DNA of 45,777 bases from Bacillota bacterium (GTDB taxonomy: Bacteria > Bacillota > UBA4882 > UBA8346): the NCBI GenBank assembly GCA_029776205.1, contig JAKOTQ010000058.1:1-45777 (forward strand), read 5' to 3'. The position numbers and the translations under genes are program-made. How positions within the stretch are numbered: the stretch's first letter is position 1; each line of letters starts with the position of its first letter. Positions 1 to 45,777 of the stretch are shown piece after piece. The notes under the pieces are model-generated. The model saw only the letters and a list, made by a program, of their open reading frames with translations, was not told the DNA's origin and ran no database searches.

Positions 1-1181
1 TTCATCGGAAGACCGAAGAGATTGATGAATCCTTCCGCATCTTTCTGGTTATACACCTCATCAGCTCCGAAGGTCGCCAACTTCTCCTGATACAACGAAT
101 AAGGCGACTTCCGGCCTACCGTCTGGACGCTTCCTTTATAGAGTTTCAATTTCACTGTTCCGGTCACCCGTTGTTGGGTCTCATCCACAAAAGCATCCAG
201 CGCTTTCTTAAGCGGTGTAAACCATTGACCGTAATAAACCAGCTCCGCATAACGTCCGGCGATCATCTGTTTGAAGTGCATCGTATCCCGATCCAAGGTC
301 AATGTCTCCAAGGCATGATGGGCTTCATACAAGATGGTTCCACCCGGAGTCTCATACACTCCGCGAGACTTCATTCCGACCAGCCGGTTTTCAACAATAT
401 CCACCCGGCCAACTCCGTGTTTGCCGCCGATTTCATTGAGTTTGAAGATTAAGGAAACCGGGTCGTAACCTTGGCCATTGATGGCAACGGGTTCGCCCTT
501 TTCAAAATCAATGGTGATAATTTCGGGTTGATCCGGAGCCTTCTCCGGAGAAACCGTATAAATAAACATATCATCACTGTATTCCGCAAAAGGATCTTCC
601 AAGATACCCCCTTCATAACTGATATGCCAGAGGTTACGGTCCATGGAATAAGGTTTCTCCTTTGTGACCGGAACATCGATGCCCCGTTTCGCCGCATACT
701 CGATCTCTTCTTCCCGGGATTTGATATCCCATTCCCGCCAAGGGGCAATGATCTTCAAATCCGGTTTCAACGCTTTAAAGGTCAATTCAAAACGGACTTG
801 GTCATTTCCTTTACCGGTTGCGCCGTGAGCTACAGCATCTGCGCCCTCTTTGATGGCAATTTCCACATGGCGTTTAGCGATGACCGGACGGGCAACGGAA
901 GTACCCATTAAGTATTTGCCTTCATAGACAGCACCCGACTTTAACATCGGGAAAATGAAGTCTTTCACAAACTCTTCTTTCAAATCTTCAATATAGATCT
1001 TACTAGCGCCGGTTTTAATCGCTTTCTCCCTTAAAGGTTCCAGCTCTTCACCCTGGCCGACATCAGCGGCATAGGCAATAACTTCACATCCGTAGTTTTC
1101 TTTAAGCCAAGGAATGATGATCGAGGTATCCAACCCTCCGGAGTAAGCTAAAACCACTTTCTTGACTTTCGGTTCCATCAT
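1..1181 (-). CDS. argG: argininosuccinate synthase (3' end cut by window edge)
   Basis: Cytoplasmic enzyme joining citrulline and aspartate with ATP to give argininosuccinate, the penultimate step of arginine synthesis. The reading frame stays open from the start at 1181 to the window edge, about 393 codons. The family is around 400 residues, so only the last few are missing. The N-terminus carries the PP-loop ATP-binding motif AYSGGLDTS at about residues 11-19, and the citrulline/aspartate-binding stretch with [13 protein letters not shown] lies near residue 120. There are two adjacent ATG codons (1181 and 1178) behind a GAGGAGG ribosome site. It is the last visible gene of argC-argJ-argB-argD-argG, 37 bases downstream of argD; argH would be expected beyond the edge. 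Identification is secure. Confidence 0.96.
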
Positions 1182-1218
1182 AATATCCTCCTCTTTTTTG
1201 ACTTTTATCGCCTTATAA

Positions 1219-2403
1219 TCAAAATTCCTTCAATACTTCTTTCATAATGGCCAAACCCTCATTCAATTCGTCCATGCTGATGTTAAAGGCAGGAAGAATC
1301 CGGATGGCAGTATCGGTTACAGCATTGACAATCAATCCGGCGTCAAGACAGGCCAACATCACTTGTTTGCTGGGAACCGTCAATTCTAGAGCCAGCATCA
1401 GTCCCAGTCCCCGATATCCGGCAATCACCGGGAGCTCCTTTTTCCAGCTTTCCCAGGTATCCATAATATATTGGCCTTTTCGGCGCACTTCTTCCAGCAC
1501 ACCCGGTTGTTGTAACAATTTCAGTCCGGCCAGTCCTGCGGCAAAAGCCAGCGCTCCACCGCCTACCGTTGTACTATGATCTCCCGGTGCGAAAACATTG
1601 GCTTTTTCATTGACCAAAAGGGCTCCGCAGGGAATTCCACTGCCCAACATCTTCGCCAACGTAACCACATCCGGAGTAAATCCGAAATGCTCGTAAGCAA
1701 AGTATTTACCGGTCCGCCCCAGTCCGGTCTGAATCTCATCCACGATGAATAAGAGATTTTTCTCCTTACAGATTTCGACCAAACCGGCAATAAATTCCGG
1801 TTTTGCCGGGTTCACTCCGCCTTCTCCCTGGACCAGCTCCAGCATGATGGCACAAGTATTCTCCCCAATGGCCTCTTTCCAGGAATCCAGATTGTTATAT
1901 TCCGCATATTTAAACCCCGGTACAATCGGTTGAAAACTCTCCTGATATTTGGATTGGCCGGTGGCCGATAAAGCACCGTAAGTTCTCCCGTGGAAGGATT
2001 TGGCGGCAGTAACGATCTCATATTTTCCGCCCAGTTTAACTTTGCCGTACTTCCGGGCCAGCTTCAAAGCAGCCTCGTTAGCCTCCGCACCACTGTTAGC
2101 GAAAAACACATTCTCCAGTCCAGTCAGCTTTGTCAATTCCCGGGCCAGCTCGATCTGTTCTTCCATATAAAAATAGTTGGAAACATGGACGATCTTCTCC
2201 GCCTGCTTGGTAATAGCTGCTGTGATATCCGGATGGCAATGGCCGAAGTTATGTACGGAAATTCCGGTTAAAAAATCGATATACTCCTTCCCGTCTGCAT
2301 CCCAAAGTTTCGACCCGCTGGCTCCGGAAAAGACGACCGGCAGCCGTCCCACATTTTTCATGATTACTTCCTGGCCGATCTTTAGCCAGCTTGCATTAGT
2401 CAT
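1219..2403 (-). CDS. argD: acetylornithine aminotransferase
   Basis: PLP-dependent class III aminotransferase converting N-acetylglutamate semialdehyde to N-acetylornithine with glutamate as donor. The 394-residue length is normal for ArgD. Visible signatures are the PLP-contact region with [11 protein letters not shown], the aspartate in [14 protein letters not shown] and the Schiff-base lysine in [10 protein letters not shown] chose the ATG at 2403 (protein begins MTNASW) because it follows the argB stop by 19 bases and lies a few bases after a G-rich ribosome site. The frame stays open to 2445, but that extension overlaps argB and lacks family similarity. Related aminotransferases (ornithine, succinylornithine) share these motifs; the operon position makes argD the best assignment. 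Confidence 0.95.
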
Positions 2404-2422
2404 TGGATCATCCCCCCACAAA

Positions 2423-3307
2423 TTACTCGACGACCATGGTGCCAATTCCTTTATCCGTCAAAATCTCCAGCAACATAGAGTGTAATTGGCGGCCGTCAAT
2501 AATATGGGTCCGTTTCACCCCGTGTTGCAACGCCGTAATACATGCCTGAACCTTGGGGATCATACCACCCTCAATTTTGCCTTGATTGATCATTTCGTGA
2601 GCTTTATCAATGGTCAATGCCGAGATCAAGGAGGATTTGTCACTGTAATCTTCAAATATTCCCTCAACATCCGTCAACATGATCAATTTCTCAGCTTCAA
2701 GCGCAGCTGCCAATTCTCCGGCCGCAGTATCGGCATTGATATTATAGCTGACTCCATCTGTCCCCATCCCGATGGATGAAATAACCGGGATGTAACCGGA
2801 AGCGATCAGTTGATGCAATAACTCCGTATTAATTTTGGAAACTTCGCCAACAAAACCGATATCCGGGATCTCTCCGTCAAAATCCGCCGGCATGGTCGGC
2901 ACCGTCTTCTCTGCAATGATCAGGTTAGCATCTTGGCCGGAGAGACCCACCGCTTTGGCGCCTAACAGATTAATCTTGCTAACAATTTCCTTGTTTAGCT
3001 TCCCGACGAGTACCATCTGGACGATCTCCATGGTTTCCCCATCAGTCACCCGCAAGCCTTGAACAAATCGAGATTCTTTACCGACCCGTTTTAGCATCTG
3101 GGTAATCTCCGGACCGCCGCCATGAATCACCACCGGATTAACGCCCAGGAATTTTAGGAGGACAATATCCTCCATCACACCCCGTTTCAACTCTTCGTTG
3201 ATCATCGCATTTCCGCCGTACTTAATCACGAAGGTTTTCCCGTAAAAGGTCCGGATATACGGAATGGCCTCCACTAAAACCGCTGCTCTTGCAATTAATG
3301 ATTCCAT
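2423..3307 (-). CDS. argB: acetylglutamate kinase
   Basis: Phosphorylates N-acetylglutamate, the second step of the acetylated arginine pathway. The 294-residue protein shows the amino-acid-kinase fold: KYGGNAM near residue 30, the glycine loop VIHGGGPEI, and NINADTAAGELA near the C-terminal third. It carries an N-terminal helix of about 20 residues before KYGG. In the family this helix is typical of hexameric, arginine-inhibited enzymes and is absent from the shorter E. coli type, so feedback inhibition by arginine is a reasonable inference. The ATG at 3307 sits 8 bases from an AGAAGGAG ribosome site. A GTG at 3316 touches that site and is less likely. It lies between argJ and argD. Confidence 0.95.
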   Translation of the reverse strand: MESLIARAAVLVEAIPYIRTFYGKTFVIKYGGNAMINEELKRGVMEDIVLLKFLGVNPVVIHGGGPEITQMLKRVGKESRFVQGLRVTDGETMEIVQMVLVGKLNKEIVSKINLLGAKAVGLSGQDANLIIAEKTVPTMPADFDGEIPDIGFVGEVSKINTELLHQLIASGYIPVISSIGMGTDGVSYNINADTAAGELAAALEAEKLIMLTDVEGIFEDYSDKSSLISALTIDKAHEMINQGKIEGGMIPKVQACITALQHGVKRTHIIDGRQLHSMLLEILTDKGIGTMVVE

Positions 3308-3338
3308 CGGTATCACTCCTTCTCACTGTGCCTTCGCT

Positions 3339-4541
3339 TCACGTCCGATAACTGCCGTTAATCTTCACATAATCATAGGTCAAGTCACAGGTCCATACTG
3401 TAGCCGAAGTATCGCCCTGGCCAAGCTTTACAACGATTGTGATTTCCTTCTGGGACAATATGGCCTTGGCTTTTTCCTCGTCGAACACCAATCCCGTCCC
3501 ACCACTACACACCAGCAAATCGCCTAAATATATATCGACCAGTTCCGGCTGAATTGCAACACCCGAGTATCCGGCCGCCGCCAGGATCCGGCCCCAGTTG
3601 GCGTCCTCGCCAAAGATAGCCGTCTTCACCAAACTGGAGGTCGCAATTGCTTTACCAACCTGAACCGCTTCCGCTTCACTCTTCGCCCCTTCAACCCGGA
3701 CCTCCACCAGTTTGGTGGCTCCTTCACCATCCCTGGCCAGCATTTTGGCAAGTTCAAGGCAGACGGCTTCCAATCCGGCACAAAAGACTTCATATTCCGG
3801 TCCTTCGAGACTAATCTTCTCGTTTCCGGCCTGGCCGTTGGCTAACACGAATAGGCAGTCATTGGTGCTGGTATCGCCATCAACCGTTACCCGATTGAAG
3901 GAGATATCCGCAGCCCGTTTAAGAGCCTGCTGCAACAGACCCAGATCAATGGCCGCATCCGTTGTAACAAATCCCAACATGGTCGCCATATTGGGATGAA
4001 TCATCCCCGAACCTTTGGCCATTCCTCCGATTCTGACAACCGTTTTGCCCAGCTCAATCTCGACCGCCGCTTCTTTTTTAAAGGTATCCGTCGTCATAAT
4101 AGCCTGGGCTGCCGACAAGTTTCCATCTTTTGATACAATACCCGGTGTCGTTTTGAGAGTATCTTGAATCTTCTCCACCGGCAGCCGGACGCCGATGACA
4201 CCTGTAGAAGCCACCAATACCGATTCTACCGGCACTTTCAGATATTCGGCAGCTGCCTGGCACATGGCTAGAGCCGTCGCATCCCCTTGAGGACCGACAC
4301 AGGCATTGGCATTGCCGCTGTTGGCGATGATGGCCTGAGCCAAACCGCTCTGAATATGTTTCATCGAAAGTTGCACCGGTGCCGCTTTTACCCGGTTGGT
4401 CGTAAAGACCGCTGCAGCCTGAGCAGGAACTTCCGAATAAACCAAAGCTAAATCTAATTTTCCTGTCTTTTTAATCCCGCAGGCTACGCCGCCAGCCATA
4501 AATCCTTTGGCCGCGCAAACCCCACCGTCAATATATTTCAT
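3339..4541 (-). CDS. argJ: bifunctional ornithine acetyltransferase / N-acetylglutamate synthase
   Basis: Transfers acetyl from N-acetylornithine to glutamate (the recycling step); bifunctional members also use acetyl-CoA. The 400-residue precursor contains the self-cleavage region around HPNMATMLGF. In the family the threonine of ATML becomes the N-terminal nucleophile of the beta chain after autoproteolysis, and the preceding KGSGMI stretch is also typical. The ATG at 4541 lies 6 bases after AAGGAGG; an in-frame TTG two codons upstream is too close to that site. The gene is 31 bases upstream of argB. Whether it is mono- or bifunctional cannot be read from sequence alone, but no separate argA is visible and the organism makes acetylglutamate by a cyclic-type cluster. 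Confidence 0.95.
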   Translation of the reverse strand: MKYIDGGVCAAKGFMAGGVACGIKKTGKLDLALVYSEVPAQAAAVFTTNRVKAAPVQLSMKHIQSGLAQAIIANSGNANACVGPQGDATALAMCQAAAEYLKVPVESVLVASTGVIGVRLPVEKIQDTLKTTPGIVSKDGNLSAAQAIMTTDTFKKEAAVEIELGKTVVRIGGMAKGSGMIHPNMATMLGFVTTDAAIDLGLLQQALKRAADISFNRVTVDGDTSTNDCLFVLANGQAGNEKISLEGPEYEVFCAGLEAVCLELAKMLARDGEGATKLVEVRVEGAKSEAEAVQVGKAIATSSLVKTAIFGEDANWGRILAAAGYSGVAIQPELVDIYLGDLLVCSGGTGLVFDEEKAKAILSQKEITIVVKLGQGDTSATVWTCDLTYDYVKINGSYRT

Positions 4542-4619
4542 AGGCAACCTCCTTCACGACTCATTCGGTCATCATTTATCAGATTTCGTTTCGCTTGATA
4601 CACGGATCGTAAGTTTCTC

Positions 4620-5666
4620 TCAGGGATACACCGGCCACTGCCATTGGGTCAATCCCATCTGCTCAGGAAGTCCCAGCATCAGGTTCATATTTTGAACTGC
4701 TTGACCGGACGCGCCTTTCACCATATTGTCAATGACTGAAATCACGATCAGCTGGCGGGTCCGGGAATCCACCCGAACGCCGATATGGCAACAGTTGGTC
4801 CCAACCACACTTTTCAGTTCAGGCAAAGCCGGACTGGAGATAAGTTTAACAAAGGGTTCGTTCCGATAGGCTTCGGCAACGATCGCTTCCGCTTCAGCCG
4901 TCGTCATGTCATCGGTTAAAGCCAGATGTAACGTAGTCAAAATCCCGCGGGATACCGGTAACAAATGGGGTGTGAAAGAAACTTTCACATCCGTCCCGCT
5001 CAATAAACTTAACTCCTGTTCAATCTCAGGGGTATGCCGGTGGTTTGGAATACCATAGGCTTTAAAATTACCGAACAATTCCGGATAAATGTTACTCAGT
5101 TCCGCTTTCCGTCCGGCTCCGGAAACGCCCGATTTAGAATCGATGATAATCCGGGTGACATCGATCACTCCGGCCTTAATAAAAGGGTAGCAACCTAAGA
5201 TAATACTGGTGGGATAACATCCCGGATTCCCTACAAGACTGGACTGGCAGATCGAGTCACGATACAGTTCGGGCAGACCGTAGACTGCATTTTGGGTTAA
5301 TTCTTTCTCTGCATGAGGATGTTTGTACCATTCCTCAAAAACAGCTGCATCCCGAAATCGAAAATCCGCTCCCAAATCGATTACTTTCTGGCCTTTCGCC
5401 AACAAATCCGGCGCCAGATTCATGGCCACACCATGGGGTACGGCCAGAAACACCAGATCGCAGCCGGCAACCGCTTCTGATGAATCGGAACCGTGAAATA
5501 CCGGCCCATCCCATCCTGCAAAACTGGGGAACACTTCCTCCAGCTTTTTCCCGGCATGGGTTCGGGAAGTAATCGCTGCAATCTCCGCTTCGGGGTGATT
5601 CGCAAGAATCCGTATCAATTCTCCGCCGGTATACCCCGAAGCCCCGATAATTCCGATCTTCACCAT
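4620..5666 (-). CDS. argC: N-acetyl-gamma-glutamyl-phosphate reductase
   Basis: NADPH-dependent reductase making N-acetylglutamate semialdehyde, the third step of arginine synthesis. The N-terminal Rossmann motif GIIGASGYTGGEL and the catalytic cysteine in the VGNPGCYPTS motif are both present, and the length of about 348 residues matches the family. It is the first gene of the arg operon. Starts are ambiguous: ATG at 5672 abuts the only G-rich stretch, while ATG at 5666 (protein MVKIGIIG) lies about 7 bases from it and fits the usual family N-terminus, so 5666 is preferred. A clear sigma-A promoter lies just upstream. Confidence 0.94.
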   Translation of the reverse strand: MVKIGIIGASGYTGGELIRILANHPEAEIAAITSRTHAGKKLEEVFPSFAGWDGPVFHGSDSSEAVAGCDLVFLAVPHGVAMNLAPDLLAKGQKVIDLGADFRFRDAAVFEEWYKHPHAEKELTQNAVYGLPELYRDSICQSSLVGNPGCYPTSIILGCYPFIKAGVIDVTRIIIDSKSGVSGAGRKAELSNIYPELFGNFKAYGIPNHRHTPEIEQELSLLSGTDVKVSFTPHLLPVSRGILTTLHLALTDDMTTAEAEAIVAEAYRNEPFVKLISSPALPELKSVVGTNCCHIGVRVDSRTRQLIVISVIDNMVKGASGQAVQNMNLMLGLPEQMGLTQWQWPVYP

Positions 5667-5686
5667 CGTCATACCCCGTTTCTTCT

Positions 5687-5732
5687 CATTTTAATTATTC
5701 ATAATTATACAATACCATTCTTAACCATTCAA
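5687..5732 (-). promoter_or_regulatory. sigma-A promoter of the arg operon, possible ArgR half-site
   Basis: On the minus strand there is a -35 box TTGAAT (5732-5727), a 17-base spacer and a perfect -10 TATAAT (5709-5704), placing transcription start about 30 bases upstream of argC. Just after the -10 is TATGAATAATTAAAATG (5703-5687), whose TGAATAATT half resembles one arm of an ARG box. The second arm is poor, so ArgR control is only suggested. Confidence 0.7.
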
Positions 5733-5835
5733 GCGCATTTTTCGTTGTTCATATGTATTTAACTTAGTTTTATCTCAACTTTCAATCTGTCACCTGTTGT
5801 ATATTTATTCAATCGGTTCGTAACCCCATTCATAT

Positions 5836-5866
5836 GAAAACAACCGGATATAACACATACCCGGCT
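5836..5866 (-). terminator. putative terminator of the KDO operon
   Basis: Downstream of kdsD the minus-strand RNA can form a 10-bp stem (5866-5857 with 5851-5842, including G-U pairs) closed by a 5-base loop and followed by GTTTTC. The U tract is short, so termination may be partial. Confidence 0.5.
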
Positions 5867-5887
5867 GCATACATGTAAGTTTACAGT

Positions 5888-6907
5888 TTACCACTTAGCG
5901 CCTTTTAATCCGGTTAATCCCTGAATAACGTCATGGAGATGAATCACGCCTACAACTTTCCGCTCCTCATCCACCACGGGCAAAACCGTAATATTATGAT
6001 GGCCGTCACCCTCCATCACCCGCATAGCTTCAGCCGCCAGTTTCTCCCGGGTGATCGCTTTGGGATTAGCGGTCATCACCTGCTTTACCGGAAGGGCTAA
6101 AGGATTCTCATATTTCTCCAAGATTCGGCGCAAATCCCCGTCCGTGATGATCCCGAGCAAGGTTTGGTGATCATCGACAATAATCGCCGCACCCAGATTC
6201 CCCCGGGTAGTCATGGCGATCACCGCATCGCGAACCGAGGAATCCAACGGGATGGTGGGATTTTCTTCGCCAGTCCGCATCAGTTTTTCAACAGTTAAAA
6301 GCAGTTTACGGCCTAAAGCTCCGCCCGGATGAAACAAGGCATAATCCTCGGGTTTAAATTGACGTGCTTCCGACAAAACCACTGCCAAAGCATCCCCCAA
6401 GGCCAAGACTGCCGTCGTACTTGCCGTTGGTGCCAAGCCCATCGGGCAAGCTTCCCGGGTAACTTTCACTTTAAGCACCAGATCACTGTTTCGCGCCAAC
6501 GTCGAATCAACCTTTCCGGTAATACAGACGATCGGCGTTCCCAGTATTTTAAGCGTCGGCAATATGGCCAATATCTCATCATTTTCACCACTGTTGGAGA
6601 TGGCGATCACCACATCCGCCGGAGTCACCATCCCCAGATCGCCATGAATGCCTTCCGCAGGATGCAAAAAGAAAGCCGGCGTCCCAGTGCTGGCCAGCGT
6701 TGCGGCGATCTTCCGCCCCACCAGACCTGATTTTCCCATGCCGGTCACGACGACCCGGCCTTCGCATTTCAAGATTAATTCCACTGTTTTGATAAAATCA
6801 TCGCCGAGATACTCTGCCTGTTGCAAGACGGCTTCCGCTTCAATCTTTAAAGCTTCTTTCGCCTGTTCCAGATAGCGTACACCCACTGCTGAAATACTTG
6901 CACTCAT
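5888..6907 (-). CDS. kdsD: D-arabinose 5-phosphate isomerase (KpsF/GutQ type)
   Basis: Isomerises ribulose 5-phosphate to arabinose 5-phosphate, the entry step of KDO synthesis for lipopolysaccharide. The 339-residue protein has an N-terminal SIS sugar-phosphate isomerase domain (about residues 35-185, with GMGKSG at 56-61 and the HGDLG and SNSGE motifs) followed by two CBS domains (about 210-270 and 280-335), the usual architecture. Its ATG directly follows the kdsA stop codon, so translation is coupled. Being last in the operon with kdsA and kdsB argues for the KDO role rather than the gut-operon paralogue. No kdsC phosphatase gene follows it here. Confidence 0.93.
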   Translation of the reverse strand: MSASISAVGVRYLEQAKEALKIEAEAVLQQAEYLGDDFIKTVELILKCEGRVVVTGMGKSGLVGRKIAATLASTGTPAFFLHPAEGIHGDLGMVTPADVVIAISNSGENDEILAILPTLKILGTPIVCITGKVDSTLARNSDLVLKVKVTREACPMGLAPTASTTAVLALGDALAVVLSEARQFKPEDYALFHPGGALGRKLLLTVEKLMRTGEENPTIPLDSSVRDAVIAMTTRGNLGAAIIVDDHQTLLGIITDGDLRRILEKYENPLALPVKQVMTANPKAITREKLAAEAMRVMEGDGHHNITVLPVVDEERKVVGVIHLHDVIQGLTGLKGAKW

Positions 6908-7717
6908 TTAGAGCACCTCACTTTTGACGATCCGATCCAGTTTAACCAGTACCTTTAACATACCCGGCAATTCCGACAGACGAACCATATTGGCAGCATC
7001 CGATTTACCCAATTCCGGTTGGTCATGAACTTCTAAAAATAGTCCGTCCACACCGGTAGCAACCGCTGCCCGGCAAAGATAGGGCACCATCTCCCGATCC
7101 CCGCCTGTCGCTTTTCCAAGCCCGGCAGGCCGTTGTACACTGTGAGTACCGTCAAAGACCACCGGCACTCCCATGGACCGCATGATCGGAAGGGCCCGCA
7201 TATCAACCACCAAATTGTTGTATCCAAAGGATACACCCCGTTCCGTCAGGAACACATTGCGGTTTCCGGCACTATAAACCTTTTCAATGGCATTTTTCAT
7301 ATCTTCAGGCGCACTGAATTGCCCTTTCTTAATATTGACGATCTTCCCGGTCCTGGCCGCTTCGACCACCAAATCCGTTTGCCGGGATAAAAAGGCCGGA
7401 ATTTGGATAATATCCAATACTTCAGCAGCCGCTTCAACCTGGGTCACACAATGGACATCCGAGATGACCGGAAGATTCAACTCGGTTTTAATCCGTTTTA
7501 AAATGGCCAGCCCCGCCTCAAGCCCGGGACCGCGGAAAGAATCATAGGCTGTCCGGTTCGCCTTATCGTAAGACGCCTTAAAAACCAATTTTACGCCCAC
7601 TTCGGCTGCAATACGTTTCAACTCAGTCGCCATCATCCATGCATGTTCCTCAGACTCAATCACACACGGACCGGCAATCAATACCAAATCTTTCCCGAAA
7701 AGCTGATTGATTTCCAT
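6908..7717 (-). CDS. kdsA: 3-deoxy-8-phosphooctulonate synthase (KDO-8-P synthase)
   Basis: Condenses arabinose 5-phosphate with phosphoenolpyruvate to KDO 8-phosphate. The protein is 269 residues, the normal size. The N-terminal motif is AGPCVIESEE with cysteine 18 where E. coli-type enzymes have asparagine; in the family this marks the metal-dependent class. The DGTHSVQ and LFLEVHDQPE motifs, which carry other metal or substrate ligands, are also visible. The ATG at 7717 lies 7 bases after GGAGG. It sits 16 bases after kdsB and abuts kdsD. DAHP synthase shares the fold, but operon context and the KdsA-type sequence distinguish it from the aroF at 13.6 kb. Confidence 0.95.
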   Translation of the reverse strand: MEINQLFGKDLVLIAGPCVIESEEHAWMMATELKRIAAEVGVKLVFKASYDKANRTAYDSFRGPGLEAGLAILKRIKTELNLPVISDVHCVTQVEAAAEVLDIIQIPAFLSRQTDLVVEAARTGKIVNIKKGQFSAPEDMKNAIEKVYSAGNRNVFLTERGVSFGYNNLVVDMRALPIMRSMGVPVVFDGTHSVQRPAGLGKATGGDREMVPYLCRAAVATGVDGLFLEVHDQPELGKSDAANMVRLSELPGMLKVLVKLDRIVKSEVL

Positions 7718-7733
7718 ATTTATTCCTCCATCC

Positions 7734-8459
7734 TCACTTGCCTGCTAAAATTTTCCGGACCCTCTCCAAATCCTCCGGAGTATCCACTCCAATGGTTTCT
7801 GCAGCCACTTCCACCACTTTAATCCGGTACCCATGGCCCAGCGCCCGGAGTTGTTCCAGAGATTCTGCCCTTTCCAAAGGCGTTTGAGGCAGCTCAATAT
7901 ATTTCAATAGAAAATCCCGGCGGTAACCGTATAAACCGATATGTTTATAGTACTGGGCATCTTCCCCGTTCCGCGGATAAGGAATGGGAGATCTGGAAAA
8001 ATAGAGCGCATTTCCGGATTCGTCAGTCACTACTTTCACCACGGACGGTTCATTGATTTGGGCAGGATCGGTCAGCCGGACTTTAGCGGTTGACATGGCT
8101 AACCCCGGATCATCCAGCAATGGCCGGACGATAGAATCGATCACTTCTCCCTGAATCAACGGCTCATCGCCCTGAATATTAATGATCACGTCGGCATCAT
8201 GGCGGCGGGCCACTTCCGCCAGGCGGTCGGTCCCCGTTGGATGACTAGCCGACGTCATCTCGACTTGCCCTCCGAAAGCCTTCACTGCATCGAAAATCCG
8301 TTGATCATCCGTCGCCACCAGCACATCCTGGATCAAATGCGCCGTCAATGCCCTTTCATACACCCATTGAATCATCGGCTTATGACCGATAGTAAGCAAT
8401 GGTTTTCCCGGCAACCTGGTCGACTGATAGCGAGCCGGAATAATGCCCAATACTTTCAT
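7734..8459 (-). CDS. kdsB: CMP-KDO synthetase (3-deoxy-manno-octulosonate cytidylyltransferase)
   Basis: Activates KDO with CTP to CMP-KDO, the donor used by WaaA. The 241-residue length is normal. The nucleotide-binding start IIPARYQSTRLPGKPL (residues 6-21) and the INIQGDEPLI motif with its metal-binding aspartate are clear. ATG at 8459 (MKVLGI) is preferred over a GTG three codons upstream because AGGTGA is then at a workable distance. It follows lpxK by 16 bases and precedes kdsA by 16 bases, within the outer-membrane operon. Identification is strong. Confidence 0.95.
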   Translation of the reverse strand: MKVLGIIPARYQSTRLPGKPLLTIGHKPMIQWVYERALTAHLIQDVLVATDDQRIFDAVKAFGGQVEMTSASHPTGTDRLAEVARRHDADVIINIQGDEPLIQGEVIDSIVRPLLDDPGLAMSTAKVRLTDPAQINEPSVVKVVTDESGNALYFSRSPIPYPRNGEDAQYYKHIGLYGYRRDFLLKYIELPQTPLERAESLEQLRALGHGYRIKVVEVAAETIGVDTPEDLERVRKILAGK

Positions 8460-8475
8460 TATCTTCACCTATCCT

Positions 8476-9570
8476 TTATAAAATCTTTTCAAGACCATCC
8501 ACACCCTGTGGGAATCGAAACTCCAAGGTCAAAATATAACAACCAATATTGGCCTCACGAAAAAGGTCTTTAAACCTGCCTAGCTTGACGCCGTCTTTGG
8601 CTGTCGTCACCAACAGCTGCAGATTGTGCTGATGTAATTGTTCGATCAACACTTGAATTTCTTCATCAGACCAAAAATGATGATCCGGGAACGTCTGATA
8701 GAAAGCAACCGATACCCCGGCCTCGGCGACCGCCCGCTTAAACTGTTCCGGATTGCCAATGGCTGTAACCACTGCTACGGGCTTCGCCTTCGTAAACGCA
8801 ATGGTTTCCCCGTCGGAAAATAGAGGAATAAACGTAGAGTTATCCGTCTCGGCCCGGATCACCGGCGCCTTGGAATTATAGCAGCAAATTTTGGTAATTA
8901 ACTGCCGATTGGATTCCTCCGTCACCTGGTTCCAACGGGTCAGAATTATCACATCCGCTCTCTTTAAGGCTGTCAACGGCTCCCGCAACAATCCCCGGGG
9001 AATCACATACCCATTGTCAAAGGGATTTAACGCATCAATCAATACGATATCTAAATCCCGCTCCAGTTTCCAATATTGAAACCCGTCATCCAGAAGGAAC
9101 AGATCAATGTCGGGATATTCTTCCAAAGCCCGGTAAGCCATGGCCACCCGGTCCCGTCCCACCACGATGGGAATCCCCGGAAGCAATTGGGCCATCAGAT
9201 ACGGTTCATCCCCGGTAAATTCCGGAGACAAACCGGAGAGTTCCCGGTCAGTAAAAATAATACCCTGCTCCTGCATACTGCCGCCATATCCCCGGGTCAA
9301 AATGGCCGGATGCTTCCCCTTTTCAGTTAAAATCCGGGCCAAGGCGACAGTAGTCGGCGTTTTCCCGGTACCTCCGGCGACAATATTTCCAATGCTGATC
9401 ACCGGTACCGGCAGATGGCTTTTCTTCGCCAGTAAACGATGTAAACCGGATAGAGCCCGATATACAAAGGTGAGAATGTACAAGAAAAACAAGACCGGAA
9501 CAACAGTCCATCCCTGCCGCTTGCCGGTCACGACCTCATACAAATACTCCTTTAACCCAGCCTGTTTCAT
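8476..9570 (-). CDS. lpxK: tetraacyldisaccharide 4'-kinase (lipid A kinase)
   Basis: Inner-membrane P-loop kinase that phosphorylates the 4' position of the lipid A disaccharide. The 364-residue protein begins with a membrane-associating hydrophobic helix (about residues 22-40), followed by a Walker A motif GGTGKTP (residues 66-72) and LDDGFQ in the core. It overlaps the end of waaA by 4 bases (ATGA), indicating translational coupling. With WaaA and the KDO genes it shows that this organism makes a KDO-lipid A outer membrane, which is unusual for Firmicutes outside the diderm lineages. Confidence 0.94.
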   Translation of the reverse strand: MKQAGLKEYLYEVVTGKRQGWTVVPVLFFLYILTFVYRALSGLHRLLAKKSHLPVPVISIGNIVAGGTGKTPTTVALARILTEKGKHPAILTRGYGGSMQEQGIIFTDRELSGLSPEFTGDEPYLMAQLLPGIPIVVGRDRVAMAYRALEEYPDIDLFLLDDGFQYWKLERDLDIVLIDALNPFDNGYVIPRGLLREPLTALKRADVIILTRWNQVTEESNRQLITKICCYNSKAPVIRAETDNSTFIPLFSDGETIAFTKAKPVAVVTAIGNPEQFKRAVAEAGVSVAFYQTFPDHHFWSDEEIQVLIEQLHQHNLQLLVTTAKDGVKLGRFKDLFREANIGCYILTLEFRFPQGVDGLEKIL

Positions 9571-10865
9571 GATTTTTTCACCAAATCAGCGATTAATGTT
9601 GCCGTCCTGGCTGCAGCCCCTTTATTGGAAAGAACAGCAGCACGGGCATTGTTTGCCCGTTTCCGGTACAAATTTCGATCCTGAGTCAATTCCCGAATCG
9701 TCCGGACCAGATCATCAGCATCCTGCACGGTAAACCCGGCATCCGCTTCTTCTAACAATTCCTTGCTGGGCCGGGACTTATGCATATAAGGCCCAAACAT
9801 GACCGGCTTAGCTTGAAATGCCGCTTCCAGCACATTATGGCCGCCGATATTCACCAAACTTCCGCCGACAAAAACCACATCAGCCACGGCATAGGCCAGA
9901 CCTAATTCGCCAAACGTATCCAACAGCAAAATTTTAACTCCGTCCTTAACCCCACTAGCTGTCTGGGAGCGGCGGACATAGGGCAATTGCTTGGCCTCCA
10001 ACAAAGCTATAATTTCCTCCACCCGCTCCGGGTGGCGCGGGGCCAAAATTAGGTAATACGGCTCCCTCTCAGTTAAGCGAAGATAGGCCTCGAGAATGAT
10101 TTCCTCTTCGCCCCGATGCGTACTGGCCGCCGTAAAAATGGGGATCTCTTTGGACCAACCATATTGCACCAGGAAAGCATCGAGCTGTTCCCGGGTAAAT
10201 TGTGGATAATCCTGATCGAATTTGATATTTCCAGTCACGACGATCCGATCCAAGGGCGCACCTAAATGCCCGATCCGGTTGGCGCTTTCCGCCGACTGCA
10301 TCGCAAATAGATCAAAATGACTGAAAACATCCTTTAGAAACGAACGAATCCGCGAATATCCCTTGAAGGAATGATCGCTGATCATCCCGTTAACCATGGC
10401 CATTTTACTCCCGGATAATTTGGCCTGACGAATCGCATTGGGCCAGATCTCCGTTTCAACCAAGATAAAAACAGCCGGACAGATCCTTTGAAAAAAACCT
10501 TTGATGAGCCAAGGCAGATCAAAGGGGAAATAAGTAATAGCGATACTCTCATCCAGAATTTTTTTAGCCATGGCCTGTCCGGTCGGCGTTGTTGTCGTTA
10601 GCAAAAAGCCATAATCGGGCAAAAGCTTCCGCAATTCATCGATTAATATTTTTGCAACGACAGTTTCCCCTACCGAAACAGCTTGAATCCAGATAACCGG
10701 TTTGCCTTTGAGTTGGGGCAGTTCTTCAGGTCCGGGCGGCCGAAAATAAGGTGCAATCGGCCGGTGTTGCAGCAAATTGCGGATTAACACGAAAATGATA
10801 CCGATCACCGAAATGAGGATAATCAGACAATTATATAGAAAATAACCCGGTTTTAACTTAGCCAT
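9567..10865 (-). CDS. waaA: KDO transferase (3-deoxy-D-manno-octulosonic acid transferase)
   Basis: Membrane-anchored GT-B glycosyltransferase adding one or more KDO residues to lipid IVA. The 432-residue protein has one N-terminal transmembrane helix (about 9-28), then the N-lobe motif AVSVGE with glutamate 67 in the position of the family's catalytic base, and TETEIWPN-type sequence (here VETEIWPN) further on. The C-lobe contains GGSLVNIGGHN and EAAFQAKP, the CMP-KDO-binding region. The first residue of the usual WIHAVS motif varies (WIQAVS). It overlaps the upstream DUF374 gene by 13 bases and lpxK by 4. Confidence 0.94.
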   Translation of the reverse strand: MAKLKPGYFLYNCLIILISVIGIIFVLIRNLLQHRPIAPYFRPPGPEELPQLKGKPVIWIQAVSVGETVVAKILIDELRKLLPDYGFLLTTTTPTGQAMAKKILDESIAITYFPFDLPWLIKGFFQRICPAVFILVETEIWPNAIRQAKLSGSKMAMVNGMISDHSFKGYSRIRSFLKDVFSHFDLFAMQSAESANRIGHLGAPLDRIVVTGNIKFDQDYPQFTREQLDAFLVQYGWSKEIPIFTAASTHRGEEEIILEAYLRLTEREPYYLILAPRHPERVEEIIALLEAKQLPYVRRSQTASGVKDGVKILLLDTFGELGLAYAVADVVFVGGSLVNIGGHNVLEAAFQAKPVMFGPYMHKSRPSKELLEEADAGFTVQDADDLVRTIRELTQDRNLYRKRANNARAAVLSNKGAAARTATLIADLVKKS

Positions 10866-11518
10866 TCCTTTAAAACCTCTTCCCCGCGGCGATTGGCTTC
10901 ATGGATGGCTTTTTGCAACCGTTCCTTCTCAAGTTCCAACCGGTCCTCCGTAAGCTCATCCTTAATAAAGATGGGTTCTCCAAAATAAACCACACATCGC
11001 GAAAACGGTTTGGGAATTACAAACAAATCCCAACTCTCCTTCGAAATCCACTTCCGGTCAAAGACAAAAGCCATCGGAATCAAGGGCGCACCGGTTTTCT
11101 CGGCAAGATACAGCCCGCCCGGCTCAACGTGATAAATCGGGCCCCGCGGCCCATCCGGCGTCAGCGCCACTCCGGCCCCCTGGCGCAGTGCCCTCAACAG
11201 CTCGATCAATCCCCGAACAGCACCCTTAGAGGATGAACCCCGGATCGTTTTCCATCCAAATCTTTCCATGATGCCGCTGGCTAGATCTCCATCCCGGCTG
11301 CGGCTCACCAAAATATAATATCCACGTTTCCGGAAGAAATAAAACCCCATCAATTGCTGTCCATGCCAGCAATTGATGATAAAGCCTTCTTTCCCGAGAA
11401 ACCGTTCCAACTGTTCCTGGCCAACGACCCGAAAACGCAGACTATGGCCTAATAAAGCCACCAGAAAATAGGCGATATTGATCTTGATCTTTTCAAGATA
11501 TGGTTTTCGCAAGAACAA
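10853..11518 (-). CDS. DUF374-type lysophospholipid acyltransferase-like protein
   Basis: Member of the DUF374 acyltransferase-like family often encoded beside waaA and lpxK in diderm bacteria; presumably it acylates lipid A or another envelope lipid, but the substrate is not established. Visible features are a hydrophobic N-terminus, NCWHGQQL, SRSRDGD, and TPDGPRGP followed by PGGLYLAEKTGAPLIP. The listed start is a TTG at 11518 with no ribosome site. A good AAAGGAAG site lies about 30 bases further upstream and points to an in-frame ATT or ATC codon around 11534-11540, so the true start may be non-canonical. First gene of the operon, overlapping waaA by 13 bases. Confidence 0.82.
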   Translation of the reverse strand: MFLRKPYLEKIKINIAYFLVALLGHSLRFRVVGQEQLERFLGKEGFIINCWHGQQLMGFYFFRKRGYYILVSRSRDGDLASGIMERFGWKTIRGSSSKGAVRGLIELLRALRQGAGVALTPDGPRGPIYHVEPGGLYLAEKTGAPLIPMAFVFDRKWISKESWDLFVIPKPFSRCVVYFGEPIFIKDELTEDRLELEKERLQKAIHEANRRGEEVLKEWLS

Positions 11519-11594
11519 TTTGAGTCGTTTTTTAATTTCGATGATAATCTTCCTTTACCTATTATTGAATAATCGATTGGTCAATCCGTTTCTT

Positions 11595-11623
11595 ATTTTA
11601 CCATATTGTTTTTCCAATGTTAA
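11595..11623 (-). promoter_or_regulatory. sigma-A promoter of the KDO/lipid A operon
   Basis: Minus strand: -35 TTAACA (11623-11618), 17-base spacer, -10 TAAAAT (11600-11595) with an extended TG motif one base before the -10. It lies downstream of the terminator for the aroF-tyrA-PHP operon and about 75 bases upstream of the first ORF, so the six-gene operon has its own promoter. Confidence 0.72.
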
Positions 11624-11654
11624 TTGTGATTACTCACGAAAAATTAGTTTTATA

Positions 11655-11683
11655 AATAAAAAAAGGACAGCTATGTCCTTTTA
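11655..11683 (-). terminator. terminator of the aroF-tyrA-PHP operon
   Basis: Perfect 9-bp stem AAAAGGACA/TGTCCTTTT with a 4-base loop, followed on the minus strand by a run of T residues. It lies 39 bases after the PHP gene stop. Confidence 0.85.
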
Positions 11684-11721
11684 TAATGTTTCCATCTGAC
11701 AATTTAATTAAGCCCAAAAGG

Positions 11722-12525
11722 TCATCCTTTGTCCCAGCCGATCTCGGTTACAACAGCTTCACCCATCTGCCCGTGTCCCAAATCTCCATGAAAATCCGAT
11801 CCACCCGTCACATATAAATGATAACGCTCAGCAATGTCCAGCAATTGCTTGACCATACCCGAATCGTGGGCCGGATAATATACTTCCAACCCTTTTAAAC
11901 CATAATCGATTAATTTTTCGATGAAAAGCTGGTTTCCCTGCCGCCCCGGATGGGCTAGCACCGGAATTCCCCCAGCCTTAAGAATCAATTGAATAGCTTC
12001 CCCAGTTTCAATTTCCTGATGGGGAACATAGGCTAGGCCGTTCTGTCCCAAATAATGTTCAAAAGATTGTCTGCGGTAGGCCGGATGAACCAGATCCATA
12101 GCGATCAAGGCTTTGAAAATATGCGGACGACCGATAAACCGGCCGTTGGATTGCTTTTCAACCATCTCCCAGGTAATAGGGATACCGTGCCGCTTTAGTT
12201 TCTCCACCATCTGTCTGGCCCGGTCGATCCGGGCTGCCATGATCGTCTCAAATTTGGCCGTCAACTCCGGATGGCGATAGTCAATGCCATACCCTAAGAT
12301 GTGGGCTTCCTGATTACCGTAATCTGTGGTAATTTCAACGCCCGGGATCAACTGTAAGTTTTTTTTCCGGGCCGCACGAATCGCTTCGGGAATGCCGTCC
12401 ACGCTGTCATGATCGGTCAAAGCAATCCCGTCCAACCCAATTTCCACAGCATGCTCCACCAATTCCGCCGGAGTCAACGTGCCGTCCGAATAACTCGAAT
12501 GTATATGTAGATCATATCCCGCCAT
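11722..12525 (-). CDS. PHP-domain phosphoesterase
   Basis: Metal-dependent phosphoesterase of the PHP family, close to the YciV/TrpH group. Characterised members hydrolyse nucleoside 3',5'-bisphosphates or trim RNA 5' ends; the substrate here is not known. The 267-residue protein shows the metal-binding motifs in order: DLHIHSSYSDGT at residues 5-16, LTDHDS near 38, PGVEIT near 65, LAHPGR near 165 and GGSDFHG near 240. The ATG at 12525 follows AAAGGA. It is 19 bases downstream of tyrA, which may simply be co-transcription. Confidence 0.88.
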   Translation of the reverse strand: MAGYDLHIHSSYSDGTLTPAELVEHAVEIGLDGIALTDHDSVDGIPEAIRAARKKNLQLIPGVEITTDYGNQEAHILGYGIDYRHPELTAKFETIMAARIDRARQMVEKLKRHGIPITWEMVEKQSNGRFIGRPHIFKALIAMDLVHPAYRRQSFEHYLGQNGLAYVPHQEIETGEAIQLILKAGGIPVLAHPGRQGNQLFIEKLIDYGLKGLEVYYPAHDSGMVKQLLDIAERYHLYVTGGSDFHGDLGHGQMGEAVVTEIGWDKG

Positions 12526-12544
12526 TCGATTATCCTTTCCGCCA

Positions 12545-13648
12545 TCAGCGGCGCCAGGCTTTAAACCCGTGAGCCGCTAAGACTCTCACCGCTTGATCAA
12601 CCGCCTGGCTGTCTTCCAACGCCAACCTAAGGGTTCCGCCTTCTCCTTCACGCACCCGAAGGATCTCGATATCTTTAATATTGATGGATTCCCGAGATAA
12701 AAACCGAAGGACTTCCTCGATGGTACCGGGCCGGTCTTCAATGGTCACGACCATTTCATGAAGGAGCGTTAAAAACCCTTTATTTTTTGCCGGGATCTGC
12801 AGCCGAGTTTCCCGGGCCTGCGTTAAGAAAGTGCGCAATCTGTTGGCATCATCCGCCTTCAAAATCTCTTGCATCGTCTCCAATTCGTTCTGGAAAAGAG
12901 CAAGGGCTTCCAATATTTTATCCCGATTGCCGCGAATAATATCTTCCCAAAGTTGGGGAGAACCCATGGCAACCCGGGTAGTATCCCGAAATCCTCCGGC
13001 AGCTAAGGCTAATGTCCCCGGATTGGCCTCTTCCGCCATTCCGGCTGTCTTAGACAAGATAGCAGCTACCAAATGAGGCAAATGAGAAACCATCGCCACA
13101 ATCCGGTCGTGTTCACCGGCAGTCAGTGTTATCACATGAGCACCGGTTGCTTTCGCTAAAATCTTAACCGTTTCGAAGACCTCAGCAGGATTGGACGGAT
13201 CCTCAATGAGGATATACGCAGCATTCTCAAATAAAAAAGGATCGGCTCCGGCAATCCCGTGCTTTTCCGAACCGGTCATCGGATGACCGGGAACAAAATA
13301 ACATCCAGCGGGAAGAACCTGCTGCACTTCCCGGATAACCTGCTCTTTAATGCTTCCCAAATCTGTAAAGATCGTTCCCGGTGCTGCTACCGAACGGCAT
13401 TCCTCAATTACCTTGGCAATGGAAGTAACCGGAGTAGCAACAAATACTACTCCGGCATCTTTCATGGCGCTTTTAAAGTCATTAGGCAACTGATTGATAG
13501 CTCCGATCCGAAAGGCTTCAGCAACTGTTTCCGGTTCCTGGTCCCATCCGGATACCTGATAGCCTTTGCGGACCAACGCGGACCCAAGGGATCCACCCAT
13601 CAAACCTAACCCAAGGATGGTTATTTTTCGAGTCCAATTATCCATCAT
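12545..13648 (-). CDS. tyrA: prephenate dehydrogenase with C-terminal ACT domain
   Basis: NAD-dependent oxidative decarboxylation of prephenate to 4-hydroxyphenylpyruvate in tyrosine synthesis. The 367-residue protein has an N-terminal Rossmann domain (GLGLMGGSLG at about 13-22), the central helical dimerisation domain containing HPMTGSEKHG and MVSHLPHL, and a C-terminal ACT domain (about residues 295-365, beginning near EDRPGTIEEV). An ACT domain usually means allosteric control, probably by tyrosine. It overlaps the aroF stop by 4 bases, so the two are translationally coupled; an alternative ATG lies one codon in. Confidence 0.95.
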   Translation of the reverse strand: MMDNWTRKITILGLGLMGGSLGSALVRKGYQVSGWDQEPETVAEAFRIGAINQLPNDFKSAMKDAGVVFVATPVTSIAKVIEECRSVAAPGTIFTDLGSIKEQVIREVQQVLPAGCYFVPGHPMTGSEKHGIAGADPFLFENAAYILIEDPSNPAEVFETVKILAKATGAHVITLTAGEHDRIVAMVSHLPHLVAAILSKTAGMAEEANPGTLALAAGGFRDTTRVAMGSPQLWEDIIRGNRDKILEALALFQNELETMQEILKADDANRLRTFLTQARETRLQIPAKNKGFLTLLHEMVVTIEDRPGTIEEVLRFLSRESINIKDIEILRVREGEGGTLRLALEDSQAVDQAVRVLAAHGFKAWRR

Positions 13649-14658
13649 AATGTCCGTCCCATCGCTTCGACAATCGGCCGTATCGTCTGAATCAATTCTT
13701 CAAAACCGGCAAAGTTTAAGGATTGGGGGCCATCCGACAGGGCATTCTCGGGACTGGGATGAACCTCCACTACAAGTCCGTCGGCGCCTACCGCAACTGC
13801 AGCCCGGCTCAGCGGCGCCACCAAGTGGCGTTTTCCACTGGCATGGCTGGGGTCCACGATCACCGGAAGATGACTCAATCGCCGGACAATCGGTACCGCA
13901 CTCAGATCCAGGGTATTCCGGGTCGAAGGTTCATAGGTACGGATACCCCGTTCACAAAGGACAACCTGAAAATTGCCCTCACTCAATATATATTCGGCAG
14001 CCATCAGCCATTCTTCGATGGTCGCTGACAGGCCCCGCTTCAGCATCACTGGTTTATTGGATTTACCTACTTCTTTAAGGAGGATAAAATTTTGCATATT
14101 GCGGGCCCCGATTTGGAGCATATCCGCATACTGGCTAACTAATTCCACATCGTTGGGATTTACCACTTCAGTCACAAAAGGAATACCAACCGTCTCACTG
14201 ACATTTTTCAAGATTTTCAAGCCTTCCTCTTCCAAGCCTTGGAAGGCATACGGAGAAGTCCGGGGCTTAAATGCGCCGCCACGCAGCATCGAAGCGCCGG
14301 CTTGTTTAACCGCCTTGGCCGTTGCCATCATCTGTTCTTCACTTTCAACAGCGCAAGGGCCGGCAATGACCACCAATTGGTCCCCGCCAAATTCCGCATC
14401 CCCGACCCGAACTCGGGTCGCTTCCTTTTTAAATTCCAAACTAGCCAATTTAAACGGCTGCAGAATGGGGACAACCTTTTCAACCCCTTCCATGGACTCG
14501 ATGGACTCCATCACTCCGGGTTGTTTTGGCCCAATTACCCCAAGGATCGTGCGCTCAACTCCTTCGGAATGGTGAATTCCGAATCCCATCTGAGTGAGCT
14601 TTTCCTTCACCCGATCAATCTGGGACCCCGTGGCCCCAATGTTCATCACGACAATCAT
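13645..14658 (-). CDS. aroF: 3-deoxy-7-phosphoheptulonate (DAHP) synthase, type I-beta with N-terminal regulatory domain
   Basis: First enzyme of the shikimate pathway, condensing erythrose 4-phosphate and phosphoenolpyruvate. The 337-residue protein has a ferredoxin-like regulatory domain (residues 1 to about 70) before the TIM-barrel core that begins at [24 protein letters not shown] and DPSHASGKR are also visible. In related enzymes such as that of Thermotoga this N-terminal domain gives feedback control by tyrosine or phenylalanine. The ATG at 14658 lies 8 bases after GGAGG. It is the first gene of aroF-tyrA-PHP, with a strong promoter and an 80-base leader. Confidence 0.95.
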
Positions 14659-14744
14659 TGCATATTCCTCCTACCATCCTACAATTTTCCGTTGCTTAGG
14701 TTTTTATACGAGATCCTACCATACTACCTGCAACGATTGCCCAT

Positions 14745-14774
14745 ATTATAGCAATAATTTTGGTCAAATGTAAA
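14745..14774 (-). promoter_or_regulatory. sigma-A promoter of aroF-tyrA
   Basis: Minus strand: -35 TTTACA (14774-14769), 18-base spacer, -10 TATAAT (14750-14745) with an extended TGC before the -10. The leader of about 80 bases contains CGTTGCAGGT near its start facing ACCTAAGCAACG, able to form a stem; it has no T-box-like features. Confidence 0.72.
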
Positions 14775-14903
14775 TAAAGAACCGGTTAATTTTGGGTATC
14801 ACCAGTTCCTCCATTTTGACTTTCAGGGTGAAAATGGTTACAATAAACAAGCAGGATGCAGGGTTCTGGATCGTGGACAATTCAACCACGCGTTTCTATA
14901 TTA

Positions 14904-15120
14904 GTGCAGAGTGCACAGTTCACACTATATTTATGAGGCAAGAGGCATGCGTATAGTTTTTACAGTTTACAGTTGACAATTAAACGATTAGGTGCTTGGT
15001 TTTGATTTGGGATCAGTTCACAGTTCATATAAATGTCGAGCCTAACATTTTGCCTCCACAACTTAACTGTAAACTGTCCATTGTCAACTATGTTGAAACT
15101 TCTAATTCCTGACTCCTAGA
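14904..15120. repeat. intergenic island of degenerate 7-bp tandem repeats (island 1)
   Basis: The 478-base gap between aroF and the RluA-type gene holds no recognisable gene. It contains runs with a strict 7-base period: GTGCAGA-GTGCACA-GTTCACA from 14904, ATGAGGC-AAGAGGC from 14932, TTTACAG/TTGACAA units around 14958-14985, CAGTTCA twice near 15014, and the inverse-oriented AACTGTA-AACTGTC-CATTGTC-AACTATG from about 15065, running on into TCCTGAC-TCCTAGA. The left and right arrays are inverse complements, so the island could fold as a long imperfect hairpin. Confidence 0.7.
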
Positions 15121-15136
15121 AATTTTAAACGGTGAT

Positions 15137-16033
15137 ATGATGAAGAAGAATGGCCCAGTGATCTATGAAGCGGTTTATTCTGAAACTGAGCCGATGGCAC
15201 TCCAAGAGTATCTGCGCCATAAGGCCCAAATTTCGGGACGGAGTTTGCGTCAATATTTCTTCAAAGGATTAATCGAAGTAAACCACAGAAAGGCTCATTC
15301 AGCAGCTAAACTGAAAACCGGAGACCGTATCCGGGTATTTCAATTGAAAGAATCCGCCTCCCCATTAACACCGGAAGCTTTGCCGATCACCATCGTCTAT
15401 GAAGACGATCAGATGCTCGTCCTCAACAAACCAGCCATGCTGCCTGTCCATCCGTCGGGGACCATTACCCGCGGAACCCTGGCCAACCGGGTCGCTTATC
15501 ATTATCAAACGAAGCATCTTCCTTTCAAAGTCCGCCCGGTAAACCGTCTGGATCACGGGACCTCCGGATTAATCATCTTTGCCAAAACAGCCGCCAGCCA
15601 GGAAAAGTTGAGCCAAGCCATTCAAAATCACCGGATACAGCGGATTTATTATGGGTTAGTCCAGGGAGTCTTCACTCAAGATGATGGAATTATTGATCTT
15701 CCCATTCTGCAACATCCCGGAAACCGCCGGGTGGACCCCAAAGGCCAACCGGCAGTCACCCACTTTCGTGTAATGCAGCGTTATCATGAAGCAACTCTGT
15801 TAGAACTGGCATTAGAAACTGGACGCACGCATCAGATCCGAATCCATCTCAGCCATATCGGCCATCCGCTCATCGGAGACAAAACTTATGGAAAACCCTC
15901 ACCTTACCTGAATCATCCGGCGTTGCATGCCGGAAAACTCATCTTTGACCCTGCAATTTTTAACATACCGGAATTGACAGCGCCTTTGCCCGATGATTGG
16001 CAGCGCCTGTTCAATATGTTAGAAAATCCGTAA
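15137..16033 (+). CDS. RluA-family pseudouridine synthase
   Basis: Isomerises uridines in structured RNA (rRNA or tRNA). The 298-residue protein has an N-terminal S4-like RNA-binding region (about residues 15-70, with SLRQYFFKGLIEVN), then the catalytic domain with the RLDHGTSGL motif whose aspartate is the nucleophile, and the C-terminal TGRTHQIRIHLSHIGHPLIGD motif. The N-terminal S4 region and length fit the RluD/YhcT branch, but the target site cannot be read from the sequence. Two ATG codons begin the frame after a weak GGTGAT site. The downstream MBL gene starts 13 bases after its stop, suggesting an operon. Confidence 0.9.
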   Translation: MMKKNGPVIYEAVYSETEPMALQEYLRHKAQISGRSLRQYFFKGLIEVNHRKAHSAAKLKTGDRIRVFQLKESASPLTPEALPITIVYEDDQMLVLNKPAMLPVHPSGTITRGTLANRVAYHYQTKHLPFKVRPVNRLDHGTSGLIIFAKTAASQEKLSQAIQNHRIQRIYYGLVQGVFTQDDGIIDLPILQHPGNRRVDPKGQPAVTHFRVMQRYHEATLLELALETGRTHQIRIHLSHIGHPLIGDKTYGKPSPYLNHPALHAGKLIFDPAIFNIPELTAPLPDDWQRLFNMLENP

Positions 16034-16046
16034 AGGAGTGAACTCG

Positions 16047-16682
16047 ATGACAAACTCATTACTGCAAGGCGTATTCCACTTGAATCACGCAGCAGTCAAA
16101 ATTTGTACCGCCCAAAAATCAATTTACATCGACCCCTTTCATTTACCTTCTCCAAACCATGATGCGGATATCATCTTTGTCACCCACCATCATCATGATC
16201 ACTTATCTCCGGATGATATCGCTGCCATCGCCAAAGAAGATACGGTGTTGATCGCTCCGGCCAGCATTACCGGCCACCTCACCAACCTGGGAATTGCCGA
16301 GATTATTAAGGTTGAGCCCGGACGTGACTATGTGGTTCAGGATATTTCTTTCCAAACCGTCCCTGCTTACAATATTAACAAACGTTTCCACCCGAAAGAC
16401 CAAGCTTTGGTTGGCTATATCATCACCGCCAGCGGCGTCCGCTATTATATCGCCGGAGATACCGATGCCATCCCCGAAATGAACCGGATCCAAACCGATG
16501 TTGCGTTTCTCCCCGTAGGCGGTACCTATACCATGGATGCAAAAGAAGCAGCCGAAGCTGTTTCCGTCATCAAACCAAAGGTAGCTGTGCCAATTCATTA
16601 TGGTGAAGTGGTCGGTTCTTTGGAAGATGCCAGGAGTTTTGTGAATTTGCTGCAACCTGGCATCCAAGGGATTATTTTATAA
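16047..16682 (+). CDS. MBL-fold metal-dependent hydrolase (YtkL/UPF0173-like)
   Basis: Small metallo-beta-lactamase-fold hydrolase of unknown substrate. The 211-residue protein carries the zinc-binding HHHHDHLS motif near residue 50, an AGDTDAIPE segment with the metal-bridging aspartate near 145, and a C-terminal PIHYGEVVG histidine. The ATG at 16047 is 8 bases from AAAGGAG; a GTG nine bases earlier touches that site. It is in the same orientation as the RluA-type gene and converges with the DUF3298 gene, leaving only 17 bases between stops and no obvious terminator. Confidence 0.85.
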   Translation: MTNSLLQGVFHLNHAAVKICTAQKSIYIDPFHLPSPNHDADIIFVTHHHHDHLSPDDIAAIAKEDTVLIAPASITGHLTNLGIAEIIKVEPGRDYVVQDISFQTVPAYNINKRFHPKDQALVGYIITASGVRYYIAGDTDAIPEMNRIQTDVAFLPVGGTYTMDAKEAAEAVSVIKPKVAVPIHYGEVVGSLEDARSFVNLLQPGIQGIIL

Positions 16683-16699
16683 GTAGTCACCGGCAATTA

Positions 16700-17314
16700 C
16701 TACACATTCTCAAGCATCGGCCATAACGGCCCGTTTTCATCGATGATATCGGACAAATCATAGACTGAGATCGGGAACATAGGAAATCCGTAGGCATAGG
16801 GCGTAAGCTCATACAGTTGGAAGAAGATGACCAACGCTTTATCAGCTACATAGTAATCCTGATCCGGCCGAATTCCGGTGAACTCATCTAACAGCGTCAC
16901 GTCCCGCATCCGGATCTGAGCATCTACAATGGCTGAAAGCCGTCTGACGTAATCGCTTCCCGGCTTGAAAAGTTCGGCCAGACTATACGATTTTCCCGTT
17001 TCCACATTAAATGTAAGTCCCCGGAGAAGCGTTATGCCATGGGCTCCGCCAGAATATCCAAAGATATTCAAAACCAAGCTTAAAACATTCCGTTCGTTGG
17101 TTTTGATCTCGTAATATCCAGTGATGGTGGTCATCGGGTTTTCAAAGTAACCCAAGTCTTTCACCATCTGATGCACAGTCTCTAAAATCTGTCGGTTGAT
17201 GGCTTCCTCAGCATCGGCATTGTTCAAGCGCCGAACCATCGGATAGTATATATCCAACCTGGGCCAAACCATATGTTTGCTTTTCACTTTGATCGGCAAA
17301 TCAAATCCATTCAT
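16700..17314 (-). CDS. DUF3298 (RsiV-like) domain protein
   Basis: A 204-residue protein with the DUF3298 fold found in RsiV-type anti-sigma factors and in extracytoplasmic Firmicute proteins. Typical features are a YPMV segment near the start, the NIFGYSGGAHG core near residue 87-97 (the family's GGAHG motif), LTFNVETGKSYSLAELF, and a C-terminal region with YELTPYAYGFP. There is no signal peptide or membrane helix, so it appears cytoplasmic, unlike most relatives. The ribosome site GGAAGGTG (17329-17322) is part of a 7-bp hairpin, and the ATG overlaps the stop of a small upstream ORF. Function unknown. Confidence 0.75.
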   Translation of the reverse strand: MNGFDLPIKVKSKHMVWPRLDIYYPMVRRLNNADAEEAINRQILETVHQMVKDLGYFENPMTTITGYYEIKTNERNVLSLVLNIFGYSGGAHGITLLRGLTFNVETGKSYSLAELFKPGSDYVRRLSAIVDAQIRMRDVTLLDEFTGIRPDQDYYVADKALVIFFQLYELTPYAYGFPMFPISVYDLSDIIDENGPLWPMLENV

Positions 17315-17475
17315 ATATAAGCACCTTCCGTTTTTGTTTCATCATATTCAAAGGCGGAAGGTTCTGCTTTTTTCCTATTTAATAATTTCTCTTTACTATC
17401 GAACTTAACAACAGGCAAGAATAGATTCAGAACACCTGCCGACGGCTGTGATTCATCCGGAATCAAAGCGAGCAA
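17311..17475 (-). CDS. possible small ORF coupled to the DUF3298 gene
   Basis: An open frame runs from after a stop at 17514 down to a TGA at 17313-17311 that overlaps the ATG of the DUF3298 gene (ATGA). A TTG at 17475 follows AGGGA by 7 bases and would give a 54-residue hydrophilic product beginning MLALIPDES and ending TEGAYI. It contains a LNLFLPVV stretch and a charged lysine/glutamate-rich tail, and I do not recognise it. The ATGA overlap and the downstream hairpin fit a coupling leader peptide, but it could also be the tail of a decayed gene. Confidence 0.38.
   Translation of the reverse strand: MLALIPDESQPSAGVLNLFLPVVKFDSKEKLLNRKKAEPSAFEYDETKTEGAYI
17322..17361 (-). promoter_or_regulatory. 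hairpin sequestering the ribosome site of the DUF3298 gene
   Basis: In the minus-strand RNA, CCTTCCG (17361-17355) is complementary to CGGAAGG (17330-17324), which contains the ribosome binding site of the DUF3298 gene. The 24-base loop makes it modest. Ribosomes translating the small upstream ORF would open it. Confidence 0.45.
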
Positions 17476-17547
17476 CCCATCTTCCCTGGTGGGTTTAAGC
17501 GTTCCGGCTGTTTATTAACAAACCGGCAGGAGATATATATTACAATG

Positions 17548-17586
17548 AAATAAAACAAAATCAGCATCCTTTTGGACACTGATTTT
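17548..17586 (-). terminator. terminator of miaB
   Basis: Symmetrical stem AAAATCAG/CTGATTTT with an inner TCC/GGA pair (17557-17586), followed on the minus strand by GTTTTATTTC. It lies about 47 bases past the miaB stop. The rest of the 17315-17632 gap is the small ORF and its upstream region. Confidence 0.75.
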
Positions 17587-17632
17587 CTACAAATTAAAAT
17601 ATTGACCGTTATATCGAAAAAAAATTATCCCT

Positions 17633-18952
17633 CTACCCCAACAACTCCCCATCCAACGTAAAGGTCTTCGCCCCGCAGATCCGGACCTGGGCCACATCTC
17701 CCGGTTCCACTTTGACCGTAGGTTCGAAATGGACCAATTTATTATGGGAAGTCCGGCCTGACCAGCGGGATTCATTTTTCTCACTGGCACCTTCCACCAA
17801 TATTTCCTGAATGGTTCCAATAAGGGCCTGATTCCTTTCCAGACTGATCCGGTTTTGAAGATCAATCAACCGCATTAACCGCTCTTTTTTAACCTCTTCC
17901 GGAACTTGATCCTCCATCTTGGCGGCAGGTGTGCCGACCCGTGGCGAATAAATGAAGGTGAACGCCCCGTCGAACCTGACTTTTTCCACCAGATCCATGG
18001 TATCCAGGAAATCTTCCTCCGTCTCGCCCGGAAAACCGACGATAATATCGGTGGTTAATGCGATATCCGGAACTTTGGACTTGATTTTCATCGCCAAATC
18101 AATATAGGCTTCCTTCGTATATCGCCGGTTCATCCGCTGCAGTATCCGGCTGCTGCCGGCCTGGAAAGGCAGATGCAAATGGCGGCTGACATTCGGATGG
18201 GATGCAATAACCTCAATCAGCTCATCCGACAAATCCTTGGGATGGGACGTTTGGAAACGAATCCGGTAAATCCCGGTTTCCGCCACTTCCCGGAGCAACC
18301 GGGCAAAATTCCACTCATTCCCCAGATCTTTGCCATAGGAATTAACGTTTTGCCCTAACAGGGTGATTTCTTTAACGCCGCTTTCGATTAACCCCCGAAT
18401 CTCATCCAGGATAACCTCCGGGCGGCGACTCCGCTCCCGGCCCCGGACATACGGGACAATACAATAGGTACAAAAATTGTTGCACCCATACATAATCGTG
18501 ACCCAAGCCCGGTAGGTTTCATCCCGCTTTACCGGAAGGCCTTCATAGATCTCGCCTTCGCTGTCCCAGACTTCTAAGACCCGCGACCCGGTCGTGGTCA
18601 CTTTCCGAATCAGTTCCGGCAGTTGATGCAGGTTATGGGTTCCAAAGACCAAATCCACATGAGGGTAATTTTCCCTTATCTTCTCAACGATACCCTCTTC
18701 CTGCGCCATACATCCGCACAGGGCAATCAGCATGTTGGGGTTTTGTTCCTTCAGACTTTTCAAATTGCCGATATGGCCCAGCGTCCGGTTTTCCGCATTC
18801 TCCCGGACACAACAGGTATTTAAAATCACCAGATCGGCACATTCCTGAGATTCTGCCTTCTGGTAGCCCATAGCTTCCAACATTCCGGCAATAATCTCCG
18901 AATCGTGAACATTCATTTGGCATCCGAAAGTGGTTATAAAATACGTTGACAC
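17633..18952 (-). CDS. miaB: tRNA-2-methylthio-N6-dimethylallyladenosine synthase
   Basis: Radical-SAM methylthiotransferase converting i6A37 to ms2i6A37 in tRNAs reading UNN codons. The 439-residue protein has the three domains in order: an N-terminal UPF0004 domain with cluster cysteines at 11, 47 or 48, and 81; the radical-SAM CX3CX2C motif at 157, 161 and 164; and a C-terminal TRAM domain (about 370-438). The start is GTG at 18952, 6 bases after GGAG. The RimO and MtaB paralogues share this layout, but the FGCQMN start and the SAM-motif surroundings (YGCNNFCTYCIVPYVRGRE) are the MiaB form. Confidence 0.94.
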   Translation of the reverse strand: MSTYFITTFGCQMNVHDSEIIAGMLEAMGYQKAESQECADLVILNTCCVRENAENRTLGHIGNLKSLKEQNPNMLIALCGCMAQEEGIVEKIRENYPHVDLVFGTHNLHQLPELIRKVTTTGSRVLEVWDSEGEIYEGLPVKRDETYRAWVTIMYGCNNFCTYCIVPYVRGRERSRRPEVILDEIRGLIESGVKEITLLGQNVNSYGKDLGNEWNFARLLREVAETGIYRIRFQTSHPKDLSDELIEVIASHPNVSRHLHLPFQAGSSRILQRMNRRYTKEAYIDLAMKIKSKVPDIALTTDIIVGFPGETEEDFLDTMDLVEKVRFDGAFTFIYSPRVGTPAAKMEDQVPEEVKKERLMRLIDLQNRISLERNQALIGTIQEILVEGASEKNESRWSGRTSHNKLVHFEPTVKVEPGDVAQVRICGAKTFTLDGELLG

Positions 18953-18991
18953 GATTAACTCCTCTATCTGAAATTTTTATCGATGAACGCT

Positions 18992-19256
18992 ATTGCACAG
19001 GTTCACAGTACACGGTACACAGTTCACAGTTCTTTCTTTCTGGTACACAACGCATAGTTCCACAGTAAACAGTGCATGTCAGGAATGAGATATGAGTAGA
19101 GTTTAAGTTTTCTTCCCTCTTCTATAACTTTGTCTTGAAATTTTACCCTTTTCACTCTTCCCTTTGCCCTTTATCCTTATAAACTGTCAACTGTCAACTA
19201 TATAAAGCTTTAGCCTTCTGAATTCTGTTCCAACTTTATTTCTGTGGACTGTGCAC
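18992..19256. repeat. intergenic island of degenerate 7-bp tandem repeats (island 2)
   Basis: Occupies the 315-base gap between miaB and ftsY, where I see no gene. Left array: TTCACAG-TACACGG-TACACAG-TTCACAG from about 19002, continuing in register through CCACAGT-AAACAGT-GCATGTC to about 19100. Right array in inverse orientation: AACTGTC-AACTGTC-AACTATA from about 19181, ending with GGACTGTGCAC near 19256. The central part (about 19105-19175) is pyrimidine-rich with no evident structure. Confidence 0.7.
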
Positions 19257-19267
19257 CCATTTTACTT

Positions 19268-20182
19268 TCACTCGAATAGCGCTTTCGTAAACATTTCCGC
19301 ATCGAAATTTTGCAGGTCTCCAGCCTTTTCGCCGACGCCGATCAGGCCGATGGGGATTTGTAATTGATTGGCGATGGCAATTAAGACTCCACCCTTGGCC
19401 GTACCGTCCAATTTGGTTACCACCAGGCCCTGGACACCGAGGGCTTCATGGAAAACTTTCGCTTGGCTGACCGCATTCTGTCCGGTGGTCGCATCCAACA
19501 CCATGATAATCCGCAGTTCCCGTCCATCCAGGTTGTTCTCCACGATCCGTTTGACCTTTTTCAACTCTTCCATCAGATTAACCTTGGTATGCAGACGGCC
19601 GGCGGTATCGATCAAGATCACATCCGCCTTTCTCGCCTTTCCGGCAGCCATGCCGTCAAAAACCACCGCTGCGGGATCGGCTCCTTCCTGATGATGAATC
19701 ACTTGAATACCTAATCGTTCGCCCCAGATCACCAATTGCTCGGTCGCTGCAGCCCGGAATGTATCCCCGGCCACTAACAAAACCTGCCGCCCATGTTCTT
19801 TAAAGCGGGCCGCCATTTTGGCAATGGTGGTCGTCTTCCCGACACCGTTCACGCCCACGATCAAGTAAACCACATTCCGGGCATTAAAGTCCACCGTATA
19901 TTTACCGACAGCATTAAAAATGGAGGCAATTTCCTGAATCAATATCTCTCTCAATTGATTAGGTTCATTGATATTTTGTTCTTTAACAACCTTTCTTAAC
20001 CGGTCCAAAAGGTAGGTCGTCGTCTGTGCGCCTACATCCGCCATAATAAGGGCATCTTCCAACTCAGTATAAAATTCCTCATCAATCTTATTGGAAGAGA
20101 AAATGTCTTCCAAATTACTGATCAAATTGGCCTTCGTCTTCGCCAACCCTTGTTTCAAACGTGAAAAAAAGCTTTCTCCCAT
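19268..20182 (-). CDS. ftsY: signal recognition particle receptor
   Basis: SRP GTPase that docks Ffh-ribosome complexes at the membrane for co-translational insertion. The 304-residue NG-domain protein has a short N-terminal region, the N domain (about 20-95), P-loop GVNGVGKT at 110-117, then DTFRAAATEQ, LIDTAGR and TKLDGTAKGG. The acidic A domain of E. coli FtsY is absent, as is usual in Firmicutes. ATG at 20182 (MGESFF) lies 5 bases after GGAGG; an in-frame ATG at 20212 has no ribosome site. It lies downstream of smc as in many Firmicutes, but a 330-base repeat island separates the two. Confidence 0.96.
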   Translation of the reverse strand: MGESFFSRLKQGLAKTKANLISNLEDIFSSNKIDEEFYTELEDALIMADVGAQTTTYLLDRLRKVVKEQNINEPNQLREILIQEIASIFNAVGKYTVDFNARNVVYLIVGVNGVGKTTTIAKMAARFKEHGRQVLLVAGDTFRAAATEQLVIWGERLGIQVIHHQEGADPAAVVFDGMAAGKARKADVILIDTAGRLHTKVNLMEELKKVKRIVENNLDGRELRIIMVLDATTGQNAVSQAKVFHEALGVQGLVVTKLDGTAKGGVLIAIANQLQIPIGLIGVGEKAGDLQNFDAEMFTKALFE

Positions 20183-20219
20183 GAAATCCTCCGTTGTTTT
20201 TAATATAGGCATGAAGCGC

Positions 20220-20512
20220 GCGGCCTAAGGCATGAGGTTTCAATCCCATTAGCGGCAGCAAAAGGAGTGCACAGTTCACAGGATATCAAACCCAATAGAT
20301 TATAGTTTCGGACTCGGGCATCCCTCTCCTTAAGGAGAGGGTCGGGATGAGGTCAAAATAGATAGTACATCATCTCAGAATTATGGATGAACTAATATAC
20401 TGACAACTGTGAACTTACACTTGGAACCAGGAACCCTGACTCAATATTGTACGGAACGCACATGTGCGTTCCCTTCACAACTATACTCGCATCTTACACC
20501 TCATGCATCATG
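20220..20512. repeat. intergenic island of 7-bp repeats with two perfect palindromes (island 3)
   Basis: Fills the gap between smc and ftsY; no gene seen. The outer ends are inverse heptamer runs: GGCCTAA-GGCATGA-GGTTTCA near 20222 faces ACACCTCATG-CATCATGCC near 20496-20514. Inside are GTGCACA-GTTCACA near 20267, a perfect 20-base palindrome at 20322-20341 (CCCTCTCC arm) followed by GTCGGGATGAGG, an inverse run AACTGTG-AACTTAC-ACTTGGA-ACCAGGA-ACCCTGA from about 20405, and a second perfect 20-base palindrome at 20453-20472 (GGAACGCACA arm). Neither palindrome has a T tract, so they are not ordinary terminators. Confidence 0.72.
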
Positions 20513-20516
20513 CCTT

Positions 20517-23500
20517 TTATGCCGTTTGCATCGATACTTCCTCTAAACTAAGGGATATCAATTTAGAAATACCCTTCTCTTCCATGGTAACCCCGTAAAT
20601 CGTGTTGGCCACTTCCATGGTACCGCGGCGGTGGGTCACTACGATAAATTGCAATCTTTTGCTGAAAATCTCCAACAACTTGGCGAAACGTTGCACATTG
20701 GCTTCGTCCAAGGTGGCATCTATCTCATCCAAGATACAGAATGGCGCCGGTTTAATCGAAAGAATCGAAAATAACAGCGCGATCGCAGTCATCGCCCGTT
20801 CGCCGCCGGACAGCAACGATAAACTCTGCAACTTTTTCCCCGGGGGCTGGGCAATAATTTCGATACCGGACTCCAACACATTCTCCGAATCGACCAGGAA
20901 TAGATCGGCATTTCCACCTTCGAACAATTCGGAAAAGATCTTGCGAAATTCGATCCGAATCTGTTCGAAAGTTTCTATAAAACGTTTCTCGATGGTCCGC
21001 TCGATCTCGTGAATAACTTTGAGCAAGGAGCTTTTGGCATGCCGCAAATCTTCCGCCTGAGTGCTTAAAAACTCACACCGCTGCTTCACTTGCCGGTAAT
21101 CCTCGATCGCAGCCAGGTTCACCGGGCCCAATTCCCGAATTTCGTTCTTCAAGTCTTCAATCACGCCAACAACATTGGCCGGGCTTTCCCAGTTTTCATC
21201 TACCTGTGACTCCCAGTCCAATCCGTAATCCTCGATAAGACTCTGTTGATAATTCTCGATACTGTTGGTTTTTTGGGTGATCTGAATTTCCAATTGGCGA
21301 AGTTGATTTTGGAACTCATTATTTTTCCGCCGGAAACTCCGCTGCTTCCCTTCTAATTCCCGGATTTTGGCGTGAAGGTTTTCTTTATTGGTTTTTTCGG
21401 CATTGATCAGATCCTGCTGCTCTGCCAGATGCATCTCCCCGGCCATCTGTTGTTGTTCCAATTCCACCAACTCTCGGCCGATTCTTTCCCGTTCAGCAAC
21501 AAGTTCTGCCTGTTTTAATTCCATTTCTGCGTTGGAATGTTCAATCTCCTGTAGTTGACGGTCAAGATTGGCCTTAAGGATTTCTTTCCCGTTCAGTTCC
21601 TGTAAACCAGCACTGAGTCGAGACTTAACCTCCGATAATCTTTGAAATTGTGCTTCCTTTTGCTGATTGGCTGATTGAATGGACGCGCTTAATTGTTGAA
21701 TCACCGTCTCTGCCTCTTTTAAGCGTTGTTCTTCCAATTCCAACGCGTGATCCAGATTCTCATGGCCGGAATTAAACTCATCTCCGGCTTCCTCCAACTC
21801 TTGCAGCTGTTCCTCTAACAAACGGATTTCATCGCTAATCCGCTGATAGTTTTGGCCGGTCATGTGAAGATCCCGTTCAATCCGAATCTGCTCCGATTGA
21901 ACAGCAACTTCTGTTGTTTTCAATTGTTCGATCAATGACTGATTCTCTTCCAGACTTTGTTTCAGCACTTGAAGCTGCTTCATTCCATCGGACAACGCAT
22001 GCTCATATTCAGCTTTTTCATTTTTTAAAGAATCGATCTCCCCTCTGCGGCTTAATAAACCCACCCGCTGACGGTCGTTGCTACCGCCGGTGATCGATCC
22101 GCCCGGATTGACCAGATCGCCTTCAGGCGTGACAATCCGGAATCCTCGATCCAGTTTGGTACTGATTTCGATGGCTGTCCGCAAATTGGGAGCCACGATC
22201 ACTTGATTGAGCAAATATTGAACGACCTGATGATATTCTGGCTGATAATCCAATAAAGCAATAGCCGGATGACAATCATATTGCTTCAATAAATCCGCTG
22301 ACACTTGCCGGCCTTCATAAGCCCGCACCCGATTGAGGGGTAAAAAGGTGGCTCTTCCTTTGGATTTACGTTTTAGATAGGCAATGGCATCTTGAGCCGC
22401 CTGATCATCATCAATGACCACATGTTGCAGGCTGGAACCCAGAGCAGTTTCCAAAGCCAACTCCATTCCAGGGCGAACTTTAATCAAATCCGCCACGATA
22501 CCGCGGATTTTTCCATGGAATCGCTCTCCGGAAGCATCGGAAAGCAACGCTTTTACTCCTTGAAAATAGCCTTGATAGCTCTTTTCCATGTCTTCCAGTA
22601 AGCTGATTTTGCCTTCCAATGTCCGGATCCGCTGACGGTATTCCTGTATCTTATCTTCAAGAGCTGCTATTTCCCGCTGATAACGGCTACCTTCTTCCAA
22701 ACGTTCTTTCCGGGAAGTTTGGATATCTGCCAATTTTGATAAAACCTGCTCTAACTGATTGTTTTTTTCCTGACGTTCGTCATTTAACTCTTGCAGCTGT
22801 TGCCGTAAATATTCCTGCTTCTTGCGGCAATCCTCCATCTGTTTGGCGAGAAACTCCCTTTGAAGCAGGGCATTACTTTGCTTATTACGTAATCCTGAAA
22901 TCCGGTTTAAAATTTCAAATACTTCGTTTTTCAGTTGCTCTTCTTGTTGTTCCAGTGCTCTTAGACTGTCACCGGCCTGGTTCAGTTTCTGCTCTTCCGC
23001 TTCTAACAGCGCTTGATCTCCTGCCAACCGTTGGTTGATGGCTGCAATCTCCGCTTCTAGAAGAGACCGTTCCTGAAGCAGGCTTTCCCTGCGTTTCGAG
23101 TTCGTTTCACTCCCCCGCAGATAATCTTGTTCTTGACGATCCAAATCACTAAGCTTCGTATGTAAAAATCGGGATTGCTCCTGATACCGGTTGACCTGAT
23201 TTTGAATGCGAAAATACTCCTCATTCAATGCGGCAATCCGGTGGTCCAAATTGAGAACTTCCAAACGTATGGTTTCTAATTCGGAATCAAGGATATTTTC
23301 TTCGCTTTCGAAATCGTGGAATCGGGCCTCCGTCTCCTGCTTTTGCTGTTGCAACTGGTTCAGCTCGTCCAGTAACTTCTTAATAATCTTCCCGTAGTAA
23401 TTGATTTCCAATCCGGAAAGACGCTCCCTTAAGGCTAAAAACCGTTCTGCCTGACGGGACTGAGTTTCCAAAGGCCCTAATTGAAGCTGAAGTTCGTTGA

Positions 23501-24083
23501 TAATATCCTGCACCCGGGTTAAGTTCCGATCCGTATCTTCCAATTTCCGTTCGGCGACTTGCTTTCGGCTTTTATATTTGATAATACCGGCAGCTTCCTC
23601 AAAAATGCTCCGTCGCTCTTCGGCCTTTACTGATAAAATGGCATCAATCTTACCCTGACTGATCACCGAATACGCGTCTTTTCCAAGGCCGGTATCATAA
23701 AAAAGCTCATGAATATCTTTCAACCGAACCTGAGATTTATTGATCAAGTATTCGCTCTCACCGGAACGGAATAATCTCCGGGTAACGGAAACCTCCGTAA
23801 AATCTAAGGGAATCGACCGATCTGAATTATCGAGAACCATGGTGACTTCTGCCAGACCCAGTTGTTTACGGGATTCAGTTCCGGCAAAGATCACATCATC
23901 CATCTTGGAACCCCGCAAATTTTTTATGCTCTGTTCCCCCAACACCCAGCGCAAAGCATCGGAAATATTGCTTTTACCGCTTCCGTTAGGACCGACAACC
24001 GCAGTCACACCCGGCATAAATTCCAATTTAATTTTATCCGCAAATGATTTAAATCCCAATAATTCCAATCGTTTTAAATACAA
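20517..24083 (-). CDS. smc: chromosome segregation/condensation ATPase SMC
   Basis: Structural maintenance of chromosomes protein that works with ScpA and ScpB in condensation and segregation. The 1188-residue length is typical. Order: ATP-binding head with Walker A GPNGSGKS at 31-38; long coiled coil (about 170-500); hinge domain (about 515-670, with the glycine-rich SITGGSND region at its end); return coiled coil to about 1020; and C-terminal head with signature LSGGERA and Walker B CILDEIDATLDEAN. It starts at a TTG (24083) 6 bases after a GGGGG-rich ribosome site. It lies downstream of the sigma factor gene but is separated from it by a terminator. Confidence 0.97.
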   Translation of the reverse strand: MYLKRLELLGFKSFADKIKLEFMPGVTAVVGPNGSGKSNISDALRWVLGEQSIKNLRGSKMDDVIFAGTESRKQLGLAEVTMVLDNSDRSIPLDFTEVSVTRRLFRSGESEYLINKSQVRLKDIHELFYDTGLGKDAYSVISQGKIDAILSVKAEERRSIFEEAAGIIKYKSRKQVAERKLEDTDRNLTRVQDIINELQLQLGPLETQSRQAERFLALRERLSGLEINYYGKIIKKLLDELNQLQQQKQETEARFHDFESEENILDSELETIRLEVLNLDHRIAALNEEYFRIQNQVNRYQEQSRFLHTKLSDLDRQEQDYLRGSETNSKRRESLLQERSLLEAEIAAINQRLAGDQALLEAEEQKLNQAGDSLRALEQQEEQLKNEVFEILNRISGLRNKQSNALLQREFLAKQMEDCRKKQEYLRQQLQELNDERQEKNNQLEQVLSKLADIQTSRKERLEEGSRYQREIAALEDKIQEYRQRIRTLEGKISLLEDMEKSYQGYFQGVKALLSDASGERFHGKIRGIVADLIKVRPGMELALETALGSSLQHVVIDDDQAAQDAIAYLKRKSKGRATFLPLNRVRAYEGRQVSADLLKQYDCHPAIALLDYQPEYHQVVQYLLNQVIVAPNLRTAIEISTKLDRGFRIVTPEGDLVNPGGSITGGSNDRQRVGLLSRRGEIDSLKNEKAEYEHALSDGMKQLQVLKQSLEENQSLIEQLKTTEVAVQSEQIRIERDLHMTGQNYQRISDEIRLLEEQLQELEEAGDEFNSGHENLDHALELEEQRLKEAETVIQQLSASIQSANQQKEAQFQRLSEVKSRLSAGLQELNGKEILKANLDRQLQEIEHSNAEMELKQAELVAERERIGRELVELEQQQMAGEMHLAEQQDLINAEKTNKENLHAKIRELEGKQRSFRRKNNEFQNQLRQLEIQITQKTNSIENYQQSLIEDYGLDWESQVDENWESPANVVGVIEDLKNEIRELGPVNLAAIEDYRQVKQRCEFLSTQAEDLRHAKSSLLKVIHEIERTIEKRFIETFEQIRIEFRKIFSELFEGGNADLFLVDSENVLESGIEIIAQPPGKKLQSLSLLSGGERAMTAIALLFSILSIKPAPFCILDEIDATLDEANVQRFAKLLEIFSKRLQFIVVTHRRGTMEVANTIYGVTMEEKGISKLISLSLEEVSMQTA

Positions 24084-24126
24084 GCTAATCCCCCTTCATT
24101 CTCACCATTTTACCACAATATGGGCC

Positions 24127-24152
24127 AAAAAAAAACTCCCGTTAAACGGGAG
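24127..24152 (-). terminator. terminator of the sigma factor gene
   Basis: Perfect 7-bp stem CTCCCGT/ACGGGAG with a 3-base loop, followed on the minus strand by nine T residues. It lies between the sigma factor gene and smc. Confidence 0.88.
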
Positions 24153-24189
24153 ATGAAAAGAGAAAACAGTTGTTTTTTCTTTATTATTA

Positions 24190-24282
24190 TGTTCGAAGTT
24201 CCATGTTCACGGTTCACAGTACACAGTACACAGCCAGTTTAAAGTTGACAGTTTACAGTTGACAGGTGACAGGCACTGTAGA
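24190..24282. repeat. intergenic array of 7-bp tandem repeats (island 4)
   Basis: The cleanest example of the repeat. From about 24203 it reads TTCACGG-TTCACAG-TACACAG-TACACAG, then from about 24239 TTTAAAG-TTGACAG-TTTACAG-TTGACAG-GTGACAG. Every unit keeps the 7-base period and the CAG end. Only one orientation is present here, with no facing inverse array. Confidence 0.78.
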
Positions 24283-24294
24283 CCAACTGTTTTG

Positions 24295-24972
24295 TCATGC
24301 TTCCTTTCGCAAAGCCAGCGTCAAATCATGACGTTTGCGGGTCTTCAACGGGATCTTGGGACTTAACAAAGAACCGTATTCCATAATCACCTTTTTGAGC
24401 TTTAAGCGGGAGCGGGTTCGGGCATTATCAATGACTTTAGCCGGTAATTTAAGATCCTCCTGTATCTCTCCAAGGGAATATCCCCAGATAATCCGAAGCA
24501 CCACATCATATTCCAACGGAGATAAATAGGCTTTTAATACGGCTTTGAGTTGGTTAGCCATCCAGTCCCGTTCCACATAAACAAAGGGCTCTTCCCCAAG
24601 ATCGGCTACAGATTGAATGAGCTGCCGGGAAGCTGCATCAACCGAATAGTTAAGGGAAAGGGAGTTGGCTTCAAATAATGCTTTTTTGGTGTAATTTTGC
24701 TTAATTTTATTATAAATACGACGTAAAATGCAAATATAAGCGAAAGTACTGAACTTGATCCGATAACGCAAATAATCGTACTGGTCAATGGCTTTTAAAA
24801 GCCCCACGGCACCTTCCTGAAGAAAATCCTCAAAATCTGCTGAAGGCGTATTTTGGTTTCGCACAATATGGCGGACCATCGGCAGATATTTTTCCACCAA
24901 CGTTTCCTTCGCGGCAGGCTCGGACCCAGAGCGAATTTTCTGGATGAGTTCCAGGTCGGTTTGTTGACACAT
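24295..24972 (-). CDS. sigma-70 family RNA polymerase sigma factor, SigH-like
   Basis: A 225-residue sigma factor with region 2 (about 35-105; core-binding FEDFLQEGAVGLLKAI, then FSTFAYICILRRI) and region 4 (about 150-200; LSPLEYDVVL, GYSLGEI and a VIDNARTRSRLKLKK recognition helix). The IDNA-R-K pattern in region 4 resembles SigH-type sporulation/stationary-phase factors, but the match is not close enough to name it sigH. ATG at 24972 lies 8 bases after GAGGAGG. The frame stays open to 25191 but that extension would run through a terminator and is not coding. It lies just downstream of spoVS and upstream of smc. Confidence 0.85.
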   Translation of the reverse strand: MCQQTDLELIQKIRSGSEPAAKETLVEKYLPMVRHIVRNQNTPSADFEDFLQEGAVGLLKAIDQYDYLRYRIKFSTFAYICILRRIYNKIKQNYTKKALFEANSLSLNYSVDAASRQLIQSVADLGEEPFVYVERDWMANQLKAVLKAYLSPLEYDVVLRIIWGYSLGEIQEDLKLPAKVIDNARTRSRLKLKKVIMEYGSLLSPKIPLKTRKRHDLTLALRKEA

Positions 24973-25041
24973 ACCGGATACCTCCTCAAAACCTCTTCCA
25001 TTAAAAATATATGTTAAAGGTTGTCCCCGGTATGACATGGT

Positions 25042-25067
25042 AAAAAAATAAACCGCCCAAAAGCGGT
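25042..25067 (-). terminator. terminator of spoVS
   Basis: Stem ACCGC/GCGGT with a 6-base loop (25052-25067), followed on the minus strand by TTATTTTTTT. It lies about 60 bases after the spoVS stop and upstream of the sigma factor gene. Confidence 0.75.
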
Positions 25068-25126
25068 CTTCCACGACTAGAAACATAAATCCGGATAATT
25101 TTTCATGAGTTCTTTGATTATTCTCT

Positions 25127-25387
25127 TTATCGCGGTTCAACGATAAACTTGATCGCTGTGCGCACCTGTCCGTCAATATTAATCTCAGCAAAGCCCGGCG
25201 TACAGACTAAATTGATGCCATTAGGGGCTACATACCCTCGGGTAATTGCGATCGATTTTACCGCCTGATTGACGGCACCCGCTCCAACCGCTTGCACTTC
25301 GGCAATGCCTTTTTCACGGAGAACGGCCGCTAAAGCTCCAGCCACGGATTTTGGAACTGAATTTGCAGAAACTTTCAATACGTCCAT
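25127..25387 (-). CDS. spoVS: stage V sporulation protein S
   Basis: Small ALBA-like protein conserved in endospore formers and required for normal progression through stage V in Bacillus; its molecular partner (probably nucleic acid) is not settled. The 86 residues match the family along the whole length, from MDVLKVSANS through VQAVGAGAVNQAVKSIAI and RGYVAPNGI to the C-terminal TAIKFIVEPR. The ribosome site (GGGGG) is about 11 bases upstream of the ATG. It is a single-gene unit with its own terminator, between rnc and the sigma factor gene. Together with the SASP at 31.8 kb it shows that this is a spore former. Confidence 0.96.
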   Translation of the reverse strand: MDVLKVSANSVPKSVAGALAAVLREKGIAEVQAVGAGAVNQAVKSIAITRGYVAPNGINLVCTPGFAEINIDGQVRTAIKFIVEPR

Positions 25388-25481
25388 TCTGAAAAGCCCC
25401 CTACAAAATGATACTTAACTTGTTTCTTTCATATCATATTCATCCGGGCTTAAAAAAAAACCTTTTTTACAAAAAATCCCC

Positions 25482-26192
25482 CTACTTGTGTTGAAGTTCC
25501 TTTAATGCCATCCGCGCCGCACAATTCTGAGCTTCTTTAATGGATCGGCCGGTACCTTTCCCGTAAACCCGATCATTCACCGTAACTTCCACTGTAAAGT
25601 GACGGTTATGGGGCGGCCCCGTTTCACTGACGGTACGGTACACCGGCTTCCAACCTTTCGCTTGCGTCCATTCCTGCAGATGGGTTTTGGCATTCAATTC
25701 CTCAAATTTCTCCATAATTCTAGGCAATTCCGCTTCAATCAACGGCAGTACCAGCTCAGTAGTTTTTTCCAAACCAAAACTTAAATAATATGCGCCGATA
25801 AACGCCTCAAATAAATCGGCAATAATATTGACTTTCAAACTGCCGCGGCTCTTTTGTTCCCCGGCTCCCAAACGGATATAATCCACCAAATGCAACCGCT
25901 CTGAAAAATGGGCCAGCATCGGTGCACTGACGATGGTCGACTTTAGTTTTGCCAATTCCCCTTCACTATACCGAGGATAATGCTCAAACAAATAGCGGCA
26001 CACAATAACCCCTAATACACTGTCGCCTAAAAACTCCAACCTTTCATTACTCGGAACAGAATGTTCATGGGCATATGAAGAGTGGGTGAATGCCTCCACA
26101 AACAGATCGGGTTTTTCCAGGGTAAAATTGAGTTGAACCGCCAGTTGTTCCAATGGCGGTTCGATGATACCAACATCTGATTTCCGTTTCAT
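25482..26192 (-). CDS. rnc: ribonuclease III
   Basis: Double-strand-specific endoribonuclease processing rRNA precursors and some mRNAs. The 236-residue protein has the catalytic domain with the signature NERLEFLGDSVLG at residues 49-61 and a second metal-ligand region DLFEAFIGAYYL near 120, followed by a dsRNA-binding domain (about 165-235, ending KEAQNCAARMALKEL). The start is ATG at 26192, six bases after the fabF stop, with only a weak GGGT ribosome site, so expression probably depends on coupling to fabF. plsX-fabD-fabG-acpP-fabF-rnc is the standard Firmicute order. Confidence 0.95.
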   Translation of the reverse strand: MKRKSDVGIIEPPLEQLAVQLNFTLEKPDLFVEAFTHSSYAHEHSVPSNERLEFLGDSVLGVIVCRYLFEHYPRYSEGELAKLKSTIVSAPMLAHFSERLHLVDYIRLGAGEQKSRGSLKVNIIADLFEAFIGAYYLSFGLEKTTELVLPLIEAELPRIMEKFEELNAKTHLQEWTQAKGWKPVYRTVSETGPPHNRHFTVEVTVNDRVYGKGTGRSIKEAQNCAARMALKELQHK

Positions 26193-26198
26193 CTTATA

Positions 26199-27440
26199 TT
26201 ACCCGTTATATTTCTTAAAGGCCAAACAAGCATTGTGGCCTCCAAATCCTAATGAATTGGACAAACAATATTCAAAAGAGGCTTTACGGGCTTCATTCGG
26301 CACATAATCCAAATCACATTCCGGATCCGGAGTCTGATAATTTATCGTCGGCGGAATAATTCCTTCTTTCAAAGCCAACACTGAAGCAATCGCTTCGACG
26401 CCACCGGCAGCACCCAGTAAATGTCCAGTCATGGACTTGGTGGAACTCACGGCTACCTTTCGGGCCGCCTCGCCAAATACGGCCTTAATCGCCATGGTTT
26501 CAAGTTTATCATTAGCCGGTGTCGAGGTTCCATGAGCATTAATATAACCAATCTGCTCCGGCTGAATTCCGGCATCGGCAATGGCTAATCGCATGGCTTC
26601 GGCTGCACCGAAACCTTCCGGATGCGGCGCGGTAATATGATATGCATCACCGGTCTCGCCAAAACCGACCAATTCGGCGTAGATGGTCGCCCCCCGTTTC
26701 AGCGCATGTTCCAACTCTTCAAGGATGATAATCCCAGCTCCTTCACCCATCACAAAACCATCCCGATTCAAGTCAAATGGACGGCTGGCGGATTTGGGGT
26801 CATCATTTCGAGTTGAGAGCGCACCGGAAGACGTAAACCCGGCTACCGGTAACGGAGAAATGGCCGCTTCCGCTCCTCCGGTGATCATCACTTTGGCATG
26901 TCCGTTTTGAATTAAATGCATCGAATGACCGATAGAGTGAGCTGCCGAAGCACAGGCCGTTACTAAGGCATGATTGGGCCCCCGCGCTCCGACAACAATG
27001 GAAACAAATCCGGACGCCATATCCGGAATCATCATCGGAATCAATAAAGGGCTAACCCGGTTGGGCCCTTTTTCAAATAACACCCGGGCTTGCTCCTCCA
27101 AAGTTTTAATGCCCCCGATTCCGGAACCGATGGACACCCCGATGTCACCGGCATTTCCTTCATTAATTTCTAATTTGGCATCCTCCAATGCCATCCGGGC
27201 CGCAGCAACAGCAAATTGAACGAAACGATCCGTCCGCCGCACTTCTTTTTTATCAAGAAATTGTGTAGGATCAAACTTCGTAACCTCCGCTGCTATCTTC
27301 ACCTCAAAACCCGTGGTATCAAAGGAACGAATATAATCAACGCCCGAAACGCCGCTAATAAGCGACTTCCAAAATTCTTCTTTTCCAATACCTACAGCCG
27401 TGATACATCCCAAACCGGTAATGGCAACACGATGCTTCAT
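26199..27440 (-). CDS. fabF: 3-oxoacyl-ACP synthase II
   Basis: Elongating condensing enzyme of fatty acid synthesis. The 413-residue length is normal. The catalytic triad is visible: Cys163 in TACASAAHS, the first histidine in [14 protein letters not shown] and the second in [11 protein letters not shown]; the C-terminal [10 protein letters not shown] loop is also present. ATG at 27440 (MKHRVAITG) fits the family N-terminus and lies 5 bases from GAGGT; an ATG one codon upstream is also possible. The frame is open to 27506 but would overlap the terminator after acpP. It follows acpP and precedes rnc. Confidence 0.95.
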
Positions 27441-27485
27441 CATCCACCTCAAATTGTTTTTATATGAACTTTTTGGAAATTTCGA

Positions 27486-27517
27486 GGTAAAAGAAAGCCC
27501 CGTCAATACACGGGACT
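27486..27517 (-). terminator. attenuating terminator between acpP and fabF
   Basis: 8-bp stem (27517-27510 with 27503-27496, one G-U pair) with a 6-base loop, followed on the minus strand by TTCTTTTA. It lies 11 bases after the acpP stop. A leaky terminator here would let acpP mRNA exceed fabF mRNA, in keeping with the need for abundant ACP. Confidence 0.68.
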
Positions 27518-27527
27518 CTCTAAAAAA

Positions 27528-27761
27528 TCATTGGGCATTCTCTTTAATGTAATTTACGGCGTCAGCCACCGTCACAATCTTTTCAGCATCCTCGTCGGGA
27601 ATTTCCAGATCGAATTCCTCTTCGAGCGCCATAACTAATTCAACGATATCCAGAGAGTCAGCTCCCAAATCATCCACGAATGAAGCTTGTTCAGTAACCT
27701 CTTCTTCATCAACACCTAATTGTTCGACAACAATCTCTTTAACTTTGCTTAAGATATCCAA
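27528..27761 (-). CDS. acpP: acyl carrier protein
   Basis: Carries growing acyl chains on a 4'-phosphopantetheine arm. The 77-residue acidic protein has the DSL attachment motif with Ser36 ([13 protein letters not shown]), and helix III is typical. The start is TTG at 27761, 8 bases from AAGGAGG. The frame is open further upstream to 27812, but the extra 17 residues have no family counterpart, and a GTG inside overlaps the ribosome site. Between fabG and fabF; a terminator hairpin follows. Confidence 0.96.
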
Positions 27762-27830
27762 CCACTTCACCTCCTTCCAAACACCGAGGTTGGTAGATTT
27801 AAGTATTGACAAAACAAACTCAATCTAAGT

Positions 27831-28568
27831 TTACATCACCATTCCACCGTCAACATTCAACACCTGGCCGGTGATGTAGGAGGCAGCTGGAGAGGCCAAA
27901 AATACTACTGCATCGGCAACATATTCAGGTTTACCAAAGCATCCCAGAGGAATTTGCCGCAACAGGTTGGTTTTGGCTTCTTCGGAAAGGACATCGGTCA
28001 TTTTTGTTTCGATAAATCCAGGAGCTATTGCATTAACCCGGATATTCCGAGAACCTAATTCTTTCGCCATAGTTTTGGTGAATGCGATGATGCCGCCCTT
28101 AGATGCTGCATAATTTGCTTGTCCTGCATTCCCCATCAGGCCGATAACCGAAGTAATATTGATAATCTTACCGGAACGTTGCTTCATCATGGGCTTAATC
28201 GCAGCTTTCGTACAAAGAAAGGTTCCTTTGAGGTTTGTATTAATTACGGCATCCCAGTCTTCTTCCGACATCCGGAGCAATAGATTATCTTTAGTAATAC
28301 CCGCATTATTTACAAGTATGTCAAGTTTTCCAAAAGTTTTAACAGCTTTTTCTACTATGGCCTCGCAATCCGCCGTCTTTGTTACATCGCCGATAAACGC
28401 GATTGCTTTGCCACCGGCATCGCAAATCTCAGCCGCTGTTTTGTTCACCTCTTCGTTCCGACCAGAGAGAACAACAGCTGCCCCTTCAGCACTCAAAGCC
28501 TTGGCAATCGCTTTACCGATACCTCTGGAAGCACCGGTAACAATTGCCACCTCTTGCGCTAATCTCAT
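27831..28568 (-). CDS. fabG: 3-oxoacyl-ACP reductase
   Basis: NADPH-dependent short-chain dehydrogenase reducing beta-ketoacyl-ACP in each elongation cycle. The 245-residue protein shows the TGASRGIGKAI cofactor motif (12-22), NNAGIT near 88, and the catalytic Ser/Tyr/Lys in TSVIG and YAASKGG. The C-terminal ITGQVLNVDGGMVM is typical of FabG. The ATG is 9 bases after AAAGGAGG, which is formed by the end of fabD. Other short-chain dehydrogenases share the fold, but the fab operon position settles it. Confidence 0.95.
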   Translation of the reverse strand: MRLAQEVAIVTGASRGIGKAIAKALSAEGAAVVLSGRNEEVNKTAAEICDAGGKAIAFIGDVTKTADCEAIVEKAVKTFGKLDILVNNAGITKDNLLLRMSEEDWDAVINTNLKGTFLCTKAAIKPMMKQRSGKIINITSVIGLMGNAGQANYAASKGGIIAFTKTMAKELGSRNIRVNAIAPGFIETKMTDVLSEEAKTNLLRQIPLGCFGKPEYVADAVVFLASPAASYITGQVLNVDGGMVM

Positions 28569-28572
28569 ATTA

Positions 28573-29499
28573 CTAGACCTCCTTTAAAATTGCAAGAGCT
28601 TTTTTAAGCGAGGTCAGATCCTCACATTGGAGTATATTAACCCCTTTGAGTGTCTTTTTAACCAAGCCGGACAAAACTTTTCCCGGCCCGATTTCCACAA
28701 AGGTATCCACTCCATGATCTGCAAGATAGTGTAAAGTATCTTCCCACAATACCGACGAAAAGATCTGACGGTAAAGTTTTTCAGCCAAGGTATCTTTCGT
28801 AGCTGGCGCAGCATCCACATTGGAAATCAGCGGTACAACCGGTTCATTCCATTCGGTCTGCTTTAACTGTTCATAGATTTGGTCAGCAGCCGGTTTCATA
28901 AAACTGGAATGAAAGGCCCCGGTCACTGCTAACGGAATAAACTTCCCTCCGCGTCCCAACACCTCATCCTGAACCTTCGCCAACCCGGTCTTCGTCCCCG
29001 ACACGACGATCTGCCCGGGACAGTTAAAATTAGCCGCTTCAACCTGTCCATCAGCAATATCGAGACATTCGATGACCGTCGCCCGATCCAAACCAAGTAC
29101 GGCAGCCATGGCACCATTTCCGTCCGGATCAGCCTCTGCCATCAGTCTGGAACGGCGTTGCACCAGCTTCAACCCATCCCTAAAGGAAAGGGTTTTAGAG
29201 GCAACCAACGCACTATATTCTCCTAGACTGTGTCCAGCCACAAAATCAGGTTGGCAACCTTCTGATTCCAGCACTCTCAATAAAGCCACACTCGTGGTCA
29301 TAATTCCGGGTTGGGCATTCCGCGTATCTTTAAGTTGGTCCTCAGGGCCATTAAAGCAAAGCTCCATCAGATCATATGCGAGTACGTCGTTGGCTTCTGC
29401 AAAAGTTTCAGCAGCTACCGGATAATTTTCAGCAACTTCTTTACCCATCCCCACGTACTGGGATCCCTGTCCGGGAAAAATAAATGCGACTTTACCCAT
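28573..29499 (-). CDS. fabD: malonyl-CoA:ACP transacylase
   Basis: Transfers malonyl from CoA to ACP to supply the elongation cycle. The 308-residue protein begins MGKVAFIFPGQGSQY and has the nucleophilic Ser91 in AGHSLGEYSAL, the arginine in QRRSRLM near 117, and the catalytic histidine in VTGAFHSSFM near 200. ATG at 29499 lies 4 bases after GGGGAG and overlaps plsX by 8 bases; a second in-frame ATG at 29514 is upstream of that site and less likely. Between plsX and fabG. Confidence 0.95.
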   Translation of the reverse strand: MGKVAFIFPGQGSQYVGMGKEVAENYPVAAETFAEANDVLAYDLMELCFNGPEDQLKDTRNAQPGIMTTSVALLRVLESEGCQPDFVAGHSLGEYSALVASKTLSFRDGLKLVQRRSRLMAEADPDGNGAMAAVLGLDRATVIECLDIADGQVEAANFNCPGQIVVSGTKTGLAKVQDEVLGRGGKFIPLAVTGAFHSSFMKPAADQIYEQLKQTEWNEPVVPLISNVDAAPATKDTLAEKLYRQIFSSVLWEDTLHYLADHGVDTFVEIGPGKVLSGLVKKTLKGVNILQCEDLTSLKKALAILKEV

Positions 29500-30514
29500 T
29501 ATTCTCCCCTTCATCTTTCTTGTCCGACAAAGTCTGAATTTCGGACTTTATTTTACCGACGATATCTTCATTAACTGCCTTTATAGCAGCTTTAATTGCA
29601 TTTTTAATGGCTTTGGCATTGGAACTGCCATGACTGATAATACTGATTCCGTTAAGTCCTAAAAGGGGTGCCCCGCCATATTCCGTATAATCCATTCTGG
29701 CTTTAAGGCCGGCAAAAGCCGGTTTCATCAATAAACCGCCAAGGGTAGCCAAAGGATTCGTACGGATGGCATCTTTAATCTGCCCAAACATTGTAGAGGC
29801 CAATCCCTCTGACATTTTAAGAACTATATTTCCGACAAAACCGTCGCAAACGATGACATCACAGCTTCCCCGGTGCACATCACGGCCTTCAATATTCCCG
29901 ATGAACTTCACCGGGGCCTGTTTAAGCAACTGATGGGTCTCGACAGTTAATTTATTCCCTTTCGTCTCCTCTTCACCGATGCTTAGCAAACCAACCGTCG
30001 GTTGCGATAATCCCAGTACCTTTTCTGCATAAACCGAACCCATCATCGCAAACTGTACCAAGTTCTCCGGATCACAATCAGCATTAGCTCCGGCATCCAG
30101 CAAAACGCTGACCCCTTTTCGGGTAGGCATCGGCGAAGCGATAGCCGGACGTTTAATCCCCGGAATCCGCCCGATATGAAGTAAGGAAGCAGTCATGGCC
30201 GCACCGGTACTTCCGGCGGAAATGACTGCAGCCGCTTCGTTCCGCTTTACCAATTGGTTAGCAACAACCAACGATGAGTCCTTTTTGCGTTTAACGGCAT
30301 TGGCTGGATGTTCATCCATAGCAATCACTTCGGAAGCATGATGCACTTCCAATTTTAAGCCGGTAATATCCTGCTCGGCTAATATCTGACGAATGTCCGA
30401 CTCGATACCAACCAGAATGACCTCAGCGTCGAATTCCCTGCAAGCGGCAATCGCGCCCAGGACAATCTCCCGTGGAGCAAAATCTCCACCCATGGCATCG
30501 ACGGCAATTTTCAA
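29492..30514 (-). CDS. plsX: phosphate acyltransferase PlsX
   Basis: Peripheral membrane enzyme making acyl-phosphate from acyl-ACP for phospholipid synthesis with PlsY. The 340-residue protein shows the family N-terminus KIAVDAMGGDFAP, SAGSTGA in the first third, GNIEGRDV and the IVCDGFVGNI segment. The start is a TTG at 30514, 7 bases after GGAGG; the frame extends to 30532 without family support. It has its own sigma-A promoter, separate from yceD-rpmF, and starts the plsX-fabD-fabG-acpP-fabF-rnc operon. No fapR gene or clear FapR operator is present. Confidence 0.94.
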   Translation of the reverse strand: MKIAVDAMGGDFAPREIVLGAIAACREFDAEVILVGIESDIRQILAEQDITGLKLEVHHASEVIAMDEHPANAVKRKKDSSLVVANQLVKRNEAAAVISAGSTGAAMTASLLHIGRIPGIKRPAIASPMPTRKGVSVLLDAGANADCDPENLVQFAMMGSVYAEKVLGLSQPTVGLLSIGEEETKGNKLTVETHQLLKQAPVKFIGNIEGRDVHRGSCDVIVCDGFVGNIVLKMSEGLASTMFGQIKDAIRTNPLATLGGLLMKPAFAGLKARMDYTEYGGAPLLGLNGISIISHGSSNAKAIKNAIKAAIKAVNEDIVGKIKSEIQTLSDKKDEGENNG

Positions 30515-30543
30515 ACCAAACACCTCCAGCAAAACTATCCTTT

Positions 30544-30571
30544 AGTATAGCGAAAATCAAATAAATGTCAA
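30544..30571 (-). promoter_or_regulatory. sigma-A promoter of the fatty-acid operon
   Basis: Minus strand: perfect -35 TTGACA (30571-30566), 16-base spacer, -10 TATACT (30549-30544), about 30 bases before the plsX start. It lies just downstream of the rpmF terminator. Confidence 0.78.
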
Positions 30572-30602
30572 GGAAATATATGGTCAATCCAAGAAAGTTG
30601 GC

Positions 30603-30641
30603 AAAAAAAAGGTTGAGGACCATTAAAGGTCAATCAACCTT
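30603..30641 (-). terminator. terminator overlapping the end of rpmF
   Basis: Outer stem AAGGTTGA/TCAACCTT (6 bp core), inner GACC/GGTC, followed on the minus strand by eight T residues. The upstream arm contains the last codons and stop of rpmF, so a terminating ribosome would compete with the hairpin. Confidence 0.85.
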
Positions 30642-30809
30642 GGCGATAACTTCCCGACCTTTATAATGACCGCAATTACCGCAAACGGTATGAGGCAGTT
30701 TCGGTTCGTGACATTGCGGGCAAGTACCGGTCTGCGGCGCTGTAGCTTTCCAATTGGCACGACGCATTCTTTTCCGTGTTCGGGAGGCTCTATTTGTTGG
30801 GTTTGCCAT
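30630..30809 (-). CDS. rpmF: 50S ribosomal protein L32
   Basis: Large-subunit ribosomal protein of 59 residues, normal for the family. It starts MANPTNRASRTRKRMRRA and contains a zinc ribbon CPQC ... CGNC at about 33-49, i.e. the zinc-binding C+ form. ATG at 30809 lies 8 bases after AAGGAGG. Its first 20 bases overlap the end of the yceD-type gene, the usual yceD-rpmF coupling, and plsX follows as in many bacteria. The protein ends inside a terminator stem. Confidence 0.96.
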   Translation of the reverse strand: MANPTNRASRTRKRMRRANWKATAPQTGTCPQCHEPKLPHTVCGNCGHYKGREVIAKVD

Positions 30810-31326
30810 TAGATCCACCTCCTTCTGTTGGTAACAGGCTTCTTAACTTCTCTAATCTTGGATCAATGTCTTGAACTGTACATTCGCATTGCCGTTGATT
30901 GAGATTTATGCCGCACATGGGACAAATGCCCCGGCAATCGGCATCGCACAAAAATTTCATCGGCAAAGCCAAAATTACCTGTTCATTAATACAATCTTCG
31001 AGATCGATGATGTCTCCTTGAAAGGTAAATACCGAGTCATCTTCGACCTGATTATAATTGGGAACAAACTCTTCTTTAATCTGGAGATTTTGGGTTGTTT
31101 GGAACGGTTCCAAACAACGGCTGCAGTTGGCCTCATACGTAAAGGAAAGATTGGCTTCGACCAAAAATCCTTCACCTGTATTGGTTACCTTTCCTTCTAT
31201 CCTTGCCGGGCCATTGAGTTTTAAACCAAGTTCTTCCACTTCATTCAGGGACTCAATGGCTTGTTCGCCTTGAAAACGAACACTGCTGCCCCGTAACTCG
31301 CGTATGGAACCAATATTAACTTTCAC
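30790..31326 (-). CDS. yceD: DUF177 / YceD family protein
   Basis: Conserved partner of rpmF thought to act in 23S rRNA or large-subunit maturation; the biochemical role is not firmly known. The 178-residue protein has the DUF177 pattern: N-terminal beta-rich half, CSRCLEPF near 75, then CDADCRGICPMCG with a cysteine-rich cluster near 130-142, probably a zinc site, and a second cysteine in QRQCEC. The GTG at 31326 is about 7 bases from AAGGTG; a TTG one codon upstream is possible. It is followed immediately by rpmF with a 20-base overlap. Confidence 0.88.
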   Translation of the reverse strand: MKVNIGSIRELRGSSVRFQGEQAIESLNEVEELGLKLNGPARIEGKVTNTGEGFLVEANLSFTYEANCSRCLEPFQTTQNLQIKEEFVPNYNQVEDDSVFTFQGDIIDLEDCINEQVILALPMKFLCDADCRGICPMCGINLNQRQCECTVQDIDPRLEKLRSLLPTEGGGSNGKPNK

Positions 31327-31344
31327 CAAAAATCACCTTCGATA

Positions 31345-31373
31345 ATTATATAAGTTAATTTTGAAAAAGTCAA
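31345..31373 (-). promoter_or_regulatory. sigma-A promoter of yceD-rpmF
   Basis: Minus strand: -35 TTGACT (31373-31368), 17-base spacer, perfect -10 TATAAT (31350-31345), starting transcription about 15 bases before the gene. A 10-base palindrome CCGAATTCGG lies 22 bases upstream at 31395-31404. Confidence 0.8.
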
Positions 31374-31469
31374 TCTTTACCTGAGTTAAATTAACCGAAT
31401 TCGGCAATTTTTATTATTAATAGAAGCTATACGTTGACGCCAATTGCACGATGAATAGAGGTGAGAACA

Positions 31470-31691
31470 TTGAGACGTCATTATTTTAAATCCAAATTGT
31501 TTAATCCAACAGGGCGCCCTATTGACCTGTTTCCGGAATCCGTCTGGGACCTTCCGCCTTACGTCATTGCCCGTTTTGGCGGTGAATTAACCCAGGTGAT
31601 GCTTTCTGCAGCCCAACAATACATCTCTCAGCAATGCCTTCACAAACAACAGCAAATATTCGAAAAAGCAGCTTTCGAGTCAAGGAAATAG
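31470..31691 (+). CDS. hypothetical small protein upstream of the SASP gene
   Basis: A 73-residue protein I do not recognise. It starts at a TTG (31470) 8 bases after GAGG, with a GTG three codons upstream as alternative. The first third is basic (RRHYFKSK), followed by DLFPESVWDLPPYVIARFGGELTQVM, quoted here as DLFPES, WDLPPYV and FGGELTQVM, and a helical glutamine/alanine-rich C-terminus (LSAAQQYISQQ). No membrane helix or signal. It is 91 bases upstream of the SASP in the same direction and may be co-expressed during sporulation. Good ribosome site and clean frame argue it is real. Confidence 0.6.
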   Translation: MRRHYFKSKLFNPTGRPIDLFPESVWDLPPYVIARFGGELTQVMLSAAQQYISQQCLHKQQQIFEKAAFESRK

Positions 31692-31782
31692 GATAAACGG
31701 TTTTTTCCGAAAATTCCAAAAAAATTGAGTCATAGCAGGTCCTTTATCGGTAATGATATGGATGTAAGGAGGTGATATTCAA

Positions 31783-32106
31783 ATGGGTACTGGACAAAAA
31801 AGCAACAGCTACCTCGTTAAAGCGGCAGGCCCGGCTTTGGACAAATTTAAATATGAGATCGCCAATGAGTTAAATATCGATCTCTCCAAAGTTCAAGGCG
31901 GTTATTGGGGTTACATGGCCACTCGCGACACCGGTGCTATCGGAGGAAATATGGTTCGCCGGATGATCGAAGCTGCAGAACGGACTTTAGCTGAACAAAC
32001 CATCGCTGACGTTAAAGCCGGTTTCCAGGCAGGCCTGCAGAGCCAACCTCAAATAACGAATCAGAACAATCAGTTTCAAAATCAGAACAATCAGTTCAAG
32101 TTCTAA
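31783..32106 (+). CDS. alpha/beta-type small acid-soluble spore protein
   Basis: DNA-binding protein that saturates and protects spore chromosomal DNA and is degraded by GPR protease at germination. The 107-residue protein contains the conserved KFKYEIANEL segment (about 24-33, which includes the usual GPR cleavage region) and the GYWGYMATRDTGAIGG core followed by VRRMIEAAE. It is longer than typical (60-75 residues) owing to a C-terminal glutamine/asparagine-rich tail containing QNNQF twice. ATG follows AAGGAGGTG at a good distance. Upstream at 31730-31757 a TCATA / GGTAATGAT pair could be a forespore promoter, but the match is weak. A terminator follows. Confidence 0.93.
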   Translation: MGTGQKSNSYLVKAAGPALDKFKYEIANELNIDLSKVQGGYWGYMATRDTGAIGGNMVRRMIEAAERTLAEQTIADVKAGFQAGLQSQPQITNQNNQFQNQNNQFKF

Positions 32107-32132
32107 TGGATAGTTAGGTTTCATTTACTTAA

Positions 32133-32164
32133 AAAGCAGAGAAGCTGGCCTTCTCTGCTTTATT
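32133..32164 (+). terminator. terminator of the SASP gene
   Basis: 12-bp stem AAAGCAGAGAAG/CTTCTCTGCTTT with a 5-base loop, followed by ATTCATT. It lies about 27 bases after the stop codon. Confidence 0.8.
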
Positions 32165-32263
32165 CATTTATCGAAATTTTCCATTAGATTACAAATTTAT
32201 CTGATTATGTATCCTCCAAATATAGTACAATAGAAATAAATAATCCGAAAAAGGAGGTTTCCA

Positions 32264-34222
32264 ATGATCCAAAAAATCGCCAATACCATCCGTGGTGTCG
32301 TCGCAGACATCGTCGAAAAAGCCAAATCCGGACATCCGGGAATGCCCTTAGGCATGGCAGAGGTTGCAACTGTACTATATTCCGAAGTCTTGAAACACAA
32401 CCCCCAAAAACCGGATTGGCCAGACCGGGACCGTTTTATCCTTTCCGCCGGCCATGGCTCCGCTCTGCTCTATACCATGTTACATCTCACCGGTTACCCC
32501 ATGCCCCTTGAAGAACTGAAACGATTCCGCCAACTTCATTCCAAAACTCCGGGCCATCCGGAAGTGGGTATTCCCGGCGTAGAGACCACCACCGGCCCGT
32601 TGGGTCAAGGACTGTCCAACGGTGTTGGCATGGCACTGGCCGAAAAGATGCTCGCAACGCGCTTTAACAAGCCCGGTTTTGAAATCGTTAATCATTATAC
32701 ATACGTCATCGCCGGCGACGGGTGCATGATGGAAGGTATCACTTCCGAAGCATCCTCCCTTGCTGGTGATCTTGGCTTAGGGAAACTCATCGTCATTTAT
32801 GACGATAACGAGATCAGCATCGAAGGTTCAACGGATCTGGCCTTTCGGGAAGATGTCGCCAAGCGCTATGAGGCTTACGGCTGGCAGGTGATTAAGATCA
32901 ACGGTCATGATCCTGAGGAGATCATCTCAGCTATTGAAGCTGGTAAAAACGATCCGTCCAGGCCGACATTGATCGTAGCCAAAACCGCCATCGGTAAAGG
33001 AAGCCCCCTGGAAGGTAATGCCGAAAGCCATGGTGCTCCATTAGGAAAAGAAAATATTAAGATCCTCAAAGAGAATTTAGGGTTAAGTCCCGAAGATTTT
33101 CATATTCCCTCCGAAGTTTACGCCCATTTCAAAGAGAAAAACCAACTATGGCAACAGTCTTTCCAGAAATGGGAAAGACTCTTTGAAGCCTGGTCAAAAG
33201 AGTATCCCGAACTCCGCCAGGAATGGGATCGCATCCACGCCCGGCAACTCCCTGCTGATCTGGAAGCCATATTACCCCATTTTGATGCGGGCTCAAGCGT
33301 GGCAACCCGGGATGCCGGCGGAAAAGTGCTGAACGCTCTCGCCGCCAAAGTTCCAGAACTGATCGGAGGTGCGGCAGACCTGGCTCCATCAACCAAAACT
33401 TATATGAAGGATTTAGGTGATGTAAGCCATCAGGACTTTACCGGCCGCAACCTTCATTTCGGCGTCCGCGAACATGCCATGGGTGCCATCCTCAACGGCC
33501 TGTCCCTCCATGGCGGATTCCGGGTATTCGGCTCCACCTTCCTGGTGTTTGCGGACTATATGCGTCCGACCATGCGCTTGGCCTCCTTGATGAATCAACC
33601 GGTAGTTTATGTATTCACCCACGACTCCTTCTATGTCGGTGAAGATGGTCCGACCCATGAACCGGTGGAACAGATTGAGTCTCTCCGAATTATTCCGGGA
33701 ATGCGCACCATACGGCCGTCAGACGCTAACGAGACAGCCTGGGCATGGCTGGAAGCCCTAAAACGAACCGACGGTCCCACAGCGCTCATCCTAACCCGCC
33801 ATAAAATACCGGTATTAAAAGGAACATCCTACGACTCTTTCCGGCGAGGCGGCTATATCATTAAGGAAGCTTCAGCCGCACCGGAGATTATCATCATGGC
33901 CTCGGGAAGCGAAGTGTCCCTGGCCTTGGCTGCTGCTGAACTCCTTGAAAACAAAGGAAAAAAAGTCCGGGTTCTCTCCGTCCCCTGCCGGGAACTTTTC
34001 CTCCAGCAGGATCCCACTTATCTCTCCGAAGTCTTAGGTGAAGGCAGTCTACGGGTGGCTATCGAAGCCGGAGTCAGCAGCGGATGGTATCAGTTAGTCG
34101 GGCCCTTAGGGTTAGTCATCGGGATGGATCGATTTGGATTAAGCGGACCCTATGAAGCTTTGGAAGAGGAATTTGGATTCACCCCGGAAGCTGTCGCAGA
34201 GCGCATCCTGTCAATGCTCTAA
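32264..34222 (+). CDS. tkt: transketolase
   Basis: TPP-dependent enzyme of the pentose phosphate pathway; it also makes the erythrose 4-phosphate used by aroF and the pentose phosphates used by kdsD. Full length at 652 residues, not split. Features: GHPGMPLGMA near 23-32, GHGSALLY near 66-73, the TPP motif GDGCMMEG ... DDNEIS near 152-185, the middle-domain REHAMGA near 407-413 and DSFYVGEDGPTHEP, and the C-terminal domain ending FGFTPEAVAERIL. ATG lies 7 bases after AAGGAGG. A -10-like TACAAT precedes it but without a good -35 box. It stands alone and ends in a hairpin. Confidence 0.96.
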   Translation: MIQKIANTIRGVVADIVEKAKSGHPGMPLGMAEVATVLYSEVLKHNPQKPDWPDRDRFILSAGHGSALLYTMLHLTGYPMPLEELKRFRQLHSKTPGHPEVGIPGVETTTGPLGQGLSNGVGMALAEKMLATRFNKPGFEIVNHYTYVIAGDGCMMEGITSEASSLAGDLGLGKLIVIYDDNEISIEGSTDLAFREDVAKRYEAYGWQVIKINGHDPEEIISAIEAGKNDPSRPTLIVAKTAIGKGSPLEGNAESHGAPLGKENIKILKENLGLSPEDFHIPSEVYAHFKEKNQLWQQSFQKWERLFEAWSKEYPELRQEWDRIHARQLPADLEAILPHFDAGSSVATRDAGGKVLNALAAKVPELIGGAADLAPSTKTYMKDLGDVSHQDFTGRNLHFGVREHAMGAILNGLSLHGGFRVFGSTFLVFADYMRPTMRLASLMNQPVVYVFTHDSFYVGEDGPTHEPVEQIESLRIIPGMRTIRPSDANETAWAWLEALKRTDGPTALILTRHKIPVLKGTSYDSFRRGGYIIKEASAAPEIIIMASGSEVSLALAAAELLENKGKKVRVLSVPCRELFLQQDPTYLSEVLGEGSLRVAIEAGVSSGWYQLVGPLGLVIGMDRFGLSGPYEALEEEFGFTPEAVAERILSML

Positions 34223-34268
34223 GCAACGGTAAAATAGAAATTCCATGGGATTAATAAGAAATCCATCG

Positions 34269-34296
34269 CCGCCCCTTGAAAACATGGGGCGGTTTA
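34269..34296 (+). terminator. hairpin terminator after tkt
   Basis: 7-bp GC-rich stem CCGCCCC/GGGGCGG with a 10-base loop, followed by TTTATG. The stem is strong but the U tract is short. Confidence 0.65.
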
Positions 34297-34334
34297 TGCT
34301 ACCATGAACCGAGATAACACTACATTATTAAAAA

Positions 34335-34395
34335 GTTCACGGCACATCATATCACTGTGCACCGTGAACTGTGTACTATGCACTATGAATCAATG
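34335..34395. repeat. heptamer-repeat island with an inverted repeat (island 5)
   Basis: GTTCACGGCACA (34335-34346) faces TGTGCACCGTGAAC (34356-34369) as an imperfect hairpin, and the right arm continues with 7-base period as CTGTGTA-CTATGCA-CTATGAA to about 34391. Short member of the same repeat family, between tkt and tcdA. Confidence 0.65.
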
Positions 34396-34427
34396 CAGAT
34401 CAGACTCTAATCAACCGGAGGATTTCC

Positions 34428-35198
34428 GTGAGTAACAAACAACATCGTTTCAGCCGTTTTGAATTATTGATCGGCGATGCCAAACTTCGAAAACTGCAGA
34501 CTGAAAAAGTAGCTGTGATCGGCTTGGGCGGCGTCGGTTCGTTCGCTGTTGAAGCTTTAGCCAGAGCCGGAATCGGCTGGCTTATTTTAGTGGACTATGA
34601 TGAAATCTGCCTCACTAACACCAATCGACAGATCCACGCGATCCATGGCAATTACGGCCGTCCCAAAGTGGATGCTATGACTGAACGAGTGAAAGCCATT
34701 AACCCGGACATCGCCGTTGTCGGTTGGAAGGAATTCGTCACCCCGGCAAATCTGGACACCATTCTTCACGGCCGGATTTCCTATGTTATCGATGCCATCG
34801 ACACGGTTTCATCCAAAGTGGCCTTGATCGAATATTGCATCCAACATGAAATACCAATCATCTCGTCCATGGGAACCGGCAATAAATTCGACCCTTCGGC
34901 ATTACGGATCGATGATATCAGCAAAACCCACACCTGTCCTCTGGCCAAGGCCGTCCGGAAATTGCTGCGGGAGAAAAATATTACTTCCGGTGTGAAAGTG
35001 ATTTATTCCACCGAACCCCCGGCCAAACTTCAGGCCGATACAGTCACCTGCCATACGGGATGCATCTGCCCCAATCAAGGCAGCCAATATAACTGCACCA
35101 AGAAAAAGCAAATTCCCGGCAGCACTTCGTATTTGCCCCCCATCGCCGGAATGATGATGGCGGGTGAAGTTATCCGGGACCTATTAAAAGAAGATTAG
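34428..35198 (+). CDS. tcdA: tRNA threonylcarbamoyladenosine dehydratase
   Basis: E1-like enzyme cyclising t6A37 to ct6A in tRNAs decoding ANN codons. The 256-residue protein has the ThiF/MoeB-like fold: RFSRFELLIG at the start, the nucleotide motif GLGGVGSFAVEALARAG near 32-48, and the DYDEICLTNTNRQIHA segment with the conserved asparagine/arginine pair. Cysteine-rich CHTGCICPN near 205-215 may bind metal. The start is GTG at 34428, 6 bases after GGAGG. Flanked on both sides by repeat islands. ThiF or HesA would be alternatives, but the TNTNRQIHA motif is that of TcdA. Confidence 0.92.
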   Translation: MSNKQHRFSRFELLIGDAKLRKLQTEKVAVIGLGGVGSFAVEALARAGIGWLILVDYDEICLTNTNRQIHAIHGNYGRPKVDAMTERVKAINPDIAVVGWKEFVTPANLDTILHGRISYVIDAIDTVSSKVALIEYCIQHEIPIISSMGTGNKFDPSALRIDDISKTHTCPLAKAVRKLLREKNITSGVKVIYSTEPPAKLQADTVTCHTGCICPNQGSQYNCTKKKQIPGSTSYLPPIAGMMMAGEVIRDLLKED

Positions 35199-35204
35199 CA
35201 AATT

Positions 35205-35395
35205 ATTTGCCAGCGTACAGTGTACAGTTGACAGTTATTAGGTGATCAGTCTTGGGGAATGCCTAATTAATCAAAAATTTTATAATTGGATAATTCATTG
35301 ATTTGGACAATGTGGTGTGTACTTTGCTCCTTGACAATGAACTGTCAACTGTTAACTGTCAACTGCGAACTACTCATAACACCGCACACTGTGCT
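35205..35395. repeat. intergenic island of 7-bp tandem repeats, inverted arms (island 6)
   Basis: Left arm GTACAGT-GTACAGT-TGACAGT-TATTAGG from about 35214; right arm in inverse orientation AACTGTC-AACTGTT-AACTGTC-AACTGCG-AACTACT from about 35340, continuing to 35390. The middle 95 bases are AT-rich. It separates the convergent tcdA and the heavy-metal-associated gene, but shows no terminator with a T tract. Confidence 0.72.
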
Positions 35396-35608
35396 TTATA
35401 CCACCTCATAACCCAACTCTTCGATTTCATCTTTAATCGCCTGTAGAGTAATCATTCCTTCATTAAAATCGACGGTGACCTGTTTACCTTCCAAATCCAC
35501 CGTCACCCCGATTACTCCGTTCAAATTTCCCAATCCTTTAACGATACTGTCAACACAATGTTGGCAGGACATTCCCTCAACCCGCAACTCAACATGATTA
35601 ACCGCCAT
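35396..35608 (-). CDS. heavy-metal-associated (HMA) domain protein, CopZ-like
   Basis: A 70-residue single HMA domain with the metal-binding GMSCQHC motif at about residues 12-18, the usual copper-chaperone arrangement. CopZ delivers Cu(I) to P-type ATPases, but no copA is nearby, so the copper role is inferred from the family. ATG at 35608 lies 9 bases after AAAGGAGG; two in-frame TTG codons lie between. It is 27 bases downstream of a small membrane protein gene and ends the operon that begins at the shikimate-kinase-like gene. Confidence 0.88.
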   Translation of the reverse strand: MAVNHVELRVEGMSCQHCVDSIVKGLGNLNGVIGVTVDLEGKQVTVDFNEGMITLQAIKDEIEELGYEVV

Positions 35609-35635
35609 CAACGACAACCTCCTTTACCCGAAATT

Positions 35636-35923
35636 TTACGAAAACATAATTGAATTGGTACTGTTTAACTTTTCATAGCGCCGATTCCGGAAATATAATA
35701 CCATATCCGTCGAGACCATCATAGCATTTAAGCAATAGAGATAAATCACAAGATCAAAACTGTAAACCATCTTATGAATGATTCCAGATATATAACCAAC
35801 CAAAACAATTCCTAAAAAGAAAACACTTTTTCCGGAATTTTGCCGGGAACGGTAAGACTTATAAATTGAAAAGGGCCAAGCCGCCCCGAAACAAATGAGC
35901 ATCAAAGCTTCGAAAAAACTCAA
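35636..35923 (-). CDS. small membrane protein, PQ-loop/SemiSWEET-like
   Basis: A 95-residue protein with three predicted transmembrane helices (about 3-20, 34-52 and 57-76). Helix 1 ends in WPFSIYKSYRSRQ followed by SGKS, which resembles the proline-containing loop of PQ-loop and SemiSWEET proteins. The transported substrate, if any, is unknown. The protein ends in a polar tail. It lies 18 bases downstream of the UPF0316 gene and upstream of the HMA gene, all on the minus strand, so a shared transcript is likely. Confidence 0.6.
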   Translation of the reverse strand: MSFFEALMLICFGAAWPFSIYKSYRSRQNSGKSVFFLGIVLVGYISGIIHKMVYSFDLVIYLYCLNAMMVSTDMVLYFRNRRYEKLNSTNSIMFS

Positions 35924-35941
35924 ACAACCACCTCCCTCCCG

Positions 35942-36532
35942 TTATTTTCGTTTCCGATATCTTCGGAAATACCCCAAATGAACCCCATGCATTACACTGT
36001 TGGGGAACACCCCCGAATTGACGGTTTTAACATCTTCAATAGAATAAAAGGCTTTGGGGTTGAAAGTTTTGATCATCTCCACCACTCTGGGAAGGGCACT
36101 TCGTTTAATGACTGTATAAATAATATGGACAGGACCGGTGGCTCCCCGGGCATCCAACATCGTAATTCCGAAACCTTCCTCCTTTAGCTCTTCGAAAAGC
36201 TGCGTGGCATCCTTCCGCGTAATGATCCGCACCACCAGAACACCCATAGCCAGCTTTTCTTCAAGCGTAATCCCGATAAAATTGCCCATGGCAAACCCGC
36301 CCGCATAAGCAAAATAGCAGAAAACGTTATTCAGATTTTTCATAATCTGGCCAATGGCTATCAGCCAAATCAACACTTCAAAAAAACCAAGAAAGGAAGC
36401 TGCCGTTTTATTCCCCCGCGACACGAAAATAATCCGGATCGTCCCAATGGTCACATCGCAGATCCGGGCCATAAAAATTAAGGCCGGCAAAATGACCCAG
36501 GTAAATATCTCCGAATTGAGTATCGCTTCCAA
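35942..36532 (-). CDS. UPF0316 / DUF2179 membrane protein (YebE-like)
   Basis: A 196-residue membrane protein with three N-terminal transmembrane helices (about 10-30, 45-62 and 70-88) and a C-terminal cytoplasmic DUF2179 domain (about 90-165). Family features are ARICDVTIGTIRIIFVSRG near 22-40 and GFFEVLIWL near 49-57. DUF2179 domains may bind nucleotides or other small ligands, but function is unknown. The start is a TTG at 36532, 8 bases after AGGGG, and just after the stop of the upstream kinase-like gene, so the two are coupled. Confidence 0.85.
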   Translation of the reverse strand: MEAILNSEIFTWVILPALIFMARICDVTIGTIRIIFVSRGNKTAASFLGFFEVLIWLIAIGQIMKNLNNVFCYFAYAGGFAMGNFIGITLEEKLAMGVLVVRIITRKDATQLFEELKEEGFGITMLDARGATGPVHIIYTVIKRSALPRVVEMIKTFNPKAFYSIEDVKTVNSGVFPNSVMHGVHLGYFRRYRKRK

Positions 36533-36537
36533 ATAAA

Positions 36538-37050
36538 CTAACCCCTTTTATCAAGCGCCTCAAGGATCCGTTTCAACGTTTCTTCAACCGATTGACTTGA
36601 AGAATCAATGATTATATCGGCATACTTTTCATAAAGCGGAATGCGTTCGCAGTAAAGCGAGTACAGACTTTGATGGCTGCCAATGGCGATCCCCCGGGTA
36701 GCCATATTAGTGAGACGTTTCTCAAGCTCTTCAAAGCCGATGCGAAGGTAAATCACCAGACCGTTTTCTTTCAGATGATGCATCGCCCGGTCACTATAAA
36801 CCACACTACCACCCGTGGCAATGACCGTATCTTTCCGTTGAAGAGAGCTAACCACATCCGCTTCAATTTCCAAAAACCGCTGAACGCCTTCTTCATTAAT
36901 GATCGCCTGCAATAGCCGGCCATCCTGTTGTTGAATCAACAGGTCCGTATCGTCAAAAGCCATCCCCAGGCTTTTGGCCAACAACACACCGACTGTACTT
37001 TTTCCTGCTCCAGGCATTCCAATCAAAACTATATTTTGAACCTCTCGCAT
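36538..37050 (-). CDS. shikimate kinase-like P-loop kinase (divergent)
   Basis: A 170-residue P-loop kinase of the AroK family with Walker A GMPGAGKST at 11-19 and DDTD near 34-37. Residues used for shikimate binding in true AroK are altered. The FRxxE motif reads FLEIE, so the arginine is leucine. The GGG motif reads ATGGSVV, and the lid region has TRGI in place of RPLL. The C-terminal ERIPLYEKYAD is family-like. It may therefore phosphorylate another substrate. ATG at 37050 lies 6 bases after GGTGA. First gene of an operon with two membrane proteins and an HMA domain protein. Confidence 0.72.
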   Translation of the reverse strand: MREVQNIVLIGMPGAGKSTVGVLLAKSLGMAFDDTDLLIQQQDGRLLQAIINEEGVQRFLEIEADVVSSLQRKDTVIATGGSVVYSDRAMHHLKENGLVIYLRIGFEELEKRLTNMATRGIAIGSHQSLYSLYCERIPLYEKYADIIIDSSSQSVEETLKRILEALDKRG

Positions 37051-37188
37051 GTTCAATCACCGCCACTTGTTTCAATCCTATTTACTTTCATGAGTCTAAC
37101 CTTTCCGAAAGCGAAACGCAAGATGGCAGTGGCTTTTTTACCATAAATTAAGATGTTCTTTCCTGCGTCTTCTATGATGTCCCTAAAA

Positions 37189-37422
37189 TTACTCCAAACT
37201 GTCCAAATCGATGGTTTCCATCAATTCTTTAAGTTTAATGAATTCTTCCTTACTCAACGTTACGCCTTTACCCATTTTTTCGTGCTCCGGGTCCCAGTCC
37301 CGGATATCAATTTTCGGTTTGCGACTGTTCCAACTGACCAAATTCACTTCTTTGGTCCAACCCCGATAGTCTTCCCCTAACACCCCGAAATGTTGAACGA
37401 TGGAAAACTTAATTTCTGCCAT
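37189..37422 (-). CDS. ydbC: YdbC-type PC4-like single-stranded DNA-binding protein
   Basis: A 77-residue protein of the bacterial YdbC family, structurally related to the eukaryotic transcription cofactor PC4, which binds single-stranded DNA. It shows the family's GWTKEVNLVSWNSR, PKIDIRDWDP and GKGVTLSKEEF segments, with two basic beta strands and a C-terminal helix. ATG at 37422 follows AAAGGAG. It lies 138 bases upstream of the kinase-like gene, and no terminator is visible between them. Confidence 0.88.
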   Translation of the reverse strand: MAEIKFSIVQHFGVLGEDYRGWTKEVNLVSWNSRKPKIDIRDWDPEHEKMGKGVTLSKEEFIKLKELMETIDLDSLE

Positions 37423-37501
37423 AGTTATTCTCCTTTCTTTCTAGAATTAGATTGCCCGCTTTCCGTCCAATCCTTGCACGAAATATACCAAAAGCCCTAG
37501 T

Positions 37502-37529
37502 ACATACAGCGTAGCCTATTCATACTTTA
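37502..37529 (+). promoter_or_regulatory. SigK-like promoter upstream of the first cysteine-rich peptide gene
   Basis: -35 AC (37502-37503), exactly 17 bases, then CATACTTTA (37521-37529), which matches the SigK -10 pattern CATANNNTA. About 40 bases before the ATG at 37576. The consensus is short, so chance is possible. Confidence 0.4.
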
Positions 37530-37575
37530 TATCAGGGTAATAACCCAAAACCAAATCCTAAGGAGGTTATCATTT

Positions 37576-37665
37576 ATGGGTAGAGGTTTTGATTTCTTTG
37601 GCGAGAACAGTTGTTTATGCCTGATTTTAATCCTCCTTTTCTTATGCAACTGCTGTGGCCGCTAA
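37576..37665 (+). CDS. tiny cysteine-rich hydrophobic peptide, copy 1
   Basis: A 29-residue ORF behind a strong AAGGAGG site (9-base spacing). It begins MGRGFDFFGE, then a hydrophobic segment from about 13 to 24 starting CLCLIL, and ends CNCCGR. Cysteines are at 13, 15, 24, 26 and 27. The segment is just long enough to be a single membrane helix. It is followed by a strong terminator and is repeated as a paralogue 230 bases downstream. I know of no function; tiny hydrophobic proteins such as YjcZ-type are found in spores of Firmicutes, but the sequence is not close to them. Its SigK-like promoter suggests late mother-cell expression. Confidence 0.72.
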   Translation: MGRGFDFFGENSCLCLILILLFLCNCCGR

Positions 37666-37757
37666 CACGCTAATAGCATAAAACAATGTGTTAAACCGGT
37701 TTAACTTCAGACAAACACTGCATATCCTCCCTTGGAAAATGAATGAACTTGATCTAT

Positions 37758-37785
37758 AAAAAGCGGGATATCCCGCTTTTTTTAT
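37758..37785 (+). terminator. terminator of peptide gene copy 1
   Basis: Perfect palindromic stem AAAAAGCGGGATATCCCGCTT (18-20 bp symmetrical core, given as AAGCGGG and CCCGCTT arms) followed by seven T residues. Confidence 0.88.
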
Positions 37786-37892
37786 TGATCAACTATAGGC
37801 TTTCGTCCTGAATATTTGTACCAAAGACCCAGTCCAAATGGATTTAAGACAACATAAGATGTACCAATCGAACTCCAAAGGAGGTAACTTTT

Positions 37893-37985
37893 ATGGGAAG
37901 AGGATTTGACGGTTTGTTTGATCAAAATTGTTTGTGCCTGATTTTATTACTCGCCATCCTTTGCTTCTGCTGTGGCGGCTTCTAA
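37893..37985 (+). CDS. tiny cysteine-rich hydrophobic peptide, copy 2
   Basis: A 30-residue paralogue of the ORF at 37576, behind AAAGGAGG. It shares the MGRGFD start, the CLCLIL segment beginning at residue 13 and the final C-CC-G pattern; all five cysteines (13, 15, 24, 26, 27) coincide. Residues 7-12 and 19-23 differ, as expected of a diverged rather than very recent duplication. GAATATT about 70 bases upstream resembles a SigE -35, without a convincing -10. A terminator follows. Both ORFs are too short for standard gene finders, but conserved spacing, ribosome sites and terminators support their being genes. Confidence 0.72.
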   Translation: MGRGFDGLFDQNCLCLILLLAILCFCCGGF

Positions 37986-38022
37986 ACATAAGTGACTTTC
38001 AGTGAAAAAACCTCATTAAAAT

Positions 38023-38047
38023 ACGCCGGATTACTCCGGCGTTTTAA
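38023..38047 (+). terminator. terminator of peptide gene copy 2
   Basis: 7-bp stem ACGCCGG/CCGGCGT with a 6-base loop, followed by TTTAAAAA on the plus strand. The preceding AAAAT also allows it to work for minus-strand transcripts of the histidine phosphatase gene. Confidence 0.75.
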
Positions 38048-38128
38048 AAATCCCATAAGCTATATATCGCGTTTTTCGACTACCTGCATCTCACCATAAA
38101 CAATTGAGGTTCGATAAGCAAATCAGCT

Positions 38129-38761
38129 TTATAGTTTTTCCCGATAATGGCTGATATCCCCGTGAAGCAAAATTTCCGGGCCAGCATCCGTCATCATAAT
38201 TTTGCACAAGCAAGCCGGATGAATATATGGCAGATCCCAAAGCCGATCCAGCGGCCGTTTTTCAAACCAGGCCATTAACAACTTGATGATCACCGAATGG
38301 GTCACGATCAAAATTTTCCGTCCCCGATTCTCACGGATGACCGTTTCCATTGCTCCAACCGCCCTGGCCGATGCTTCGCCGAAAGTTTCGCCGCCTGCAA
38401 TCGCAAAATGCTCCGGATCATTCCAGAAATTGAAGAACTGTTCCGGGTACGTCTTTTCCACTTCATCCTTGGACTTTCCTTCCCAAACTCCCAAATTCAT
38501 CTCCTTAAATGCCTCATGCTCTATAATGGGAATTTCTCGTGAACCGCGAATAATATCCGCTGTATGCCGGGCACGGGGGCTGGAACTACAGTAAATCACG
38601 TCGATCGACTCTCCAGCGAGAGCTTCTCCCAGCCATTCCGCCTGCTTAATGCCTAATGGAGTCAGCGGTGAGTCCTGATGCCCCTGCATCCTTCGGGCAA
38701 CATTCCACTCGGTTTGGCCATGACGGGCAAGAAAAATCGTGGTTTTTTCATCGGTCATCAT
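38129..38761 (-). CDS. histidine phosphatase family protein (phosphoglycerate mutase-like)
   Basis: A 210-residue member of the histidine phosphatase superfamily (GpmB/CobC/PhoE-type). The catalytic LARHGQTEWN motif at residues 11-20 contains the phosphorylated histidine; SSPRARHTA near 60 contains the second arginine; EMNLGVWEG near 88 carries the acid; and the second histidine is in VTHSVI near 155. The substrate cannot be assigned: cobC, phosphoglycerate mutase-like and broad-specificity phosphatases all look alike at this level and no cobalamin genes are nearby. Two adjacent ATG codons; weak GGGG ribosome site. Confidence 0.85.
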   Translation of the reverse strand: MMTDEKTTIFLARHGQTEWNVARRMQGHQDSPLTPLGIKQAEWLGEALAGESIDVIYCSSSPRARHTADIIRGSREIPIIEHEAFKEMNLGVWEGKSKDEVEKTYPEQFFNFWNDPEHFAIAGGETFGEASARAVGAMETVIRENRGRKILIVTHSVIIKLLMAWFEKRPLDRLWDLPYIHPACLCKIMMTDAGPEILLHGDISHYREKL

Positions 38762-38947
38762 GGTTTATACCCCGTTTTTCCAACTAAATATTGTCTCCGG
38801 GAAGACAGCATCCATTCAATGGGTATACTCCATATCGCTAAAAATTTTTTCCGGGACATGGTTTATCGAACCTCCCTCAACGATCAATATACCTAAATTC
38901 GTCAAAATCCATATTTTCCCTTTCGGTTGCAGATTGCTATTTCTGAC

Positions 38948-38978
38948 TTAAAACAAAGAACCGTTCTTGCGAACGGTT
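38948..38978 (-). terminator. terminator of panE
   Basis: Perfect 8-bp stem AACCGTTC/GAACGGTT with a 4-base loop, followed on the minus strand by CTTTGTTTTAAG. It lies about 30 bases past the panE stop. Confidence 0.75.
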
Positions 38979-39007
38979 ACGAAACTGTAATCATATAATT
39001 CATAAAA

Positions 39008-39922
39008 TTAATTTTTCTTCCCTTCCATGGCGTGTACCAGCTGAACTGCAAATTCATGACTGGGAACCGGAACACCCAACCGCTTCGCTGCTTTAACCAC
39101 CGAACCGCTGATGGTATCCACTTCGGTCTTTCGCCCGTCGCGCAGATCCGCATAAATCGAGGTATATCCTTCCCGGGAGTTACCAACCACCGTTTTAATC
39201 ATTGTCAAAACTTCTTCCGCATCGAAATCCAGGCCGTCCGCATTGGCGACAGCGACAGCCTCCCGCGCCAATCGTTCTACCAGCGACCAGGCATGTTCAT
39301 TATCCAATAGGTATCCATGTTTCACCTGTAAAATACCAGTCATCACGCTGGATGAGGCATTCAAAAACAGCTTTGTCCAAATTTGCTTCTTGATGTTGTC
39401 GGATACGATCGTCTCAAAACCGCACTTAATAAAGGTATCCGCGATATACTGAATTTTTTCAACGTTTCCATCCAAAAGGCCAAAACTGGTTTTACCGCCG
39501 CCCCCGTGACGAATTTTGCCAGGTTCAACAATGGAGCTGTTATGCTGAGTTGTTCCGATAATAATCTGCTCTCTGGGCACAAACTCCATCAATGTATCTT
39601 CGTGGCCGGCGCCGTTTTGCAACGTCATCACCCAGGTCTTTTCCCCAATCAAATGCCGTTGGGCAGCTAAAGCATCCCGGGTGTGCATAGCTTTAACAAA
39701 AATAATGATCAAGTCCATAACACCCAAACCGGCCGTATCCATTACAGCCCGGGGATGAAAATGCCGGCTGCTGCCGTCAGATTCCAAAATGGTAATCCCC
39801 TCACGATTCAACTTGTCCATTTTTTGAGGATCCACGTCAATCAGCCACACTTCATTTTCCTGCGAAAGATACCCGCCAAACAACGAACCCATGGCACCTG
39901 CGCCTAAAACAGCAATTCTCAT
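39008..39922 (-). CDS. panE: 2-dehydropantoate 2-reductase (ketopantoate reductase family)
   Basis: NADPH-dependent reductase making pantoate for pantothenate and CoA. The 304-residue protein has the N-terminal GAGAMGSLFGGYL nucleotide motif (7-19), then LQNGAGHED near 100, a lysine-containing TKLFLNAS segment near 175-185 and a C-terminal helical domain. ATG at 39922 lies 7 bases after GGAGG; the frame stays open to 39964 with no ribosome site. The fold is shared with other ketopantoate-reductase-like enzymes, and no panB or panC is nearby, so the pantothenate role is a family-based inference. Confidence 0.82.
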   Translation of the reverse strand: MRIAVLGAGAMGSLFGGYLSQENEVWLIDVDPQKMDKLNREGITILESDGSSRHFHPRAVMDTAGLGVMDLIIIFVKAMHTRDALAAQRHLIGEKTWVMTLQNGAGHEDTLMEFVPREQIIIGTTQHNSSIVEPGKIRHGGGGKTSFGLLDGNVEKIQYIADTFIKCGFETIVSDNIKKQIWTKLFLNASSSVMTGILQVKHGYLLDNEHAWSLVERLAREAVAVANADGLDFDAEEVLTMIKTVVGNSREGYTSIYADLRDGRKTEVDTISGSVVKAAKRLGVPVPSHEFAVQLVHAMEGKKN

Positions 39923-40050
39923 CAATAACCCTCCCTGATGTTTTATAAGATATATATTGTTCAATCACGCTTCATCAATTTACCCTGCTTTAATTGATAT
40001 CATTCTAGCGGGTAGGGGAGGCTTTGTCAATTGAATCGATTAAATTTTTG

Positions 40051-40302
40051 TTAAGTACATCCCTTTTCTTCATTTAATAGGCATATGGGTTCTATTTCCA
40101 AAAAAGCTCCAAATTTTTGTGAAGCTGAAATAAAGTATATATAAGCGATAAGTTCGGAGATCTCCCTATCATCAAACTCATTTTTTAAACTGGCAAAAAT
40201 CTCATCATCCGTAGCTTTCCCCTTAGAAAGAGCATTTGCAGCTTGAACGGCACATCTGACCTTTGAGTCAAGGAGATTTTCAGAAGGTTTCCCTTTCGCC
40301 AT
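40051..40302 (-). pseudogene. C-terminal remnant of a carboxymuconolactone decarboxylase (AhpD-like) gene
   Basis: An 83-codon frame whose product resembles the C-terminal half of CMD/AhpD-like proteins: KVRCAVQAANALSKGKATD (a helix pattern as in LRLADELTRDG segments) followed by the FDDREISELIAYIYF helix and FGAFLEIEP. The N-terminal half, including the CXXC active site of active members, is missing, and full-length members are roughly 150-180 residues. No good ribosome site precedes the ATG. It overlaps the truncated Lrp-type frame on the other strand, so both appear to have lost their 5' halves. Confidence 0.6.
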
Positions 40303-40526
40303 ACAAGTACGAAAAGTTTAGAACTTTTATCAAAAATTATAAACATAGTGAATGGGGATACCGTATAACAGGGGATGGTTGTTTTTTGATTAAGCTATCT
40401 GTTAAAACTTTGAGTGACATTGAGGATTTTATTAACGAAATATTACCATACGCCTACACCAAAACTTTTATAGCTTTTTCTGAAACAGAGATCGATGATA
40501 ACATTAATAAGTTTTTAAAAGAATGA
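40263..40526 (+). pseudogene. C-terminal remnant of an Lrp/AsnC-type regulator
   Basis: The frame encodes the ligand-binding (RAM/AsnC_trans_reg) domain of Lrp-family regulators: KYEKFRTFIK, the RITGDGCFLIK motif, LSDIEDFINEILPY and TKTFIAFSE. The N-terminal helix-turn-helix and the first beta strand of this domain are absent. The only start is a TTG at 40263 without a ribosome site, and recognisable similarity begins only near 40300. It overlaps the antisense CMD remnant by 40 bases. A stand-alone RAM protein is an alternative, but the missing strand argues against it. Confidence 0.6.
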
Positions 40527-40613
40527 CTGTACCCTGTTTGGTGTCTATGGATACATCCAAACGCTGCCTACAACCGGTAATAGCAGCTATTTTAGCTTTG
40601 ATATCAGTTTTCT

Positions 40614-40646
40614 ATAAAAAAACGCTTCCAAAGACTTGGAAGCGTT
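40614..40646 (-). terminator. terminator after tRNA-Arg
   Basis: 11-bp perfect stem AACGCTTCCAA/TTGGAAGCGTT with a 4-base loop, followed on the minus strand by TTTTTATAG. About 60 bases after the tRNA. Confidence 0.88.
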
Positions 40647-40706
40647 TTATCTTAATCCTGAGACTCCCTTTTGGAAGTCCTATTATTGTAATTTCGTATT
40701 GTTATC

Positions 40707-40783
40707 TGGCGCGCCGAGAGGGACTCGAACCCCCGACCTACAGATTCGAAGTCTGCCACTCTATCCAGCTGAGCTATCGGCGC
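40707..40783 (-). tRNA. tRNA-Arg (anticodon TCG), CCA encoded
   Basis: 77 bases. Acceptor stem GCGCCGA/TCGGCGC, G73, and encoded CCA (40709-40707). D-arm with AGCTCAGCTGGATAGAG, anticodon loop CTTCGAA giving TCG, and T-arm loop GGTTCGAGTCC. Reads CGA (and by wobble CGG-type) arginine codons. Followed by a terminator. Confidence 0.96.
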
Positions 40784-40801
40784 GCAAGTTTTTGCACGCT
40801 T

Positions 40802-40810
40802 ATTATACCA
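40802..40810 (-). promoter_or_regulatory. extended -10 element of the tRNA-Arg promoter
   Basis: Minus strand TGGTATAAT, an extended -10, about 20 bases upstream of the tRNA. No good -35 box at 16-19 bases. The rest of the 40784-40962 gap shows nothing else. Confidence 0.5.
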
Positions 40811-40962
40811 CGTCAGACACAGTTTGAACACAACTAAATTTTTTAACAAAATATTCTTCAGTCATTTCATGATTATGCTACTTATCCAAGATCATGATTT
40901 GACTTCCCTCGGTCCAAAACAGCAATGTCCGAGTAATACCTCTCACGCCAAAGCCCTATCCG

Positions 40963-41820
40963 TTAATTGCAAATATTATTTATAAGTCTGGTTATCCTGT
41001 AGGTACAATCTTTTATCCGGAATTCTTTCTTTCGCCATGAATCGGACAACGGAAACCTTATTCCATCTTTCACCTTTGGTCCCATATCCCAGAAGCCCTC
41101 AGGTTCTTTATGAATGTTTACCCATTCAACCACAAACATAAGCTTGTCTTTACACCCTGGGTTTCTATACTCCGCCAGTAATTCGATGGCTGCAATGTAT
41201 CTGCTTGCTTCGATAGATTTAAATGTTTGAGGCAATTTAGATAGTTGATTGCTATATATGTAATATACACCTGATTGACTCTGTAGAATATAATCCATTA
41301 AGGCTAATGTTATCTTATCATCTAAAAGATCTGAAACTAAGGAAATATGATAAAAATTAGCTATATCTATTAAACGTCCCCCTTTGGGTCCTAAACGATG
41401 AACTTTTTTGTATGCATCAACATATAGGTGGTGATCGTATACACCATCTTTAAACGACTGACTGATAATCTCGGCCCACATCTTTCCAACATCATTTGCT
41501 TTATCGTCATCCTTCGTAAATCGACGTATCCACGTTGATAACATGAGTGCAGTGAAAATATCCCAATTATGAACTACTTCTCTTCGGTCAGGTATTGCTT
41601 TTTTCCCCACCAGACAATCATGCATATAAGAGACGGCCTTCAAGATGGGCTTATCATGTATGGTGTATCCTAATATTTCTAGCCTTCTTAAGGCTTGTTC
41701 CGTAGTGATTGGATTGCTTTTTGACCGATTGCTAAGGGAATGAAAGTAGCCCCATGATCCATCATCCTTTTGCAATTGAATGATTTCTGAAGCCCACTTT
41801 GAATCCTTATATTCAGTCAC
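40963..41820 (-). CDS. alpha/alpha-toroid (prenyltransferase/squalene cyclase-repeat-like) protein
   Basis: A 285-residue protein I cannot assign. Its N-terminus has QLQKDDGSWGYFHSL, close to the QW-type repeat of terpene cyclase and prenyltransferase alpha/alpha toroids, and later pairs of helices with conserved aromatic and charged residues (ALRRLEILGY, HNWDIFTALML, GVYDHHLY, GFWDMGP) fit a small toroid. No DXDD or DXDTAE catalytic motif is visible, so it is probably not a terpene cyclase. The start is GTG at 41820 after GAGGTGG. Last gene of a three-gene operon with an HD protein and an ASCH-like protein. Confidence 0.55.
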   Translation of the reverse strand: MTEYKDSKWASEIIQLQKDDGSWGYFHSLSNRSKSNPITTEQALRRLEILGYTIHDKPILKAVSYMHDCLVGKKAIPDRREVVHNWDIFTALMLSTWIRRFTKDDDKANDVGKMWAEIISQSFKDGVYDHHLYVDAYKKVHRLGPKGGRLIDIANFYHISLVSDLLDDKITLALMDYILQSQSGVYYIYSNQLSKLPQTFKSIEASRYIAAIELLAEYRNPGCKDKLMFVVEWVNIHKEPEGFWDMGPKVKDGIRFPLSDSWRKKEFRIKDCTYRITRLINNICN

Positions 41821-41851
41821 AATGCCACCTCACTTAAAACAATCATCATTC

Positions 41852-42436
41852 CTATTTTTTCAAATACCCTTTTTCTATCGCTGAATCGATCATCTCTGCC
41901 ACATATTTCCTGATTTCTTCCGGCCCGTTGTCAAAGAGGGCGTTTTTCGAGATCACCGACGCAGCGGAAATATCATTTTCCTGCCATGATTTCCCCTTTG
42001 CCCAATAGTTCAACAAGAGCGGTTGCATCCGATCCAGCACTGCGGCAAAACAGGCTTCCCGGGTCTTTCGTTCTTCGAATTCCCGCCAGAGTTCAAAAAA
42101 TTCTCTCCCCTGTTCCTCCGGAAGCAGCGAAAAAAGGCGCTTCGCTGCCAAGCATTCCCGTTCAAACTTACCGGCATTGCCGGTTTCATCATAACAATAG
42201 GTATCACCAGCATCAATCTCCACCAGATCATGGATTAATACCATTTTCAACGTTTTTAAAACATCGATGTTATCCAGTTCCGACAGTAATAAGACCATAA
42301 CCGCCAAGTGCCAACTGTGTTCCGCATCGTTTTCCTTCCGCGAACCATCGGCCAGATAACTCCTGCGTGTAATGGTTTTAAGTTTATCGATTTCCATGAT
42401 GAAGTTCAGTTGCTTCCGGAGCCGTTCAGTTGACAT
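41852..42436 (-). CDS. HD-domain hydrolase (YfbR/HDDC2-like nucleotidase)
   Basis: A 194-residue HD-superfamily metal phosphohydrolase. The histidine in NDAEHSWHLA (about 36-46), the HDLVEIDAGDT motif near 70-80 with the diagnostic HD pair, and the VLDRMQPLLLN segment near 145 are present. It resembles YfbR-type 5'-deoxynucleotidases, but substrate is not certain. ATG at 42436 is about 9 bases after AAAGGAG, overlapping the ASCH-type gene by 11 bases. The 31-base spacing to the toroid gene suggests one transcript. Confidence 0.82.
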   Translation of the reverse strand: MSTERLRKQLNFIMEIDKLKTITRRSYLADGSRKENDAEHSWHLAVMVLLLSELDNIDVLKTLKMVLIHDLVEIDAGDTYCYDETGNAGKFERECLAAKRLFSLLPEEQGREFFELWREFEERKTREACFAAVLDRMQPLLLNYWAKGKSWQENDISAASVISKNALFDNGPEEIRKYVAEMIDSAIEKGYLKK

Positions 42437-43049
42437 TTTTATATCTCCTTTTCGATACATAAGTAAATTTGGTATAAACCTGTATTCCATTCGAAGTTAT
42501 TAAAAAACTCACTCCATTCCGGCAACTCCAGGTTTTCATCCCACAAAACCCTGTGGATAGGCTTTTCCAGAATCGAATCCCCTTAATTTCGATTTTCCTT
42601 TTAAAACTTAGACTTCTCATATAAGGAATACTGGTACCAACAACTACATCTTCAATTTTCTCAAGGATCAACCAATCATCCATATTGCTTTGGTGGTCAA
42701 ATTGCAATGGCTCAATTGGTGTTACATCTTTAAATTCCACCAGACATAAACACCGCTTTCTCCAGCGCTCAATTTGTTTCTCCGACAAATTGAGTTTACT
42801 TTGATTATCAGCCAGAACTTTCCGGCTCTCCTCCTCAGTCAATTTTACATAGTTTTGGACACTGACAACCGTAGCCATGGCAGATATTTTTTTAGTGCCT
42901 TTCTTCATAAAATACAGTAATTCACCTTCAAAAACCCGGCTATGTGGAATTTTTCGTCCTGCAGCACCTCTGACCATCATTGTCTTCGTACCATCTAAGA
43001 TTTTTTCCAGGACCTTTTCCTTATCATCACAATACACTAAATGTACCAT
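42426..43049 (-). CDS. ASCH/PUA-like domain protein
   Basis: A 207-residue protein whose N-terminal 125 residues look like an ASCH-type PUA-superfamily domain: KVLEKILDGTKTMMVRG followed by GAAGRKIPHSRV, EGELLYFM, and LVEFKDVTPIEP; such domains are thought to bind RNA or nucleotides. MDDWLILEKIEDV lies in the middle. The C-terminal 60 residues are less typical. ATG at 43049 lies 8 bases from GGGGG; ATG at 43055 is too close to it. First gene of the three-gene operon. The operon's function is unknown. Confidence 0.6.
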   Translation of the reverse strand: MVHLVYCDDKEKVLEKILDGTKTMMVRGAAGRKIPHSRVFEGELLYFMKKGTKKISAMATVVSVQNYVKLTEEESRKVLADNQSKLNLSEKQIERWRKRCLCLVEFKDVTPIEPLQFDHQSNMDDWLILEKIEDVVVGTSIPYMRSLSFKRKIEIKGIRFWKSLSTGFCGMKTWSCRNGVSFLITSNGIQVYTKFTYVSKRRYKNVN

Positions 43050-43159
43050 AAGCATATCCCCCTAACCGAATTTCAGTAGTGATCACCTCCCGTTTCAAAC
43101 GGTTAGATACTGGATTCATGATTCTTTATTTCCGATATTAGTCCCTTCCAAATATTAAA

Positions 43160-43195
43160 AAAACAAACAAAAAATGACACCCGAAGGTGTCATTT
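43160..43195 (-). terminator. terminator after tRNA-Pro
   Basis: 10-bp stem AAATGACACC/GGTGTCATTT with a CGAA loop, followed on the minus strand by TTTGTTTGTTTTTTT-like sequence. About 15 bases after the tRNA. Confidence 0.9.
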
Positions 43196-43208
43196 CTATG
43201 CTTTATAA

Positions 43209-43285
43209 TGGTCGGGGCGACATGATTCGAACATGCGACCCCCTGCTCCCAAGGCAGGTGCGCTACCAAGCTGCGCTACGCCCCG
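43209..43285 (-). tRNA. tRNA-Pro (anticodon TGG), CCA encoded
   Basis: 77 bases. Acceptor stem CGGGGCG/CGCCCCG, A73 and encoded CCA (43211-43209). Anticodon stem CCTGC/GCAGG around loop CTTGGGA gives TGG, reading CCN proline codons by wobble. T-loop TTCGAATC is standard. Confidence 0.97.
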
Positions 43286-43302
43286 ACAAACGTGCAATAA
43301 AT

Positions 43303-43331
43303 AGTATACGCTAAAAAAGGGCCGGAGTCAA
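43303..43331 (-). promoter_or_regulatory. sigma-A promoter of tRNA-Pro
   Basis: Minus strand: -35 TTGACT (43331-43326), 17-base spacer, -10 TATACT (43308-43303), about 18 bases upstream of the mature 5' end. Confidence 0.8.
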
Positions 43332-43364
43332 GCAGAGAAATCTTCCTATATCTCTAAAAAACTG

Positions 43365-43841
43365 TTATAAACGATATAAAGCCGGGCGCAACCCATTTTC
43401 GCTGACTTCGATCATTCCATATCCGATCCCGTTATAACACCGTTCCCGGCATAATGTTCCCGGGTTCAACAAGAGAATCCCTTGCCATTCGGTGATGACC
43501 GGAAGATGGGTATGGCCGAAAATAACCATACGCACTTCTTTCTCTTGGGCAGCCAGCCCGATCCGGGTCAAACCGTTCTTCACATTATAATGATGCCCAT
43601 GAGTAAGCAAAATCCGGTTCCCTTCCAGTGTAAACAAGTCTTCATCCGGAAAATCAGCTAAAAAATCGCAGTTTCCCCGTACGCCCCGGACAAAAACACC
43701 GGTCTCTTCCTGCAACTGCTTTATCTCCCGGATCCCGTCACCGGTAAAGAGCAAATGATCAACGGTTCCCATCTGCGCCAAAGCCTTTTTTAAGCCCGGG
43801 TAATTGCCATGAATATCTCCAACCACACCGATACGCAACAT
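43365..43841 (-). CDS. YfcE/MJ0936-family metallophosphodiesterase
   Basis: A 158-residue calcineurin-like metallophosphoesterase. Metal-binding motifs are visible in order: GDIHGN at 8-13, FTGDGI near 32-37, GNCD near 56-59 (preceded by VRGVR), LTHGHHYN near 79-86 and FGHTHLP near 108-114. Family members hydrolyse phosphodiesters; the natural substrate is not known. The ATG overlaps the stop of rdgB by one base, so it is the last gene of the rph-rdgB-yfcE unit, a frequent bacterial arrangement. Confidence 0.9.
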   Translation of the reverse strand: MLRIGVVGDIHGNYPGLKKALAQMGTVDHLLFTGDGIREIKQLQEETGVFVRGVRGNCDFLADFPDEDLFTLEGNRILLTHGHHYNVKNGLTRIGLAAQEKEVRMVIFGHTHLPVITEWQGILLLNPGTLCRERCYNGIGYGMIEVSENGLRPALYRL

Positions 43842-44440
43842 TATTCCAACATCGCCTTTAACACCGGTTTGATCGCCTGGATGGCATTGGCCCGGTGACT
43901 GATCCGATTTTTCTCTGCCTCCGGAAGTTCCGCCATAGTCTTGCCATACTCCGGCAGAAAAAAGATGGGATCATAACCGAAACCATTCGTCCCTGCCGGT
44001 TTATCGGCAATAATACCCGCAATCCTTCCTTCCGCTGTTTCAATCCGGTTACAGGCCGGATCTACCACAGCGATCACTGAAATAAACCGGGCCGTTCGTT
44101 CCGAAAAAGGATAATGGCTGACTTTGGACAAGAGATATTCGTACCGGTCCCGATCCGTCCAACCCGGCTTTCCATACCGGGCCGAATAAATCCCCGGTTC
44201 CCCGCCTAATACATCTACAACCAACCCGGAATCGTCCGCCAATACCATCTCTCCGGTAGCCTCTGCAACCGCTTTCGCTTTTAAAACCGCATTTTCTACA
44301 AAGCTCTCGCCGGTTTCTTCGATTTCCGGTACCTCCGGATAAGCATCCACCCCGACCACTTCAACAGGTAAATCTGCCAACATCTCCCGGATTTCTTCGA
44401 TTTTACCCTTGTTCCGTGACGCCAGGACGAGTTTTCGCAT
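43841..44440 (-). CDS. rdgB: XTP/dITP diphosphatase (non-canonical purine NTP pyrophosphatase)
   Basis: House-cleaning enzyme hydrolysing dITP and XTP to the monophosphate. The 199-residue protein begins [17 protein letters not shown] and contains [15 protein letters not shown] near 66-80, SARYGKPG near 88, and the C-terminal GFGYDPIFF and SHRANAI motifs, all standard for the family. ATG at 44440 lies 8 bases from GGGGG and overlaps the end of rph by 38 bases; the frame extends to 44455 without support. It follows rph and precedes the YfcE gene. Confidence 0.95.
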
Positions 44441-45176
44441 GTTGGATACCCCCAATACGTTCGGAAATCGGGCCCAAAATGTCCCGTTGCATCTCGATTA
44501 ACTCAGTAATCCCCTTACTGGCAGTCGTCATCAATTCCTGCATCTGCTGCCAAGTAAAGGGTTCACCTTCGGCCGTACCCTGCACTTCAACGATCTTTCC
44601 GGAACCGGTCATCACCAGATTCATGTCCACCGAAACTGTAGAATCTTCGGCATAACACAAATCCAATAAAATCTCATCATCTTTAATCCCGACGCTGGTC
44701 GCTGCCAGAAAATCATATAAAGGCAATGGGCCTTCAGGAAGGACTTTATCTAAAGCACAAGCTAAAGCAATGAAACTTCCGGTAATCGCGGCCGTACGGG
44801 TTCCACCGTCCGCCTGAATCACATCACAATCGATCCAAATCGTCTTTTCTCCCAAAGCTGTCAGATCCACGACAGCCCGTAACGCCCGGCCGACCAATCT
44901 TTGAATCTCCTGGGTCCGTCCACCCACCTTCCCCCGGGAAGACTCACGAACATTCCGTTGTGGCGTTGAACGCGGTAACATGGCATATTCAGCGCTGATC
45001 CAGCCCGTTCCCTGGCCGCGTAACCAAGCTGGTACTTTATCTTCAATCGTCGCTGTACAAATAACCTTCGTATTCCCAACCTCAATCAGCACCGAGCCTT
45101 CCGCGTGCATAATATAATCCCGGTGGACTTTCACCGGACGCAATTCATCGGCCTTTCGGCCGTCAATTCGTTCCAT
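44403..45176 (-). CDS. rph: ribonuclease PH
   Basis: Phosphorolytic 3'-5' exonuclease trimming tRNA 3' ends. The 257-residue protein starts [15 protein letters not shown] and contains the family signatures [10 protein letters not shown] near 40, [14 protein letters not shown] near 57-70, [20 protein letters not shown] near 80-100 (with ESSRGK here) and the phosphate-site residues around [15 protein letters not shown] near 119-133. Its C-terminus overlaps rdgB by 38 bases. Upstream are 32 bases to the fumarase beta gene, and the ATG lies after GGAGG. Confidence 0.95.
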
Positions 45177-45208
45177 CTATGTATCCTCCACGTCAAAATT
45201 TCATTTTG

Positions 45209-45763
45209 TCACGGTTGAGCATATTCCGCCCGTCCCCGTTGATAAAGATCATTTCCATAAGCATCAATCGCCACAATCACCGGAAAATCTTCCACCGTCA
45301 ACCGATGAATCGCTTCCGGGCCCAAATCAGGATAAGCGATGACTTCCGCTTTTTTAATTGAGCGGGCGATCAACGCTCCGGCTCCTCCCAAGGCGGCAAA
45401 ATAAACAGCCCGGTATTTGATCATGGCTTCAATCACTTCCGGTGACCGTTGTCCCTTGCCGATCATTCCCCGCAAACCAATCTCCAATAGTTTCGGCGTA
45501 TAATGATCCATCCGCCCGCTGGTTGTCGGCCCGGCAGAACCGATGACTTTTCCAGGAGGGGTCGGACAAGGTCCTACATAATATATGGTTTCACCGGCCA
45601 AATTCACTGGAAGCGGCTCTCCTGCATTTAATGCCGTTATCAGCCGTTTATGAGCTGCATCCCGGCCGCTTAACAACTCTCCGCTGAGAAGTACTGCTTC
45701 CCCAGCTCTCAGCTCCAAAATATCTTCTTCGGAAAGGGGCAATTTAATACGTTTCTGGGTCAT
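45209..45763 (-). CDS. fumarate hydratase (class I, two-subunit) beta subunit
   Basis: C-terminal/beta subunit of the iron-sulfur fumarase/tartrate dehydratase family, complete at 184 residues. Features: LLSGELLSGRDAAHKRL near 26-42, YYVGPCPTPPG near 61-71, AGPTTSGRMDHYTP near 77-90 and GGAGAL near 125-130. The alpha subunit, with the cluster-binding cysteines, is expected immediately beyond the window edge. TtdB is indistinguishable at this level, so tartrate dehydratase remains possible, though fumarate is likelier. A GAGGAAA ribosome site lies close to the window end. Confidence 0.92.
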   Translation of the reverse strand: MTQKRIKLPLSEEDILELRAGEAVLLSGELLSGRDAAHKRLITALNAGEPLPVNLAGETIYYVGPCPTPPGKVIGSAGPTTSGRMDHYTPKLLEIGLRGMIGKGQRSPEVIEAMIKYRAVYFAALGGAGALIARSIKKAEVIAYPDLGPEAIHRLTVEDFPVIVAIDAYGNDLYQRGRAEYAQP

Positions 45764-45777
45764 TTTGATTTCCTCTT

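Follow-up and report, generated by a model that had tools for sequence, protein, structure and literature searches.

Two tandem genes for tiny, cysteine-rich peptides, which lie in the 45,777-nucleotide stretch of DNA analysed here (hereafter the window), are real genes under purifying selection, and the tiny hydrophobic Gly/Cys-rich peptides of spore-forming Firmicutes to which they belong are, as judged from sequence comparison, an undescribed family. A mother-cell (sigma-E/sigma-K-type) promoter class is enriched across this family and the peptides are probably expressed in sporulation. The reading that we consider likely, while leaving real room for doubt, is that they are mother-cell-expressed, membrane- or coat-associated peptides of the spore envelope, acting as a small anchor or filler tethered through cysteines.

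Copy 1 (37576..37665, plus strand) encodes the 29-residue peptide MGRGFDFFGENSCLCLILILLFLCNCCGR and copy 2 (37893..37985, plus strand) the 30-residue peptide MGRGFDGLFDQNCLCLILLLAILCFCCGGF. Re-reading of the sequence confirmed both open reading frames as the initial annotation had described them, including the residues MGRGFD, CLCLIL and C-x-CC-G common to both and the cysteines at positions 13, 15, 24, 26 and 27 in each, that is five cysteines within 15 residues; the copies are 62% identical. The pair occupies a gap of ~700 bases flanked on both sides by genes of the minus strand, one PC4-like (37189-37422) and one of the histidine-phosphatase family, convergent to the pair (38129-38761), and its neighbours are housekeeping genes only (PC4-like, shikimate-kinase-like, phosphatase). 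AlphaFold2 modelled copy 2, at low alignment depth, as one helix spanning residues 6-28 with a mean pLDDT of 78.

Comparison with the sister genome (G001), in which both copies are present in the same order, demonstrates the coding nature of the pair. Copy 1 carries 2 synonymous and no nonsynonymous changes and copy 2 carries 4 and 2, respectively, which amounts to 6 of ~37 synonymous against 2 of ~146 nonsynonymous sites and a dN/dS of ~0.1. Conservation in the sister extends to the promoter, leader, ribosome sites and terminator stems, while the remainder of the gap has diverged. A contig search with the four close alignment rows returned only contig JAKOSX010000102.1 of the sister MAG. In a genome of another genus (G002), an orthologue beginning MGRGFDLFGENNC (peptide MGRGFDLFGENNCVCIALLVLLLCLFCGGGSICR) is found at the syntenic site, adjoining the same ThiF-like, DUF5698/DUF2179-like and shikimate-kinase-like genes in the same orientation as in the window; these neighbours were recognised by the resemblance of their sequences to the window genes and not by profile search.

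The AC-17 promoter claimed for copy 1 proved exact, with AC at 37502-37503, a 17-nt spacer and CATACTTTA at 37521-37529 (promoter 37502..37529, plus strand), and AC-N17-CATACTTTA is retained in the sister. This mother-cell-sigma-type -10 is CATAnnnTA-like and lies 55 nt upstream of the ATG, which is a promoter distance. It is followed at the predicted transcript start by a stem-loop, GGGT-AATA-ACCC (37535..37546, plus strand), that is invariant in the sister and taken alone is not significant (p 0.27), and by a Shine-Dalgarno sequence, AAGGAGGT (37560..37567, plus strand), recognised by its sequence and also kept. Between copy 1 and its terminator lies a perfect 16-bp palindrome, GTTAAACCGGTTTAAC (37690..37705), invariant in the sister genome despite diverged surroundings; it was considered as a dispersed operator and set aside, with no other exact copy in G000 (the genome of the window), G001 or G002. 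The intrinsic terminator of copy 1 (37758..37785, plus strand) is strong, with a 10-bp stem at 37758-37781 followed by a T-run (z = -5.9), and its GC stem is identical in the sister.

Signals around copy 2 are less distinct. Its candidate -10, CATAAGATG (37853..37861, plus strand; CATAAGATA in the sister), has no clear -35, making the candidate promoter weaker than that of copy 1, and its Shine-Dalgarno sequence, AAAGGAGGT (37877..37885, plus strand), was read from the sequence and is kept in the sister. The hairpin after copy 2, ACGCCGGA-TTAC-TCCGGCGT (38023..38042), has an 8-bp GC-rich stem that is kept and a loop that is changed in the sister. It is followed by only a short T-run on the plus strand and is probably a bidirectional terminator common to copy 2 and the convergent phosphatase gene, since the terminator scan assigned it to the latter.

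Whole-genome profile searches showed that each of the 10 genomes of the same bacterial family encodes relatives, as does one further genome of the same class (G012), and tandem arrays of two to five copies are frequent. Relatives are sparse in the wider phylum (28/398 sampled genomes including the class, some of them probably chance matches), and the first-round phylum matches L009, L010 and L011 were judged to be chance. Members measure ~28-45 residues and follow a common plan, namely a Gly-rich polar head, often with GG or NN in front of the 14-16 hydrophobic residues that follow, and a C-terminal end of C, CC or CCCC with G, R or F last. The hydrophobic run is constant among the relatives compared, whereas the cysteine pattern is poorly conserved: cysteine at all five positions was found in this genus only, with C15 and C26 varying elsewhere. 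The conserved five-cysteine peptides of the initial annotation are in this respect a conserved family whose exact five-cysteine pattern is genus-specific. The window pair and 25 relatives gave no convincing match in Pfam, NCBIfam, PHROGs or PDB; the matches of the pair or relatives to orthoreovirus p10, TatA, SNARE and an unnamed phrog (at 0.003) were weak and chance-like. No description of the family was found in the open-access literature, and the annotation 'chorion class high-cysteine' gave no lead there.

Related arrays broaden the picture. In the genome of the window itself, another contig (G000:C73, L087/L100) encodes three tandem tiny peptides, MADAVKGLFDGFGNNGWLMFLIFVLLVIGCGGCWF and two neighbours, the array comprising the NNGWLMFLIFVLLVIGCGG type as well as a Trp/Ile-rich peptide devoid of cysteine. 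Two of the three genes were compared with the sister and show ~11 synonymous against 1-3 nonsynonymous changes each, indicating purifying selection here as well. This array has the same architecture and promoter type as the window pair, but it contains fewer or no cysteines and adjoins S8 subtilase genes and a gene of the CotJC-like Mn-catalase family, the latter ~2.4 kb away. Intermediates such as MADAKFDGIFGGNCLWIILLILLICCCCGGGFF (G009:C152) suggest, on sequence likeness, a common ancestry of the less Cys-rich arrays and the window pair, which is not provable because the sequences are so short. Arrays of this second type adjoin S8 subtilase genes in six genomes (G000, G003, G005, G006, G008 and G009; three confirmed by Pfam, the rest by sequence likeness). 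NlpC/P60 neighbours occur in four genomes, beside second-type arrays in G003, G005 and G017 and beside a window-type peptide in G002. In the last of these (G002:C70, L053 3752-4401), the gene immediately upstream of the peptide gene is a small NlpC/P60 gene whose promoter is sigma-K-like, and similar NlpC/P60 genes are seen near arrays in L090, L102 and L103.

The longest array, on G004:C394 (L054 1700-2950), has five genes for Cys-rich peptides in tandem, all of them with CATAnnnT[AG], and in four of the five a strong stem-loop stands just downstream of this motif, possibly as a stabiliser of the mRNA 5' end. Stem-loops at the 5' end occur in several relatives and reach p<=0.05 in only 8 of 26 genes, for which reason a 5' hairpin is suggestive as a family-wide feature.

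The promoter analysis covered a family set in whose selection a ribosome site and a Cys tail, but not the promoter, served as partial criteria. The motif CATAnnnT[AG] stands upstream of 29 of the 39 family genes, against a mean of 5.5 and a maximum of 10 in 100 dinucleotide shuffles, which correct for AT-richness (family upstream regions have 34% GC and controls 40%). At the level of independent loci, the motif precedes the first gene in 19/32, compared with 10/122 upstream regions of ordinary genes on the same contigs (p = 2.7e-9); the ten include two genes, one for an NlpC/P60 enzyme and one for a subtilase, that themselves lie beside peptide genes. Outside the class, the strict form AC-16/17-CATAnnnTA was found in 5/13 matches against 3/134; these matches had little part in defining the set and some may be chance peptides. 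Sigma-A-like promoters were not enriched upstream of the family genes. As matches to a consensus, these counts bear on expression indirectly. The AC -35 of copy 1, as far as its sequence can tell, favours sigma-K over sigma-E. The assignment to sigma-K in particular is unproven, since both factors share this -10 and the AC -35 is found in only part of the family; of the promoter described in the initial annotation as fitting SigK, the AC-17 form with its -10 stands.

Of the 29 genomes of the class, every one encodes Spo0A and all but two encode SpoIVA (27/29), the two exceptions being MAGs that are ~90% complete, and on this account the class can be regarded as consisting of sporulating lineages. 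Kdo and lipid A genes (KdsB-, LpxK- and KdtA-like by eye) at 7734-11518 of the window are consistent with a diderm spore-former. Since the whole class has Spo0A, presence and absence of the peptides cannot test their link to sporulation. The conserved, sporulation-linked family that was to be looked for as a check was recovered in part, as homologues in spore-forming and, by the gene content of the window, diderm relatives, its tie to sporulation coming from promoter enrichment. In a closely related family (f2), 16 genomes all contain SpoIVA and Spo0A and are without convincing members; by gene content this lineage sporulates without the peptides, which are therefore accessory and not core to sporulation.

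Taken together, a role in the spore envelope would proceed from the mother-cell promoters (sigma-E/sigma-K-type), which would drive each gene as a short mRNA of its own, equipped with a strong ribosome site and a terminator, so that abundant small mother-cell products would be made from short terminated transcripts. The C-terminal hydrophobic stretch of ~15 residues would insert into the mother-cell or outer-forespore membrane or pack into the coat, the MGRGFD-type polar head would stay free, and the terminal cysteine cluster would then tie the peptide by disulphide to itself or to coat proteins. Here we infer both the membrane or coat location and the disulphide cross-linking by the cysteine cluster. 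A run of this length is short for spanning a membrane completely, and relatives rich in Ile, Val and Trp may just as well be packed into the coat as strands. Some relatives have four or seven cysteines and one peptide of the C73 array, in the same genome, has none; because of this variation in number and position, the superfamily as a whole cannot have cross-linking as its function, and the cross-linking or metal chemistry that had been ascribed to five conserved cysteines is not established, the pattern being genus-specific. A wider proposal, possible though doubtful, is that of a fast-evolving superfamily of mother-cell Cys/Gly-tailed membrane peptides, some loci having their own subtilase and NlpC/P60, which, in the spores of diderm Firmicutes, would form a layer held together by disulphides on the coat or the outer forespore membrane.

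The peptides could instead be sporulation membrane localisers or small regulators, in which cysteines tune membrane insertion and form no cross-link. SpoVM and CmpA are peptides of ~26-37 residues made in the mother cell, and the size, single predicted helix and mother-cell-type promoter of the window peptides would fit such a role, as would a hydrophobic run that stays constant while the cysteine pattern does not. However, SpoVM is an amphipathic helix whereas the window peptides are Cys-tailed and their predicted helix is uniformly hydrophobic, no profile match was found, and two to five tandem copies that diverge rapidly are more in keeping with a structural component than with a regulator present as one copy; we regard this role as unlikely. 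Thiol or metal chemistry, with CxC...CxCC binding a metal or acting in the membrane as a buffer of redox state or metal, whether in the spore or in the cell, would account for the density of five cysteines in 15 residues and for the Mn-catalase-family (CotJC-like) gene near the related array of the same genome. Against it, the cysteine positions vary, one tandem relative has no cysteine at all, and no metal transporter or redox partner adjoins the window pair, which renders this explanation quite improbable.

Ibs/Ldr/TxpA-type loci also present tiny hydrophobic open reading frames in tandem with their own terminators, and the window pair might by that likeness be type I toxin-like peptides under antisense RNA control. 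We consider this very improbable: no sigma-A promoter-like site was seen on either strand at 37100-38200 (a weak test, by sigma-70 consensus only), no Rfam match was obtained, sporulation-type promoters are found family-wide, the Cys tail is untypical of toxins and the syntenic chromosomal place is kept. That these short Cys-rich peptides in tandem are precursors of a ribosomally made, modified product (bacteriocin/RiPP) is scarcely credible, as neither a leader-core division nor, near the window pair or the arrays, a modification enzyme or exporter was seen; promoter type, synteny and the absence of partner genes disfavour this and the toxin alike.

Returning to the preferred reading of a Cys-tethered spore-envelope peptide, the closest comparisons come from Bacillus. 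SscA of B. subtilis is a very small mother-cell spore coat assembly protein, which can be set beside the window peptides by description only as a very small mother-cell coat factor, and no cysteine cluster is known in it. The YjcZ family (TIGR01732, tiny_TM_bacill) is similar in being tiny and in joining a Gly-rich head to a hydrophobic helix at the C-terminus; its members are not known to have a Cys-rich C-terminal end. In B. subtilis, yjcZ is a sigma-K-dependent member of the sigma-K regulon (PMC517825), the family has several paralogues per genome (PMC8313275), and sORFdb places YjcZ among the frequent membrane-associated products of 50 residues or fewer (PMC11796252). The window family shows the Gly-rich head and single C-terminal hydrophobic segment in under ~50 residues, but neither the window peptides nor their relatives match TIGR01732 at E<=10, and the profile is found in 0/29 genomes of the class, with B. 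subtilis as positive control. Membership in YjcZ being thereby rejected, the peptides would work in the manner of YjcZ from outside that family, and the pair would represent a new, Cys-rich form of an established kind, the tiny mother-cell sporulation peptides. Gene finders may easily overlook peptides of about 30 residues, none of this family is contained in the profile libraries searched, and little has been charted of the spore coats of uncultured diderm Firmicutes; peptide architecture combined with a mother-cell promoter offers a list of candidate spore-envelope parts. The findings suggest that the tiny-hydrophobic-peptide strategy of Bacillus, as represented by YjcZ, has Cys-rich counterparts elsewhere.
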